Origin: Rhodoferax sp.
GTDB lineage: Bacteria > Pseudomonadota > Gammaproteobacteria > Burkholderiales > Burkholderiaceae_C
Assembly (NCBI RefSeq): GCF_018063565.1
Contig: NZ_JAGPBB010000015.1
Span: forward strand, 1-54,021
Direction of reading: 5' to 3'
Length of the DNA: 54,021 nt
Made by a program: the position numbers and the translations under genes. Within the stretch, counting starts at the first letter, position 1, and every line of letters begins with the position of its first letter. The notes beneath the pieces were generated by a model. It was given only the letters and a program-made list of their open reading frames with translations, did not search any database and had not been told where the DNA came from. Of this stretch, positions 1 to 54,021 are shown piece by piece.

Positions 1-1651
1 CCACGTCCAGCCCCACCCCCCGGCCCGAGAGGTTGGTCACCTTTTCGGCGGTAGAAAAGCCGGGCTCGAAGATCAACCCGAAGATCTCGCTCTCGCTCAT
101 GTGGTGGCCGGCCTCGACCAGACCACGCTCAATCGCTTTGGCCAGAATCTTGTCTTTTTTCAGGCCACCACCGTCGTCTTCGACGGTGATCACAATCGCG
201 CCACTGTCGTGGTAGGCGTTGAGCTTGACCGTGCCCTGCGCAGGCTTGCCACGCTGGCGGCGCAGCTCGGCACTCTCAATGCCGTGGTCCATGCTGTTGC
301 GCACCAGGTGCATCAGCGGGTCGCCAATTTTTTCAACCACGGTTTTGTCGAGTTCGGTTTCTTCGCCGTCAATCAGCAAACCGATGTCTTTGCCCAGGTC
401 GCGCGACACGTCATGCACCACGCGCTGGAAGCGACTGAAAGTGGCACCAATGCGTACCATGCGCAGTTGCAGCGCACTGTCGCGCACTTCTTCAACCAGT
501 GTGGCCAGTTTGGAGGTGCTTTCCTGCAGCTCAATCACCTTGGAGCGGTGCGCAATCATGTTGACGCTGGCACCGGCGATGATCAGCTCGCCCACCAGGT
601 TGATGAGCTGGTCGAGCTTGTCGGCGTCGACGCGAATCGACTTGCTTTCGGCCGCGCCCATTTCCTTGACCTGCTTCTGCTTGGTCAGCGCGGCTTCCAC
701 CACCTCGGGTTGCACCGAGCCCTGTTCCACCAGAATGGTGCCAATAGGCTTGCCTGGCTCGTCGACCTGCACGTCCAGCGCCATGTCGAGCTCTTGCGGG
801 CTGAGCGTGCCGCAGCGCACCAGCATATCGCCCAGGCGGGTGGCTTCACCCTGTTGCAGGCTGATCAGACTGATGTATTCCGAGATGCGGCTGTGCGGCG
901 GCAAGATGATCAGACGGCTGTCGTCCCGGACAAACTCAAACACCTTTTCAATGGCGGCCTTGTCTGCCTGGGTCTGAAAAGCCATTTCAAAGCCCAGGTA
1001 ACACAGCTCGGGGTCCATGTGCTCGGCATCGGGCAGCTGGTCGCTGATGGTTTCGATGGCGGTGACGGTGCCCATGGTGCCCAGGTAACGGATGAACGAC
1101 AGCGGGTCCATGCCATTGCGCAGCACGTCGGGGCCAAAACGCAGCGAAATATGCCAGTGATCCGCATTGACGGCATCCGAATGGATGCGCTCAACGCGTT
1201 CGGGGTCGGCGCTGGGGAGTGAAGCTTTGGCCTTGGCGGGTTCCGTGGCTGGCTTGGCTCCGTCGAGAAAACCGCGCAGTTGCGCCACCAGCGGGTCGCC
1301 TTGCGCCTGAAGGTCGGCATTGCCTTCGGTTTCGCCAGCAGCCACACCGTCGATCAGCGCGCCAATGTGGTCGCAGCAGGCCAGCAACACGGCGACCAGC
1401 GCGTCGTCCAGCACCAGCTTGCCGCCACGCACCCGGTCGAGCGCGCTCTCCACCACATGGGTGAAAGCCACCACATGGTCCAGGCTGAACAAGCCACTGG
1501 AGCCTTTGATGGTGTGGGCAGCGCGAAAAATGGCATTGACCATTTCGGTCTTGTCATCGGCGCCCTCCACGGCCAGCAACGCGGTTTCCATGTCTTCAAG
1601 AAGTTCGCGGCATTCGGTGAGGAATGTCGACAGTGCATCATCCAGATCCAT
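1..1651 (-). CDS. cheA: Chemotaxis histidine kinase CheA (C-terminus beyond the window start)
   Basis: CheA autophosphorylates on a histidine in response to methyl-accepting receptors and passes phosphate to CheY. About 550 residues are in the window. The N-terminal HPt domain carries AAHTIKG with His46 as phosphorylation site. A middle segment includes a receiver-docking-like region and a stretch resembling GspE N-terminal modules (LGDMLVRCGTLSPQEL). The dimerization domain follows, then the ATPase domain with N box HLVRNSMDHGIE, G1 box VEDDGGGL and the F box. The frame runs off base 1 at GVGLDV in the G2 box, so the end of the ATPase domain and the CheW-like domain lie outside. The ATG at 1651 sits one base after the stop of the STAS gene, so the two are probably translationally coupled. 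It is the last gene in the window of a receiver-MCP-CheY-STAS-CheA operon. Confidence 0.95.
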   Translation of the reverse strand, partial: MDLDDALSTFLTECRELLEDMETALLAVEGADDKTEMVNAIFRAAHTIKGSSGLFSLDHVVAFTHVVESALDRVRGGKLVLDDALVAVLLACCDHIGALIDGVAAGETEGNADLQAQGDPLVAQLRGFLDGAKPATEPAKAKASLPSADPERVERIHSDAVNADHWHISLRFGPDVLRNGMDPLSFIRYLGTMGTVTAIETISDQLPDAEHMDPELCYLGFEMAFQTQADKAAIEKVFEFVRDDSRLIILPPHSRISEYISLISLQQGEATRLGDMLVRCGTLSPQELDMALDVQVDEPGKPIGTILVEQGSVQPEVVEAALTKQKQVKEMGAAESKSIRVDADKLDQLINLVGELIIAGASVNMIAHRSKVIELQESTSKLATLVEEVRDSALQLRMVRIGATFSRFQRVVHDVSRDLGKDIGLLIDGEETELDKTVVEKIGDPLMHLVRNSMDHGIESAELRRQRGKPAQGTVKLNAYHDSGAIVITVEDDGGGLKKDKILAKAIERGLVEAGHHMSESEIFGLIFEPGFSTAEKVTNLSGRGVGLDV

Positions 1652-1652
1652 A

Positions 1653-1961
1653 TCAGCTCCTTGCAGCAGCGGAGGACTTGCGTGAGTCCATCACCAGGTG
1701 GTCACCAAAAAAAGCCGCCACATTGAGCAGCTCAAAGACTTCCAGCACCGCCGGGCTGTGCCCCACCAGCTTGACGTCGCGCTGCGCTGCCTGCGCGGTT
1801 TTTTTGGCCAGCATCAACAACTGGACCCCGGCGGTGTCCAGGTCAGTCACACCCGACAGGTCCACCTCGTCCACTGGCGGTGTCGCCAGCAGCAGGGGTT
1901 TGAGCTCCATCGCGCGAAAAATGGTGAGCTCGCCTTCAATGCGCAAGGTGTTGGTACTCAT
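1653..1961 (-). CDS. STAS-domain protein in the chemotaxis operon
   Basis: A 102-residue single STAS domain, of the anti-sigma-factor-antagonist/MlaB type. The usual phosphorylation loop reads DLSGVTDLDTAGVQLL, so the serine of the classical DSSG motif is a threonine (DTAG); phosphorylation of this threonine is possible but unproven. The ATG at 1961 is chosen over a start three codons upstream because it overlaps the cheY stop as ATGA. It lies between cheY and cheA, which suggests a role in the chemosensory array. Small STAS proteins next to cheY/cheA are known in other proteobacterial chemosensory operons, but their partner here cannot be read from the sequence. Confidence 0.88.
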   Translation of the reverse strand: MSTNTLRIEGELTIFRAMELKPLLLATPPVDEVDLSGVTDLDTAGVQLLMLAKKTAQAAQRDVKLVGHSPAVLEVFELLNVAAFFGDHLVMDSRKSSAAARS

Positions 1962-2326
1962 GGCAGGCACAGCCGTTGCACGGCGTTCACAAGTTGTTCG
2001 GGTTGAAACGGCTTGACCACCCAGGCGCGCGCACCGGCCGCCTGGCCTTCGCGCTTTTTCTCCTCGGCCGACTCGGTGGTGAGCATGATCACCGGGGTGA
2101 ACTTGTAAGCCGGCATGCCTTTGACAGCCTTCAGAAACGCAATTCCGTCCATCACCGGCATGTTGACGTCGCTGATGATCATGTGGACTTTCTGGCCAGT
2201 CAGTTTGGAGAGTGCGTCCTTGCCGTCCACACCTTCAATCACGTCGTAGCCAGCGCCCTTGAGCGCTATTCCCACGACACGCCGCATGGACGCGGAGTCG
2301 TCAACAATCATGATGGTTTTAGCCAT
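1958..2326 (-). CDS. cheY: CheY-type response regulator
   Basis: A single-domain receiver of 122 residues. It shows the acidic pair D9-D10 (IMIVDDSAS), the phosphoacceptor Asp53 in IISDVNMPVMDG, the switch threonines in LTTES and Lys105 in VVKPF, so all catalytic positions are present. The ATG at 2326 is preferred to an upstream start because AGAGGAAGAG lies just before it and homologues begin at the IMIVDD strand. It starts 10 bases after the MCP gene and overlaps the STAS gene by four bases. It is probably phosphorylated by the CheA encoded two genes downstream; whether the target is flagella, pili or another output is unknown. Confidence 0.93.
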   Translation of the reverse strand: MAKTIMIVDDSASMRRVVGIALKGAGYDVIEGVDGKDALSKLTGQKVHMIISDVNMPVMDGIAFLKAVKGMPAYKFTPVIMLTTESAEEKKREGQAAGARAWVVKPFQPEQLVNAVQRLCLP

Positions 2327-2336
2327 GGCTCTTCCT

Positions 2337-3488
2337 CTAGAAAAAACTGATATCGGTGGTGTTCTTTTGCTCAACCGTGCCGCCTTCATGGATCACATGC
2401 TGGTCGGCCATCACGTAGGTTTTTTTCAGCTCGCCCAGCATCTCGGTCGGGTCAAGCGGTTGCAGCGTCAGGGACTGCAGGTAGTCGTCGTGCTGTTGCT
2501 GCAACACCTCGGGCAGTCGGTCCATGTTCTTGAGCACCTGGCCCATGATCTGGCTGACACGGTCCTGAAACTGCAGTTGCACCAGCGCGTTGTTGACTTC
2601 GGACTGAATGCTGACACTTTCGTCTTGCAACAGGTTGCTGGAGCGTTGAAACACCTCGGTCACACCCTTGAAGTCGCCCAGCACGCGGTCGATGGTGGTG
2701 TGTACGGCCTGCAATGAGCCGTCTTCTGCCACCACCGCTTCACGCACCACGGTGCAGGTGTCGGTGATGGCGGCGCTGATGAGTTTGACCTTTTCGGCAA
2801 TCTTGCGACCCGTGTCGCCAGACTGCTGCGACAACATACGAAACTCTTTGGCCACCACGGCAAAACCCCGACCCAGATCACCGGCGCGGGCGGCTTCAAT
2901 GGCGGCATTGAGCGCCAGCAGATTGGTTTGCTGGGCAATACGCGCCACATCGGCGGCCATGTCGTGCAGCTCGGCAATGAAGCGGTCCAGGCCTTGTACC
3001 TTGCCCAACATCGATTCCATGTTGCCCATGCTGGCCTGTTGGGTTTCGATCAATGCCCGGAGGTCCTGCTCGCTCTTGTTGAACAACCCTGCCATGCCCT
3101 GACCGCCACCTTCAACGGCGTCGGTTTCCTGGGTGGCGGTGCGCAAGGCGACATCCAGCTTGTCGACAATGCCGCCGAAGCGGTCAGACAACTGGTTGAC
3201 CGCAGTTTCCATCTGCTCGCGGGAAGATTCAAAATGGCGCTTCCAGACCGGAATCACTTCACCGGCAAAACCGGATTGCGCGTCCAGATAAACGGCCAGA
3301 TTGCGGCTATGGCGCTGGTGCAAAGCAGACTGCAACTTGCCAACGCCGGCGCCGGCTGCCAGCAACACCACCGCAGCCGAGAGGGCTGGCAGCGTCAAAC
3401 CACCAACAGCCACAACGCTTGCTGCACCCAGGGTACCCAGGCCAAGGCTGTAGACCAAAGACAAAGTGGAGTCCTGATACTTTTTCAT
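2337..3488 (-). CDS. Methyl-accepting chemotaxis protein without a periplasmic sensor domain
   Basis: A 383-residue receptor. Two hydrophobic segments (about residues 11-31 and 34-50) are separated by only a few residues, so there is no periplasmic ligand domain. The long cytoplasmic helical bundle contains the conserved hairpin tip around residues 185-222 ([20 protein letters not shown] followed by [14 protein letters not shown]), where CheA and CheW dock. The C-terminus, TDISFF, is not the usual NWETF-type methyltransferase tether. The start codon overlaps the stop of the upstream receiver gene as ATGA. The signal must come from the cytoplasm, the membrane or a partner protein; the receiver and kinase upstream are possible inputs. 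Confidence 0.92.
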
Positions 3489-3892
3489 GATGCAGCACCA
3501 ACGTCGGTGGAGGTGTCGTCCTTGGATTCTTCCAGCATGCCCGCGATCAACGGCAGGAGTTCCATGACAAAGTTCGCTTTGCCCACCAGGCCCAAACAGC
3601 CCAGCTCACGCGCTGCGGCACGGTAAAAAATGTTGTCGTGCAAGGACAGAAACAGAATTTTTGGCGCGCTGGGCCAGGCTTTCATGGCACGGGCCACATC
3701 CAGCCCGGACATCCCCGGCATCACGATGTCGAGCAGCACCAGATCCGGAGCCAGCTGGCGTCCCATTTCGAGGGCATGGACCCCGTCATAGGCCTCACCA
3801 ACGATCTGCACCGGCGAGTACATGGACAACAGGTTCTTGACCGAGGCCATGAAGGTCCTGTTGTCATCCACCAGAAGTATCTTGAGCGTCAT
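3485..3892 (-). CDS. Stand-alone NarL-like receiver protein
   Basis: A 135-residue receiver with D9-D10, phosphoacceptor Asp55 in [13 protein letters not shown], a serine switch residue in LSLHDN and a lysine in VGKAN. The sequence resembles NarL/FixJ receivers ([11 protein letters not shown]), but the protein ends after the receiver, without a DNA-binding domain; the last 20 residues are acidic and probably disordered. It overlaps the MCP gene by four bases and lies 99 bases downstream of a sensor kinase gene on the same strand, so that kinase is a plausible phosphodonor. It may link the kinase to the chemosensory array; this is inference from gene order. Confidence 0.88.
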
Positions 3893-3991
3893 GGTGGAAA
3901 CTGTACGTCGCGGCAGCCGCGCCGACCATCAGGCCATTACCCTAGTCGGGCCGGTAAAACACCTGAGTTCGCCAGTGCCGCCCTGGCAAGT

Positions 3992-6685
3992 TCACGCGGC
4001 GGGTGATTTAATGGGCACCCGCTGGAAGCTCACCGTGAAGGTGGTACCCGCGCTTGAATCCACTTGCAATGTTCCGTCGAGCTGGCGCGCAAGGTCTGAC
4101 ACCAGTTGCAGCCCCAGCGACTGACGTCCACGCAACTCAAAGTCGGGCGGCAAACCCACTCCGTCGTCGCGCACCTGGACCAGCCAGCGGCCGGCCTGTT
4201 GGTCGGGCTGCAAGCGGACCTGGACCTCGCCGGTGCGCCCATCCGGGAAGGCGTGTTTGAGACAGTTGGACAGCAACTCGTTGACCAGCAGACCGCACGG
4301 TGTGGCCTGGTCCATCACCACCTGCACCTCGGCCACGTCCAGGCTGAGGCGCACCGTGGCCATCTGGCTGCTTTGTGCCCTGAAGGTTTGGGTGGCCAGT
4401 TGTCTGAGGTAAGCCCCCAACTCGACGGACGCAAAGCTGCCGACCCGGTACAGGGTTTCGTGCAGCAGCGCCATGGTCAGGATGCGGCCCTGCATGTCCT
4501 TGAGCACATCCTTGGTGGCACTTTCGGTGCAGCGACTGGCCTCCAGCCGCAGCAGGCTCGAGATCACTTGCAGATTGTTTTTGACGCGGTGATGCACCTC
4601 GTTGAGCAGCGCCACTTTTTCATGCAGCGAGGCTTGCAAGGCTTGATCGGCCCCTTTGCGCTGGGTGATGTCCTCTTTGACCGCAACGTAATGGCTGGTT
4701 CGGCCATGTGCGTCGAGCACGGGCGCGATCACCGCGTGCTCGATGAACAGTTCACCATTCTTGCGCCGGTTGTGCAGTTCGCCCTCCCAGACCGTGCCCG
4801 AACACAGGGCGTCCCACATCTCCTGGTAGCGCTCCGGGGGGGTTTGACCGGACTTGAGAATACGGGGGTTGTGACCCAGCACCTCGTCCAGGCGGTAGCC
4901 GGTATTGCGCGTGAAGCTGGGGTTGACGTACAGAATGTCACCTTGCAGGTCGGTGATGACAATCGACAGCGGTGCCTGCTCCACTGAACGCGACAACTGG
5001 CGCAACCGCTCGTCCGCCGCTTTGCGTTCGGTGATGTCGGTGATGAAGCCATGCCACAGCACGGCACCGTCGTCCAGGCGCTCGGGCAGCGAGTTGCCGT
5101 ACAACCAGCGCACCAAGCCGCTGGACGACAGTGTCCGGTACTCGTGTTGCCACGGCGTCAGTAGCCGCGCGGAGTCCTGAATCGACACCATCACTGCCTG
5201 TGCATCATCGGGATGAATGACGGCGAAGGCACCCGCGGCGTCCACTGCCGCCTCTTGCGGGCTGATCTGATACAGCTCCCGGATCCAGTCGCTGGCAAAC
5301 GGGAAACACGAGCTGCCATCGGGGCGCAGCAGATATTGGTACAACAGGCCCGGCACCCGGTCGGCCAGCTTGCGCAAACGGGTCAGGGCTTCTTCACGCG
5401 CCAGATCGAGCCGGTGGTACTCGCTGATGTCCACAAATACCCACAAGAATTCGCCCGAATTGGGGGCCAGCATGACACCACTGAGTTCAACCCAGATGCG
5501 CTGCCCCCCATGCCGGATGAACTCGGCCTGGGTCCGGTAAACCTGGCCCGTGGCCATCTGCGGGTAGCCCTCGGTGGCCAGCCGCAGGTAGGTGTCGACA
5601 CTGCTGTAGTACCGGCTGGTGGGCGTGCCCACCAGTTCGCCCGGGCCATAGCCAAGCATCTTCTCAAAAGCACCACTGGCCCAGACCACCACGCGGTTGC
5701 GCACTTTCACAATGCTCACCAGATCGTTGTCCAGCATGGCCTTTTGCTCCAGCAAGGTCTGCTCCAGCACCTGGCGGGTATGACTCAGCGTTTCCAGCGA
5801 CTCCGACAAGGAACGGGTTTTTTCCTGAACCCTGCGGCGCAGCGTCAGATTCCAGAGAAACAGGAGCAACACCAAGGCCGATGCGACCAGCGCTCCATAC
5901 CCCAGATAGCGGGCATAGGGCGACGGCCCGGTTCGGGTCACCCGGGAGCCCAGCCATTTTTCGTGGATGGCCGTCATCTCGTCGGGCTTGATCAACGCAA
6001 ACCCCTGTTCCACCGACGCCAACAGGGCGTCCTGGCCCTTGGACACCGCGCGGTGAAACTCTCCACTCGCAATCGAGGCGGAATGTCGATAGTCTTCGGC
6101 CACCCCGCGCTGGTTGAGCAGGTACACCGCGGGCGGCTCGTCCATGCAGAAAACCCGGATCTCGCCGGCCTGCGCGGCACTGATCACGGCGGTGTAACTG
6201 GGGTAAGCCTTGAGCTGATCAACCTGCTTGGCCCGAAGCGTGTCGATGCAGGCATCACCGGCTTTGACACCGACGGTAAAGCCGCGCAAGGACGAGGCAT
6301 CGACAATGCCGCTGATGCTGCGGTGAAAAAATATCGACACCTCAAGGCGCGCGTAAGCCCGGCTGAAGTCCAGCGTTTTCTGGCGTTCCGGCGTCTTGAA
6401 GATGGTGTCAATCACGTCCGCCTGTCCGGCCTGCATACGCCGCTGCGCCAACCCCCAGTCCATCGCCTGCAGCTTGACTTCCACGCCGGTGCGCTGCTGC
6501 CACAGCGCCCAGTAATCCTTCAGCACCCCTTGCAGCTCACCCTGTGCGTCGCGAAAAATGTAGGGCGGATAGTTGTCATCGAGCACCACCGTGATGGCGC
6601 GCAGCGGCTCACGCACCGGTGGCGACTGGCCCCAAGCCAGCGCGGACATGCCATACAAAACGCCTGCGAGTATCAGCCTGAGCAT
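3992..6685 (-). CDS. Sensor histidine kinase: periplasmic solute-binding domain, three PAS domains, HisKA_2
   Basis: An 897-residue membrane kinase. A signal peptide (residues 1-20) precedes a periplasmic domain of the family-3 solute-binding type (about 30-250; TVVLDDNYPPYIFRDAQG), then one membrane segment (about 261-282) and a short coiled coil. Three PAS domains follow (about 310-430, 445-560 and 565-690; the last contains YVNPSFTRNTGY). The kinase core is HisKA_2-like, with phosphorylation motif EVHHRVKNNLQVISSLL, and ends in an HATPase with NELLSNCLKHAFPDG and DDGVGLP. The periplasmic domain suggests sensing of an amino acid or similar small solute; the ligand is unknown. It starts 21 bases after the stop of the GGDEF-EAL gene, so the two are probably cotranscribed. 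Confidence 0.92.
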   Translation of the reverse strand: MLRLILAGVLYGMSALAWGQSPPVREPLRAITVVLDDNYPPYIFRDAQGELQGVLKDYWALWQQRTGVEVKLQAMDWGLAQRRMQAGQADVIDTIFKTPERQKTLDFSRAYARLEVSIFFHRSISGIVDASSLRGFTVGVKAGDACIDTLRAKQVDQLKAYPSYTAVISAAQAGEIRVFCMDEPPAVYLLNQRGVAEDYRHSASIASGEFHRAVSKGQDALLASVEQGFALIKPDEMTAIHEKWLGSRVTRTGPSPYARYLGYGALVASALVLLLFLWNLTLRRRVQEKTRSLSESLETLSHTRQVLEQTLLEQKAMLDNDLVSIVKVRNRVVVWASGAFEKMLGYGPGELVGTPTSRYYSSVDTYLRLATEGYPQMATGQVYRTQAEFIRHGGQRIWVELSGVMLAPNSGEFLWVFVDISEYHRLDLAREEALTRLRKLADRVPGLLYQYLLRPDGSSCFPFASDWIRELYQISPQEAAVDAAGAFAVIHPDDAQAVMVSIQDSARLLTPWQHEYRTLSSSGLVRWLYGNSLPERLDDGAVLWHGFITDITERKAADERLRQLSRSVEQAPLSIVITDLQGDILYVNPSFTRNTGYRLDEVLGHNPRILKSGQTPPERYQEMWDALCSGTVWEGELHNRRKNGELFIEHAVIAPVLDAHGRTSHYVAVKEDITQRKGADQALQASLHEKVALLNEVHHRVKNNLQVISSLLRLEASRCTESATKDVLKDMQGRILTMALLHETLYRVGSFASVELGAYLRQLATQTFRAQSSQMATVRLSLDVAEVQVVMDQATPCGLLVNELLSNCLKHAFPDGRTGEVQVRLQPDQQAGRWLVQVRDDGVGLPPDFELRGRQSLGLQLVSDLARQLDGTLQVDSSAGTTFTVSFQRVPIKSPAA

Positions 6686-6706
6686 TAAGATCAGTAGCGT
6701 AAAAAC

Positions 6707-8782
6707 TTAGATGTATATGGGCTGGACGTCAATTTGATCACATGAAACGGGGCGCCCAAAGAGATACCCCTGAAAGGCGTCACACCCCATCTGAGCCAAC
6801 AGGTCACGCTGCCCCACGGTCTCAACCCCCTCGGCAATCACTGACATGCCCAGATTGTGACCCAAGGCCACGATGCTGCGAGCGATCACCTCGTCGTCAT
6901 GGTCCGTCAGGATGTCACGCACAAAGGACTGGTCAATCTTGAGCTGGTCCATCGGCAGGCGTTTGAGGTAGCTCAGCGACGAGTACCCGGTGCCAAAGTC
7001 GTCCAGCGAGAAACTCACCCCCAAAGCCTTGAGGCTGCTCATCTTGGCAATGACATCGGTCACATCGTGCACCAGCATGCTCTCGGTGAGTTCGAGCTTG
7101 AGCTTATAGGCATCGACACCGGTTTCGTCGAGCACCTGCGCCACCGCGTCAACAAAGTCGGCCTGGGCAAACTGCAATGAGCTGACATTGACCGCCAGGG
7201 TCCACTGTGCCGTCGCCGGATGCGCCGACCAGGTCACCAATTGCAGGCAGGCCGTCTGCAGTACCCACTGGCCCAGTTGCAGGATCAGCCCCGTTTGCTC
7301 GGCCAACGGAATGAACTGACCAGGTGGCACCAACCCGAGCACCGGGTGCACCCAGCGCACCAGTGACTCGGCGCCGATGGGGCGTCCCCGAGCGTCCACC
7401 TGGACCTGATAGTGCAGTACAAACTGCCCGACCTGCAACGCTTTTTGCAGGTCTTTTTCGAGCTTGGTGCGCGCCATGGCCAGCGCCTGGATCGAGGGGT
7501 CAAAAAACCTCGCGGTACCGCGACCCGCTTCCTTGGCCTGGTACATGGCAGCATCGGCCATCTTCAGCAGTTCATCGGGGTCACTGGCGTGACGGTCAAA
7601 CATGACGATACCCATGCTGGCCGTACTGTTGTAGCTGCGGCCGCGCAGCGTGTAAGGCAGGGACAGGGTGTCCTGGATCTTGCTGGCCATGTGTTCGGCG
7701 CTGACCGCGGCATTCTGACTGCTGAGTCCCAGACTTTCCAGCATGACCATGAACTCGTCGCCACCAATGTGCGCCGCCGTATCGTCCTCACCGATACAGG
7801 CCACCAGCCGTTGCGCCACAGCCGTCAACAACTCGTCGCCAAAACCAGGGCCGAGGGTCTCGTTGATTTGCCGAAAATGATCGAGATCGAGAAAAATCAG
7901 CGCACCGTGTTGCCCGGATCGCGCGCAGGCGACCAGCGCCGCTTTGAGCCGGTCTTGCAACCGGCGCCGGTTAGGCAGCCCGGTGAGGTCGTCAAAATAG
8001 GCCAGATGGTGAATACGCGCTTCGGCCAGACGGTGCGCACTGAGGTCGCTGAGAATGCTGATGTAGCTGGGTTTGCCGGAAAGTGTCACCCGCGACACCG
8101 TCAGCGCCAGCGGAAAGCGCGATCCGTCGTGGCGGCGGCCCTCGACCTCGCGCTGGGTGCAAACCACCCGATCGTGCCCCCCTTGCTGGTCCTTCTGCAG
8201 GTGCTGCTGGTGTTCGCTGCCAAACGGCTCGGGCATCAGCACCGAGATGTTGCAGCCCAGTACCTCGCCAGCGACGTAACCAAACATGGTGCAGGCACCA
8301 CGATTGAAGGACTGGATGCGACCGAGTGCGTCCACCGTGATGACGCCGTTGGCCATGTTGTCCAGAATCGCCTGATTGCGCAGCGCCAGATCGCGCTCAC
8401 GCTGGTCGGCCTGGTGTTTGTAAAACGCCATTTGCAGCACGGTGTGCAGTTCGCGATTGGAAAACGGCTTGAGGATGTACCCATAGGGCTCGACCAGCAT
8501 CGCGCGGGACAACATCTCGTCGGCGGCAAAGGCGCTCAGGAACACCACCGGCAGCGGTTGCTGTGCCCGGATGGCCAGCGCGGCAGCAATACCATCCATG
8601 GCGCTGCCCAACTGAATGTCCATCAGCACCAGATCTGGTTTCACCTGCCCGGCCAGGCTGATCGCTTCTTCTCCGGTGCGGGCCTCCGCGGCAACCCGAT
8701 AACCCATGTCTTGCAACTGCAAGCGGATATCGTGCGCCACAAGGGTTTCGTCTTCAACCAGAAGGATGGTGGGCGGACTCAT
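6707..8782 (-). CDS. REC-PAS-GGDEF-EAL cyclic-di-GMP protein
   Basis: A 691-residue protein for cyclic-di-GMP turnover. Receiver (about 5-120) with phosphoacceptor Asp55; PAS (about 138-245); GGDEF domain with intact GGDEF at 340-344; EAL domain with the signature as ESL (472-474), NVSSLQF, DDFGTGYSS (594-602) and AEGVET. Most catalytic residues of both domains are kept, so synthase, phosphodiesterase or both are possible. The PAS resembles FixL-type modules (FNRGACTMFGY, VLMPEPF), with a histidine near residue 203 where FixL has its haem ligand; haem binding is only a possibility. The ATG at 8782 is chosen because the longer reading would begin with TTG. The receiver is paralogous to that of the REC-kinase at 9604-10677. 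Confidence 0.92.
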   Translation of the reverse strand: MSPPTILLVEDETLVAHDIRLQLQDMGYRVAAEARTGEEAISLAGQVKPDLVLMDIQLGSAMDGIAAALAIRAQQPLPVVFLSAFAADEMLSRAMLVEPYGYILKPFSNRELHTVLQMAFYKHQADQRERDLALRNQAILDNMANGVITVDALGRIQSFNRGACTMFGYVAGEVLGCNISVLMPEPFGSEHQQHLQKDQQGGHDRVVCTQREVEGRRHDGSRFPLALTVSRVTLSGKPSYISILSDLSAHRLAEARIHHLAYFDDLTGLPNRRRLQDRLKAALVACARSGQHGALIFLDLDHFRQINETLGPGFGDELLTAVAQRLVACIGEDDTAAHIGGDEFMVMLESLGLSSQNAAVSAEHMASKIQDTLSLPYTLRGRSYNSTASMGIVMFDRHASDPDELLKMADAAMYQAKEAGRGTARFFDPSIQALAMARTKLEKDLQKALQVGQFVLHYQVQVDARGRPIGAESLVRWVHPVLGLVPPGQFIPLAEQTGLILQLGQWVLQTACLQLVTWSAHPATAQWTLAVNVSSLQFAQADFVDAVAQVLDETGVDAYKLKLELTESMLVHDVTDVIAKMSSLKALGVSFSLDDFGTGYSSLSYLKRLPMDQLKIDQSFVRDILTDHDDEVIARSIVALGHNLGMSVIAEGVETVGQRDLLAQMGCDAFQGYLFGRPVSCDQIDVQPIYI

Positions 8783-8913
8783 CGAAAGGGGTTCTTCGGC
8801 AGAGCATTTCAAAGATGAGCGCAACGATACGTCTTTAGCGCCCAGGGCGATATACGGTAATCACCTGAGTGCTGGCAGGAAAATCCCCTAGATCCATGAA
8901 AGCTACCAACAAC

Positions 8914-8959
8914 GTAGCTCCAAATACTTATAGATATTGCGCTGGAGGCCTTTTTATTG
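8914..8959 (+). repeat. Comamonadaceae-type interspersed repeat, copy 1
   Basis: Contains TAGCT, then ATAGATATTGCGCTGGAGGC followed by a T-run and TTGCTAAAA. It has the same order of blocks as the other copies in this window (TAGCT ... GCGCTAGAGG ... CAATTT or T-run). It fills the 3' side of the gap after the NarL-type regulator gene; the CTA in its tail is that gene's stop codon (TAG on the minus strand). Confidence 0.7.
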
Positions 8960-9607
8960 CTAAAACGAGACCAGACCCACGCGCATCGCATAGCGCACCA
9001 GGCCGGCGACCTCGTGGATGTCGAGCTGTCGCATGAGCTGGCTGCGGTGGGTGTCCACCGTTTTCACCGACAGTTCCAGCCGACGCGCAATCTCTTTGGT
9101 GCTGTGGCCTTCGGCAATGAGTTGCAGCACTTCGCGCTGGCGCGGCGACAAGGCGGTGGCGGGCTGCTCCTCGTCGCGCAGGCGCTGCACGTAGTCGTGT
9201 ACCACTCCTTTGGAAACCGCCGGACTGAGATAGGTCTCGCCACGCATCACGGCGCTGAGCGCAAGTTCAAGCTCCATTGGTGCTGCGTCCTTGAGCAAAT
9301 AGGCCACCGCACCCTGGCGCAGCGCCTGGCGCACATATTCCTCGTTCTGGTGCATGGACAGAATCAGCACCTTGATGTTGGGCCAGCTTTTCACCAGCCT
9401 GGCGGTGGCCTCGATACCGTTGAGCCCCGGCATGGCGATGTCCATCAGCACCAGGCCGGGCTGCAGTTGCTGCGCCAGCTCCAGCAAGGCCAGTCCATCG
9501 CCGGCTTCGCCCACCACCACGTAGTCGGGGATGGCCTCCAGCAGCTTGCGCAGGCCGGCCCGCACCAGGGTGTGGTCATCGGCCAGCAACACACGCACCG
9601 GGTTCAT
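8960..9607 (-). CDS. NarL/FixJ-family response regulator
   Basis: A 215-residue two-domain regulator. The receiver has the acidic pair D10-D11 and phosphoacceptor Asp56 (LVLMDIAMPGLNG). The C-terminal LuxR-type helix-turn-helix (about 145-210) shows LSPRQREVLQLIAEGHSTKE and ARRLELSVKTVDTH. The ATG at 9607 overlaps the stop of the upstream REC-kinase gene as ATGA, which favours this start over one eight codons upstream and makes the kinase its likely partner. The stop codon TAG lies at the edge of an interspersed repeat, so the last residues may have been set by insertion of that repeat. Confidence 0.93.
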   Translation of the reverse strand: MNPVRVLLADDHTLVRAGLRKLLEAIPDYVVVGEAGDGLALLELAQQLQPGLVLMDIAMPGLNGIEATARLVKSWPNIKVLILSMHQNEEYVRQALRQGAVAYLLKDAAPMELELALSAVMRGETYLSPAVSKGVVHDYVQRLRDEEQPATALSPRQREVLQLIAEGHSTKEIARRLELSVKTVDTHRSQLMRQLDIHEVAGLVRYAMRVGLVSF

Positions 9608-10677
9608 GCCGGGTCCTCGTGGCCGCGCCACGGGCAGCGCAGCGTCAGCGTGGTGCCTTGCCCGGGCACCGACTCGATGTCGAGCTGACCGCCAATCAGC
9701 GTGGCGCGCTCCTGCATCCCGAGCACACCCAGACTGCCACCGGCCACCGCGCGCTCATGCATGGCCGGCAGATCAAAGCCCAGCCCGTCATCCTGCACCA
9801 GCAGCACCATCTCGTCCCCCTCACGACCGAGCTGGATCGACACCCGACGCGCCTGGGCGTGGCGGGTGATGTTGGTCAGCGCCTCCTGGACGATGCGAAA
9901 ACAGGCCGTCTCGATCTCCGGGGCCAGCCGCGCTTGCACCCGCTCATGAAAAAAATGCACGGTAAAGCCACCGCGTTGCGCCGCCTGGTCCGACATCCAT
10001 TTCAGTGCCGGCGACAAACCCAGGTCATCCAGCATGGAGGGGCGCAGTGTGGTGGCCAGACGGCGCACCTGTTGCAGCGCGTCTTCCACGATGCGAATGT
10101 TCTCAAGGTTCAGGTCGGCGGGGGATTTATCCTTGAATCGCTCGCTGAGCTGCAGGTTGATCTTGATGGCGGTCAGGGACTGACCCAGCTCGTCATGCAG
10201 TTCAACCGCGACCCGACGCCGCTCCTGCTCCTGCGCCTCCAGCACCCGGCGCGACAAGGCCTTGAGCTGGCGTGTACTGTTGAGCAGACGCGCCTCGGCC
10301 TGGTGTTTGTACAGCGCCATCGCCAGCACCGTGCGCAGCTCACGTTCGGAAAACGGCTTGAGCATGTAGCCAAAGGGCTCGGTCAGCTTGGCCCGGGCCA
10401 ACACATCGTCGGCCGTGTAGGCGGTGAGAAAAACCACCGGCAGGGCACATTGGTCACGAATGACCTGCGCCGCAGTGATGCCGTCCATGTCACCCGCCAG
10501 CTGAATGTCCATCAGCACCAGATCAGGACGCCATTGTTTCGCCAGGGCGATCGCCTCTTCACCACGAGTGGCCAGACCCACTGGCTGGTAGCCCAGATCG
10601 AGCAGCTGCTGTTCAATGTCGCGCGCGACCAGCAGTTCGTCTTCCACTACGAGCACCTTGGGTTTCACCAGAGTCAT
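9604..10677 (-). CDS. REC-histidine kinase of the NarX/DegS type (HisKA_3)
   Basis: A 357-residue cytoplasmic kinase. The N-terminal receiver has phosphoacceptor Asp57 (LVLMDIQL), then a coiled coil, then a HisKA_3 dimerization domain with His161 in VAVELHDELGQ. The HATPase at the end has QEALTNITRHAQA, DDGLGFD and GSLGVLGMQERA. There is no membrane segment, so it is probably driven by phosphorylation of its own receiver by another kinase. That receiver is clearly similar to the one in the GGDEF-EAL protein (VLVVEDELLVARDI against ILLVEDETLVAHDI), so one upstream kinase might feed both. The ATG at 10677 is preferred because the longer frame would begin at a TTG. Confidence 0.92.
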   Translation of the reverse strand: MTLVKPKVLVVEDELLVARDIEQQLLDLGYQPVGLATRGEEAIALAKQWRPDLVLMDIQLAGDMDGITAAQVIRDQCALPVVFLTAYTADDVLARAKLTEPFGYMLKPFSERELRTVLAMALYKHQAEARLLNSTRQLKALSRRVLEAQEQERRRVAVELHDELGQSLTAIKINLQLSERFKDKSPADLNLENIRIVEDALQQVRRLATTLRPSMLDDLGLSPALKWMSDQAAQRGGFTVHFFHERVQARLAPEIETACFRIVQEALTNITRHAQARRVSIQLGREGDEMVLLVQDDGLGFDLPAMHERAVAGGSLGVLGMQERATLIGGQLDIESVPGQGTTLTLRCPWRGHEDPA

Positions 10678-10820
10678 GACCGCTTCACCATCGGGCGTCC
10701 TCAAAACAATGCCGTTGATTGCCAGCCCGGATGGGGCCGCGAACCGTGCACAGGCCAGCGCAAAAGCGGCGTTGCGACGGGTGGCACAAAGTGTAGCGTC
10801 AGATCAGCCACAAAAGTGAC

Positions 10821-11495
10821 TCAGCTCAGGCAGCCCTGCAGCAGATTGAGCTGACGCGTGCAGCGTGCGGCCAAGGCGACATCATGGGTAACCACCACAA
10901 AGGCCGTGCCCTGCGTGCGGGCCAGTTGCAGCATCAGATCAAACACCGCCTGCGCGGTGCCGCGATCGAGGTTGCCCGTGGGCTCGTCGGCCAGTACACA
11001 GTCAGGCCGAGTGACCAGGGCGCGGGCGATGGCAACCCGCTGGCGCTCACCGCCCGAAAGCTCGCTGGGCCGGTGCATCAGCCGATCTTGCAGGCCAACC
11101 TCGGCCAGCACGGCACCGGCCGCAACGGCGGCCTGTGCGGGTGACTGGCGCCGGATCCACAACGGCATCGCCACATTGTCCAGCGCGCTGAACTCGGGCA
11201 ACAAGTGGTGGAACTGGTAGACAAAACCCAGATGCCGGTTGCGCAGCCGACCCTGCTCGGTCGCGCTGCTGCTGGCCAGATCTTTGCCCTGCAGCCTGAC
11301 AACACCACGGGTGGGGGCGTCGAGCCCGCCCAGCAGATGCAGCAGGGTGCTCTTGCCCGAGCCCGAGGCGCCCACAATCGCCAGTGTTTCACCGGCATGG
11401 ACGTCCAGGTCCACCCCCTGCAGAACGGTCACATCCAGCCGGCCTTCACTGAAACGTTTGCTCAGGCCACGCGCGCTCAGCACAACATCATTCAT
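10821..11495 (-). CDS. lolD: Lipoprotein-releasing ABC transporter ATPase LolD
   Basis: LolD powers extraction of lipoproteins from the inner membrane and transfer to the carrier LolA. The 224-residue protein has Walker [11 protein letters not shown]-loop [11 protein letters not shown], the signature [15 protein letters not shown], Walker B with [12 protein letters not shown] and the switch histidine in [23 protein letters not shown] is typical of the LolD/MacB subgroup. The ATG at 11495 ([15 protein letters not shown]) matches the family; the longer frame runs back into lolC. It overlaps the end of lolC by eight bases, indicating one transcript with its membrane partner. Confidence 0.95.
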
Positions 11496-12744
11496 AACGC
11501 AAGGCCTGTGCCGGGTTGACCCGGCTGGCGCGCCAGCTGGGGTAAAGGGTGGCCACAAAGGCCAGTGCCAGCGAGATCAGGGCAATGGGCAGGATGTCGC
11601 CCTGCTGCGGGTCGCTGGGCATACGGCTGATCAGGTAGATGTCGCGCGGCAAAAAGCTGGCACCCAAAAGCCGTTCCAGTGCCGGTACGATGACGTCGAT
11701 GTTGAACGCCACGCCCAGCCCGAGCGCCAATCCGGCCAGCGTGCCAATCACCCCGACCATGGCCCCTTGCACCACAAAGATCGCCATGATGCTGGCCGGA
11801 CTGGCCCCCAGCGTGCGCAGGATGGCGATGTCAGCGCGCTTGTCGGTCACCGTCATGACCAGGGTGCTGACCAGATTGAAGGCCGCCACCGCCACGATCA
11901 GCGTCAGGATGATGAACATCATGCGTTTTTCCAGCTGCACCGCGGCAAACCAGCTGCGGTTCTGCCGGGTCCAGTCGCGCACCAGCAGGTTACCGCTCAA
12001 GGCGACCGTGAGTTCAGCCGCCACCGGGCGCGCCTGGTGCAGGTCTTTGAGCCGCACCCGCACACCCGTCGGGCCGTCCAGCCGGAAGATGCGCGCCGCA
12101 TCGTCCACGTGCATCAGCACCAGACCCGAGTCGTATTCAAAATGCCCGGAGTCAAAGGTGCCCACCACCGTCATCTGTTTGAGCCGTGGCACCACACCGG
12201 CCGGTGTCACCTGGCCACTGGGCGCCACCAGTGTCAACTTGTCACCGCGGCGCACACCCAGGCTGCGCGCCAGTTCGGCACCCAGCACCAGACCGAACTC
12301 ACCTGGAATCAGGCGTTGTAGTGAAAGGTCTTGCAGGTTGGCGCTCAGATCGGTCACGTCCGGTTCCAGCGCCGGATCAATGCCGCGCACCACCGTGCCT
12401 TTCATGTCTTCACCCCTGGCCAGCAAGGCCTGGGTCGCGATGAAAGGTGCCGCACCGATCACCGAGGGGTTGGCGCGAACTTCGGCCAGTGTGCGTGCCA
12501 CATCCGGCAGCGCAGTACCGTCAGGCGCCATGATTTCAATGTGAGACACCACCCCCAGCATTCGGTCACGCACTTCTTTCTGGAAACCGTTCATCACGCT
12601 CAGCACGATGATCAACGCCGCCACCCCCAACGCAATGCCCAGCATGGAGACACCGGAGATGAAAGAAATGAAGCCGTTGCGCCGCGTCGCGCGACCCGCG
12701 CGGGTGTAACGCCAACCCAGCCGGAGTTCAAACGGCAGACCCAT
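11488..12744 (-). CDS. lolC: Lipoprotein-releasing ABC transporter permease, LolC/LolE type
   Basis: A 418-residue inner-membrane permease. It starts with the family motif [15 protein letters not shown], followed by the first membrane helix (about 25-50). A large periplasmic domain covers about 50-265 and three more helices lie in the C-terminal third. [18 protein letters not shown] is the conserved coupling segment and the end ([11 protein letters not shown]) is typical. The ATG at 12744 is chosen because homologues start there and GGAAGG lies upstream. Only one LolC/E-type gene is next to lolD; many bacteria outside the enterics use a single such protein (LolF type) as a homodimer, so the gene name is by family only. 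Confidence 0.92.
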
Positions 12745-13015
12745 CAGCGTTGATGCCTTCCAGCGCGGCAAGCGTCAAGTTTGTCAGAGTCCAAAAGGCG
12801 TGGGGTGATGGTCGGTGGCAGGCGGAGCATGGTGCATGGGTTGAGCTTGGTGCACATTATCATGGGAAGCCTGTCACAGCTTGATCGCGCGCCGGCAAAA
12901 GGGACTTGAATCGGATTGCGTTTTGGCCGCCACGACGATCCCCGATAATTCGGACGATTCTGGCCCACGCCTGCGCGTCGGAGCTGTTTTTTTGATTGAA
13001 CGACTTCATTGCGCC
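12745..13015. other. Intergenic region between divergent lolC and terC
   Basis: 271 bases, the longest gap in the window, separating divergent genes and so expected to carry promoters for both. I could not assign a convincing -35/-10 pair to either side. I looked for the yybP-ykoY manganese riboswitch that precedes some terC-family genes and did not recognise its conserved core. No repeat copy or open reading frame of merit is present. Confidence 0.4.
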
Positions 13016-13735
13016 ATGCCTGATATCACTTCTTCCATGTTCTGGATCGCTGTACTGCAGATCATTGCCATCGACATCATGCTCGGCGGTGACAATGCCG
13101 TGGTGATTGCGCTGGCGTGCCGCAAGTTGCCAGCCGAGCAACGTAAAAAAGGCATTTTCTGGGGGGTGGTCGGTGCTATCGGCTTGCGTGTGGTGATGAT
13201 TTTCTTTGCCCTGCAGTTGCTGGCCGTCCCCTACCTGAAAATTGTCGGTGGCTTGTTGCTGTTCTGGATCGGCATCAAACTGATGCTGCCCGAGCACGAC
13301 GACGAACATGGCAACATTGACGGCGGTACCACCCTCATGGCGGCGATCAAGACCATCGTGGTGGCTGACGCCGTGATGAGCCTGGACAACGTGATCGCGG
13401 TCGCTGGCGCATCGCATGGTTCGATGGTGCTGGTGACCTTTGGTATTTTGGTGTCGATCCCGATCGTGGTGTGGGGCAGCAAGCTGGTGCTCACACTGAT
13501 GGATCGCTTCCCGATCGTGATCACACTGGGTGCCGGTTTGCTGGGCTGGATCGGTGGTGGCATGTTGCTGACCGACCTGGCCACACCCAGCGCCATTTCA
13601 AAAGACCTCCCTTACGCCCACTACATTTTTGCAGTCTCAGGTGCCCTGCTGGTGGTGCTGGCGGGCAAACTGATTGCCAGCCGACGCACACCCAGAGCCG
13701 CAGTGGAGTTGCCTGCCTCAGGTGCACCAGACTGA
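13016..13735 (+). CDS. TerC-family membrane protein (YjbE type)
   Basis: A 239-residue integral membrane protein with about seven helices. It carries the two family signatures with acidic residues in the membrane, LGGDNAVVIALACR near the N-terminus and SLDNVIAVAGA in the middle. TerC-family proteins are linked to metal-ion export, in particular manganese in some members, and to loading of exported metalloenzymes; the substrate here is unknown. A histidine/aspartate-rich loop (EHDDEHGN) could bind metal. The ATG at 13016 (MPDITSSMFWIAVLQ) is preferred; 45 further codons upstream look non-coding. It is followed after 19 bases by a universal stress protein gene. Confidence 0.9.
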   Translation: MPDITSSMFWIAVLQIIAIDIMLGGDNAVVIALACRKLPAEQRKKGIFWGVVGAIGLRVVMIFFALQLLAVPYLKIVGGLLLFWIGIKLMLPEHDDEHGNIDGGTTLMAAIKTIVVADAVMSLDNVIAVAGASHGSMVLVTFGILVSIPIVVWGSKLVLTLMDRFPIVITLGAGLLGWIGGGMLLTDLATPSAISKDLPYAHYIFAVSGALLVVLAGKLIASRRTPRAAVELPASGAPD

Positions 13736-13754
13736 CCCAACCGAGACCAGCGCC

Positions 13755-14183
13755 ATGCCCAACACCTGCCTGATTGCGATTGACGGCTCCGAGCCGTCGC
13801 TCAAGAGCATTGAGTACATCATTGCCGACGCCGCCACGCGAGCCGCCATCCCGCGCGTTTACCTCGTTAATGTGCAGCCGTCCCTGCCCTCAGACATCAC
13901 CCGCTTTGTCGACAAGGCGACGGTCGAGGATTTTCAGCGTGAAGCTGGCGACACGGCGCTGGCCGCGGCGCGGACCCGACTGGACCAGGCCTCACTGGCC
14001 TACAGTGCCCATGTATTGGTGGGCGAAGCAGCACCGACGCTGGTTGAATTTGCCAACGCCAACCACTGCGACATGATCATCATGGGTGCACATGGTTTTG
14101 GCACGGTGATCGGCCTGTTCATGGGCTCGGTCACGGTCAAGGTGGTGCAGTTGTCGGCCATCCCCGTGCTGTTGATCAAATAA
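13755..14183 (+). CDS. Universal stress protein (UspA family)
   Basis: A 142-residue single Usp domain. The N-terminal strand LIAIDGSEPS and the C-terminal nucleotide-binding motif G-x2-G-x9-G-S (MGAHGFGTVIGLFMGS) indicate an ATP-binding member. It ends with AIPVLLIK, as usual for the family. The ATG at 13755 is chosen because the conserved fold starts there; upstream codons overlap the end of terC. It lies 19 bases after the TerC gene and 13 bases before the glutaredoxin gene, so a stress-related operon is plausible. Its specific function is unknown. Confidence 0.93.
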   Translation: MPNTCLIAIDGSEPSLKSIEYIIADAATRAAIPRVYLVNVQPSLPSDITRFVDKATVEDFQREAGDTALAAARTRLDQASLAYSAHVLVGEAAPTLVEFANANHCDMIIMGAHGFGTVIGLFMGSVTVKVVQLSAIPVLLIK

Positions 14184-14196
14184 TGGGGTCGCGCCG

Positions 14197-14589
14197 ATGA
14201 AAACTGTCATCCGCCTGTTCTTCAGAGGCTTGCGCATCGTGCTGGGTCCGCTGATGCTGCTGTGGGAGCGGTTGAGCCGCCCCGCCGCCGTGCAGCGTGC
14301 ACCCGCACAGCAACAGGCGGTGGCACAGCAATGTACCCAGCTCGCGTTGTACCAGTTCAAGACCTGTCCTTTCTGCATCAAGGTGCGCAAGGCGATGCAC
14401 CAGCTGGCCCTGCCGATTGAAAAGCGTGACGCCCAGCACGATGGGCGGCACCGTGAAGCGCTGTTGCAGGGGCTGGGGTCGGTCAAGGTGCCTTGCCTGA
14501 AGATCACCGATGCGGGCGGCCAGGTGTCGTGGCTGAGTGAGTCGGGTGCCATCATCACCTACCTGCGCGATCGTTTTCCTGCACCCTGA
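14197..14589 (+). CDS. Membrane-anchored glutaredoxin-like protein
   Basis: A 130-residue protein. An N-terminal hydrophobic stretch (about residues 5-23, FFRGLRIVLGPLMLLWERL) is followed by a glutaredoxin/GST-N thioredoxin fold beginning near residue 48 (LALYQFKTCPFCIKVRKAM). It carries a CPFC redox pair, the cis-proline segment VKVPCLKI and the GSH-binding WLSESGAIITYL. It probably reduces or deglutathionylates proteins at the cytoplasmic face of the membrane, if the helix is an anchor; the orientation is not certain. The stop overlaps the start of the MFS gene (TGATG). Confidence 0.9.
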   Translation: MKTVIRLFFRGLRIVLGPLMLLWERLSRPAAVQRAPAQQQAVAQQCTQLALYQFKTCPFCIKVRKAMHQLALPIEKRDAQHDGRHREALLQGLGSVKVPCLKITDAGGQVSWLSESGAIITYLRDRFPAP

Positions 14590-15788
14590 TGGACATTGCG
14601 CGCCTGAAAGTGCTGGGTGCCGGGGTGTTCAGCCTGGTGCTGGTGCTGGGTGTGGCGCGGTTTGCCTACACACCGCTGTTGCCGCTGATGCAGGCACAGG
14701 CCGGTCTGGGTGTGGCCGAAGCCGGGTGGCTGGCGGCCATCAATTACGCGGGTTATCTGAGCGGGGCGTTGCTGGCCTCGCTGATCAGCGATCTGGTGCT
14801 GAAAGACCGGCTGTACCGCATTGGCATGGTGCTGGCCATCGTCACCACCGTGGTGATGGGTCTGAGCACAAACGTCGTCGTCTGGGCGGTGTCACGTTAC
14901 CTGGCAGGATTGAGCAGCGCGGCCGGCATGTTGCTGGGCACCGGGCTGATCATGAACTGGCTGATCCGCCACCAGCACCGCAGTGAACTGGGGATTCATT
15001 TTGCGGGCATCGGCGTGGGGATTGCGGGTTGCGCCGCCGCTGTGATGTGGTTCAGCCCGGCGCTGGACTGGCGAGAACAGTGGTTTGCCTTCAGCGCGCT
15101 GGGTTGTGTGCTGCTGTACCCGGCGCTGGCCTGGCTGCCGGCACCCGACCGCAGCGGGCTGACCACCAGTGGCCAGCCAATGCCCGACCGGCCACCCAGT
15201 ACCTTGTATCTGCGCATTTTCATGGCGGCCTATTTTTGTGCCGGTTTTGGCTATGTGATCAGCGCCACCTTCATCGTCGCGATCGTCAACCGGCTGCCCG
15301 GACTGGCCGGCCAGGGCAACTGGGTGTTTCTGGCCATTGGTGTGGGTGCCGCGCCCGCCTGCATCAACTGGGACCTGATCGCCCGTCGCACCGGCGACCT
15401 CAACGCGCTGATTCTGGCCGCTGTGTTGCAGATCATCGGCATCCTGCTGCCAGTCGTGGTGGGTGGACAAGTGGCCGCCTTGCTGGGGGCCCTGCTGTTT
15501 GGCGGTACGTTCATCGGCATGGTCAGCCTGGTGTTGAGCATGGCCGGACGTTATTACCCCACCCGTCCGGCCAAAATGATGGGCAAGATGACGCTGTCGT
15601 ACGGGGCGGCGCAAATCATCGGTCCGGCGCTGACCGGATCGCTCGCCGAGCGCCTGGGCAGTTACAACGCCGGGCTCTACTTTGCGGCAGCGGTGATGTC
15701 GCTGGGCACCTTGCTGCTGCTGTGGCTCAAAGCGGTGGAACGGCGCGATGCGGCCACGATGCCAGCCACCCGTACCGCGACGGGTTGA
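14589..15788 (+). CDS. YbfB/YjiJ-family MFS transporter
   Basis: A 399-residue membrane protein with about 12 helices. The start (VLVLGVARFAYTPLLPLM) is the signature of the YbfB/YjiJ group of the major facilitator superfamily, and the first helices continue with AGWLAAINYAGYLSGALLAS. The substrate of this group is not established. It is translationally coupled to the glutaredoxin gene by a TGATG junction, so a role in export of a stress-related compound is conceivable but not shown. The stop lies six bases from the stop of the convergent moaE gene, without a visible terminator. Confidence 0.9.
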   Translation: MDIARLKVLGAGVFSLVLVLGVARFAYTPLLPLMQAQAGLGVAEAGWLAAINYAGYLSGALLASLISDLVLKDRLYRIGMVLAIVTTVVMGLSTNVVVWAVSRYLAGLSSAAGMLLGTGLIMNWLIRHQHRSELGIHFAGIGVGIAGCAAAVMWFSPALDWREQWFAFSALGCVLLYPALAWLPAPDRSGLTTSGQPMPDRPPSTLYLRIFMAAYFCAGFGYVISATFIVAIVNRLPGLAGQGNWVFLAIGVGAAPACINWDLIARRTGDLNALILAAVLQIIGILLPVVVGGQVAALLGALLFGGTFIGMVSLVLSMAGRYYPTRPAKMMGKMTLSYGAAQIIGPALTGSLAERLGSYNAGLYFAAAVMSLGTLLLLWLKAVERRDAATMPATRTATG

Positions 15789-15794
15789 GCCGGT

Positions 15795-16298
15795 TCAGTT
15801 CGGCGCAGCAGGCGTCGAATTGCTGGCCACGATGCCCCACTTGGCCAGAGCCGCGTCGTCGCTGACACGCGCATCGACCCAGCGCGCACCCTGAGCAGTC
15901 TGTTCTTTTTTCCAGAACGGGGCCTGGGTTTTCAGGTAGTCCATCAGGAACTCACAGGCGGCAAAACTTTCACCGCGGTGGGCCGAGGTGACCAGCACCA
16001 GCACGATCTGGTCCAGCGGCTGCAGCCGCCCGACGCGGTGGATAACCCGTGCGCCCAGGATGTCAAACCGTGTCTGGGCCGCGTCGATCATGGCCTCGAT
16101 GGCCTGCTCGGTCATGCCGGGGTAATGCTCAAGCTCCATGCTTTGAATGGCCTCGGACTCGCCACGGGTACGGTCACGGACCGTGCCGACAAAGCTGCAG
16201 ACGGCCCCCACCCGGCCGTCCTGTCCGCGCAACAACGCGATTTCTTCGGCCACGTTGAAATCTTCAGTCTGAATCACAACACGCGCACTTTTTTGCAT
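15795..16298 (-). CDS. moaE: Molybdopterin synthase catalytic subunit MoaE
   Basis: MoaE converts precursor Z (cPMP) to molybdopterin using sulfur carried by MoaD. The 167-residue protein shows SFVGTVRDRTRG, the signature LEHYPGMTEQ, HRVGRLQPLDQIVLVLVTSA and the active-site lysine segment LKTQAPFWKKE. It ends a cluster mobB-moeA-moaD-moaE on the minus strand, but 56 bases with an interspersed repeat separate it from moaD. The last 20 residues after WVDARVSDD are less conserved. Confidence 0.96.
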   Translation of the reverse strand: MQKSARVVIQTEDFNVAEEIALLRGQDGRVGAVCSFVGTVRDRTRGESEAIQSMELEHYPGMTEQAIEAMIDAAQTRFDILGARVIHRVGRLQPLDQIVLVLVTSAHRGESFAACEFLMDYLKTQAPFWKKEQTAQGARWVDARVSDDAALAKWGIVASNSTPAAPN

Positions 16299-16303
16299 CC
16301 AAC

Positions 16304-16348
16304 AAGCCTCTAGCGCAATACAGATATAGCTTTAATGCTATCTAAATG
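16304..16348 (-). repeat. Comamonadaceae-type interspersed repeat, copy 2
   Basis: On the minus strand it reads TAGCATTAAAGCTATATC followed by TGTATTGCGCTAGAGGC. It fills almost the entire gap between moaD and moaE, which otherwise belong to one transcription unit. Confidence 0.7.
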
Positions 16349-16354
16349 AAGAAA

Positions 16355-16606
16355 CTAACCACCGGTGACCGGCGGAAAGAAAGCCACCTCGGCACCATCG
16401 GTCAATGCCGCTTGTTCATCGGCCATGACCTGCTGCAACGCCAGCCGCACGGCCTTGCCACGGGCCAGGCTTTCCGCATAGGGACCACCGCGTGCGATCA
16501 GTTCGTCACGCAAGTCACCCAAAGTGACGCTTTGGGTTGACACCAGTTCACCTGACTGCCCGATGGACTCGCGAATCCCGGCAAAGTACTTGACCGCAAC
16601 TTTCAC
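16355..16606 (-). CDS. moaD: Molybdopterin synthase sulfur carrier subunit MoaD
   Basis: An 83-residue ubiquitin-fold protein that carries a thiocarboxylate on its C-terminal glycine pair. It begins VKYFAGIRESIGQ and ends AFFPPVTGG, the diagnostic double glycine being intact. Its ATG overlaps the stop of moeA as ATGA, so it is translated from the same message. Its partner MoaE is the next gene downstream. Confidence 0.96.
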   Translation of the reverse strand: MKVAVKYFAGIRESIGQSGELVSTQSVTLGDLRDELIARGGPYAESLARGKAVRLALQQVMADEQAALTDGAEVAFFPPVTGG

Positions 16607-17853
16607 GACAACAACTCCGCCAACGCAACAAAGCGTACCGTATCACCCGGCTGGATGACCTGCCCTGGCGGGTTATCGACCAGACCGTCGGCCCAGACCG
16701 TCGAGGTGAGTACACCCGAACTCTGGTTGGGAAACAGTGCCAGTGAACCGTCGGCATTGCGCCTGGCACGCAGAAACTCGCGCCGCTTGTCAGCCTTGGG
16801 CCAGCTGAACGCCGCCCGTGCCGTCACCGAGGGGCTCGTGTAGCGCTTCACGCCTTGCAGTTTGAGCAGAAACGGGCGCACCAGCAGCAAAAAGGTGACA
16901 AAACTCGACACCGGATTGCCCGGCAAACCCATGAAGTGGGCCGCACCGACACGGCCATATGCAAACGGCTTACCGGGTTTGATGGCGATCTGCCACAGGT
17001 CCAAGTGCCCCAGCGCCTGCACCGCCGGTTTGATGTGGTCTTCTTCACCGACGGATACACCGCCACTGGTCAGAATCAGGTCATGATCCTGTGCTGCCGC
17101 CTGCAGCGCCGCCACGGTGGCTTGACGCTGGTCGGGCACGATGCCCAGATCGCTCACCTCACACCCCAGGCGCATCAGCAAAGCGCGCAAGAAAAACCGG
17201 TTCGAGTTGTAAATGGCGCCGGGTGGCATGTCACGCGGTGGCACATCGCCAGGCATCACCAGCTCGTCACCGGTGGAAAACAGAGCCACACGGGGCCGCC
17301 GCACCACCGGCACGCGGCTGGCACCAATGCTGGCCGCCAACCCGAGTTCTGCCGGCGTGAGACGCGCCCCTGTTGCCAGCACCACAGCGCCCCGGGTGAC
17401 GTCTTCACCACTGCGCCGGATCCAGGCACCCACCGGCACGGTCCGGGTAAACAACACCCGGCCGTCGTCTTGCAGAGCACAGTCTTCTTGTGGCACCACT
17501 GCATCCGCCCCGGCCGGAATGGGTGCACCGGTAAAAATGCGCGCGACCGAATTCGATGCCAGAGCGGTGCCGCAAGCGCCGGCGGCAATCCGCTGGCTCA
17601 CCGGCAACGCCAGGCCAGCGGCCAGGTCGGCACAGCGCACGGCATACCCATCCATCGAACTGTTGTCCTGCGGCGGCACCTGCAGTGGCGACACCAGGTC
17701 CTGCGCCAGCACCCGACCATCGGCGGCGAACAGCGCCACCTCCTCCTGATCGGTCAGGGGTTGCGCCAGCGTCATCAGCTCTGCCAAGGCATCATCGAGT
17801 GACTTGAGCGGCGCGCGCCCAGCCGCAGATGCTGGTTGACCGGCGGCGCTCAT
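16603..17853 (-). CDS. moeA: Molybdopterin molybdotransferase MoeA
   Basis: MoeA inserts molybdate into adenylylated molybdopterin to give the active cofactor. The 416-residue protein has the family motifs QDNSSMDGYAVR near residue 65, IFTGAPIPAGADAVVPQED, a central MoCF-biosynthesis domain with LFSTGDELV and LTSGGVSVGEEDH, and GLPGNPVSSFVTF. The C-terminal beta domain ends with a GDTVRF segment. The length fits the family. It overlaps mobB upstream and moaD downstream by four bases each, so the three are one coupled unit. Confidence 0.96.
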   Translation of the reverse strand: MSAAGQPASAAGRAPLKSLDDALAELMTLAQPLTDQEEVALFAADGRVLAQDLVSPLQVPPQDNSSMDGYAVRCADLAAGLALPVSQRIAAGACGTALASNSVARIFTGAPIPAGADAVVPQEDCALQDDGRVLFTRTVPVGAWIRRSGEDVTRGAVVLATGARLTPAELGLAASIGASRVPVVRRPRVALFSTGDELVMPGDVPPRDMPPGAIYNSNRFFLRALLMRLGCEVSDLGIVPDQRQATVAALQAAAQDHDLILTSGGVSVGEEDHIKPAVQALGHLDLWQIAIKPGKPFAYGRVGAAHFMGLPGNPVSSFVTFLLLVRPFLLKLQGVKRYTSPSVTARAAFSWPKADKRREFLRARRNADGSLALFPNQSSGVLTSTVWADGLVDNPPGQVIQPGDTVRFVALAELLS

Positions 17854-18383
17854 GGGTACAACTCCGGTCGGTATTCAAACCGGTCCCCCTGGGACAACAG
17901 CCAGTCAAGCACCGCCTGTGGCTGGTTCAGGTCAAGCACCGGCAGCCCGGTCGCGAGTGGCAGCTCGGCGGGAGAATCGGTGGCGATGGCGGTGACAAAG
18001 TCATCATGGGTGTAGCGCGCCGCTTTGCCCGCGGCGCTGCGCCAGACCTCGATTTTCAACAGGTCTGAATCACGGTATCCCTCCACCAGGACCCAGTCCA
18101 CTCCATCGTAGAGCTGGGCAATCAGGGCGTGGACCGACAGTTCGGTGTCCAGCTCAAACTCCCGCAGTAGCGCCAGCCGTTTGGGCGAGGTCATGATCAC
18201 CTCAAACGCACCGGCCTCCCGATGACGGTAACTGTCTTTACCAGGGTGATCCATATCAAAACCATGCCCTGCATGTTTGACCACCGAGACACGCAGGCCC
18301 CGTTGCCGCAGCAGCACGATGATCTGCTCGATCAGCGTGGTTTTACCCGCACCGGAGTAACCGGCAAAGGCCACTACGTTCAT
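17850..18383 (-). CDS. mobB: Molybdopterin-guanine dinucleotide biosynthesis adaptor MobB
   Basis: A 177-residue P-loop GTPase-like protein that assists MobA in forming the bis-MGD cofactor. Walker A is GYSGAGKTT at residues 8-16, followed by VSVVKHAGHGFDMDHPGKDS and VDWVLVEGYRDSDLLKIEV, both typical. Its presence suggests that the organism makes guanine-dinucleotide molybdoenzymes such as nitrate or DMSO reductases. It lies 61 bases downstream of thrC, with an interspersed repeat between them, and overlaps moeA by four bases. Confidence 0.95.
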   Translation of the reverse strand: MNVVAFAGYSGAGKTTLIEQIIVLLRQRGLRVSVVKHAGHGFDMDHPGKDSYRHREAGAFEVIMTSPKRLALLREFELDTELSVHALIAQLYDGVDWVLVEGYRDSDLLKIEVWRSAAGKAARYTHDDFVTAIATDSPAELPLATGLPVLDLNQPQAVLDWLLSQGDRFEYRPELYP

Positions 18384-18398
18384 GGGAATTTACTCATA

Positions 18399-18444
18399 AC
18401 AATATAGCTTAAAACATCCGTAGATATTGGGCCAGAGTCATATT
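18399..18444 (+). repeat. Comamonadaceae-type interspersed repeat, copy 3
   Basis: Reads ATAGCTTAAAACATCCGTAG followed by ATATTGGGCCAGAG and an ATTT tail. The core is more diverged than in the other copies (GGGCCAGAG for GCGCTAGAG). It separates thrC from mobB. Confidence 0.55.
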
Positions 18445-19872
18445 TCAGGCACATTTCTCGGCAATGAACTGCTTGATCGCCGAGACCTCGGCCGCCATGG
18501 CGGTGACGCGCCTGGGCAGATTCTCGATGCCAACAAACCTGGCCGGACGCCCAGGCTCGACCCCGGTGGCCTGCACAATCGTTTCGGCAAACTTGATGGG
18601 CAAGGCTGTTTCTAGCACGATCATCGGCACACCAGCGTGCGTATGCGCCAGCGCCACCTTGACACCATCGGCGGTGTGGGTGTCGATCATCATGCCGTGA
18701 CGCAGATAACTGTCCTTGATGGTGGCCAGACGGTCGGCATGGGTGCTCTTGCCACTCTCAAACCCGTAGCGCAGACGCATGTCGTTGAAGGCCGGATGCT
18801 GGCTCAGGTCAAACTTGCCGTCACGCGCCAGGGCGTCGCCAAACAAGGCCTTGACGCGTGCACCATCGCGCCCGAGCAAGTCAAAAATGAAACGTTCAAA
18901 ATTGCTGGCCTTGGAGATGTCCATCGACGGGCTGGAGGTCTCGTGGGTGTCAGCGCTGGCGCGCACGCGATAAACGCCGGTCTTGAAGAACTCGTCGAGC
19001 ACGTCATTTTCATTGGTGGCCACCACCAGCTTGGCCACCGGAAGACCCATCATGCGCGCCACATGACCCGCACAGACGTTACCAAAATTACCGCTGGGCA
19101 CACAGAAGCTGACCTTCTGATCTTGGGTCTCGGTGGCCTGAAAGTAACCGGCAAAGTAATACACCACCTGCGCCAGCAAGCGCGCCCAATTGATGGAGTT
19201 GACGGTGCCGATCTTGTACTGACGCTTGAAATCGAGGTCGTTGCTGACGGCTTTGACCATGTCCTGGCAGTCATCAAACACCCCGTCCACGGCGATGTTG
19301 AAGATGTTGTCGTCCATCAGGCTGAACATCTGCGCCTGCTGAAACGGGCTCATACGACCGGCCGGACTGGTCATGAAGACGCGCACGCCCTTTTTGCCAC
19401 GCATGGCGTATTCGGCGGCGCTGCCGGTATCGCCGCTGGTGGCCCCCAGAATGTTCAGTTCTTCGCCACGGCGTGCCAGTTCGTACTCAAACAGGTTGCC
19501 CAGCAATTGCATCGCCATGTCCTTGAAGGCCAGCGTCGGGCCGTTGGACAAGGCTTCGAGCCACAGGTTGTTCTCCAGGTGGCGCAGCGGCACGATCTCG
19601 CCGGTACCAAACACCTCGGCGGTGTAGGTTTTGGCGCACAGGGCACGCAGGTCATCAGCGGGAATGTCATCGATGTAGAGCGACAAAATCTCGAACGCCA
19701 GCTCGGCGTAGCCCTGCTGGTGATAGATATCGCGCCAACGGCTCAGGGTGGTGCCGTCGACGCTGGGATAGCGCTCGGGCAGGTACAAGCCGCCGTCCGG
19801 CGCCAGGCCTTCGAGCAGGATGTCACAAAATCGTTTGGGGCTCTTGTCGCCGCGGGTGGAGATGTAGTTCAT
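18445..19872 (-). CDS. thrC: Threonine synthase
   Basis: Converts O-phosphohomoserine to threonine with pyridoxal phosphate. The 475-residue protein is of the long (enterobacterial/fungal) class: NYISTRGDKSP at the start, catalytic Lys117 in PTLAFKDMAMQ, phosphate-binding ATSGDTGSAAEYA and VPSGNFGN. The ATG at 19872 is chosen because NYISTRG is the conserved start of this class; 33 upstream codons in the same frame overlap the end of hom and lack conservation. It follows hom by 28 bases and completes the aspartate-to-threonine branch. Confidence 0.96.
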   Translation of the reverse strand: MNYISTRGDKSPKRFCDILLEGLAPDGGLYLPERYPSVDGTTLSRWRDIYHQQGYAELAFEILSLYIDDIPADDLRALCAKTYTAEVFGTGEIVPLRHLENNLWLEALSNGPTLAFKDMAMQLLGNLFEYELARRGEELNILGATSGDTGSAAEYAMRGKKGVRVFMTSPAGRMSPFQQAQMFSLMDDNIFNIAVDGVFDDCQDMVKAVSNDLDFKRQYKIGTVNSINWARLLAQVVYYFAGYFQATETQDQKVSFCVPSGNFGNVCAGHVARMMGLPVAKLVVATNENDVLDEFFKTGVYRVRASADTHETSSPSMDISKASNFERFIFDLLGRDGARVKALFGDALARDGKFDLSQHPAFNDMRLRYGFESGKSTHADRLATIKDSYLRHGMMIDTHTADGVKVALAHTHAGVPMIVLETALPIKFAETIVQATGVEPGRPARFVGIENLPRRVTAMAAEVSAIKQFIAEKCA

Positions 19873-19900
19873 CGTGGTGGTGTCGCTGCAAATCTTGAAA

Positions 19901-21259
19901 TCAGGCCAACTCTTCCTTGCGGATACGGGTGATGGGCTCCAGCACTGTGGGCAGGGCTTGCATCTGGGCAATGGCGGCGCTCATATCCGCCTCCACACAG
20001 TCATGCGTCAGGATGATCACATCGGTCTGTGGTACCTGGTTGGCCACGGCCTCGCCACTGATCTCGTCGGCTTCACGCTGCAGCACCGCATCAATGCTGA
20101 TGCCCGAAGTGGCCAGAATACCGGTCACCTTGGCCAGCACCCCGGTTTCGTCGGCCACCCGCAAACGCAGGTAATAACTGGTCACCACCTCGCTCATCGG
20201 CAGCACCGGCAAATTGCTCATGGCATTGGGCTGGAACGCCAGATGTGGAACCCGGTGCAAAGGGTCTGCCGACTGCAGGCGGGCAATATCCACCAGGTCG
20301 GCAATCACCGCGCTGGCGGTGGGCTCAGAGCCGGCACCCTTGCCGTAGTACAGGGTCGTGCCCACAGCGTCGCCCTGTACCACCACGGCGTTCATGGCCC
20401 CTTCGACGTTGGCGATCAAGCGCTTGGCGGGAATCAGGCAGGGGTGCACACGCAACTCGATGCCTTCAGGGGTGCCCTTGCCACTGTCGCCCGCCCGGCG
20501 TTTGGTGATACCGAGCAGCTTGATGCGGTAGCCCAGCTGCTCGGCGTACTTGATGTCGGCAGCACCGAGCCGGGTGATGCCTTCGACATAGGCTTTGTCA
20601 AACTGTACCGGGACGCCAAAGGCGATGGCGCTCATCAGGGTGGCCTTGTGCGCGGCATCAACGCCTTCGATATCGAACGTCGGGTCAGCCTCGGCGTAAC
20701 CCAGACGCTGCGCTTCCTCAAGCACCGCAGAAAAGTCCAGCCCCTTGTCGCGCATCTCGCTCAGGATGAAATTGGTGGTGCCATTGATGATGCCGGCAAT
20801 CCACTGGATTCGGTTGGCGGTGAGCCCCTCGCGCAGCGCCTTGATGATCGGGATGCCACCGGCCACGGCCGCTTCAAACGCCACCATCACACCTTTGGCC
20901 GAGGCAGCCGCAAAAATCTCGGTGCCATGTACCGCCAGCAAGGCCTTATTGGCGGTGACCACATGTTTGCCCGCGGCAATGGCCTCAAGCACCAGCGTTT
21001 TGGCAATGCCGTAGCCGCCAATGAGCTCGATGACGATGTCGATGTCGGGGTTGGCAATGACGGCGCGCGCGTCGCTCACCACGGTGACATCCGGCCCGAC
21101 CAATGCCTGCGCGCGCATGACATTGAGATCAGCCACCATGGTGATGGCAATGCCACGACCGGCGCGCCGTTTGATTTCTTCCTGGTTACGCTGCAGCACA
21201 TTGAACGTGCCCGAACCCACCACACCGATGCCCAACAGGCCGACTTGAATTGGTTTCAT
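19901..21259 (-). CDS. hom: Homoserine dehydrogenase
   Basis: Reduces aspartate semialdehyde to homoserine. The 452-residue protein has the NAD(P)-binding GLLGIGVVGSGT, the catalytic region with VAGGIPIIKALREGL and GIINGTTNFIL, and a C-terminal ACT domain from about residue 355 (LRVADETGVLAKVTGILA), the usual site of feedback inhibition by threonine. It is monofunctional, with no fused aspartokinase. The order alaA-hom-thrC is common in betaproteobacteria. I saw no threonine-rich leader peptide, so classical attenuation is not indicated. An interspersed repeat lies in the 81 bases between alaA and hom. Confidence 0.96.
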   Translation of the reverse strand: MKPIQVGLLGIGVVGSGTFNVLQRNQEEIKRRAGRGIAITMVADLNVMRAQALVGPDVTVVSDARAVIANPDIDIVIELIGGYGIAKTLVLEAIAAGKHVVTANKALLAVHGTEIFAAASAKGVMVAFEAAVAGGIPIIKALREGLTANRIQWIAGIINGTTNFILSEMRDKGLDFSAVLEEAQRLGYAEADPTFDIEGVDAAHKATLMSAIAFGVPVQFDKAYVEGITRLGAADIKYAEQLGYRIKLLGITKRRAGDSGKGTPEGIELRVHPCLIPAKRLIANVEGAMNAVVVQGDAVGTTLYYGKGAGSEPTASAVIADLVDIARLQSADPLHRVPHLAFQPNAMSNLPVLPMSEVVTSYYLRLRVADETGVLAKVTGILATSGISIDAVLQREADEISGEAVANQVPQTDVIILTHDCVEADMSAAIAQMQALPTVLEPITRIRKEELA

Positions 21260-21283
21260 AAGATCTTTGCAAAAAATTTATCG

Positions 21284-21333
21284 TTATATGGCTCCAGCCC
21301 TTTTAATATCAGCGCTAGAAGCTATTAAATCAG
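21284..21333 (-). repeat. Comamonadaceae-type interspersed repeat, copy 4
   Basis: On the minus strand it reads TTTAATAGCTTCTAGCGCTG, then ATATTAAAAGGGCTGGAGCC and ATATAA. It has the same block order as the other copies. It lies between the end of alaA and the start of hom, so it is in the likely leader or intercistronic region of hom. Confidence 0.65.
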
Positions 21334-21340
21334 GAATAAC

Positions 21341-22567
21341 TCAGTTGCTGTGCCGTTTCCGGTAAGCCTCCAGAAACCTGGCAATGCGGCCAATCGCCTC
21401 GCGCAGGTCATCCTCATGCGGCAAAAACACAATGCGGAAATGGTCGGGTTGCGGCCAGTTGAAACCGGTCCCCTGGACCAGCATCACCCGCGTCTCGCGC
21501 AACAGCTCCAGGAAAAACTGGCGGTCGTCGCTGATCGGATAAAAGGTCGGGTCAAGCTTGGGAAACATGTACAGCGCGGCCTGCGGTTTGACACAACTCA
21601 CGCCCGGGATGGCAGTGATCAGTTCGTAGGCCAGGTCGCGCTGGCGACGCAGGCGCCCACCCTCGCCCACCAGATCGTTGATGCTCTGATACCCACCGAG
21701 CGCAGTCTGAATGGCCCATTGACCGGGGACGTTGGAGCACAGCTTCATGTTCGAGAGCATGGTCAGGCCTTCGATATAGTCACTGGCTGACTTCTTGTCG
21801 CCGGACACCACCATCCAGCCCGCGCGGTAACCGCACGAGCGGTAACTTTTGGACAATGAGTTGAAGGTCAGCGTGAGCACGTCGGTCGACAAACTGGCCA
21901 GCGCCGTGTGTTTGACGCCGTCGTACAGCACCTTGTCGTAAACCTCATCGGCCAAAATGACCAGGCCAAATTCGCGTGCGATGGCAATGATGCCGCTGAG
22001 CAGGTCATCGCTGTACAACACGCCGGTGGGATTGTTGGGGTTGATCACGACAATGCCCTTGGTGCGCGACGTGATCTTGCTGCGAATATCGGCCAGGTCC
22101 GGCATCCAGCCATTGGCCTCGTCGCACAAATAATGCACAGGGGTGCCACCCGACAAACTGGTCGAAGCCGTCCACAAAGGGTAATCCGGCATCGGCAACA
22201 GCAACTCGTCGCCGTTGTCCAGCAAAGTGTTGGTGGCCATGGTGATCAGTTCGCTGGCGCCATTGCCGAGGTAAATATCGTCGAGCGTGACGCCGGCAAT
22301 GCCCTGACGCTGCGTTTCATGCATCACCGCTTTGCGTGCTGCAAAAATACCCTTGCTGTCAGAGTAGCCGGCCGAATTGGGCAGGTTGCGGATCATGTCC
22401 TGCTGGATTTCCTCTGGCGCGTCAAAGCCAAACACTGCCAGGTTACCCAGATTGAGCTTGATGATTTTCTGGCCGTCCTCCTCCATCTGGCGCGCTGCGT
22501 CCATGATCGGGCCACGAATGTCGTAAAGCACGTTGGCCAGTTTGGCAGATTTGCGAATGGTTTTCAA
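21341..22567 (-). CDS. alaA: Alanine-synthesizing aminotransferase AlaA
   Basis: A class I PLP-dependent transaminase making alanine from pyruvate and glutamate. Motifs in order: KSAKLANVLYDIRGP, LNLGNLAVFGFDAP, GNGASELI, PMPDYPLWTA, NPNNPTGVLY, ADEVYDKVLYDG and the PLP lysine in NSLSKSYRSCGYRAGW. It closely matches E. coli AlaA throughout as I remember that sequence. There is no ATG at the conserved start: the start is TTG at 22567, preceded by a strong GGAGGG four bases away. The 51 codons further upstream in the same frame overlap the divergent promoter region and look non-coding. The protein has 408 residues. Confidence 0.93.
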   Translation of the reverse strand: MKTIRKSAKLANVLYDIRGPIMDAARQMEEDGQKIIKLNLGNLAVFGFDAPEEIQQDMIRNLPNSAGYSDSKGIFAARKAVMHETQRQGIAGVTLDDIYLGNGASELITMATNTLLDNGDELLLPMPDYPLWTASTSLSGGTPVHYLCDEANGWMPDLADIRSKITSRTKGIVVINPNNPTGVLYSDDLLSGIIAIAREFGLVILADEVYDKVLYDGVKHTALASLSTDVLTLTFNSLSKSYRSCGYRAGWMVVSGDKKSASDYIEGLTMLSNMKLCSNVPGQWAIQTALGGYQSINDLVGEGGRLRRQRDLAYELITAIPGVSCVKPQAALYMFPKLDPTFYPISDDRQFFLELLRETRVMLVQGTGFNWPQPDHFRIVFLPHEDDLREAIGRIARFLEAYRKRHSN

Positions 22568-22682
22568 TGTCCCTCCGGGCGCGACTGTATGGCGGTTAAA
22601 CCTACAATTTGACCACATTTGGCGTGTCGGGCAGTGTTTGCTGCACCCGACATGCTGCTTGCCACCGCAACACAACCCACCC

Positions 22683-23051
22683 ATGAAAATCCATCCTGAC
22701 CACATCGGCGTGCAGTCCATTCACGGTTACGGCCCGGGCTGGGTGCAAGTCGGTGCAGAAAAGATCTTTCATAGCGTGATCATTACCCCGGCAGGAGATC
22801 GCATCGATTGGGCGTGTCAGCACTTTGAGCAACTCAGCACCGCGCATTTTGAGCAGTTGACGCACTTTCCCGCGGAACTGGTGATTTTTGGCAGTGGTCC
22901 ACGCCTGCGGTTCGCCGCGCCGGCGCTGAGCCTTGCGCTGATCGAGCGGCAGATCGGACTGGAAACCATGGACACCCATGCGGCCTGCCGCACTTACAAC
23001 ATTTTGGCCGCCGAAGGCCGCCAGGTCGTCGCCGCCTTGCTGATGCAGTAA
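22683..23051 (+). CDS. Mth938/DUF498-domain protein
   Basis: A 122-residue single-domain protein of the DUF498/Mth938-like family, related to the mitochondrial complex I assembly factor NDUFAF3. Seen: GYGPGWVQVG near the N-terminus, the central PAELVIFGSGPRLRF and the end THAACRTYNILAAEGRQVVA, all family hallmarks. The molecular function in bacteria is unknown. The ATG at 22683 is chosen because homologues start at MKI with the first strand; 50 upstream codons overlap the alaA promoter region. It is divergent from alaA and 98 bases before the peroxiredoxin gene. Confidence 0.87.
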   Translation: MKIHPDHIGVQSIHGYGPGWVQVGAEKIFHSVIITPAGDRIDWACQHFEQLSTAHFEQLTHFPAELVIFGSGPRLRFAAPALSLALIERQIGLETMDTHAACRTYNILAAEGRQVVAALLMQ

Positions 23052-23149
23052 AATACCGCGCTTGCAGTCGAGGGCGCAGCAGCGCTTGAATGAGGATAGT
23101 GTCCGCGACTTGAAAGACCGACGCATCCTGTCACACGAGATAGAAAAAT

Positions 23150-23635
23150 ATGGCGATTGTTGTCAATAAACCCATCCCTGAGTTTGAGTCCAACGCAACC
23201 GGAGGCGTTCGTGTCACTCACACTTCACATCTTGGCAGAATCATTGTGCTGTACTTCTACCCCAAGGACAACACGCCAGGCTGTACCACCGAGGCGATGG
23301 AGTTTCGTGACAAATACCATGATTTCGTGCGCGCCGGTGCCACCGTGTTTGGCGTGTCTCGCGACAACATGAAGTCACACGACGATTTCAAACAAAAGCT
23401 TGAGTTGCCCTTTGAACTGATCGCTGATACCGAAGAGAAGATGTGCCACATGTTCGGCGTGGTCAAAAACAAGATCATGTATGGCAAAAAGGTCAAGGGC
23501 ATTGAGCGCAGCACTTTCTTGATCGGTGCAGACGGCTGCCTCAAGGACGAGTGGCGTGGCCTGAAAGTGCCCGGCCACGTTGACGAGGTGCTGGAGGCGG
23601 TCAAGGCGCTCAAGAAGGCCGTTGTCCTGGCCTGA
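23150..23635 (+). CDS. bcp: PrxQ/BCP-family peroxiredoxin lacking the usual resolving cysteine
   Basis: A thiol peroxidase that reduces peroxides. The 161-residue protein has YFYPKDNTPGCTTEAMEFRD, with peroxidatic Cys45. E. coli BCP has a second cysteine five residues on; here that position is Met50. Other cysteines are Cys99 and Cys130, so the enzyme may be a 1-Cys type or use a different resolving residue. The C-terminal FLIGADGCLKDEWRG fits the fold. It starts with the ATG at 23150. A hairpin with a T-run about 100 bases downstream probably ends the transcript. Confidence 0.93.
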   Translation: MAIVVNKPIPEFESNATGGVRVTHTSHLGRIIVLYFYPKDNTPGCTTEAMEFRDKYHDFVRAGATVFGVSRDNMKSHDDFKQKLELPFELIADTEEKMCHMFGVVKNKIMYGKKVKGIERSTFLIGADGCLKDEWRGLKVPGHVDEVLEAVKALKKAVVLA

Positions 23636-23737
23636 CCTTTGCTGCCGCCATGAGGCGCTTTTTTGCCCCACACACCGCCTGACTTGGTGACTGTGCATAA
23701 TCAAGGGATGTCCTTGAAGCGCACCCGTCCTGCTGGA

Positions 23738-23768
23738 GCCGCCCCGCTTATCGGGCGGCTTTTTTATT
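23738..23768 (+). terminator. Rho-independent terminator between bcp and phoH
   Basis: GCCGCCC and GGGCGGC form a seven-base-pair GC stem around an eight-base loop, followed directly by TTTTTTATTTTT. It is on the plus strand after bcp and 40 bases before the chosen phoH start, so phoH needs its own promoter downstream of it or readthrough. Confidence 0.85.
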
Positions 23769-23808
23769 TTTGATTGTTGACTGCTTACTTCTAGCCCTGG
23801 AACCCCCA

Positions 23809-25479
23809 ATGCCCCTGCCCACTGCTCCCAGCAAACGTGCTTCCCTGTTGTCGCAGAAAGACTTTGAAGTGTCTGCCACGGCCAAACCACGTGACAAGTC
23901 CGGCGACAGAGATCTGGTCCCCAACCTGGCGGTCAAGGCCACGCCCCCCGTGCCGGTAACAGCCCCGCATCCGGCACCACCGACCGTCACGGCACCGTCG
24001 CCTGCGCCTGCCATTGAGGTCAGGGCTGCCGCAGACAAACCGGTGGCGCGTCCGGCACAGCGCGCCAAAGCCAACCGCAAGGTGACCACCGGCCCCGGCA
24101 AGTTGTTCGTCCTCGATACCAATGTGCTGCTGCACGATCCGACTTGCCTGTTCCGCTTTGAGGAACATGACATCTTCCTGCCGATGATCGTGCTCGAAGA
24201 ACTCGATGCGCACAAAAAAGGCATGACCGAGGTGGCGCGCAATGGTCGCCAGACCAGCCGCACGCTTGATGCGCTGGCAGAACATCAAGGGGCCGACATC
24301 GCCACAGGTTTGCCACTGAACGTCACCGGGCACACCGAAGCGCGTGGCCGTTTGTTCTTTCAGACCCAGTTGCTCGAGTACGAGTTGCCCAGCAGCTTGC
24401 CGCAGGGCAAGGCGGACAACCAGATACTCGGCGTGGTGCAATCGCTGCGCAAACAGCATGCACCGCGCGAGGTGGTGTTGGTCTCGAAAGACATCAACAT
24501 GCGTGTCAAGGCGCGTGCGCTGGGCTTGCATACCGATGACTATCAGAACGACAAAACACTCGACGATGGCGACCTGCTGTACTCAGGAGCACTGGCACTG
24601 CCGTCAGATTTCTGGACCACCCACGGCAGTACCATCGAGAGCTGGCAACAAGGTGCCAGCACGTTTTACCGGTTCAGCGGACCCGTGGTGCCGCAGTTGC
24701 TGGTGAACCAGTTCGTCTATTTTGAAGCACCGGGTGAACCCAGCCTGTATGCCAAAGTCACCGAGATCCGCGGCAAACAGGCCGTGCTCAAGACCCTGCG
24801 TGACTTCACCCACCTGAAAAATGCCGTGTGGGGCATCACCACCCGCAACCGTGAGCAGAACTTTGCCATGAACCTGCTGATGGATCCGGAGATTGACTTT
24901 GTCACCCTGACCGGCACCGCCGGCACCGGCAAGACACTGATGGCGCTGGCCTCCGGTTTGACACAGGTGCTCGACGAGCGTCGCTACACCGAAATCATCG
25001 TGACGCGCGCCACGGTCAGCGTGGGCGAGGATATCGGATTCCTGCCCGGTACCGAAGAAGAAAAAATGGGCCCCTGGATGGGCGCTCTGGACGACAACCT
25101 GGAGGTGCTTGGCAAGACCGACTCCGCAGCGGGTGAATGGGGACGCGCCGCGACCAACGAACTGATTCGCAGCCGGATCAAGATCAAAAGCATGAATTTC
25201 ATGCGCGGTCGCACCTTCCTGAACAAGTATCTGATCATTGACGAGGCGCAGAACCTCACACCCAAGCAAATGAAAACCCTGATCACCCGGGCCGGACCGG
25301 GTACCAAGATCGTTTGTATGGGCAATATTGCACAGATTGACACGCCTTACCTGACCGAGGGCTCTTCCGGCTTGACGTACGCGGTCGACAAATTCAAGGG
25401 TTGGGCACACGGCGGCCACATCACGTTGGCCCGTGGCGAGCGCTCGCGCTTGGCAGACTTCGCCAGTGAGGCTCTCTAA
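23809..25479 (+). CDS. PIN-PhoH fusion ATPase (PhoH2/YlaK type)
   Basis: A 556-residue protein. The first 95 residues are proline/alanine-rich and probably disordered. A PIN ribonuclease domain follows (about 100-235: KLFVLDTNVLLHD, MIVLEELDAHKKG and VLVSKDINMRVKA, with the usual acidic residues). The C-terminal PhoH ATPase (about 330-555) has Walker A GTAGTGKT and Walker B LIIDEAQNLTP. PhoH2-type proteins of mycobacteria were reported to have RNA unwinding and cleavage activity, so RNA processing under stress is the likely role. The ATG at 23809 is chosen because the earlier in-frame start falls right after the terminator T-run. Confidence 0.9.
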   Translation: MPLPTAPSKRASLLSQKDFEVSATAKPRDKSGDRDLVPNLAVKATPPVPVTAPHPAPPTVTAPSPAPAIEVRAAADKPVARPAQRAKANRKVTTGPGKLFVLDTNVLLHDPTCLFRFEEHDIFLPMIVLEELDAHKKGMTEVARNGRQTSRTLDALAEHQGADIATGLPLNVTGHTEARGRLFFQTQLLEYELPSSLPQGKADNQILGVVQSLRKQHAPREVVLVSKDINMRVKARALGLHTDDYQNDKTLDDGDLLYSGALALPSDFWTTHGSTIESWQQGASTFYRFSGPVVPQLLVNQFVYFEAPGEPSLYAKVTEIRGKQAVLKTLRDFTHLKNAVWGITTRNREQNFAMNLLMDPEIDFVTLTGTAGTGKTLMALASGLTQVLDERRYTEIIVTRATVSVGEDIGFLPGTEEEKMGPWMGALDDNLEVLGKTDSAAGEWGRAATNELIRSRIKIKSMNFMRGRTFLNKYLIIDEAQNLTPKQMKTLITRAGPGTKIVCMGNIAQIDTPYLTEGSSGLTYAVDKFKGWAHGGHITLARGERSRLADFASEAL

Positions 25480-25480
25480 T

Positions 25481-25527
25481 TCAGTAGCTATCAGCGATTG
25501 AGGGATAAGCGCTACAGCCTTTTTTTG
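25481..25527 (+). repeat. Comamonadaceae-type interspersed repeat, copy 5
   Basis: Reads CAGTAGCTATCAGCGATTGA followed by GGGATAAGCGCTACAGCC, a T-run and GCTAAAA. It fills the 48-base gap between the convergent phoH and dnaB genes. The CTA in its tail forms the TAG stop of dnaB on the minus strand. Confidence 0.75.
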
Positions 25528-26937
25528 CTAAAAATCGCCCGATGAACCTGAGGCCAGTGACTCAAATTTGGTGATTTTGTTGAGGAAGGCCAGCTTGACC
25601 ACGCCGGTCGGGCCATTGCGCTGCTTGGCAATGATCACTTCCGCGACACCCGGCTCTTTGCAGGCGTCTTTGGTGTAGTACTCGTCGCGGTAGATGAACA
25701 TGATGATGTCGGCGTCCTGTTCGATGGCCCCTGACTCGCGCAGATCACTCATCATCGGACGTTTGTCGGGACGTTGCTCAACACTGCGGTTGAGCTGAGA
25801 CAAAGCAATCACCGGGCACTTGAGCTCTTTGGCCAGCATCTTCAGCCCACGCGAAATTTCTCCGAGTTCAGTGGCACGGTTTTCACCATCACTGCCATTG
25901 GAGCCGCTCATCAATTGCAAATAGTCGACCACGATCAGACCAAGTTGGCCACACTGGCGCGCCAGGCGCCTGGCGTTGGCACGCAGTTCACTGGAGGTAA
26001 GGCCAGCGGTCTCGTCGATGTGCAACGAGATGGTGCGCAGCCGCTCAATCGCTTCCGACAACCGGGGCCATTCGTCGTCTGTGAGTTTGCCTGTACGCAA
26101 ATGCCCCTGATCAATGCGACCGATGGAGCCGACGATGCGCACTGCCAGTTGAGCAGCACCCATTTCCATGGAAAACACGGCAACCGGCAGGCCCTCGTGC
26201 AACGCCACATGCTCAGCAATATTGATCGCCAAAGCCGTTTTTCCCATCGATGGTCGGGCCGCCAGAACCACCAGATCCCCCGCCTGCAAACCTGCCGTCA
26301 GACGGTCCAGATCATAAAAACCGGTGGGCACCCCGGTGACATCATTGGGGTTGTCAGCCATCTCCTGAACACGGTCGAGCAACTCGACCACCAGGGTATC
26401 CATGGTTTGAAAACCCTGCTTGGTGCGCGCACCCTCTTCACCAATGTTGAATATCTTCTGTTCTGCCTCATCCAGGATGGCGGCAACCGGACGCCCTTTC
26501 GGGTTGAACGCGTTGGCCGATATTTCCTCGCTGGTGGACACCAGTTTGCGCAGAATCGAGCGATCCCGAACAATCTCCGCATAGCGGCGAATATTGCCGG
26601 CACTAGGCACGTACTGGGCCAAAGCGTTGAGGTAGCTCAGGCCCCCCATTTCTTCCGCCTTGCCCAAACTCTGCAATTGCTCGTAGACGGTGATCACATC
26701 GGCCGGCTTGGACGCATTGATCAGCGTGCTCATGGCAGAGAACACGGCACGGTGCTCGTAACGGTAAAAATCCTGCTCACCGAGCACATCACTGACCCGG
26801 TCCCACGCCGCGTTGTCCAGCAGCAAGCCCCCCAGCACACTGGATTCGGATTCGATCGAATGGGGCGGAATACGTAATTGGGCCACCTGGCGGTCCAGCC
26901 CGGTATCGTCGTTATGAATGGAAAGTACGGCAGACAT
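25528..26937 (-). CDS. dnaB: Replicative DNA helicase DnaB
   Basis: The hexameric fork helicase. Its 469 residues comprise the N-terminal domain (about 20-130, PHSIESESSVLGGLLLDN), a linker helix and the RecA-like domain from about 195. Visible motifs are GVPTGFYDLDRLTAGLQAGD, Walker A ARPSMGKTA, VFSMEMGAAQLAVR, the Walker B region VVDYLQLM and SDLRESGAIEQDADIIMFIYR. The C-terminus ends SSGDF; its stop codon lies in an interspersed repeat. A near-consensus DnaA box lies about 80 bases upstream of the start. The gene is separated from the upstream rplI operon by a terminator. Confidence 0.97.
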   Translation of the reverse strand: MSAVLSIHNDDTGLDRQVAQLRIPPHSIESESSVLGGLLLDNAAWDRVSDVLGEQDFYRYEHRAVFSAMSTLINASKPADVITVYEQLQSLGKAEEMGGLSYLNALAQYVPSAGNIRRYAEIVRDRSILRKLVSTSEEISANAFNPKGRPVAAILDEAEQKIFNIGEEGARTKQGFQTMDTLVVELLDRVQEMADNPNDVTGVPTGFYDLDRLTAGLQAGDLVVLAARPSMGKTALAINIAEHVALHEGLPVAVFSMEMGAAQLAVRIVGSIGRIDQGHLRTGKLTDDEWPRLSEAIERLRTISLHIDETAGLTSSELRANARRLARQCGQLGLIVVDYLQLMSGSNGSDGENRATELGEISRGLKMLAKELKCPVIALSQLNRSVEQRPDKRPMMSDLRESGAIEQDADIIMFIYRDEYYTKDACKEPGVAEVIIAKQRNGPTGVVKLAFLNKITKFESLASGSSGDF

Positions 26938-27018
26938 ATGGTTTTCAGGAAACCCTGAATGCTACGGCGTGTAAAGACCGCTGTCGAGGGAGAAGCTGGG
27001 GGCGACCCTTGTAAAAGC

Positions 27019-27027
27019 TGTGCATAA
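27019..27027 (-). promoter_or_regulatory. Possible DnaA box upstream of dnaB
   Basis: The minus strand reads TTATGCACA, which fits TTATNCACA. It is 82 bases upstream of the dnaB ATG and overlaps the region where its promoter should be. A weaker second match (CAATGCACA) lies ten bases away. Binding by DnaA is inference. Confidence 0.4.
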
Positions 27028-27060
27028 GTTGTGCATTGCCCCGACTGGCCAAGGTACCAA

Positions 27061-27094
27061 CAAAAAAGCCGCCAGGGCTTGCACCCAGGCGGCC
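27061..27094 (-). terminator. Rho-independent terminator after rplI
   Basis: On the minus strand GCCGCC pairs with GGCGGC around an inner stem-loop, followed by TTTTTTG. It begins about 29 bases after the rplI stop and separates the ribosomal operon from dnaB. Confidence 0.88.
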
Positions 27095-27122
27095 AGCAGG
27101 ACTGATCTCGCGCTGTCAGCGT

Positions 27123-27575
27123 TTAAGCAGTTTCGCCGTAAACCGAAACCGTGATGTCAACCACCACGTCGGTGTGCAAGGCCACACTTACTTTGCTGTC
27201 GCTGACGATTTTGATCGGGCCATTGGGCATGCGAACTTGCGCCTTGGTCACCGCAAAGCCGTTCTTGGTCAGTTCTTCGGCGATATCGGCATTGGTCACC
27301 GAGCCAAACAGACGACCATCAACACCGGCCTTCTGGGTCAGCTTGCAAACGGTGCCCGCCAATTTCTCACCCACGGCCTGTGCTTCGGCCAACTTGGCAG
27401 CTGCCACTTTTTCAAGTTCAACGCGACGTGCTTCAAATTCCTTCTTTGCAGCCTCGGTCGCACGGCGGGCGCGTCCCGCCGGAATCAGAAAATTGCGGGC
27501 ATAACCATCTTTGACCTTGACGATTTCACCCAGATTACCAAGGTTCACCACCTTGTCGAGCAGAATGATTTGCAT
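27123..27575 (-). CDS. rplI: 50S ribosomal protein L9
   Basis: A 150-residue protein with the N-terminal rRNA-binding domain [19 protein letters not shown] and [16 protein letters not shown], a long connecting helix (about 40-75) and the C-terminal domain with [16 protein letters not shown]. It is the last gene of rpsF-priB-rpsR-rplI, 12 bases after rpsR, and is followed by a strong terminator. The length is normal. Confidence 0.98.
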
Positions 27576-27587
27576 GGTGTGTATCCT

Positions 27588-27872
27588 TTAGATCTTGTGC
27601 TGGTCGCTGTACGGCAGCATGGCCAAAAAGCGTGCGCGCTTGATGGCAGTGTTGAGTTGACGCTGGAAAATCGCACGCGTGCCGGTCAGGCGTGCCGGGA
27701 TGATCTTGCCGTTTTCAGCGATGAAATCGCGCAGGGTATCGATGTCTTTGTAGTCAATCTCTTCAACACCTGTCACTGTAAAACGGCAAAAACGCTTGCG
27801 TTTGAACAGCAGGTTTTGAGCGGGGCGCTTGGGGCGCTTGTCTTTGTTATTGAAACGTTTTGGTCCGGCCAT
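27588..27872 (-). CDS. rpsR: 30S ribosomal protein S18
   Basis: A 94-residue protein. [19 protein letters not shown] and the conserved [19 protein letters not shown] are diagnostic, followed by the basic [21 protein letters not shown]18 binds with S6 in the small-subunit platform. It is the third gene of the operon, 15 bases after priB. The length is slightly above the E. coli protein because of a short basic N-terminal extension. Confidence 0.98.
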
Positions 27873-27887
27873 GATGGACTCCTTAAA

Positions 27888-28205
27888 TTACGGGGGTAAA
27901 GATGACTCTTTGGCAAATTCCTGTAGGTGGAACACCACGTTTTTTCCACCACGAGGCGAGGCCAGAAAACCCTTGAAAGCACCTTTGCTGCCGATGTCCT
28001 GTACCGCAAGTTGCTCGGCAACCGCTCCCAGGGCCACTGATCTGATATTGACCTTGACCTGCCTGGAAAGGCCCGCCTCAGAAATTTCCGAGGCATGCTC
28101 CAAGCGCAGATTCAGGGCCGGCAAACCAGCCGGGGTGTAACGCAAAGGCTCTACTTCAATGATGGTGGCGCTCAGTACAAGTTGGTTGGTAAAAATATGG
28201 CTCAC
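27888..28205 (-). CDS. priB: Primosomal replication protein N (PriB)
   Basis: A 105-residue single-stranded-DNA-binding OB-fold protein that acts with PriA in replication restart. TNQLVLSATIIEVEPLRYTP and GLPALNLRLEHASEISEAG match betaproteobacterial PriB. Its place between rpsF and rpsR is the usual one in beta- and gammaproteobacteria and supports the call. Confidence 0.93.
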   Translation of the reverse strand: MSHIFTNQLVLSATIIEVEPLRYTPAGLPALNLRLEHASEISEAGLSRQVKVNIRSVALGAVAEQLAVQDIGSKGAFKGFLASPRGGKNVVFHLQEFAKESSLPP

Positions 28206-28226
28206 ACCACGCTGAAATTACCGTGC

Positions 28227-28592
28227 TTAAGCTTGGTATTCAGCTTGTTGGGTCTTGCGGGTTTCTTCGCGCTCGACCGTCTTCATCATGGAAGAAGGAC
28301 CGGTTTCAGCCTTCTTCTTCAACACAGTGAGATGTCGCAACACGGCGTCGTTGAACTTGAAGGCATGTTCCAGCTCAACCATCACGGCCTGATCGGCTTC
28401 GATGTTGACACACAGGTAATGCGCCTTGGCCAATTTATTGATCATATAGACCAACTGGCGACGGCCCCAGTCCTCGACCCGGTGCACTTTGCCACCACCA
28501 CTGGTGATCATGCTTTTGTAACGCTCCAGCATGGCGGGAACCTGCTCACTCTGATCCGGATGAATCATGAGTATGATTTCGTAATGACGCAT
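28227..28592 (-). CDS. rpsF: 30S ribosomal protein S6
   Basis: A 121-residue protein starting [20 protein letters not shown], with [20 protein letters not shown] and [20 protein letters not shown], all standard S6 segments. It is the first gene of the operon. AAAAGGAG precedes the ATG at a good distance. The leader between the promoter and the gene contains a CCCCTTGCAGGGG hairpin; S6-S18 autoregulation through the leader is known in some bacteria, but I did not recognise the specific binding motif. Confidence 0.98.
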
Positions 28593-28676
28593 CTAAACTC
28601 CTTTTGGATAAACCCCTGCAAGGGGCGATGAAGCTGCCCTCAGCGTCTCATTGAGGTGCAGCAAGGCAAGCCCGCG

Positions 28677-28705
28677 ATTATAGCGCGTCGTCCAGCGCCG
28701 TTCCA
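28677..28705 (-). promoter_or_regulatory. Sigma70 promoter of rpsF-priB-rpsR-rplI
   Basis: On the minus strand, -35 TGGAAC (28700-28705) and a perfect -10 TATAAT (28677-28682) are 17 bases apart. Transcription would start around 28670, giving a leader of about 78 bases. The promoter lies just after the stop of the symporter gene (28707). Confidence 0.75.
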
Positions 28706-28706
28706 G

Positions 28707-31037
28707 TTACTTGGCGGTCGTCACTCTTGACGGGGTCAACCAGCTGACCATGAAGGTGATCAGCAAACCCGCACTGACACCAAACACACCGGCAGCCACG
28801 GGTTCGATATCGAACCACAGGCCTGATCCGCTCATCTTGAAGTATTGACGAAACGTCGGCACATTGATCAGCATGTAGTACAGCGTCACACCCAAACCAC
28901 TCAACATACCCATCACCGCCGCGAAACGTGTCGTGCGCCGCCAGAAGATCCCCAACACCATCACCGGAACCAGCGCTGCGCCAGCCAGGGAAAAAGACGC
29001 AGAAACCAGAATCAGGATGTCTGCCGGCCTCTGCGCGGCCACATAAGCCGCAATCAATGCCACCAGCAACAAGGCAAACTTTGACAACATCACCCGACGC
29101 ACCGCACCAACTCGGTCATCCCCGCCGCGCAAGAACAGATCGTGCGCCAGTGCATTACCAATTGTCAGCAACAGCCCGTCTGCGGTTGACAACGCAGCGG
29201 CAAGCCCGCCCGCCGCAACCAGACCGGACACCACGTAGGGCAATCCACCAATTTCAGGTGTGGCCAGCATGACAATGTCAGCGCCAAGTTTGAGCTCGGC
29301 AAACTGAAGGATCTGGTCGCCATTGATGTCGCTCACAGAAATCAGGGAGGGATCCACTTTGGCCCACTGCGCAATCCAAACCGGCAACTCGTCAAAACGC
29401 TGCCCCACCAGGTTGCCCATGATTTCGAACTTGACCAGCACTGCCAGTGCCGGTGCCGCCAGATACAGCAGGGCGATAAAAAACAATGACCAAGTCACCG
29501 AGTCGCGTGTATCGGCCACGCTACGGGTGGTGAAAAATCGAGTCAACAAATGCGGTAAACCCACGGTCCCAATCATGAGACAAAACATCAACGCCAAGAA
29601 ATTGCGACGCGAGGACTCGAACGCCTGCTTCTCCTGGGGTGAGCCGGCAGGATCACCCGCAAACGGCCGGGTATGCGCCGGCATTCCCGCCAACGGTCGC
29701 GCGCGTTCCCGGTTTTCATTGAGTACACGGGTCCAAAGGTCCCGCGCGGCGGCTTCATCGCGCGGCAGGGTCGCCAGGTCCCGGCGTGCTGCCACAATGA
29801 CAGACTCGTCGGCCTGCTGTTCAGTCAATCGGCGAATGGTTTCACGACGTGTTTTTCGCTCTTGCTCCAACGCCTCCGGGACGTTCTCAAGCTTCAACGC
29901 ATACTCCTGGGCACGACGCTTGAATTCCTGGATCACGGCCTGCTCGGCCGGTGCGCTGACCAACTGGCGCTCCAGCTCGGCTATTTTCGACAGTTGCTGC
30001 CCATACACCAAGGGTGCCAAGGGGTTGCCCAGCTGCTTGTAAGCCAGCCAGGACACCGGTATCAGGAAGGCCAGGATGAGCACAACATACTGCGTCACTT
30101 GGGTCCAGGTCACGGCTCGCATGCCACCCAAAAATGAACACACCAGCACCCCCCCGAGACCCAAAAGAATGCCGATCTCGAACTGCACCCCGGTCAGGCG
30201 CGATGTGATCAGGCCCACACCATAGATTTGGGCCACCACGTAAGTGAATGAACACAAGACAGCCGCCCACGCTGCGATGATACGGGGCCATCGACCGCCA
30301 AAACGCACATCAAAGAAGTCCGGCACGGTGTAGAGGTTCAGGCTTCGCAAATGGGGAGCCACCAGCAAGGCAACCAGGCAGAAGCCACCCGTCCAGCCCA
30401 GCACGTACACCAATCCACCCGGCTGTGAGCCCGCCCCCGAGAAACCCTGCAGGTACAGGCCGCCTGCCATACTGATGAACGATGCGGCGCTCATCCAGTC
30501 CGCCGCCACGGCCATGCCGTTGTAAATGGGCGGAATCTTGCGCCCCGCCACATAGTATTCAGAAGCCTTGGAGGTGCGGCCATAAATGCCGATCAAGGCA
30601 TACAGGAAGACGGTTGCAAAGAGAAACACCGCGCCAACCCAGATTTTCCTGAAACCGGCCTGCTCCGCTGCAGCCAGCACCAACAGAAACGCCAAAAACA
30701 AAACCACGTAAATGGCAAATCTCTGGTGAATGCGGCGCTGGTACCTTTCGTAAAAAACATCGGGCTGCTGCTGCAGGCGATCACGCCGGTTGGCGAACCA
30801 GGCAAACACCGCCACCACGCCGATGAAGACCAGCACACTGCCCTGCGCTGCGAACCAATACGAAACCGGCCAACCGGCCACAATCTGCTGCAGACTGTTG
30901 GCAAAAAAAACAACGCCAAACGATGCCACAAACCAGATCACCAACAAACCCAGTTGCAAGCCGGAAACGCTCGCAATGGGTTGGTTGATGGACTCGGTAG
31001 GCTGCTGTTCCAACGGTGTGTTGATCATGGAGGCCAT
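28707..31037 (-). CDS. Sodium:solute symporter fused to an N-terminal DUF4212 domain
   Basis: A 776-residue membrane protein. Residues about 25-95 form a DUF4212 domain (VIWFVASFGVVFFANSLQQ, then GWPVSYWFAAQGSVLVF), normally a separate small protein encoded just before the symporter. The rest is a sodium:solute symporter of the ActP/VC_2705 group (SEYYVAGRKIPPIYNGMAVA, FDVRFGGRWPRI). A charged helical insert of about 110 residues lies in the middle. A segment DINGDQILQFAE fits an EF-hand loop. The substrate is probably a short carboxylate such as acetate. The ATG at 31037 is chosen because GAGGTG precedes it; a GTG lies two codons upstream. It follows ppsA by 37 bases, which fits growth on such substrates. 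Confidence 0.88.
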   Translation of the reverse strand: MASMINTPLEQQPTESINQPIASVSGLQLGLLVIWFVASFGVVFFANSLQQIVAGWPVSYWFAAQGSVLVFIGVVAVFAWFANRRDRLQQQPDVFYERYQRRIHQRFAIYVVLFLAFLLVLAAAEQAGFRKIWVGAVFLFATVFLYALIGIYGRTSKASEYYVAGRKIPPIYNGMAVAADWMSAASFISMAGGLYLQGFSGAGSQPGGLVYVLGWTGGFCLVALLVAPHLRSLNLYTVPDFFDVRFGGRWPRIIAAWAAVLCSFTYVVAQIYGVGLITSRLTGVQFEIGILLGLGGVLVCSFLGGMRAVTWTQVTQYVVLILAFLIPVSWLAYKQLGNPLAPLVYGQQLSKIAELERQLVSAPAEQAVIQEFKRRAQEYALKLENVPEALEQERKTRRETIRRLTEQQADESVIVAARRDLATLPRDEAAARDLWTRVLNENRERARPLAGMPAHTRPFAGDPAGSPQEKQAFESSRRNFLALMFCLMIGTVGLPHLLTRFFTTRSVADTRDSVTWSLFFIALLYLAAPALAVLVKFEIMGNLVGQRFDELPVWIAQWAKVDPSLISVSDINGDQILQFAELKLGADIVMLATPEIGGLPYVVSGLVAAGGLAAALSTADGLLLTIGNALAHDLFLRGGDDRVGAVRRVMLSKFALLLVALIAAYVAAQRPADILILVSASFSLAGAALVPVMVLGIFWRRTTRFAAVMGMLSGLGVTLYYMLINVPTFRQYFKMSGSGLWFDIEPVAAGVFGVSAGLLITFMVSWLTPSRVTTAK

Positions 31038-31074
31038 GATCACCTCGGCTTAACCCGACCTCAATAGGTGTTTC

Positions 31075-33468
31075 CTAGGGTTTGGCGAGGTTTTGCCAGG
31101 TTGCCACAACGGTATCGGGGTTGAGTGAGATCGACGAGATCCCCTCCTGCATCAGCCAACGGGCAAAGTCGGGGTGATCGCTTGGCCCCTGACCACAGAT
31201 GCCAATGTATTTGCCCTGTGCGCGGCAAGCCGCAATCGCCTGGCTGATGAGGGTCGTCACCGCCGGATCCCGCTCGTCAAAATCCCGCGCCAGCAATTCC
31301 AGACCAGAATCCCGATCCAGGCCCAATGTGAGTTGGGTGAGATCGTTGGAGCCGATTGAAAATCCGTCGAAAAACTGCAAGAACTCCTTGGCCAGAATGG
31401 CGTTGCTGGGTATCTCGCACATCATGATCAGCTTGAGCTCGTTCTCACCGCGCTTCAAGCCATGTTCCGCCAGCAGTTCGGTGACCTTCTTGGCCTGCCC
31501 CAAAGTTCGCACAAATGGCACCATCACCTGGACATTGGTCAGACCCATATCGGTGCGAACCCTCTTGAGGGCATCACACTCCATGGCAAATGCCTCTCCA
31601 AAATCGGCACTGACGTACCTGGCCGCACCACGAAAACCGAGCATCGGGTTCTCTTCCTCGGGCTCATACCGGCTGCCGCCGATGAGCTTGCGGTACTCGT
31701 TGCTCTTGAAGTCAGAGAGCCGCACAATGACGGGCTTGGGCCAGAAGGCTGCAGCGATGGTGGCCACACCTTCGGCCACACGGTCCACATAAAACGCACG
31801 CGGCGAAGCGTGACCACGCGCCACCGATTCCACGGCTTTTTTCAGGTCGGCATCGATGTTTGGATAGTCCAAAATGGCCTTGGGATGGACGCCGATGTTA
31901 TTGTTGATGATGAACTCCAGACGTGCCAAGCCCACGCCATTGTTGGGTAACTGGCAAAAGTCAAACGCCAGTTGCGGATTGCCCACGTTCATCATGATCT
32001 TGACATCCAGGGGTGGCATCTCGCCGCGTCGGACTTCGGTCACGTCCGTCTCGAGCAGGCCGTCGTAGATGAAGCCGGTGTCACCCTCGGCACAACTGAC
32101 GGTTACCAACATACCATCCTTGAGCACACGATCCGCATTGCCACACCCCACCACGGCGGGGATACCGAGTTCGCGGGCAATGATGGCGGCATGGCAAGTG
32201 CGTCCACCGCGGTTGGTCACGATCGCCGAGGCGCGTTTCATCACTGGCTCCCAATTGGGATCGGTCATGTCGGTCACCAGCACGTCACCGGCCTGGACAC
32301 GGTCCATCTCACTGATGTGATGTACCACTTTGACCGGGCCGGTTCCTATTTTTTGTCCGATGGCCCGGCCCTCCGCCAGCACCACCCCTTTGCCTTTAAG
32401 TTTGTAGCGGTGTTCAACCTTGCCTGCTGCCTGACTTTTGACCGTCTCGGGGCGCGCCTGCAGAATGTAGATCTCGCCATCCAGGCCATCCTTGCCCCAC
32501 TCGATATCCATGGGGCGGCCATAGTGCGCCTCGATCACCAATGCGTAGGCCGCCAGTTTGTGCACATCTGCATCGGTCAGGGAGTAACGGTTGCGCAACT
32601 CTGTGGGCACATCCACGGTTTTGACCAGTTTGCCGGTTGCCGCCTTTTCTGCGTCCGTCGAAAACTGCATCTGAATCAGCTTGGAACCCAAATTACGCCG
32701 AATCAGTGCCTGCTTTCCCGCTTGCAGCATGGGTTTGTGCACATAGAACTCATCCGGATTGACCGCACCCTGCACCACGGTTTCACCCAATCCGTAACTC
32801 GACGTGATGAACACCACGTCTTCGAAGCCTGATTCCGTGTCGAGTGTGAACATCACGCCCGCAGCACCCAGATCAGAGCGCACCATGCGTTGAATGCCCG
32901 CACTCAGGGCCACGTTCTCGTGCGCAAATCCTTTGTGAACCCGGTAGCTGATCGCGCGGTCGTTGTAGAGGGAAGCAAACACTTCGCGGACCTTGTGCAG
33001 TACATCGTCGATACCAGTGACGTTCAAAAACGTCTCTTGTTGCCCGGCAAATGAGGCGTCTGGCAGGTCCTCGGCCGTAGCCGACGACCGAACCGCAAAC
33101 GACGCCTGCGGGTTATCACCGCTGAGCAGCAAAAAGGCCTCGCGAATCTGCTGCTCCAAGGCGGCAGGAAAGGGCTGCGATTCGACCATCGCCCGAATCT
33201 CGGCACCCGCCAGCGCCAGCGCGTTCACGTCCTCGGTATCGAGCCTGGACAGACGAGCATTGATCCGGCCGCTCAAGTCGGCAAACGCCAGAAACTCCCG
33301 AAAAGCATGGGCCGTGGTGGCAAACCCGGTTGGCACCTTGACCCCGGTGGGCAAGTTGGCAATCATTTCACCCAGGCTGGCATTTTTCCCGCCGACCGAA
33401 TCCACATCGGACATGCGCAATTTTTCAAATGGAACGACCAGATCGGTCGGTGCAAATCGTGCTGACAT
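31075..33468 (-). CDS. ppsA: Phosphoenolpyruvate synthase
   Basis: Makes PEP from pyruvate and ATP for gluconeogenesis. The 797-residue protein has the N-terminal ATP-grasp domain ([35 protein letters not shown]) and the swivelling phosphohistidine domain with [19 protein letters not shown], where His is phosphorylated. The C-terminal PEP-binding barrel ends with [14 protein letters not shown]. The length is normal. It is divergent from ppsR, which encodes its regulator, and is followed closely by a symporter gene. Confidence 0.97.
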
Positions 33469-33689
33469 GAGACAAGCTCCAGAAGTTACAAAACTGTTTC
33501 AGTTGCGCCGCTTCTTTAGCGCAGCGGCTTGCGTGCGTGAACTTGATTCTTTGTTGTGATGCTTTGGTGAACCAGTGTCACGCCAGGAATTCGGTCAGAT
33601 AATCGCAATTGTAGGCTTGGAGGTCGAGTGCCACCGACCTCAAAACATCTCCGCAGCAACCTCAACCGGAAGCGCCAAGCGCTGTCGTC
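33469..33689. promoter_or_regulatory. Divergent ppsA/ppsR control region
   Basis: 221 bases between two divergent genes of one regulatory pair, so promoters for both are expected here. The only structure I see is a dyad GCCGCT (33507-33512) / AGCGGC (33523-33528) with an 11-base spacer close to ppsA, which could be an operator or a hairpin in the ppsA leader. I could not assign promoter hexamers with confidence. Confidence 0.35.
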
Positions 33690-34511
33690 ATGCCCAATCG
33701 CACTGTGTTTTTTGTCTCCGACGGGACCGGTATTACCGCCGAAACCTTTGGCAATGCCATCCTTGCGCAGTTTGAGATTGAGTTGCAGCATGTGCGCCTG
33801 CCGTTCACCGACAGTATCGACAAAGCGCACCAGGCGGTGCGTCAGATCAACCATGCGGGGGTGATCGACAACAAGCGACCGATCGTGTTTACCACGCTGG
33901 CCAATGAGGAGGTTTTCAGGGTCATCTCGCAGGGATGCCAGGCGATGCTGCTGGACATGTTCAGCACCTTTGTTCATCCTCTGGAGGCAGAGTTCAATCT
34001 CAAGTCGAATCACCGCATCGGTCGTTTCAGTGACACGAGCAAGAGTGAGGAGTACCAGTCTCGCATCGCGGCGATCAATTTTTCACTTGAGCACGACGAT
34101 GGGCAATCGAACCGCGATCTGGAAAACTCGGATGTCATTCTGGTCGGTGTAAGCCGCAGTGGCAAAACACCCACCTCACTTTATCTGGCCATGCAATACG
34201 GCCTGAAGGCGTCCAATTACCCACTGATTCCGGAAGATTTTGAACGTCAGGATTTACCACCCGCGCTCAAAGCGCAGCGCAAAAAATTGTTTGGCCTGAC
34301 CATTCAGCCCGAGCGGCTGAGCGAAATCCGCAACGAACGTCGCCCCAACTCCAAATACGCGTCGCTGGAAAACTGCCGTTACGAAATCAAGGAGGCCGAG
34401 TCCATGATGCGCCGCTTTGGCATCCGCTGGCTCTCAACCACCACCAAGTCGATCGAGGAAATCTCCACCACCATCTTGCAGGAGCTCCGCCCGGAGCGAC
34501 TGACCTACTGA
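33690..34511 (+). CDS. ppsR: PEP synthase regulatory protein (kinase/pyrophosphorylase, DUF299)
   Basis: A bifunctional enzyme that inactivates PEP synthase by ADP-dependent phosphorylation of a threonine and reactivates it by phosphorolysis. The 273-residue protein has [20 protein letters not shown] at the start, the P-loop [15 protein letters not shown], the segment [17 protein letters not shown] and [14 protein letters not shown]. It is divergent from its target ppsA, the usual arrangement. Confidence 0.96.
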
Positions 34512-34535
34512 CACTGGTGCAGTGTCTGTGTCAAT

Positions 34536-34943
34536 TCAGAGGCCCAACGCGGCAATGCCGGCGCGTGCGATTTGTGCATCTTCGCTGGATTTGACCCCGC
34601 TGACGCCTACTGCACCCAGACAAATGCCATCTTTCATGATGGGAACACCCCCTTCGAGCAAACCATGGATGGTGGGCACACTCAAAAAAGACGTACGTCC
34701 ACCGTTCACCACCTCTTCGTAGGCCTTGCTTTCACGTCGCCCCAAAGCAGCAGTATTGGCTTTGGCCGGCGCAATGTGGGCAGACAAGGCAGCCGCACCG
34801 TCAAGACGCTGCAACCACAACAGATGGCCACCATCATCGACAATCGCAATGCTCACCGCCCACTGGTTGTCCAGGGCCTCCTGTTCGGCAGCCGCCGCAA
34901 TGGCTTTGATATCGGAGAGTTCAAGGAAAGTTTTTGTTCTCAT
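34536..34943 (-). CDS. GlcG/HbpS-family haem-binding-like protein
   Basis: A 135-residue protein of the DUF336 (GlcG/HbpS) family: AVSIAIVDDGGHLLWLQRLDG, AHIAPAKANTAALGRRES and the glycine-rich GGVPIMKDGICLGAVGVSG. Some members bind haem or occur with glycolate oxidase genes, but no glycolate genes are near. It is convergent with ppsR, with 24 bases between the stops. The function is unknown beyond the family. Confidence 0.9.
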   Translation of the reverse strand: MRTKTFLELSDIKAIAAAAEQEALDNQWAVSIAIVDDGGHLLWLQRLDGAAALSAHIAPAKANTAALGRRESKAYEEVVNGGRTSFLSVPTIHGLLEGGVPIMKDGICLGAVGVSGVKSSEDAQIARAGIAALGL

Positions 34944-35061
34944 GCTGGATCACCTTTCAAGTATGTTGGCTGCAAGGATAACGCGAAGCTGGCCATCTTT
35001 CATCGCCATTCTGGTCACAAGTAACCTCACAAAAAGTAGGCGGCGGAGTTCCTTCAGTACC

Positions 35062-35088
35062 TTGATTTTGCTGGAATCACCCTAAAAT
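35062..35088 (+). promoter_or_regulatory. Possible promoter of the BAX-inhibitor-1 gene
   Basis: TTGATT (35062-35067) and TAAAAT (35083-35088) lie ahead of the gene, but the spacer is only 15 bases, or 17 if AAATTT is taken as the -10. Weak support. Confidence 0.3.
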
Positions 35089-35127
35089 TTATGACATTGA
35101 TTCAACAAGCTGCAAGGAGCAATACAG

Positions 35128-35823
35128 ATGTCTGACCACATTCAAACCCTGGGCCAGGATTTAGGTTATGGCTACTCGGCACAACAGCGTAACAAAGTGC
35201 TGCGCAACACCTACTGGCTGCTGGCGCTCAGTCTGGTGCCAACAGTTCTGGGCGCCTGGCTGGGGGTCGCGACCGGCATCACCCAATCGCTGAGTGGCGG
35301 CTTGGGCTTGATGGTGTTTCTCGGTGGTGCCTTTGGATTCATGTACGCCATCGAAAAGACCAAAAACTCGGCCGCAGGCGTGCCGGTTCTGTTGGCCTTC
35401 ACCTTTTTCATGGGCCTGATGCTGTCACGCATGATTGCCATGATACTGGGCTTCAGAAATGGCACTGAACTCATCATGACCGCATTTGGTGGCACAGCGG
35501 GCGTGTTTTTTGTCATGGCGAGCCTGTCGAGTGTCATCAAACGGGATCTGTCGGGCATGGGCAAGTGGCTGTTTGTCGGTGCGCTGGCGATCATGGTCGG
35601 TGGCATCATCAACGTGTTTGTCGGGTCAACCGCCGGCATGATGGCGATCTCAGTTGCCGCCATCGGGGTGTTCAGCGCCTACATGTTGTATGACCTCAAG
35701 CGCATTGTGGATGGTGGCGAAACCAACTACATCAGCGCAACGCTGGCTCTTTATCTGGACATCATCAATGTGTTCCAAAGCCTGCTGGCTTTGCTTGGCA
35801 TTGCTGGTGGCGAGCGTGACTGA
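35128..35823 (+). CDS. BAX inhibitor-1/YccA-family membrane protein
   Basis: A 231-residue integral membrane protein with about seven helices and a short polar N-terminus (residues 1-25). GFMYAIEKTKNSAAGVPVLL, then LAFTFFMGLMLSRM and the C-terminal YMLYDLKRIVDGGETNYIS with LALYLDIINVFQSLL are hallmarks of the UPF0005/BI-1 family. Members act as calcium or proton leak channels in some bacteria, or bind the FtsH protease (YccA). AAGGAG precedes the ATG, and a strong terminator follows. It is a monocistronic gene. Confidence 0.95.
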   Translation: MSDHIQTLGQDLGYGYSAQQRNKVLRNTYWLLALSLVPTVLGAWLGVATGITQSLSGGLGLMVFLGGAFGFMYAIEKTKNSAAGVPVLLAFTFFMGLMLSRMIAMILGFRNGTELIMTAFGGTAGVFFVMASLSSVIKRDLSGMGKWLFVGALAIMVGGIINVFVGSTAGMMAISVAAIGVFSAYMLYDLKRIVDGGETNYISATLALYLDIINVFQSLLALLGIAGGERD

Positions 35824-35849
35824 CACTCCATGACGCGCGCAAGCATTTG

Positions 35850-35878
35850 AAAAAAAGGGCTCTTTGCAGCCCTTTTTT
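35850..35878. terminator. Strong bidirectional Rho-independent terminator
   Basis: AGGGCT and AGCCCT form a stem with loop CTTTGC, flanked by an A-run on the left and TTTTTT on the right. It sits 27 bases after the BI-1-family gene. Confidence 0.9.
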
Positions 35879-35950
35879 CTTGCTTGCATCGCGACAATCA
35901 TGATTGAATCCAGTCAGTCCTGCCTGTACGCCATCGATTGAATTGCCCCC

Positions 35951-36307
35951 ATGCTCAGAAAACTGCTGATACTCACCGCAGCCTTGCTGTTGTCAGCCTG
36001 CGACCTGCTTGGGCTCGGGCCCGACCCCAGAATTGCCCAAAAGGAAGCCGATGCCAAGGCCATCGGCGGTGCGTGCCGGCATGGCTTGCGCAGCATTGAA
36101 GATTGTTACACCCTGAACAAGGGAGTCAATAAAGCGGCGATTTATGCCGGCTGGCGCGAAATGGACGAGTACATGCGGGAAAACAAGCTCGAAGGTCTGC
36201 GCGCCGAAATTCCTGTCGCGCCGCCAGCCACGCCCGCCCCGGTGGCACAAGAAGAAGTGATCGAAGATCCCAAGGCAAAACCCAAAGCCAAAACAGCCGC
36301 GCATTAG
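35951..36307 (+). CDS. Small predicted lipoprotein
   Basis: A 118-residue protein with a short signal peptide and lipobox LLLSAC, so Cys17 is the probable lipidation site. The mature part has RHGLRSIEDCYTLNKGVNKA and KAAIYAGWREMDEYMREN, with two further cysteines, and ends in a proline/alanine/lysine-rich tail. I do not recognise the family. The Asp after the lipid cysteine (CDL) would in E. coli favour inner-membrane retention. It is convergent with rlmD, with 21 bases between them. Confidence 0.82.
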   Translation: MLRKLLILTAALLLSACDLLGLGPDPRIAQKEADAKAIGGACRHGLRSIEDCYTLNKGVNKAAIYAGWREMDEYMRENKLEGLRAEIPVAPPATPAPVAQEEVIEDPKAKPKAKTAAH

Positions 36308-36328
36308 GCCAACAGCGCAAGCCGTCAG

Positions 36329-37771
36329 TCAGGCCATGCCAAGCCGATCAAAAACCGCCATGCTTTCCACATGCGCGGTATGCGGAAACATATTCACCAC
36401 CCCGGCGGCCGTGCACCGGTAGCCGGCCTGATGCACCAGCAAACCGGCATCGCGGGCCAGCGTGGAGGGGTTGCAGCTGACATAAACAATCCGGCTCGGT
36501 GCCTGCCAGTCGGCAGCACCCGCCGTCACCTCGCCTTCAAATCGACCCATCGCCTGCTGATGCAAGTCTGCCAGCGCGCGAACCAGCGCAAACGCGCCTT
36601 CCCGCGGTGGATCCACCAGCCATTTGTCGGCAACACCATCACCGACCAGCAGGGCGGGGGTCATTTCAAACAAATTTCGTGTAACGAATTCAGTAGCTGA
36701 AAGTTCACGCCCTGATTGGGCTAGAGCGCAATTTTGCTTGTAATTCTGGCGCGATCGTGCCACCAGGGTTTCGCTGCCTTCGACACCGAGCACCTGACCC
36801 GCCTGGGTGGCGATCGGCAAGGTGAAGTTGCCCAATCCGCAAAACCAGTCGATCACGCGCTCGCTGCGCTGCGCTGCCAACAAGCGCAAGGCGCGCGACA
36901 CCAGCACACGGTTGATGTGCGGATTCACCTGAGTGAAGTCGGTCGGCTTGAATGGCATGGTGATGCCAAACTCTGGCAGGGCGTAACTCAGAACCTCGCC
37001 ATCCGGATCAAGCAACTGCACGGTCTCCGGGCCTTTGGGTTGCAGCCACCACTGAACGCCGGGGTGCTCATCTGCAAAGACACGCAGGCGCTCACGGTCA
37101 CCCGCGCTCAGCGGTTCCAGGTGCCGCAACACCAATGCGGTCACGCTGTCACCGCAGGCCAACTCGATCTGCGGACAGGTTTCTGCCGCATCCATCGACT
37201 GGATCAGGCTGCGCAGCGGCATCAACATCGCGTCCACATGGGGTGGCAACACCGGGCACACTTGCATGTCGGCCACGTAACGGCTTTTGCGCTCATGAAA
37301 ACCCACCAGCACCACACCCTTTTTGCGGACAAACCGCACCGACAACCGTGCCCGATAGCGATAACCCCAATGGGGTCCTTCAATCGGCCTCAGAATCTGC
37401 TCGGGTTTGACTTTGCCCAGATGCCAAAGATTGTCCTCAAGCGCCCGCTGCTTCACCGCCACCTGGGCACCGGTGTGCAGATGCTGCATCTTGCAGCCGC
37501 CGCAGGCACCACTGTGCAAACCGAAGTGTGGGCAATGCGGCTGCACTCGCTGGGACGACGCACGATGCACCGCCGTGAGAGTACCTTGCTCCCAATTGTT
37601 TTTGTGGCGGTTGATGTTGGCGCTGACGTACTCGAAGGGCAGCGCACCTTCAATAAAAACCACCTTGCCGTCGGCTTTGTGCGCCACACCCTGGGCATCG
37701 AGATCCAGTGATTCAACCCGTAACCAATCGGCGGGTATGGCAGCGCTGTCGCGCTGGTTCGAACTGTCCAT
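36329..37771 (-). CDS. rlmD: 23S rRNA (uracil-1939-C5)-methyltransferase RlmD
   Basis: A 480-residue SAM-dependent RNA methyltransferase. It has an N-terminal TRAM domain, four cysteines for the 4Fe-4S cluster (Cys80, Cys90, Cys93 and Cys172), the SAM motif [13 protein letters not shown] and the catalytic cysteine in [11 protein letters not shown]. Residues about 344-361 ([18 protein letters not shown]) are encoded by a copy of the interspersed repeat inserted in frame, where E. coli RlmD has a shorter loop. The gene follows nlpD after 26 bases, in the position where many relatives have rpoS. Confidence 0.95.
36689..36741 (+). repeat. Interspersed repeat copy 6, inside rlmD
   Basis: Reads CAGTAGCTGAAAGTTCACGC followed by CCTGATTGGGCTAGAGCGCA and ATTTTGCTTG. 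It has all three blocks of the repeat (TAGCT, GGCTAGAG, CAATTTTGC) and lies within the rlmD reading frame on the opposite strand without breaking it. Confidence 0.75.
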
Positions 37772-37797
37772 GTGGGTTGTGCCGGTATTGCCGCGCC

Positions 37798-38733
37798 TTA
37801 GCGCGGCGGCAGGTACTTGAGCGGATCGACCGGCTTGCCCTGGCGACGCACCTCGAAATGCAGCTTGACCCGGTCGGCATCACTGTTGCCCATTTCGGCA
37901 ATCTTCTGCCCCTTGATCACCGACTGGTCTTCTTTGACCAGCAGTGTCTGGTTATGGGCATAAGCCGTCAAGAACACGTTGTCGTGTTTCAGAATGATCA
38001 GATTGCCATAGCCGCGCAAACCGGCACCCACATACACCACCCGACCATCCGCCGCCGCCAGCACCGGGTCACCGGCGCTGCCACCCAAATCCACTCCCTT
38101 GTTCTTGACCTCGTCAAAACCTGCCAGCACGGCCCCGCTGGTGGGCCAGATCCACTGAATATCCGAATCGGTCACCAACGGTCTGGTCACGGCAGGCACG
38201 GCACTGGCGGCTGACGCGGGTGCAGGCGCGGCACTGGCTGCGGCTCCCGCTGAAGCTGGCGCAACGGCTGCACTGGCAGTCACACTGGGTCGAGTGACCG
38301 GCTTGACCACAGGCTCGCCGGCGCTTGGGGGTACCACACGCAGCACTTGCCCGACTTCAATACGATTGGGGTTCTCCACCTGGCTCCAGCGCGCGATATC
38401 GCGCATCGACTGTCCGTTCTCAAGCGCGATGCGCAGCAGGGTATCACCCGACTTGACTGTGTAGTAACCTGGCTTGCCGGCGTTCTCCCAGCCTTGTGGC
38501 TGATGCACGGGCGGCAGTTCAACTGGTACCGGGGCACCGGCGGGGTTGCCGCTGGGTGCCATCGGTGGCGTCGCTGGAATCGGGGCAGACGCTGTCACCG
38601 GGCGGCTGCCTCGCTCTTCGACCGGTGCACGGTTCAGACTCCGGCTGCTGCATGCCGCAAGTGTCACGGCCATCAGCAACGCCAAGCCAGGCATAACAAG
38701 CACACGATTCATAAGCATCATTGGGTTCCCCAT
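37798..38733 (-). CDS. nlpD: NlpD-type lipoprotein, LysM plus degenerate M23 domain
   Basis: A 311-residue outer-membrane lipoprotein that activates the amidase AmiC for septum splitting in E. coli. It has a signal peptide with lipobox VTLAAC, a LysM domain (about 85-135, [18 protein letters not shown]), a proline/alanine linker and an M23 fold from about residue 190. The peptidase ligands are incomplete (KGVDLGG instead of HxGxD), as in other NlpD proteins, so it is probably a regulator and not an enzyme. The start at 38733 overlaps the pcm stop as TGATG; ATGs five to eight codons in are also possible. Confidence 0.9.
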
Positions 38734-39524
38734 CAAGCGACCCCGGATTTTAAGGGGACGAAGTGCACGGCTTCCATCACGGTCTGGCGCAAGCCTTGCG
38801 GGGTTTTATCAATCACCATCAGCACCTGCTGTCGGCCACCGGCAGCCGCCACCGGAGCCACCAGTCGCGCGCCCACGGCCAGTTGGTCTGTCCAGGCGCT
38901 GGGCACCGACTCGCCGCCCGCTGCCGCAATGATGCCCGCATAGGGAGCACCCTTGGCGTAGCCCACCATGCCGTCACCAAACAACAAATGCACATTGGCC
39001 AGACGCAGTGGCCGCAGGTTGTCACGCGCCTTGTCGTGCAGGCCACGCAGTCGTTCGATGGAATACACCTCGGCACAGAGTTCACTCAACAGTGCCGCCT
39101 GATAGCCGCAGCCAGTGCCGATCTCCAGCACACGTCCAAGGCGGGTGGTTTTACCCTGACACAACAGTTCGAGCATCCGCGACACCACGCCGGGCTTCGA
39201 AATCGTTTGCCCCAGGCCGATGGGCAAACTGGTATCCTCGTAGGCCTGATTGACCAGCGCCGTGTCGACAAACCGATGCCGCTCAACCCGCCCCATCGCA
39301 GCCAACACCTGTGCGTCGAGAATGCCCTGTTGTGCCAGTTTTTGCACCATACTTCGGCGCACCGCACTCGAATCCATACCCACACCTTGCGGAATCACCG
39401 TGAGCAAAGGATGGTTGGACGGCATGGAGCGCGGACTGGTCGGACGCGCCGAACTGACGGCAGTTCTAAGCTGAACCGGAAAGCCAGGGCGCCGCTTGGC
39501 ACCAGGCTTGGCGCTGCCCGTCAT
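38733..39524 (-). CDS. pcm: Protein-L-isoaspartate O-methyltransferase
   Basis: Repairs isoaspartyl residues in aged proteins using SAM. The 263-residue protein has an N-terminal extension of about 50 residues, then VRRSMVQKLAQQGI, YEDTSLPIGLGQTISKP, motif I VLEIGTGCGYQAALL and the acidic SAM ligand in VYSIERLRG. The ATG at 39524 overlaps the surE stop as ATGA and is preferred to a start 16 codons upstream. It is the second gene of surE-pcm-nlpD. Confidence 0.94.
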   Translation of the reverse strand: MTGSAKPGAKRRPGFPVQLRTAVSSARPTSPRSMPSNHPLLTVIPQGVGMDSSAVRRSMVQKLAQQGILDAQVLAAMGRVERHRFVDTALVNQAYEDTSLPIGLGQTISKPGVVSRMLELLCQGKTTRLGRVLEIGTGCGYQAALLSELCAEVYSIERLRGLHDKARDNLRPLRLANVHLLFGDGMVGYAKGAPYAGIIAAAGGESVPSAWTDQLAVGARLVAPVAAAGGRQQVLMVIDKTPQGLRQTVMEAVHFVPLKSGVA

Positions 39525-40297
39525 CCGCCGCGCCCCATACCGCTGGACAGTCGCGCCGCCGTTTGTGCCCAATATCCCAGATGGTCATGGTCGGTCAGGT
39601 CAACCTTCAAAGGTGTCATGGCGATATGACCTTGCGCGGTGGCATGAAAATCCGTGCCATCCGCATCGTCTTTGGCAGCCCCGGCGGCGCCAATCCAATA
39701 CATCGTCTCGCCGCGTGGGCTCAGTTGGGTGATTACCGGCTCAGCAGCATGGCGGCGCCCAAGCCGGCACAGCTTGAGATGACCCATCTGTGCCAATGGC
39801 AGGTTGGGAATGTTGACATTGAGCAACCACGCACTGCTGCCAACCAGATTTTGCGCTGCCATTTGCAGCACCAATTCACGCGCTTTGGTGGCCGCAGCGT
39901 CCAAATGATGCCAGTCCCGCTCAACCTGTGAGAACGCGATCGACGGAATCCCAAACAGGTAACCCTCCATTGCCGCCCCGACGGTGCCGGAGTAAATGGT
40001 GTCGTCACCCATGTTGGCACCGTTGTTGATGCCCGATACCACCAGATCCGGGCGATAGTCCAGCAGGCCCGTCAAGGCAATGTGCACACAGTCCGCCGGT
40101 GTGCCATTGACAAAGCGAAAGCCATTGCCGGCGCGGTGAACATACAACGGTGAATGCAGGGTCAACGCGTTGGACTTGGCGCTGTTGTTCTGCTCCGGCG
40201 CAACCACCTCGACTTCGGCGATATCTTTGAGCGCCTCGTAGAGCGCAACAAGACCCGGAGCCTGGTAGCCGTCGTCATTGGAAATGAGTATTTTCAT
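39521..40297 (-). CDS. surE: 5'/3'-nucleotidase SurE
   Basis: A 258-residue metal-dependent nucleotidase of stationary-phase survival. It starts MKILISNDDGYQAPG with the metal-binding Asp8-Asp9, followed by APEQNNSAKSNALTL, VSGINNGANMGDDTIYSGTV and the C-terminal LTDHDHLGYW. It is the first gene of the surE-pcm-nlpD operon and overlaps pcm by four bases. Confidence 0.97.
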   Translation of the reverse strand: MKILISNDDGYQAPGLVALYEALKDIAEVEVVAPEQNNSAKSNALTLHSPLYVHRAGNGFRFVNGTPADCVHIALTGLLDYRPDLVVSGINNGANMGDDTIYSGTVGAAMEGYLFGIPSIAFSQVERDWHHLDAAATKARELVLQMAAQNLVGSSAWLLNVNIPNLPLAQMGHLKLCRLGRRHAAEPVITQLSPRGETMYWIGAAGAAKDDADGTDFHATAQGHIAMTPLKVDLTDHDHLGYWAQTAARLSSGMGRGG

Positions 40298-40365
40298 GGA
40301 GTTGCCCTTTGCTGCCGAATTGTAGGGGTCGAACCCAGCCGCCTGATCGCTGCAAGGACGCCTGT

Positions 40366-41262
40366 TCAGGCCGATGAAGGAACAAATGCCCGTCGCAAAA
40401 AATCAACGATCTGCGGCAACTCCTCGTGCAATGCATCACTGGGATCATGTCGCCCTGGCACAGCCATCAGGGTCGCGACGCCCGGTCGAGCTGCGTCAAG
40501 AATGCGCCTTGCGTCATCAAACGGCACCATTTCGTCTTGCGTACCATGGACCAGCAAGACCGGGCATGAGACCCGTCCGATCGAGTGGAGTGGTGCAATA
40601 TCGCCAAAACAGGCCCCAATCACTTTTTGCACGTGGCGCAACACATACCAGCCGATGACAAAGTATGGAACATGGTGGTCAGCCAAGAACCGTCGCATCA
40701 CCTCCTGTGGATGGGCGAAGGCACTGATGCTGACGACCGCCCGCAGTCTTGGCGAGCGTGAAGCGCACAAGAGTGCCGCACCCGCGCCGACAGAGTGCCC
40801 AATCACCGCGAGACGCGACCGGTCCACTTGGGGCTGGGCTGCCAGCCAGTCAAGTCCAGCCTCGATGTCCTGAGCAAAGCGTGGCAGCGAAGTGAACGGC
40901 TCATCGTCGCTCAAACCATGACAGCGCGCATCGAGCAATAGCACTGAGTAACCGGCGGCCCTGATGGGCGCGATGCAGGCTGACATCATGGCTGCATTGG
41001 CACCCCAACCATGCATGACCAGCACCGCAGGCACCACAGAATCATCCGGCAACGCAGAGAACCAGCCAAACAAGGATTTGCCTGAGGTGACGCGACATCG
41101 GACCCCGACGCCAGCCGGATCAAGGGCAGCCAATGGCTGCGCATGGCCGACGCGCGGGGCGCGCAAGCCGCGCAAAATCAGACGGTGGGCCAGGAAACGC
41201 AGCCCGTACAAGGCCAGCCCCAATGTGGCGGCCAGCCACATCCAGGACCCCGCACCCTCCAT
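40366..41262 (-). CDS. Membrane-anchored alpha/beta hydrolase
   Basis: A 298-residue protein with an N-terminal hydrophobic segment (about 7-27) and a serine-hydrolase fold: VLVMHGWGANAAMMS as oxyanion loop, the nucleophile in GHSVGAGAALL, the acid in LVHGTQDEMVP and the histidine in VPGRHDPSD. The substrate is unknown. It starts 24 bases after the stop of ccoG on the same strand, so it may be the last gene of the Rieske-globin operon; a 68-base gap separates it from surE downstream. Confidence 0.87.
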   Translation of the reverse strand: MEGAGSWMWLAATLGLALYGLRFLAHRLILRGLRAPRVGHAQPLAALDPAGVGVRCRVTSGKSLFGWFSALPDDSVVPAVLVMHGWGANAAMMSACIAPIRAAGYSVLLLDARCHGLSDDEPFTSLPRFAQDIEAGLDWLAAQPQVDRSRLAVIGHSVGAGAALLCASRSPRLRAVVSISAFAHPQEVMRRFLADHHVPYFVIGWYVLRHVQKVIGACFGDIAPLHSIGRVSCPVLLVHGTQDEMVPFDDARRILDAARPGVATLMAVPGRHDPSDALHEELPQIVDFLRRAFVPSSA

Positions 41263-41286
41263 CTCAAGGTCCCGGCACCACCCGAC

Positions 41287-42723
41287 TCAGTTGGGCACGA
41301 TAAAGGTCGATTTCTCGATCAGTTTGCCTGGGCTGTCCAGCGACTCGATTTCAAAGTGAATTTCATGCGAGCCGGCGCTGGCGGCACCAAAATCAGCCTG
41401 TACCCGAACCGGTATGGTCACGGCCTTCGTCGATTCCACCTTGACAGTGGTGTCCGAGGTGATGACCAAACTCGGCAACCCGTTGACGGAGAACCGGTAA
41501 TGTTGGTCGGTCTCCGTCGCGTTCATCACCTGCAAGCGGTAAACGTTTTCTGTTTTGCCTGCATCGACCACCCGCGCCATGACACCGCGGTCCCGTACCA
41601 CATTCACCTTGAACGGCGTGCGCATGGCGAGACTGATGAAGATCGCCAGCACGATGGCGGTAAGAATGCTGGTGTAGACCAGCACCCGCGGCCGCAACAC
41701 ATGCCGCATGGTCTGCTTGGAACTCCAATGGTTTTTCATCGCGTTTTCAGTCGAGTACTTGACCAAACCACGCGGGTAACCCACCTTGTCCATCACCGTG
41801 TCACAGACGTCGGCACAGGCACCACAGCCAATGCACTGGTACTGCAGGCCATTGCGGATGTCGATCCCGGTCGGGCACACCTGCACACATAGACTGCAAT
41901 CCACACAGGCGCCCAGATTGAGTTTGCTCGGGTCGGCCTTTTTCGAGCGTGCACCGCGTGGCTCACCGCGCTCAGCATCGTAAGTGACGATCAGGGTGTC
42001 CTTGTCAAACATGGCGCTTTGAAACCGCGCGTACGGGCACATGTGCAGGCACACCTGTTCACGCATGAAACCGGCGTTGCCATAGGTCGCAAAGCCGTAG
42101 AAAAATACCCAGAAAAACTCCCAGGCGGCCAGCTGACCACCCATGAATGCCCCCGCCATTTCACGCATCGGCACAAAGTAACCCACAAACGTAAACCCGG
42201 TCCAGAACGAAAACGCAATCCAGAGGAAGTGTTTTGCCGCCTTGCGCGCCAGCTTTTCGCCCGACATACCCGCTTCATCACGACGCATGCGCGCGGCGCG
42301 ATCCCCCTCGACCAGTTTTTCGAACCAAAGGAAAATCTCGGTGTACACCGTTTGCGGGCAGGCGTAGCCGCACCACAGGCGCCCGGCCACCGCGGTGAAC
42401 AAGAACAGCGACAAGGCCGCAATGATCATCAATCCGGTGAGGTAAATAAAGTCCTGCGGGTACAACACCAAACCAAAGATGTAAAAGCGGCGCACACTCA
42501 AGTCAAACAACACCGCCTGACGCTGTCCCCATTCGATCCACGGCAGGCCATAAAAAATGATCTGCGTGACCCAGACCATGATCCAGCGCCAGTTGGAAAA
42601 TACCCCTGAAACACTGCGCGGATAGATCTTCTTGTGCGCTGCGTACAGCGAAATCATCTCCTCTTCGGGCTCAGCAGCGGCGATGGGAATCACCTTCTTG
42701 CCGTCTTTCGTGCTGTTAGTCAT
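41287..42723 (-). CDS. ccoG: Cytochrome oxidase accessory protein CcoG (FixG/RdxA)
   Basis: A 478-residue membrane ferredoxin needed for copper delivery to cbb3 oxidase in other bacteria. Several membrane helices lie in the first 230 residues, with the heme-free cysteine motif GRLWCGYACPQTVYTE, then two 4Fe-4S motifs (ACVDCSLCVQVCPTGIDIR and QCIGCGACADVCD), another helix and a C-terminal immunoglobulin-like domain. ccoG normally accompanies ccoNOQP; here no oxidase genes are near. It starts three bases after the ETHE1-like gene, in an operon with globin and Rieske genes. Confidence 0.95.
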   Translation of the reverse strand: MTNSTKDGKKVIPIAAAEPEEEMISLYAAHKKIYPRSVSGVFSNWRWIMVWVTQIIFYGLPWIEWGQRQAVLFDLSVRRFYIFGLVLYPQDFIYLTGLMIIAALSLFLFTAVAGRLWCGYACPQTVYTEIFLWFEKLVEGDRAARMRRDEAGMSGEKLARKAAKHFLWIAFSFWTGFTFVGYFVPMREMAGAFMGGQLAAWEFFWVFFYGFATYGNAGFMREQVCLHMCPYARFQSAMFDKDTLIVTYDAERGEPRGARSKKADPSKLNLGACVDCSLCVQVCPTGIDIRNGLQYQCIGCGACADVCDTVMDKVGYPRGLVKYSTENAMKNHWSSKQTMRHVLRPRVLVYTSILTAIVLAIFISLAMRTPFKVNVVRDRGVMARVVDAGKTENVYRLQVMNATETDQHYRFSVNGLPSLVITSDTTVKVESTKAVTIPVRVQADFGAASAGSHEIHFEIESLDSPGKLIEKSTFIVPN

Positions 42724-42726
42724 GTG

Positions 42727-43359
42727 TCATTCCTCTAAAGTTGGTGTGAGTATCTGTTGTTCTGGAAGGGCCGCCATGTGCGCGAGGAATTCGTCGCGCG
42801 TCAATCCGGAAAAAAACGGATGCCAGCGGCGTTGCTCCAGTACGGTGCTAACCGCCCGCGCACGCCGCTCATGTCCGGCAAACAACAAAGTTTCATCCGG
42901 AAGTGTAAAAACTTTCTGCGTCACGCTGTCCCACAAGTCCTGGGGTGCCTGTGGGCGCGGTTGATGTGGGCAGGCGGTCACCGCCAGCAAGCCGCCGCAA
43001 AAAAACCTGTCGCGCCAGGAAAAGCTCAGGCAGAAGCGGGTGTGCCCCGGCGTGGACACCACATGAATCAGCTCGTCACCAAACGGCAAGACCGACGCGC
43101 TGACGGGGTCAGCCGAATCACCTTGCACCACAGGCGCGGCCAGACGTGCCAGCAGGGCGGGCTCGCGCCGCTGCATATCGTCATGGTGATGGGTGCGCAA
43201 AATCCAGCGCAGACGCAGGTCACGCTCGGACAGCAGAGCGTGCAGAACCGGCAGATCGCGACCGTGCGGGTCGATCAGTACCGCTTCGCGAGCGCTCGGG
43301 TCAGCCAGCAGGTAGGTCAGTTCACCGCTGGCGTCATCGTTCAATATTCTGAAGTACAT
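42727..43359 (-). CDS. ETHE1-like metallo-beta-lactamase-fold protein with missing metal ligands
   Basis: A 210-residue protein that aligns along its length with the persulfide dioxygenase ETHE1 as I remember that family (STPGHTRFCLSFSW, KVFTLPDETLLFAGHE). The metal sites are altered. The HxHxDH motif reads HHHDDM (57-62), with methionine for the last histidine. His106 is kept. The aspartate that binds iron (GDALL in ETHE1) is glycine (CGGLL, Gly123). His57, His59, Asp61 and His163 remain. It may be inactive, bind metal differently or have a non-enzymatic role. GGAGG precedes the ATG at 43359, so this start is chosen over one 36 codons upstream. Confidence 0.85.
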   Translation of the reverse strand: MYFRILNDDASGELTYLLADPSAREAVLIDPHGRDLPVLHALLSERDLRLRWILRTHHHDDMQRREPALLARLAAPVVQGDSADPVSASVLPFGDELIHVVSTPGHTRFCLSFSWRDRFFCGGLLAVTACPHQPRPQAPQDLWDSVTQKVFTLPDETLLFAGHERRARAVSTVLEQRRWHPFFSGLTRDEFLAHMAALPEQQILTPTLEE

Positions 43360-43388
43360 GCGCGGCCTCCGGACTGTCTCAGGTTGTA

Positions 43389-43811
43389 TCAATGCGCGGA
43401 GCAAGACGATGCGTCGCCAGCGTTCAAAAGATGATCCGCCATCTGCCCAAAGGTCTCGAGCAGCCATTGCCGGAACACCAGGTCAGGCACCTGCTCGGAG
43501 ATGGCTTGTGTCATGCACAACATCCACTCGTCACGCACCACCTGGTTCACCGTGTAAGGTGCATGACGCATGCGCAGGCGCGGGTGGCCTTTCTTTCGCT
43601 CATACAGGGGTGGCCCACCCAGCCAGCCCGATAAAAACTCAAACAGGCTTTGCGCGCTGCCCGTCAGGCTCTCGGGGTGCATCTGGCGCACGGTATAGGC
43701 CTCAGGCAGTTCATCCATCAGCGCGTAAAAGCGCGAGACGAGCTGACGAATGCCCGCCTCTTGACCCAGGCGTTCGTATGGCGTCACGACAACTGCAGTA
43801 TTCATGTTCAT
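43389..43811 (-). CDS. Group II truncated haemoglobin
   Basis: A 140-residue globin of the truncated group II type. FEFLSGWLGGPPLYERKKGH and PRLRMRHAPYTV contain the proximal histidine (His83), and VRDEWMLCM contains the tryptophan at G8 (Trp96) diagnostic of the group. Such globins bind oxygen and NO; detoxification or redox roles have been proposed. The C-terminus ends SSCSAH with one cysteine. The start overlaps the Rieske gene stop as ATGA, and the ETHE1-like gene follows after 29 bases. Confidence 0.92.
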   Translation of the reverse strand: MNMNTAVVVTPYERLGQEAGIRQLVSRFYALMDELPEAYTVRQMHPESLTGSAQSLFEFLSGWLGGPPLYERKKGHPRLRMRHAPYTVNQVVRDEWMLCMTQAISEQVPDLVFRQWLLETFGQMADHLLNAGDASSCSAH

Positions 43812-44434
43812 GCCACCTTGTCTTCGCCAATCAGCAGCCGACCATCGGAAAGGTATTTGTGGGGCGGCACTTCCAGATTGGTCGGGGCCGGCTTGTTCTT
43901 GAAGACTCGACCCGCAAGATCAAAGGTCGAGCCGTGACAAGGGCAGAAAAAACCGCCCTTCCAGTCGGCACCGACGCTCGGATTGTTGGTGCCGGCCGGT
44001 ACCGACGTGGGTGAACAGCCCAGGTGGGTACAAATGCCCACCGTCACCATGAACTCAGGCTTGATGGAGCGATGGGCGTTTTGTGCGTAATCAGGTTGCT
44101 GGGACTTGACTTCTGAGGCTGGATCCACCAATTGGCTGTCAAGCAAGGGCAGCGAGGCCAGCATTTCAGGGGTTCGTCGCATCACCCAAACGGGTTTGCC
44201 TCGCCACTCGATGGTCTTGACGGCCCCCACCGCGATGTCTGAAATATCGGCCTCAACCGCTGCACCCATGGCCAGCGCCCGCTCGCTGGGGGAAAAACTC
44301 GCCACCAACGGCAGTGCCACTGCGCCTGCAGCCACTGCACCAGCGGTAGCCGTCAGAACAAGCATTCTGCGCCGCTCTGCATCGTGCTCGTGTGAATTGG
44401 CTGCCAGCGCATCAAAGGTGTTCACAGTCGTCAT
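43808..44434 (-). CDS. Rieske iron-sulfur protein of the cytochrome bc1 type, without b and c1 genes
   Basis: A 208-residue protein. A twin-arginine-like N-terminus (RRRMLVLTATAGAVAAG) forms the single membrane anchor (about 25-48). The Rieske domain has CTHLGC (135-140) and CPCHGS (164-169): cluster ligands Cys135, His137, Cys164 and His167, disulfide pair Cys140/Cys166. It is of the ubiquinol-cytochrome c reductase type, yet no cytochrome b or c1 gene follows; instead the next gene is a globin, overlapping by four bases. It may be a second, special-purpose Rieske protein. The ATG at 44434 with GGAG upstream lies about 19 bases after the predicted sigma54 start site. Confidence 0.92.
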   Translation of the reverse strand: MTTVNTFDALAANSHEHDAERRRMLVLTATAGAVAAGAVALPLVASFSPSERALAMGAAVEADISDIAVGAVKTIEWRGKPVWVMRRTPEMLASLPLLDSQLVDPASEVKSQQPDYAQNAHRSIKPEFMVTVGICTHLGCSPTSVPAGTNNPSVGADWKGGFFCPCHGSTFDLAGRVFKNKPAPTNLEVPPHKYLSDGRLLIGEDKVA

Positions 44435-44463
44435 CAGGTACTCCAGGAAAGACCAACGTATCA

Positions 44464-44479
44464 ATCAATAATCGTGCCA
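44464..44479 (-). promoter_or_regulatory. Sigma54 (-24/-12) promoter of the Rieske-globin operon
   Basis: The minus strand reads TGGCACGATTATTGAT. TGGCACG matches the -24 element perfectly; TTGAT matches the -12 element except A for C in the GC. The spacing from the GG to the -12 G is the required 11 bases. Transcription would start near 44453. The divergent gene encodes a sigma54 activator. Confidence 0.72.
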
Positions 44480-44544
44480 CCCCCGTTAAACAAAGAACAT
44501 CAAATGAATTCATATACTTAGCAAACAAAACAACCCCAATATGG

Positions 44545-44601
44545 CTGGCAGGAGCATCGCCAGGTTCTGCCAGATATGACAGACTGGCAGTCATCTGGCA
44601 T
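44545..44601. promoter_or_regulatory. Putative enhancer: CTGGCAG/CTGCCAG inverted-repeat cluster
   Basis: Four half-sites: CTGGCAG (44545-44551), CTGCCAG (44567-44573), CTGGCAG (44584-44590) and CTGGCAT (44595-44601). The second and third form a perfect seven-base inverted repeat with a ten-base spacer; ATGAC/GTCAT arms are nested around the third. The cluster lies about 65-120 bases upstream of the -24 element, a normal enhancer distance, and ends 11 bases before the activator ATG, which allows autoregulation. Confidence 0.6.
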
Positions 44602-44612
44602 AAACTTGCCGC

Positions 44613-45974
44613 ATGAAACCGCTTCCCGAACTGATGTCGTTCCTGGAGGGCTTGCCCGAGCCCCACATTTTGTTTGACACGCAATACCGAATTCTGGCCG
44701 CCAACGCGTCGTACCGGCGCCAGTTCAGCCCTGATCGCAGCGTGGTCGGGCGGACCTGCTTTGAGGTGTCTCACCATTTCAGCGTGCCGTGTGATCAGGC
44801 GGGTGAATCGTGTCCACTGGTCAAGGCGCGCGAGTCGGGCCAACGCGAGCGGGTGCTGCACCTCCATCACACCGCCAAAGGTGAGGAGTATGTCAATATT
44901 GAGCTGGCACCGCTGCTCAATGCCGATGGGGAGCAGGCGTTTTTTGTTGAGAAAATGGAGTCGTTGCGCGTTGCTCAGGGCCAGGCAACGGCCCAGGGGC
45001 TGATCGGGCGTTCAGCGGTGTTTCAGCACATGCTGTCGCTGGTGGCGCGGGTGGCGCCGGCCATGGCGACAGTTTTGCTGCTGGGAGAGTCGGGCACCGG
45101 CAAGGAACTGGTGGCACGCGCCGTACACGAGGCCAGCAGTCGCTCGCAGCGGGCGCTGGTACCGGTCGACTGCTCCAGTCTGCCCGAGAACCTGTTTGAG
45201 TCCGAACTGTTTGGCCATGAGCGTGGCGCATTCACCGGCGCCAATACCGCCCGTGGCGGCCTGGTCGAGGCTGCCAGCGGCGGCACGCTGTTTCTGGACG
45301 AGGTGGGTGACATTCCGCTGACCATGCAGGTCAAGCTGCTGCGGTTGCTGGAGACGGGTACCTATCGCCGCGTCGGCAGCACCGAGCAGCGTCATGCCGA
45401 CATCCGCGTGGTCTCAGCGACCCACCGTGATCTCGATCAGATGGTGGTGCAAGGTCGCTTCCGCGAAGACCTGTACTACCGCCTGAGCACCTTTCCCATC
45501 CACCTGCCGGCCTTGCGGGAGCGCCGCGACGATATCTCGCTGCTGGCCATGGCCCTGCTCAAACGGGTCGCGGCACAGCGCAAGCTGGGCATCAGCAACG
45601 CAGCATTGAACCTGCTGCAAGCTCAGGACTATCCTGGCAATGTGCGTGAACTGCGCAACCTGCTGGAGCGTTCGGCCCTGCTGTGCGACGGCAGCACACT
45701 CGACGCCACCCACGTCGAACAGGCCCTCAGGTCCGGCCGGCGTCCGCCCGTTTCTCCTGCACGAGAGCACGATGCCCCCGGACCACTGCCATTTGCCAGC
45801 GGAGCCAGTGCCAAGCCGACCTTCGCCGTCCCTGGTGGCCTCAAGTCAGCCGAACACGCCGCACTGAGTGAAATACTCAAGGCCCATCCCGGCAGTCGAG
45901 CTGAACTGGCGGCGCAACTGGGCATCAGCGAGCGTTCACTGTATCGAAGGATCAAGGCTCTGAAACGATCTTAG
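44613..45974 (+). CDS. Sigma54-dependent activator with a cysteine-rich PAS domain
   Basis: A 453-residue bacterial enhancer-binding protein. The PAS domain (about 8-115) has cysteines at 49, 60 and 67 and histidines at 54 and 55 ([19 protein letters not shown]), a possible metal, Fe-S or redox site. The AAA+ domain (about 130-365) has Walker A GESGTGKE, the sigma54-contact loop GAFTGA (205-210) and Walker [12 protein letters not shown] Fis-type helix-turn-helix (about 425-451, [20 protein letters not shown]) ends the protein. It is divergent from the Rieske operon, which has a sigma54 promoter, so it is probably its activator. The stop codon lies at the edge of an interspersed repeat. Confidence 0.93.
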
Positions 45975-46030
45975 CGCTATTATTATTATTGCTATAGAGG
46001 ATTGACTGACTTGCGCTAGAGTGCAATTCA
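45971..46030 (+). repeat. Comamonadaceae-type interspersed repeat, copy 7
   Basis: Begins TTAGCGCTATTATTATTATT, then GCTATAGAGGATTGACTGAC and TTGCGCTAGAGTGCAATTC. The right half matches the core (GCGCTAGAG, CAATT); the left half has an ATT triplet run. The TAG stop of the sigma54 activator lies in its first bases. Confidence 0.65.
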
Positions 46031-46102
46031 TTCAAGAACTTGGGTGCAAGTAGCGCGCTGGGGCGACCAGGGCATTTGCCTCGTGCGCGGCAACACAACC
46101 GC

Positions 46103-46642
46103 CTAGGGCGCAGTCTGCGGCGTATAGCGCAGCTGACTCAAGTCATAGCCCTGCGCCGTGGCGCAAGCCAGCGCCGCATCCAGCAAGGGTTTGGACAACT
46201 GCGGCGTGCGGGACAAAACCCACAGGTATTTGCGGTTCGGGTTACCCACCACTGCCCAGCGGTAATCGTCATCCAGACCCAACACCCAATAGTCGGACTT
46301 GAATGGCCAGAAGAATGAGACTTTGAGGCGACTGTTGCGCCAGCCTTCGACCACGGTGGCGACCCCCTTGGCTTCATCGAAGCCGTTTTCAGTGCGACAG
46401 CGGTTGCTGACCTCGACCCGGCCATCGGCACCCAGCGTGTAACTGGCGCTGGTGTCACCGACACACTGTCGCTGAAAAAACATCGGAAAACTGGCAATTT
46501 CGAACCACTTGCCGGCGTAGCGGGCCAAATCAACGGCTGCCACGCTGGCCACAGGCGCGTCAACCAGACCCGGGCTTTGCGCTGCGCCCCAGCTGCTCAA
46601 GCCCAGCCAGCACACGAGTCCCCCTGCAAATCTTCTGAACAT
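46103..46642 (-). CDS. Lipocalin (Blc family) with a signal peptide
   Basis: A 179-residue protein. A signal peptide (about 1-22, ending WGAAQS) precedes a lipocalin barrel with the first signature YAGKWFEIASFPMFFQRQC, then NRCRTENGFDEAKG, SDYWVLGLDDDYRWAVVGNP and YLWVLSRTP. E. coli Blc is an outer-membrane lipoprotein; no lipobox is visible here, so this one is probably soluble in the periplasm. GGAGGG lies five bases before the ATG at 46642, which decides the start. It probably binds lipids; it lies next to a neutral-lipid operon, but on its own transcript. Confidence 0.92.
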   Translation of the reverse strand: MFRRFAGGLVCWLGLSSWGAAQSPGLVDAPVASVAAVDLARYAGKWFEIASFPMFFQRQCVGDTSASYTLGADGRVEVSNRCRTENGFDEAKGVATVVEGWRNSRLKVSFFWPFKSDYWVLGLDDDYRWAVVGNPNRKYLWVLSRTPQLSKPLLDAALACATAQGYDLSQLRYTPQTAP

Positions 46643-46819
46643 GGCGTCCCTCCGCTCAAAAAAAGTCATGGTGCCACAAGACCGGTCCCAATCAGGGTAC
46701 GCCATCGAACAGACCCACAGGGAACGGCAGGGCAACATCAAATTCCTTCAACCATTTCCTGCAAAGGACACCATGCGCCACACCTCCCAAAACACGCCGT
46801 TTGCCTCCAAGAGGCTGTC

Positions 46820-46978
46820 ATGAGTCTCGGCACTATCCTGTTGATCGTCCTGATCCTGATGCTGATCGGTGCCATTCCCGCCTGGCCACACAGTCACAGT
46901 TGGGGCTATGGACCCAGTGGTGGACTCGGGCTGGTCGTGATCATCATCGTGGTGCTGCTGTTGATGGGCCGGATCTGA
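46820..46978 (+). CDS. DUF3309-family small membrane protein
   Basis: A 52-residue protein with two hydrophobic helices (about 3-20 and 36-50) joined by a loop PAWPHSHSWGYGPSGG. MSLGTILLIVLILMLIGAIP, the SWGYGPSGGLG loop and a C-terminal LLLMGRI are typical of the family, whose function is unknown. AAGAGG precedes the ATG. Its last 73 bases overlap, on the opposite strand, the end of a hydrolase gene. Confidence 0.85.
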   Translation: MSLGTILLIVLILMLIGAIPAWPHSHSWGYGPSGGLGLVVIIIVVLLLMGRI

Positions 46979-47856
46979 GCGGCGTCGCAATGTGCCAGAA
47001 TCGCCGCTGCTATCTGCCCCAACAAGGCACCTGGCAAGTCGTGTCCCATCCCATCGATCACCAGCAATCTGGCACCTGGCACGTTGGCAGCCGTGTCCTG
47101 GCCGGCGGCCAGGGGTACCAATGGATCCGCGCGGCCATGAATCACCAGCGTGGACGCCTGGATGCGGCGTAACAAAGGGCGTCGGTCACCACTCCTGATC
47201 ACGGCGAGCAACTGGCGCTGGGTGGCAGGTGGATCGTAGGCTCGCAACACCCCCCTGTGCACCCGCTCGCGCAGGCTGCCCTCTGGTTCGGGATAGGCCG
47301 GGCTGCCAATCACTCCAAACACCTGTACCAGATGGTCAACCACCGAATCCAGATTGCCCGAATCAGCCGGACGGCTCAGCAGAGCCCGGCGCGCCGGGCG
47401 CGTGGGCAATGGCAAGCGCGGGTTGCCGCTGGAGGACATGATGGAGGTCAGACTCAACACCCGGTGCGGAAACTGCGCGGCTAGCACTTGGGCAATCATG
47501 CCACCCATCGACGCCCCGACCACATGGGCACGGTCAATCTGCAGCGCATCCATGACGCACACTGCATCTGCGGCCATGTCGTGCAGTTGATACGGAATCC
47601 GCAAAGGCAGCCGCAGCAGCGTTGCCGCCACCGCTTGCCAGACTCCGGGCAACTTGCCCGCTGGTGCGCGCGCCGACAGCCCGCTGTCGCGGTTGTCAAG
47701 GCGCACCACCCGGTAGCCGCCCGCAACCAGTGTCTGACAAAGCGCGTCCGGCCAACTGGTGAGCTGCATGCCCAAGCCCATGATCAGCACGATCGCCGGG
47801 TGCAGGGGGTCACCCAGCACCTCGTACTCGATTGGCCACTCGCCTGCAGTGCGCAT
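46906..47856 (-). CDS. Alpha/beta hydrolase, last gene of the neutral-lipid operon
   Basis: A 316-residue soluble hydrolase: VLIMGLGMQLTSWPD as oxyanion loop, DNRDSGLSA, nucleophile in VVGASMGGMIAQVLA, acid in VIHGRADPLVP and histidine in IDGMGHDLPG. It resembles esterase/lipase members of the family. After the conserved end, about 30 residues (serine/threonine/proline-rich) run antisense into the DUF3309 gene, so the C-terminus looks like an extension by loss of an earlier stop. It starts three bases after the WS/DGAT gene upstream. Confidence 0.9.
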   Translation of the reverse strand: MRTAGEWPIEYEVLGDPLHPAIVLIMGLGMQLTSWPDALCQTLVAGGYRVVRLDNRDSGLSARAPAGKLPGVWQAVAATLLRLPLRIPYQLHDMAADAVCVMDALQIDRAHVVGASMGGMIAQVLAAQFPHRVLSLTSIMSSSGNPRLPLPTRPARRALLSRPADSGNLDSVVDHLVQVFGVIGSPAYPEPEGSLRERVHRGVLRAYDPPATQRQLLAVIRSGDRRPLLRRIQASTLVIHGRADPLVPLAAGQDTAANVPGARLLVIDGMGHDLPGALLGQIAAAILAHCDAAQIRPINSSTTMMITTSPSPPLGP

Positions 47857-47859
47857 GCC

Positions 47860-49395
47860 TCAAGCGCTCTGGCGCGACTGGGCCGGTCTTGAAAGCGGTC
47901 TTTTGCGAGCAGGACGTGGCTTGCGTCCACGTGCGGGCGACACCTTTGGCACCGGCAACAGCGCTGGCCCCAGCAGCCCCAGGTACTCTTGAAAACTGTC
48001 CCGCAAGCACTGCGCCAACACCTCTGGATCAGGCAATTGTTCGTAACAGGCGGTAAACGAGATCACCAGCATCTCGTTGTAACTGGTGACGGAAAACACC
48101 AGCCCCATGCCATCGGCAATCGGCATGATGGCCGACAGGTACGTCAGGCGTGCGCCTTTCAGGTACAGCGCCGCCTGCGGCCCCTGCACATTGGTGATGC
48201 TGCAATTGGCCAGCGGTGTCCAGTCGCCCAACCGTGCCGATGCGGCCCGCATCATCTTGCTGGTGGCGGCAATGGCCAGCGCCGGGGCCTGGCTGGCCAG
48301 GTCGGTCAGGCCACGCGCATGGGCAGCCTGGTCCAGCACTTCGTTCGACGAGGTGGTGGCGGCAATGGCTCGCAAGCGCTTGAGCGCGTCAGGCTCGTCG
48401 GTCTGCAATCGCACCCTCACCCACGAAAACGCGTCCTGTGCTGATCCTTTATCGGTGTGGACGGCAATCGGCGCGGCCGCCAGCAGGCTTGCAGCGGGCA
48501 GCTCGCATTGCAATTCCAGATAGCGGCGCAAGCCGCCGGCGCACACTGCCAGCACCACATCGTTGATCGTCGCACCATCGACCAGCGTCTGGATGCGTTT
48601 GCATTCGGCCAGCGCAAAACGCCGCGTATCAAAGACCCGGTGTGCCGAAACCACGGTGTTAAAGCGGGTGACCGGAAAGTCATGCGGGCGGCGCCAAAAC
48701 TCGCCCGCCAGCGTCTTGACGGTCAACGCCATCATGCCCAGCCCCTGCGACACCGAGCCAGCCAGACGCATCGGGAAACTTGCCGCATGAAAACCGGCAC
48801 GCCACATCAGCGCCAGCGTGCCCGGTGGCGACTGCGCAAACCACGGCCGCGGTGGAGGGTCCGGCGGCGGGTCGGGTGTCAGGTCGTGCAGCAAACGGGT
48901 GATTTCGTGGTCGTGCGCCACATCCACCGCCGCATGGTGCACCTTGAGCAAGACTGCAAAGCTGCCCACCGGCAGGTCAAGAAAACTGTCCAAGCCCTCG
49001 ATCACATACATTTCCCACAAGGGCCGCTGCAGGTCGAGTGGCCGCGCATGGATGCGCGAGGCCTGGATGCAGAACTGGCGCCAGTCACCCGGCTTGGGCA
49101 GCGCGATGTGGCGCACGTGGTACTCGATGTCAAAGTTCTCGTCTTCCACCCAATACGGGTAGTCCAGGTCCAGCGGCACGCGCAGGATCTTTTGCCGAAA
49201 AATGGGCAACTGGCTCAGGCGGTTTTCCAGGTGCGTCAAAATCTGCTTGAAGCGCACCACACCGCCCGGTGCCGTGGTTTGGTCATAAATATGCAGCAAC
49301 GTGACGTTGGAGTTGGCATGCTCGGAGTCAGAGTAAATAAACGCGGCATCACTTTCACCAAGCTGGCGCAAGGGCGTTCGAGGGGCATGTGGCAT
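47860..49395 (-). CDS. WS/DGAT-family acyltransferase with altered active-site motif
   Basis: A 511-residue protein of the wax ester synthase/diacylglycerol acyltransferase family, which esterifies acyl-CoA with fatty alcohols or diacylglycerol. Seen: PLDLDYPYWVEDENFDIEYH, RPLWEMYVIEGLD, the active-site region KVHHAAVDVAHD, TINDVVLAVCAGGLRRYL and the C-terminal SITNVQGP. The catalytic HHxxxDG is HHAAVDV (His153, His154, Asp158, Val159): both histidines and the aspartate are kept, the glycine is not. Basic C-terminal tail. It starts four bases after the lipase-like gene. Confidence 0.92.
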   Translation of the reverse strand: MPHAPRTPLRQLGESDAAFIYSDSEHANSNVTLLHIYDQTTAPGGVVRFKQILTHLENRLSQLPIFRQKILRVPLDLDYPYWVEDENFDIEYHVRHIALPKPGDWRQFCIQASRIHARPLDLQRPLWEMYVIEGLDSFLDLPVGSFAVLLKVHHAAVDVAHDHEITRLLHDLTPDPPPDPPPRPWFAQSPPGTLALMWRAGFHAASFPMRLAGSVSQGLGMMALTVKTLAGEFWRRPHDFPVTRFNTVVSAHRVFDTRRFALAECKRIQTLVDGATINDVVLAVCAGGLRRYLELQCELPAASLLAAAPIAVHTDKGSAQDAFSWVRVRLQTDEPDALKRLRAIAATTSSNEVLDQAAHARGLTDLASQAPALAIAATSKMMRAASARLGDWTPLANCSITNVQGPQAALYLKGARLTYLSAIMPIADGMGLVFSVTSYNEMLVISFTACYEQLPDPEVLAQCLRDSFQEYLGLLGPALLPVPKVSPARGRKPRPARKRPLSRPAQSRQSA

Positions 49396-49399
49396 GGGG

Positions 49400-50224
49400 T
49401 CAAGCCTTTGTATCGGTGGGCATCACGCGCCAGACCTGAGCCAGCAGGCCAGCGGGTTTGAACGGCAACCATTGCCCCTCGGCTTGCGCCAGCCGATCGG
49501 CCACCACTGCCAGCACCACACCGTTAAAGCCCAGGCCAATGTGGCTGCCCGGCACACGGATGTTCTCGTGCAGCGCCGGGTCGCCGTCAATGGTGGCCTC
49601 CTGCGGCGGCACCACGCCGTCGCCCAGCGAATACAGGCAACTCGTTGGGATCGCCAGCCGGCGGTGCTCGCGCAACGCCTTGGCACGGGGTGCCATGGCA
49701 TGGGCGTTGCTGCCCAGGCGGTGCGATACCAGCCGGTACAGCGCCTTGACCGCGGCGGGCGACTGGCTGCCCTGCGCGTCCATGCTCACCGGGCTGCCCA
49801 GGGTGACAACGCTGCGCACGCATTCCAGCGCGTTCTCCGCACCAAACAGCGAAAACACACCGCCCAGGCTCCAGCCCACCAGACTGACTTTGCGCCCGGT
49901 CACATGGTGCAGGTAGCGAATTTTCTGCGGCAATGCACTGGCATGTTTGCTGCGAAAGCCCAGGTTACGCCCCAACCCCCAGGTGTGCACGTCATAACCT
50001 TTGCGCTGCAGGAAGGCTTTGAGCACAAACAGGGACTTCTCATCAGCCATGAAACCCGGCAGCAACAGCACCGGATGGCCATCGCCGTGCGGTGCTTGCA
50101 TCAACAGCGGCAGTGTCATCGGCAGCAGCGCGGCCTCGATCAAAGCGCGTGGCTCCAGCAGCGAGTGCAGCAGGTGCGGCGCGCCCGTATGGCGGTGGCG
50201 CACAACTTTGGCGGCGGACAACAT
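49400..50224 (-). CDS. Lipase-like alpha/beta hydrolase between two WS/DGAT genes
   Basis: A 274-residue hydrolase: GHPVLLLPGFMADEKSLFVL as oxyanion region, nucleophile in VSLVGWSLGGVFSLFGA, SLGDGVVPPQE with the acid, and histidine in VPGSHIGLGFN. It fits the triacylglycerol lipase/PGAP1-like group. Sitting between two acyltransferase genes, with gaps of two and four bases, it probably acts on the same acyl esters. The ATG at 50224 is chosen; the longer frame begins with a TTG two codons upstream, inside the stop of the previous gene. Confidence 0.9.
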   Translation of the reverse strand: MLSAAKVVRHRHTGAPHLLHSLLEPRALIEAALLPMTLPLLMQAPHGDGHPVLLLPGFMADEKSLFVLKAFLQRKGYDVHTWGLGRNLGFRSKHASALPQKIRYLHHVTGRKVSLVGWSLGGVFSLFGAENALECVRSVVTLGSPVSMDAQGSQSPAAVKALYRLVSHRLGSNAHAMAPRAKALREHRRLAIPTSCLYSLGDGVVPPQEATIDGDPALHENIRVPGSHIGLGFNGVVLAVVADRLAQAEGQWLPFKPAGLLAQVWRVMPTDTKA

Positions 50225-50226
50225 GG

Positions 50227-51759
50227 TCAACCCTTTACAGACGATGAGTTCCCCAGCTTTGCAGCTGGTTTGGCGGGAGGCTGGCGCCCTTGCTTGGCTT
50301 TGGCCGGCATGAGCGCAGCCGCCTTGAGTTCGGCATAGGCGAGCATGAAGTCGTCAGCCAGCAGCCGTACATCGGGCACGGCACAGCGTGCCACGGTAAA
50401 ACCCAGGTACACCCGCCCGGCGTAGCTCATCAGCGTGATGTTGAGCCCCACGCCGTGCTCCACGATCGACAGCGGCCAGTAACCGGTCATGCGGGCTTGC
50501 CCCACATACAGTGGCACGGCCGGACCCGGCACATTGGAAATCAGCACATTGGCCAGCGGTGGCAATACCTCAGAGACGCCACCGCGGCCATACAGGTTTG
50601 CCAGGGCACCCATCAGCCACGGCACGCCAATCGAGGGGAAGTCGGTGGGAATCACCGACTTGGCCCGCCGCGCCACCGCCTTGGTGGCCGTGGTATTGCC
50701 ACGCACCGCCTGCAAGCGCTTGAGCGGATCTTTCAGGTGTGTGGCCAGGCTGACCAGGCTCAGCGTGGCCTTGGTGTGAAACCCAGTGTCTCCCTTGTCG
50801 CGCAACGAAATCGGCATTGAGGCGATCAGCGACTTTTTGGGCAGCGTATCGTGGCGTGCCAGGTAGCGGCGCAGCGCACCGCCACACAGCGCCAGCACCA
50901 CGTCATTGACGGTTGACTCGGTCGCCGCGGCAATGGCCTTGACTTCAGCGAGTGCCACCGACTCGGCGGCAAACCCGCGATCGCGGGTGATCGCCACATT
51001 GAGCGGCGTGCGCGGCCCAAACGCCATGCGGCTACGGCCAGCCTTGTGACCCGACCCCGCGCTTGCCGCTCTTGTATCGACGTCGGAGTGTTTGTCACCC
51101 GAACTGCGCACCAGCCCGGCCAGCGTGCGCACCACCCCCGGCAAGTCGCGCACCAGTTTGACGTATTGCGTCGCATCGTGGCGAAACGCGGCTGCCACCA
51201 GCTTGAGCGCACCCGGCTTGGCGCTCGATACAGTGGGCACAAACGACTCGACATTGGCCTCCAGCGCGTGTGGCGCCGTGTCAAACAAGGCAGCCGCCAG
51301 CGCACTGCCCGCCTGCCCGTCGAGCATGGCATGGTGAATCTTGAAGTAGTAGGCGCGCTCGCCGTTGGCCAGGCCGTCGAGCACATACATCATCCACAAG
51401 GGCCGCGAGCGGTTGAGCAAATCGGCGTGCAGATTTGCCACCACCACCTCGAGCTGCTCGCGCCCGCCTGGTGCCGGAATATGAATACGCTCGATATGCT
51501 GGTCCAGGTCAACTTCACCATCGAGCCACACCGGATTGGCCATTTGCAGCGGCATTGCGCCCAAGCGCCGGCGCAGCACCGGCACCATGCGCTGGGACAG
51601 CAGTACTTTGACATCCGTAAAGAAATCTCCGCCATAGTCAGCCGGTACCACAAAAGTGTGAAGCGAACCCACGTGCATGGGCGTGGCCAGGGTCTCAAGG
51701 TTCAAAAAAGCGCCATCCAGGCCGGTCAGAGCCTCAACATCGGAGCGTGATGGATTCAT
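50227..51759 (-). CDS. WS/DGAT-family acyltransferase with intact active site
   Basis: A 510-residue member of the wax ester synthase/diacylglycerol acyltransferase family. LTGLDGAFLNLETLATPMHV is the family start, followed by RPLWMMYVLDGLANG, the intact catalytic motif HHAMLDG (His142, His143, Asp147, Gly148), STVNDVVLALCGGALRRYL and NVLISNVPGP. The tail after about 490 is lysine/alanine/proline-rich. It starts 13 bases after the S41 peptidase gene; ATG 51759 is preferred because the longer frame begins with TTG inside that gene. It is probably the active neutral-lipid synthase of the operon. Confidence 0.94.
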   Translation of the reverse strand: MNPSRSDVEALTGLDGAFLNLETLATPMHVGSLHTFVVPADYGGDFFTDVKVLLSQRMVPVLRRRLGAMPLQMANPVWLDGEVDLDQHIERIHIPAPGGREQLEVVVANLHADLLNRSRPLWMMYVLDGLANGERAYYFKIHHAMLDGQAGSALAAALFDTAPHALEANVESFVPTVSSAKPGALKLVAAAFRHDATQYVKLVRDLPGVVRTLAGLVRSSGDKHSDVDTRAASAGSGHKAGRSRMAFGPRTPLNVAITRDRGFAAESVALAEVKAIAAATESTVNDVVLALCGGALRRYLARHDTLPKKSLIASMPISLRDKGDTGFHTKATLSLVSLATHLKDPLKRLQAVRGNTTATKAVARRAKSVIPTDFPSIGVPWLMGALANLYGRGGVSEVLPPLANVLISNVPGPAVPLYVGQARMTGYWPLSIVEHGVGLNITLMSYAGRVYLGFTVARCAVPDVRLLADDFMLAYAELKAAALMPAKAKQGRQPPAKPAAKLGNSSSVKG

Positions 51760-51772
51760 ACCGTGCTGCCCG

Positions 51773-53125
51773 TCAATCGGCTCGCATTCCGACAAAACCG
51801 CCGGGTTCTATCACCGCTCTGGCCGCCGCGGCTTGTGGCGCGGCCAGCGCACGCCGTTGCAAACCCGAATCGCTGGCTGTGGCCGGGCACTGCCCACTGA
51901 CCAGGTACTGGCTGGCGGCAGCCAGCAGCTTCTCAGACGGGTCACCCAGAGCGCCGGCAAAATCTTCAGCCACGGCACACGTGGGCGACAGGCCGTTGTA
52001 ATAGCGCCCTTCACCAAGCGCATTCAGCGCCTCAAAGTTGACCGCGCTCAGCGTGCTGTCGCAGTGGTCCACGGGCGTGAAGCCCACCGGTTTGCCACAA
52101 GTGGTCTCGCCCAATGTGACCACCTGCACATATGGTTTGAGGCCATTGGCCAGCAGTTCACTGGCCGAGCAGGTGCGCCGACCGTTCAGTATGACCACGC
52201 GTGAGAACCCGTTGCTGCTGGCGTCAAGCCAATAGTTGACGTCGGCACGGTTTTGCAGCGGGTTGTAAACCAGTGCAGTGAACAGTTTGCCGCTGTGCGC
52301 CTGCCCTGCCACCAGGGACGCCAGCGCGTCGGCGACCGAAATCAGTCCCCCTCCGTTGTAGCGCAAATCCACCACCAGTTCACTGGCTCCTGCCGCGCTA
52401 AAGGCAGCAAAGGCACTGGCCAGCGGGCTGCGCGCCTGGGTCACAAAGTCTTTGAGCATCAGATAGGCCACACGTCGACCGTTGGGCAAATCCAGCACGC
52501 GCGATACCGGCACCGGCGTCAATGCGTAAGTAGCCGCCACCACCGCAACGGACCGACTGCCCGTCGCCGCGGCAATTTGCAGCGAGAGTGTGTCGCCCAC
52601 CTTGGCGGGGCTTAACACCGAAAAGTTGCCGGAGGCCAACACATCGGCCACACTGACTCCGTTGATCGCCAGAATCTCGTCGCCACGCATCAGGCCAGCC
52701 ACTGCTGCCGGACTGCCCGGATCCACCCACCGGATTTTCAGTGGCAATTGACCCTCCAGCGCATTCACCGCTACGCCATAACCCAGCGTTGTGCCTTCTT
52801 CAAAAAACTGCTCGTAGGCAGCCCGGTCCGCGAGGTAACTCCAGCGGTCCGCCGGCGTCTGGGCATTGCCGGCAAACAGCAGGGTTGAGAAATAACTGCT
52901 CAAGCTCTGTTCGGCCAGGGGTGCCAGATCAGGTGCCACACCTGACCAAAAGTAGGTCTGGCGCATGGTGTCGCGCAGCCAGGTCTTTTGTACCGAGACA
53001 TCACAGCTGTTGGCAACCGGCGTGGTCGGTGCCGGGTCAGCACCGCCGCCACCACAACCTGCCAGGGCCGCCACTGCCACGCACAGCATCGTCCTGGCAC
53101 AACACATTTTAAAAAAGTACTTCAT
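51773..53125 (-). CDS. S41-family peptidase lipoprotein with PDZ domain
   Basis: A 450-residue envelope protease. Signal peptide with lipobox AALAGC (Cys24), followed by GGGG and a proline-rich linker. A PDZ-like domain (about 125-205) contains IRWVDPGSPAAVAGLMRGDE and ILAINGVSV. The S41 core has LVVDLRYNGGGLISVADALA, a nucleophile segment RRTCSASELLANGL and a lysine in TTCGKPVGF, so the Ser-Lys dyad appears present. Many cysteines in the catalytic half suggest disulfides. It is the first gene of the minus operon that continues with WS/DGAT genes, and is divergent from tetR over 76 bases. Confidence 0.92.
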   Translation of the reverse strand: MKYFFKMCCARTMLCVAVAALAGCGGGGADPAPTTPVANSCDVSVQKTWLRDTMRQTYFWSGVAPDLAPLAEQSLSSYFSTLLFAGNAQTPADRWSYLADRAAYEQFFEEGTTLGYGVAVNALEGQLPLKIRWVDPGSPAAVAGLMRGDEILAINGVSVADVLASGNFSVLSPAKVGDTLSLQIAAATGSRSVAVVAATYALTPVPVSRVLDLPNGRRVAYLMLKDFVTQARSPLASAFAAFSAAGASELVVDLRYNGGGLISVADALASLVAGQAHSGKLFTALVYNPLQNRADVNYWLDASSNGFSRVVILNGRRTCSASELLANGLKPYVQVVTLGETTCGKPVGFTPVDHCDSTLSAVNFEALNALGEGRYYNGLSPTCAVAEDFAGALGDPSEKLLAAASQYLVSGQCPATASDSGLQRRALAAPQAAAARAVIEPGGFVGMRAD

Positions 53126-53177
53126 ATATGGATTCTCAGGGCAAAACGACCTGGGGTAAACAACCAGCCGCTAGAAT

Positions 53178-53197
53178 AAGTAATAGATTAATTACTT
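53178..53197. promoter_or_regulatory. Palindromic operator before the TetR gene
   Basis: AAGTAAT and ATTACTT are perfect seven-base arms with a six-base spacer (AGATTA), ending four bases before the tetR ATG. The AT-rich palindrome in GC-rich DNA, at the start of an autogenous TetR-efflux unit and facing the S41 gene promoter, is a good candidate for the TetR binding site. Confidence 0.6.
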
Positions 53198-53201
53198 CAG
53201 T

Positions 53202-53843
53202 ATGTATTCAAGCGAAAAACCCGGCAAGCAAGCCACTGAAATCCGCCAGGCAAGTTTGATCGACGCCGCCATTCAACTCGCCGCGCAACGCAGCCCTGCA
53301 GCCATCACCACCGGCGACTTGGCCATGGCCGTGGGTATCACCCAGGGTGCCATGTTCCGCCACTTTGACAGCAAGCAGTCGCTCTGGTTGGCGGTGTTGT
53401 GCTGGGTTCATGACACGCTGCTGAGTCGCTTGCAAGAAGCCGCCGAACTGAATGAGGGCAAGCCCTTGGAAGCCCTGCGCGCCGTTTTCATGGCGCATGT
53501 GGAATTTGTGCTGGCACACCCGGGCGTGCCCCGCATCTTGTTCCACGAACTGCAGCAACCTGAGGATTCTCCGCACAAAGCCGAGGTGCGGGCCCTGATG
53601 CAAGCCTACCGCGCACTGCTCATGCGCCTGCTGACTTCGGCAGAATATTCAAATTTGATAGCTATTGACATTGATAAGGAAAGCGCTAGCGTGCTGTTTC
53701 TTGGTTCAGTTCAAGGGCTGGTGATGCAGGCGTTGATGGCCGGTGATGTATCTGTCATGTGCCAGCAGGCAGCGGCCGTGTTTGCCATCTACCAGCGCGG
53801 ACTGCAACACGCCACCCCCCATTCAACCCAAGGAATCCCATGA
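53202..53843 (+). CDS. TetR-family repressor of an RND efflux unit
   Basis: A 213-residue regulator. The N-terminal helix-turn-helix (about 15-62) has RQASLIDAAIQLAAQRSPA, ITTGDLAMAVGITQGAMFRH and FDSKQSLW. The C-terminal ligand domain is helical and variable. Residues about 150-166 (NLIAIDIDKESASVLF) are encoded by a copy of the interspersed repeat inserted in frame. The stop overlaps the start of the efflux adaptor gene as ATGA, so the regulator is cotranscribed with its likely target. A palindrome just upstream suggests autorepression. Confidence 0.93.
   Translation: MYSSEKPGKQATEIRQASLIDAAIQLAAQRSPAAITTGDLAMAVGITQGAMFRHFDSKQSLWLAVLCWVHDTLLSRLQEAAELNEGKPLEALRAVFMAHVEFVLAHPGVPRILFHELQQPEDSPHKAEVRALMQAYRALLMRLLTSAEYSNLIAIDIDKESASVLFLGSVQGLVMQALMAGDVSVMCQQAAAVFAIYQRGLQHATPHSTQGIP
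53652..53700 (+). repeat. Interspersed repeat copy 8, inside tetR
   Basis: Reads TTTGATAGCTATTGACATTG followed by ATAAGGAAAGCGCTAGCG. It has the GATAGCTA and AAGCGCTAG blocks at the usual spacing and lies in frame in the ligand-domain part of the TetR gene. Confidence 0.72.
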
Positions 53844-54021
53844 ACCCCCAACAAACCCTGCTGCGCCGCATTGCCCTGGGCGCTGCTGCGCTGCTGCTGA
53901 TCGGTGCCGTCGCCTATGTGTCGCTGCGTACCGGGCCGCTGGCCCCGATCAAGGTCACCGTGACCCAACCCAAAGAGGGCAGCCTGAGCCCGGCGATTTT
54001 TGGCATTGGCACGGTCGAGGC
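53840..54021 (+). CDS. RND efflux periplasmic adaptor subunit (cut by the window end)
   Basis: Only the first 60 codons are present. A short basic N-terminus and one hydrophobic segment (about 10-28, IALGAAALLLIGAVAYVSL) form the anchor. KVTVTQPKEGSLSPAIFG and GTVEA follow, the typical first strands of HlyD/AcrA-type membrane fusion proteins (pattern V...P..G.....G.GTVE). AAGGAA precedes the ATG, which overlaps the TetR gene stop. The inner-membrane pump gene is expected downstream, outside the window. Confidence 0.87.
   Translation, partial: MNPQQTLLRRIALGAAALLLIGAVAYVSLRTGPLAPIKVTVTQPKEGSLSPAIFGIGTVE

Follow-up and report, generated by a model that had tools for sequence, protein, structure and literature searches.

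A Rhodoferax sp. locus in which genes for an orphan Rieske protein, a truncated haemoglobin, an ETHE1-like protein and CcoG face a sigma54 activator is rather likely to be a FisR-type, sulfane-sulfur-responsive sigma54 operon that would re-equip the bc1-cbb3 chain under sulfide. Judged by its sequence and by its relatives, this module is probably switched on by reactive sulfur and a pared-down form of a wider Burkholderiales sulfide-defence operon.

Results

The locus comprises the following features, numbered by position in the window (the whole 54,021-nucleotide stretch of DNA that was analysed):

40366-41262, minus strand: alpha/beta-hydrolase gene, probably the final one of the operon, 24 bases past ccoG (open reading frame and Pfam matches)
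41287-42723, minus strand: CcoG (RdxA/FixG), cbb3 assembly factor (NCBIfam TIGR02745 at 525 bits, cut-off 317; 4Fe-4S dicluster and FixG_C)
42727-43359, minus strand: ETHE1/persulfide-dioxygenase-like MBL protein (Foldseek and a profile search of the PDB; Gly123 in place of the ligand Asp)
43389-43811, minus strand: truncated haemoglobin (PF01152), which we read as group II from its nearest PDB chains, 4uur and 2xyk
43808-44434, minus strand: orphan Rieske protein, petA2 (TIGR01416, 214 bits; PF10399 UCR TAT-signal match; trees)
44464-44479, minus strand: sigma54-type -24/-12 site TGGCACG-ATTA-TTGAT (pattern in 40 of 44 upstream regions)
44567-44582, no strand assigned: enhancer-like palindrome CTGCCA-N4-TGACAG as read on the plus strand, proposed activator site (consensus of 40 upstream regions; scan of the own genome)
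44613-45974, plus strand: sigma54 activator (PAS_4, Sigma54_activat and HTH_8; GAFTGA in the sequence)

Recalculation from the open reading frame (ORF) coordinates reproduced the tight minus-strand packing of the Rieske, truncated globin, ETHE1-like and CcoG genes given in a preliminary description of this DNA (junctions of -4, +29 and +3 bases), as well as their divergence from the activator. That description had missed the alpha/beta-hydrolase gene; in 21 of 134 examined sequences, a relative of it is no more than 400 bases from a module gene. The window gave no matches in scans for Rfam families and tRNA genes. The gene order was seen beyond the single strain when neighbourhoods were checked for co-occurrence, and its recurrence in relatives rules out a strain-only arrangement; since the recurrences are in named Burkholderiales loci, the gene set is not a chance assembly. 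All-against-all clustering of ORFs was swamped by spurious high-GC ORFs, and targeted tblastn with a simple codon-usage gene caller was used instead. The claim that oxidase and bc1 genes are absent near the module proved correct for the window, in which neither CydA nor CydB was found over the whole length and neither cytochrome b nor c1 within 9 kb of the activator. All three COX1-family genes in the own genome lie on other contigs. The claim does not extend to the relatives, whose units often include an oxidase, and this is cytochrome bd, not a haem-copper oxidase: cydA is the gene that most frequently faces the activator family (36/83).

Sulfur genes were found within 9 kb of 56 of 82 family activators (SQR-like, PDO, TauE, FCSD, OTR, rhodanese, DsrE2-like and HdrA-like genes were searched; tblastn, E<=1e-12 over 40% of the query), and cydA within the same distance of 43/82. 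At an identity of at least 40% the counts are 53/82 for sulfur genes and 38/82 for cydA, over 1.13 Mb, and control stretches from the own genome, which are shorter than the activator neighbourhoods, gave 0/19 at this identity (129 kb) and one FCSD match at 34%. Because loci L031-L110 were retrieved via the globin, counts from them do not describe a random sample; in an order search seeded with the activator, 9 of the 20 neighbourhoods picked have a sulfur gene and 5 have cydA. For the remaining 26 of 82 activators, including that of the nearest relative L031, none of the tested sulfur genes turned up within 9 kb, with many of the contigs cut. L204 has the arrangement activator-cydPAB-ybgE-PDO-trHb-rhodanese-SQR-like, in which a PDO with all ligands, 41% identical to the ETHE1-like protein, occupies the place of the window's ETHE1-like gene. 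L142 continues CcoG-trHb-rhodanese-PDO-TauE, and L032-L034 carry past the hydrolase a TauE gene that is missing from the window; the full order in L032, from the cultured Rhodoferax antarcticus ANT.BR, is activator-Rieske-trHb-MBL-CcoG-hydrolase-TauE.

These neighbourhoods bear on two other stimuli. In a response to NO or low oxygen, the globin would detoxify NO or deliver O2, CcoG and the Rieske protein would aid a high-affinity chain and the activator would sense NO or redox state in the manner of NorR. Both truncated globins and bd oxidases have links to NO and low O2, the activator's NCBIfam matches below cut-off include NorR, and the own genome has a norB-looking COX1-family gene with norC-like and NnrS-like neighbours (sub-cut-off NCBIfam matches only; the labels NorB/NorC/NnrS were assigned by eye, as were CcoH-like, CcoO, CcoP, aa3 and the L215 molybdopterin oxidoreductase). 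Within 9 kb of the activator, however, NorB occurs in 1/83 loci and NorC and NnrS in none, against the 56/82 for sulfur genes; CcoN was matched once, in the same locus as NorB. Moreover, NorR senses via a GAF domain, whereas the sensor region of the activator matches PAS_4 and has conserved Cys/His. We consider the NO or low-oxygen reading unlikely and set it aside on the rarity of NO genes near the activator. A cyanide response, with the bd oxidase, rhodanese and spare chain parts guarding against HCN, is highly improbable: bd oxidases resist cyanide, and the available text on P. aeruginosa MpaR-CcoN4 (PMC10790758) describes a cyanide-inducible orphan oxidase subunit, but the TauE, PDO, FCSD, OTR, DsrE2-like and HdrA-like neighbours favour sulfur. 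The earlier proposal of an inducible electron-transfer or gas-response unit thus stands as to the type of unit, with reactive sulfur the best of the three stimuli offered (NO, low oxygen, reactive sulfur); that it is inducible we infer.

The activator itself resembles FisR. It carries an AAA+ sigma54 domain with GAFTGA and a Fis-type HTH, RpoN is encoded in the own genome, and cysteines C49, C60 and C67 are invariant in 51/51 activators (50 of loci L031-L110 plus the window, with matches below 50% identity or 85% coverage left out). C49 and C60 are 11 residues apart, a FisR-like spacing, the two proteins being compared by cysteine spacing only. The third cysteine of C. pinatubonensis FisR is C71. 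According to the portion available of PMC8614764, a tetrasulfide forms between C53 and C64 of this protein, and the A. baumannii FisR, as far as the accessible text goes, is without the C. pinatubonensis-type cysteines. The activator in the window does not lie beside sqr or pdo genes; such genes are near it in some relatives (L142, L196, L198, L204, L205). A paralogous activator in the same genome faces DsrE2-like and HdrA-like genes. For paralogous activators, no promoter pattern facing the DsrE2-like gene was found in L131 or L132, the single L132 match being oppositely oriented.

The predicted -24/-12 element before the Rieske gene has the correct spacing, begins 45 bases ahead of the start and is conserved in position, and in the relatives too the pattern comes with a conserved palindrome upstream of it. 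In most upstream regions the -12 element ends in A, G or T instead of C. The base rate of the promoter pattern in control DNA is 0.10 per kb and strand. On the plus strand, TGGCATAAACTTGC was dropped as a promoter, being one base short in its spacing and terminating where the activator begins. On these comparisons, the palindrome with consensus CTGCCA-N4-TGGCAG would be the enhancer site of the activator. Genes detached from the module were also inspected. Module-type cydA has the promoter at -226 to -230 in 4/5 genomes with the activator (it is missing in G012) and in 0/2 genomes without it, and the other cydA type has it in 0/5; in G032 every palindrome candidate has at least three mismatches. 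The detached MBL-ccoG pair of G009 has both promoter and palindrome, 86 bases apart; upstream of G011 ccoG a palindrome with one mismatch was found and the promoter pattern was absent; and in G016, where TauE and PDO adjoin ccoG, no promoter faces them. In G023 the pattern occurs twice before petA1, within the preceding gene and with no palindrome, which indicates that the promoter pattern alone is not specific.

The module Rieske protein has the CTHLGC and CPCHGS cluster motifs and a TAT-type N terminus, as in bc1 complexes, and is not encoded with cytochrome b and c1, either of which lies within 9 kb in 0/83 activator loci. A second petA is present in the own genome, in a petA-cytochrome b-c1 set on contig G000:C179, so the window petA is not the sole petA and that possibility was rejected. 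In the trees, a single clade (20 rows, 100/99) holds the module Rieske proteins and is separate from the petABC-type rows, with the exception of L201; petABC-type rows other than those of G000 and G023 are presumed such from the best petA match alone. By this phylogeny the window Rieske is a paralogue of the petABC Rieske. ccoG has one match in the own genome (G000) at E<=1e-30, the module copy, and in the cbb3 operon no ccoG separates ccoP from the gene that follows it. The copy count suggested earlier thus detected a single ccoG, and the idea of the module gene as a spare falls away here, as it is the only ccoG detected in the genome.

The ETHE1-like protein has no Pfam match and NCBIfam matches that are all below cut-off. 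Profile searches against the PDB (hmmsearch) gave 4ysb (5.9e-49) and 4chl (8e-38), and the top Foldseek matches of its AlphaFold model are ETHE1/PDO structures with the MBL fold of the ETHE1 group; the model is of moderate confidence (pLDDT 75.9) and informs the fold only, not the metal site. With the ETHE1/PDO structures 4ysb, 4chl and 5ve3 it shares fold, sequence family and both His ligands, and it differs in the third. Aligned with the 2-His-1-carboxylate triad of PaPDO (His71, His146, Asp163), the window protein keeps H57 and H106 and has Gly123 for the Asp; the iron-ligand Asp is Gly in 48/51 proteins, and the last His of HxHxDH is absent in most relatives. C121, C130, H59 and H106 are retained in 51/51, with Cys121 aligning with Thr in the L204 PDO. 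These counts cover 50 of loci L031-L110 plus the window (matches below 40% identity or 85% coverage left out), without L038, whose MBL gene is in two frames, and with L057, whose stop near the end kept it out of alignment A1 (17 rows: the window, the L204 PDO and 15 of the 44 MBL proteins whose length was suitable). By alignment, the protein is a persulfide-dioxygenase homologue with an altered metal ligand. It had been called degenerate; the invariant Cys/His positions point away from free decay, and it looks like a conserved variant rather than a decaying gene.

This bears on whether the module is a remnant, that is, a sulfide-oxidation operon stripped of its enzymes in this lineage, with the leftover genes being lost. 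At the thresholds applied, the genome yielded no CydA, ligand-complete PDO or SQR-like protein (assembly 92.8% complete; other SQR types may exist, and FCSD is present), the TauE of L032-L034 is missing, and G007, for which no activator orthologue was detected, has a fragmented MBL gene ahead of ccoG. All module reading frames in the window are nevertheless open, promoter and palindrome are retained, the four Cys/His positions are invariant and ccoG was found only in the module. The remnant reading is, on balance, quite improbable.

Discussion

We favour a sulfane-sulfur-responsive operon, which could work as follows. Persulfide or polysulfide would modify cysteines C49 and C60 (and C67) of the activator's PAS domain, and the activator, on its CTGCCA-N4-TGGCAG site, would drive RpoN polymerase at the -24/-12 element before the Rieske gene, both sites being supported by comparison. 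The module Rieske may then serve as an alternative subunit of the bc1 complex, whose genes lie elsewhere, CcoG may keep the cbb3 oxidase supplied with copper at a time when sulfide sequesters the metal, the truncated globin may handle O2, NO or sulfide, and the ligand-swapped persulfide-dioxygenase relative may bind or process persulfide. The regulon of relatives often includes the bd oxidase and in some cases SQR-like and PDO genes; here the bc1-cbb3 part would remain. A stronger version, which we offer tentatively and regard as doubtful, is a sulfide-inducible bc1-cbb3 isoform whose dedicated Rieske protein and copper reductase are swapped in by a poison sensor, along with a new MBL enzyme that handles persulfide and has Cys in place of the iron-ligand Asp.

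Sulfide inhibits haem-copper oxidases, and the bacterial answers described in the accessible literature are oxidation by SQR/PDO and cytochrome bd. The module suggests one more answer, governed by a regulator of the same kind, namely to re-equip the bc1-cbb3 branch, and, if true, FisR-type regulators would extend to respiration. It also provides a testable rationale for orphan Rieske genes in betaproteobacteria, places the sole ccoG of a genome outside cbb3 control and offers a conserved PDO relative with an altered metal site. No description of the Rieske/trHb/ETHE1-like/CcoG combination was found in the literature searched, which covers subscription journals thinly.

Three known systems come close. 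A second Rieske gene of Rubrivivax gelatinosus, petA2, was reportedly described by Ouchane et al. in 2005. In the parts available of PMC6256036 and PMC4013037, this orphan Rieske gene lies outside petABC, like the module Rieske, and its product is interchangeable in the bc1 complex; Rubrivivax loci in our sample carry module Rieske genes. In FisR sulfide operons (Cupriavidus pinatubonensis, Acinetobacter baumannii), as far as the accessible accounts go, a divergent sigma54 activator controls sulfide/persulfide genes, as proposed here, and the first two cysteines of C. pinatubonensis FisR are spaced as in the module activator. The module differs in its targets, which are Rieske, trHb, PDO-like and CcoG genes and in relatives often cydAB, and no sqr-like or ligand-complete pdo gene was found in its genome. 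Finally, MpaR-ccoN4 of P. aeruginosa, in the available description, likewise combines a poison-responsive regulator, a palindromic site and an orphan part of the haem-copper chain; it responds to cyanide rather than sulfide, uses another regulator family and supplies an oxidase subunit instead of Rieske and CcoG.

Layout and gene content of the module

The tight packing of four minus-strand genes divergent from a sigma54 activator, read originally from the sequence, was confirmed (junctions of +3 bases for ccoG/MBL, +29 for MBL/globin and -4 for globin/Rieske), and the layout is as follows:

40366-41262, minus strand: alpha/beta-hydrolase gene, 24 bases past ccoG
41287-42723, minus strand: ccoG (open reading frame and family match)
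42727-43359, minus strand: ETHE1-like gene (MBL)
43389-43811, minus strand: group II truncated haemoglobin gene
43808-44434, minus strand: Rieske gene
44464-44479, minus strand, towards the Rieske operon: candidate -24/-12 promoter TGGCACGATTATTGAT (pattern match)
44567-44582: candidate enhancer palindrome, 88 bases from the promoter site (alignment consensus of 40 regions)
44613-45974, plus strand: sigma54 activator gene (PAS-AAA-Fis)

The hydrolase gene recurs next to module genes in relatives; a TauE-type exporter gene, found directly past it in L032, L033 and L034, is absent from the window (39521-41262 compared). Elsewhere in the window, two genes (47860-49371 and 50227-51795) resemble wax-ester-synthase/DGAT-type acyltransferases, the first reading HHAAVDV where the usual motif of these enzymes ends in DG.

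In the closest named relative, Rhodoferax sp. Gw_Eff_bin_490, the activator, Rieske, globin, MBL and CcoG proteins are 85-95% identical to those of the window and the hydrolase 73%. Relatives were sampled by scanning named genome contigs with the globin, the best 80 of 334 being taken as loci. In this set, skewed by globin-based discovery and with many contigs cut, we found the activator (54/80), the MBL gene (51), cydB (46), cydA (45), a YbgE-like gene (42), the Rieske gene (41), the hydrolase (28), a flavoprotein of the sulfide:quinone-reductase type (SQR-like; 25) and ccoG (20). Since an activator orthologue (at least 76% identity; three partial) occurs in 22 of 35 genomes of the genus group, own genome counted, but a module-type Rieske (at least 73% identity) in only 7 of 60 genomes, each of the seven from the window's genus, the Rieske gene is an optional member of the module.

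The activator family often adjoins cytochrome bd and sulfur genes

That no oxidase gene is present, as the preliminary description stated, holds for the window but not for relatives: cydA is the first tested gene opposite the activator in 36 of 83 activator loci, and the Rieske gene in 16. The cydA product strongly matches cytochrome bd subunit I, and example loci also encode CydP (a match above cut-off) and a YbgE-like protein. Outside the window, cydA lies within 9 kb of 43/82 family activators, and at least one sulfur gene within 9 kb of 56/82. The sulfur queries were rhodanese, TauE and flavocytochrome c sulfide dehydrogenase (FCSD), labelled by Pfam matches; octaheme tetrathionate reductase, above its NCBIfam cut-off; persulfide dioxygenase (PDO), the dioxygenase part of Blh, at 413 bits under the full-length cut-off; SQR-like and DsrE2-like genes, whose labels rest on sub-cut-off matches alone; and an HdrA-like gene. 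At 40% identity or more the counts were 53/82 for sulfur genes and 38/82 for cydA (1.13 Mb in all), with 0/19 own-genome control stretches positive (129 kb; stretches shorter than the neighbourhoods; a single FCSD match in them, at 34%). Genes for NO were scarce near the activators (NorB 1/83, NorC 0/83 and NnrS 0/83 loci, window included), as were those for cytochromes b and c1 (0/83 each, window included).

An activator-based order search matched 48 of 250 genomes, and among twenty neighbourhoods hand-picked from these, nine contain a sulfur gene and five cydA: PDO in L196 and L198, octaheme tetrathionate reductase with a cytochrome b in L197 and L208, and an SQR-like gene in L205. In L201, L210 and L214 the activator family has NifX-like genes nearby. 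The most telling neighbourhood for the sulfur context is L204, ordered activator-cydP-cydA-cydB-ybgE-PDO-trHb (truncated haemoglobin)-rhodanese-SQR-like, in which an ETHE1-type PDO with all ligands kept, 41% identical to the window's MBL protein, occupies the slot of the MBL gene. A locus of the same genus, L142, reads CcoG-trHb-rhodanese-PDO-TauE.

Candidate promoter and enhancer sites

Upstream regions of 43 loci plus the window, 44 altogether, were scored for sigma54-type sites; the top site towards the operon averaged 12.8, against 11.1 on the opposite strand and 10.7 in shuffles. The pattern [TAC]GGC[AG][CT][GA]-N4-TTG, whose base rate in control DNA is 0.10 per kb and strand, was matched by 40/44, and from the alignment of these 40 an upstream palindrome emerged, CTGCCA-N4-TGGCAG. 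TGYCAN4TGGCAG occurs 22 times in the own genome versus 8 for the reversed control pattern; 19 of the 22 sites lie well within genes by our own codon-usage gene caller. The remaining three are the window palindrome, one at a paralogous activator, just upstream of the homologous start (a longer called start would cover it), and one on contig C173 (G000:C173:4342-4356, L195), 100 bases from a strong -24/-12 site, TGGCACAAGGATTGCT, upstream of a NifX-like gene. The paralogous activator, 56% identical and with the same Cys motif, stands opposite DsrE2-like and HdrA-like genes (G000:C179 near 54326-59014, L131; G021:C215, L132), with an octaheme tetrathionate reductase gene close by in L132; neither locus has a promoter pattern directed at the DsrE2-like gene.

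Detached module-type cydA genes carry the promoter at -226 to -230 in four of five genomes (G021, G032, G004 and G030), the pattern not being found in G012. In G021, G004 and G030 it is paired with a palindrome of at most two mismatches; for G032 the lowest number is three. No promoter was found before module-type cydA in G001 (98% complete) and G016 (82%), the two genomes where an activator orthologue was not detected, nor before the other type of cydA in five activator-bearing genomes. In G009, an MBL-ccoG pair about 240 kb from the activator bears promoter and palindrome 86 bases apart, and no such promoter faces four ccoG genes directly after ccoP. As counter-evidence, the pattern occurs twice before petA1, the Rieske gene of petABC, in G023:C9 (L255), at 1921 and 1989. 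Both sites lie inside the gene ahead of petA1 and lack a palindrome; they may be chance, or hint at a sigma54 link of petABC as well. The own genome has one RpoN gene.

Properties of the module proteins

A count of petA copies, called for in the preliminary description, revealed a second Rieske gene in the own genome, within a petABC set on C179. A first tree separated 44 module rows from 23 petABC-type rows of the genus (100/98). In another, which included 18 petABC-type sequences (13 from other families), a single clade of module proteins (20 rows, 100/99) was set apart from petABC-type rows, L201 excepted. In L201 (G238) a Rieske of different lineage adjoins the same activator family, apparently a separate, independent recruitment. 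The module Rieske has intact cluster motifs. Because the two Rieske proteins of Rubrivivax gelatinosus, one outside petABC, are interchangeable according to excerpts of PMC6256036 and PMC4013037, the module Rieske may by analogy function in bc1.

A 17-sequence MBL profile matched 9rhq (3.8e-60), Myxococcus xanthus ETHE1 4ysb (5.9e-49) and human ETHE1 (8e-38), with glyoxalase II behind, although it contains the L204 PDO, which favours ETHE1/PDO matches; the top structural matches of the predicted model are likewise ETHE1/PDO entries. In PaPDO the metal ligands are His71, His146 and Asp163 (excerpt of PMC12856154). At the aligned positions, H57 is kept in 50/51 MBL proteins and H106 in 51/51, and position 123 is Gly in 48, Asp in two and Ala in one; C121 and C130 are invariant among the 51. 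The MBL protein thus looks like a conserved variant rather than random decay, and we do not claim it as an active persulfide dioxygenase because the defining ligand is absent. The two proteins with the Asp (FCGD), from L054 and L107 (Ottowia thiooxydans), also have the extra Cys. The MBL gene is split over two overlapping reading frames at L038:7835-8477, a possible frameshift, and is fragmented upstream of ccoG in L250 (G007), a genome where no activator orthologue was detected.

CcoG serves cbb3 biogenesis as a cupric reductase (excerpt of PMC8267372). The copy count found the module ccoG to be the only one detected in the own genome, whose cbb3 operon runs ccoN-O-P (ccoN 783 bits, above cut-off) and a gene resembling ccoH, with ccoG absent; in four relatives ccoG directly follows ccoP. 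Two more COX1-family genes of the own genome are, by eye, of the aa3 and NO-reductase types.

A probable FisR-type regulon

The simplest account is that the module is a FisR-type sulfur-responsive regulon, with inducer, binding and function as we infer them. The ancestral targets would have coupled sulfide oxidation to bd oxidase, and the regulon of Comamonadaceae and relatives would have acquired parts of the bc1-cbb3 branch. Of these two parts, only bc1-cbb3 branch genes were found in the own genome. Since this genome (G000, 92.8% complete) carries an FCSD gene and DsrE2-like and HdrA-like genes, while searches did not find CydA (E<=1e-10), PDO (E<=1e-20) or the module SQR-like protein (E<=1e-10), sulfide is likely oxidised by other routes, and its electrons would enter at cytochrome c.

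The activator residues C49, C60, C67, H54, H83 and H85 are kept in 51/51 proteins (50 loci and the window). In C. pinatubonensis FisR, sulfane sulfur yields a tetrasulfide between C53 and C64, as stated in part of PMC8614764; compared by cysteine spacing alone, their spacing of 11 equals that of C49/C60. FisR of A. baumannii, in which these cysteines are missing, still governs a PDO-SQR operon, and cydAB transcription in that organism is increased by sulfide (both from a portion of PMC7315123). The module activator is likely a member of the FisR group.
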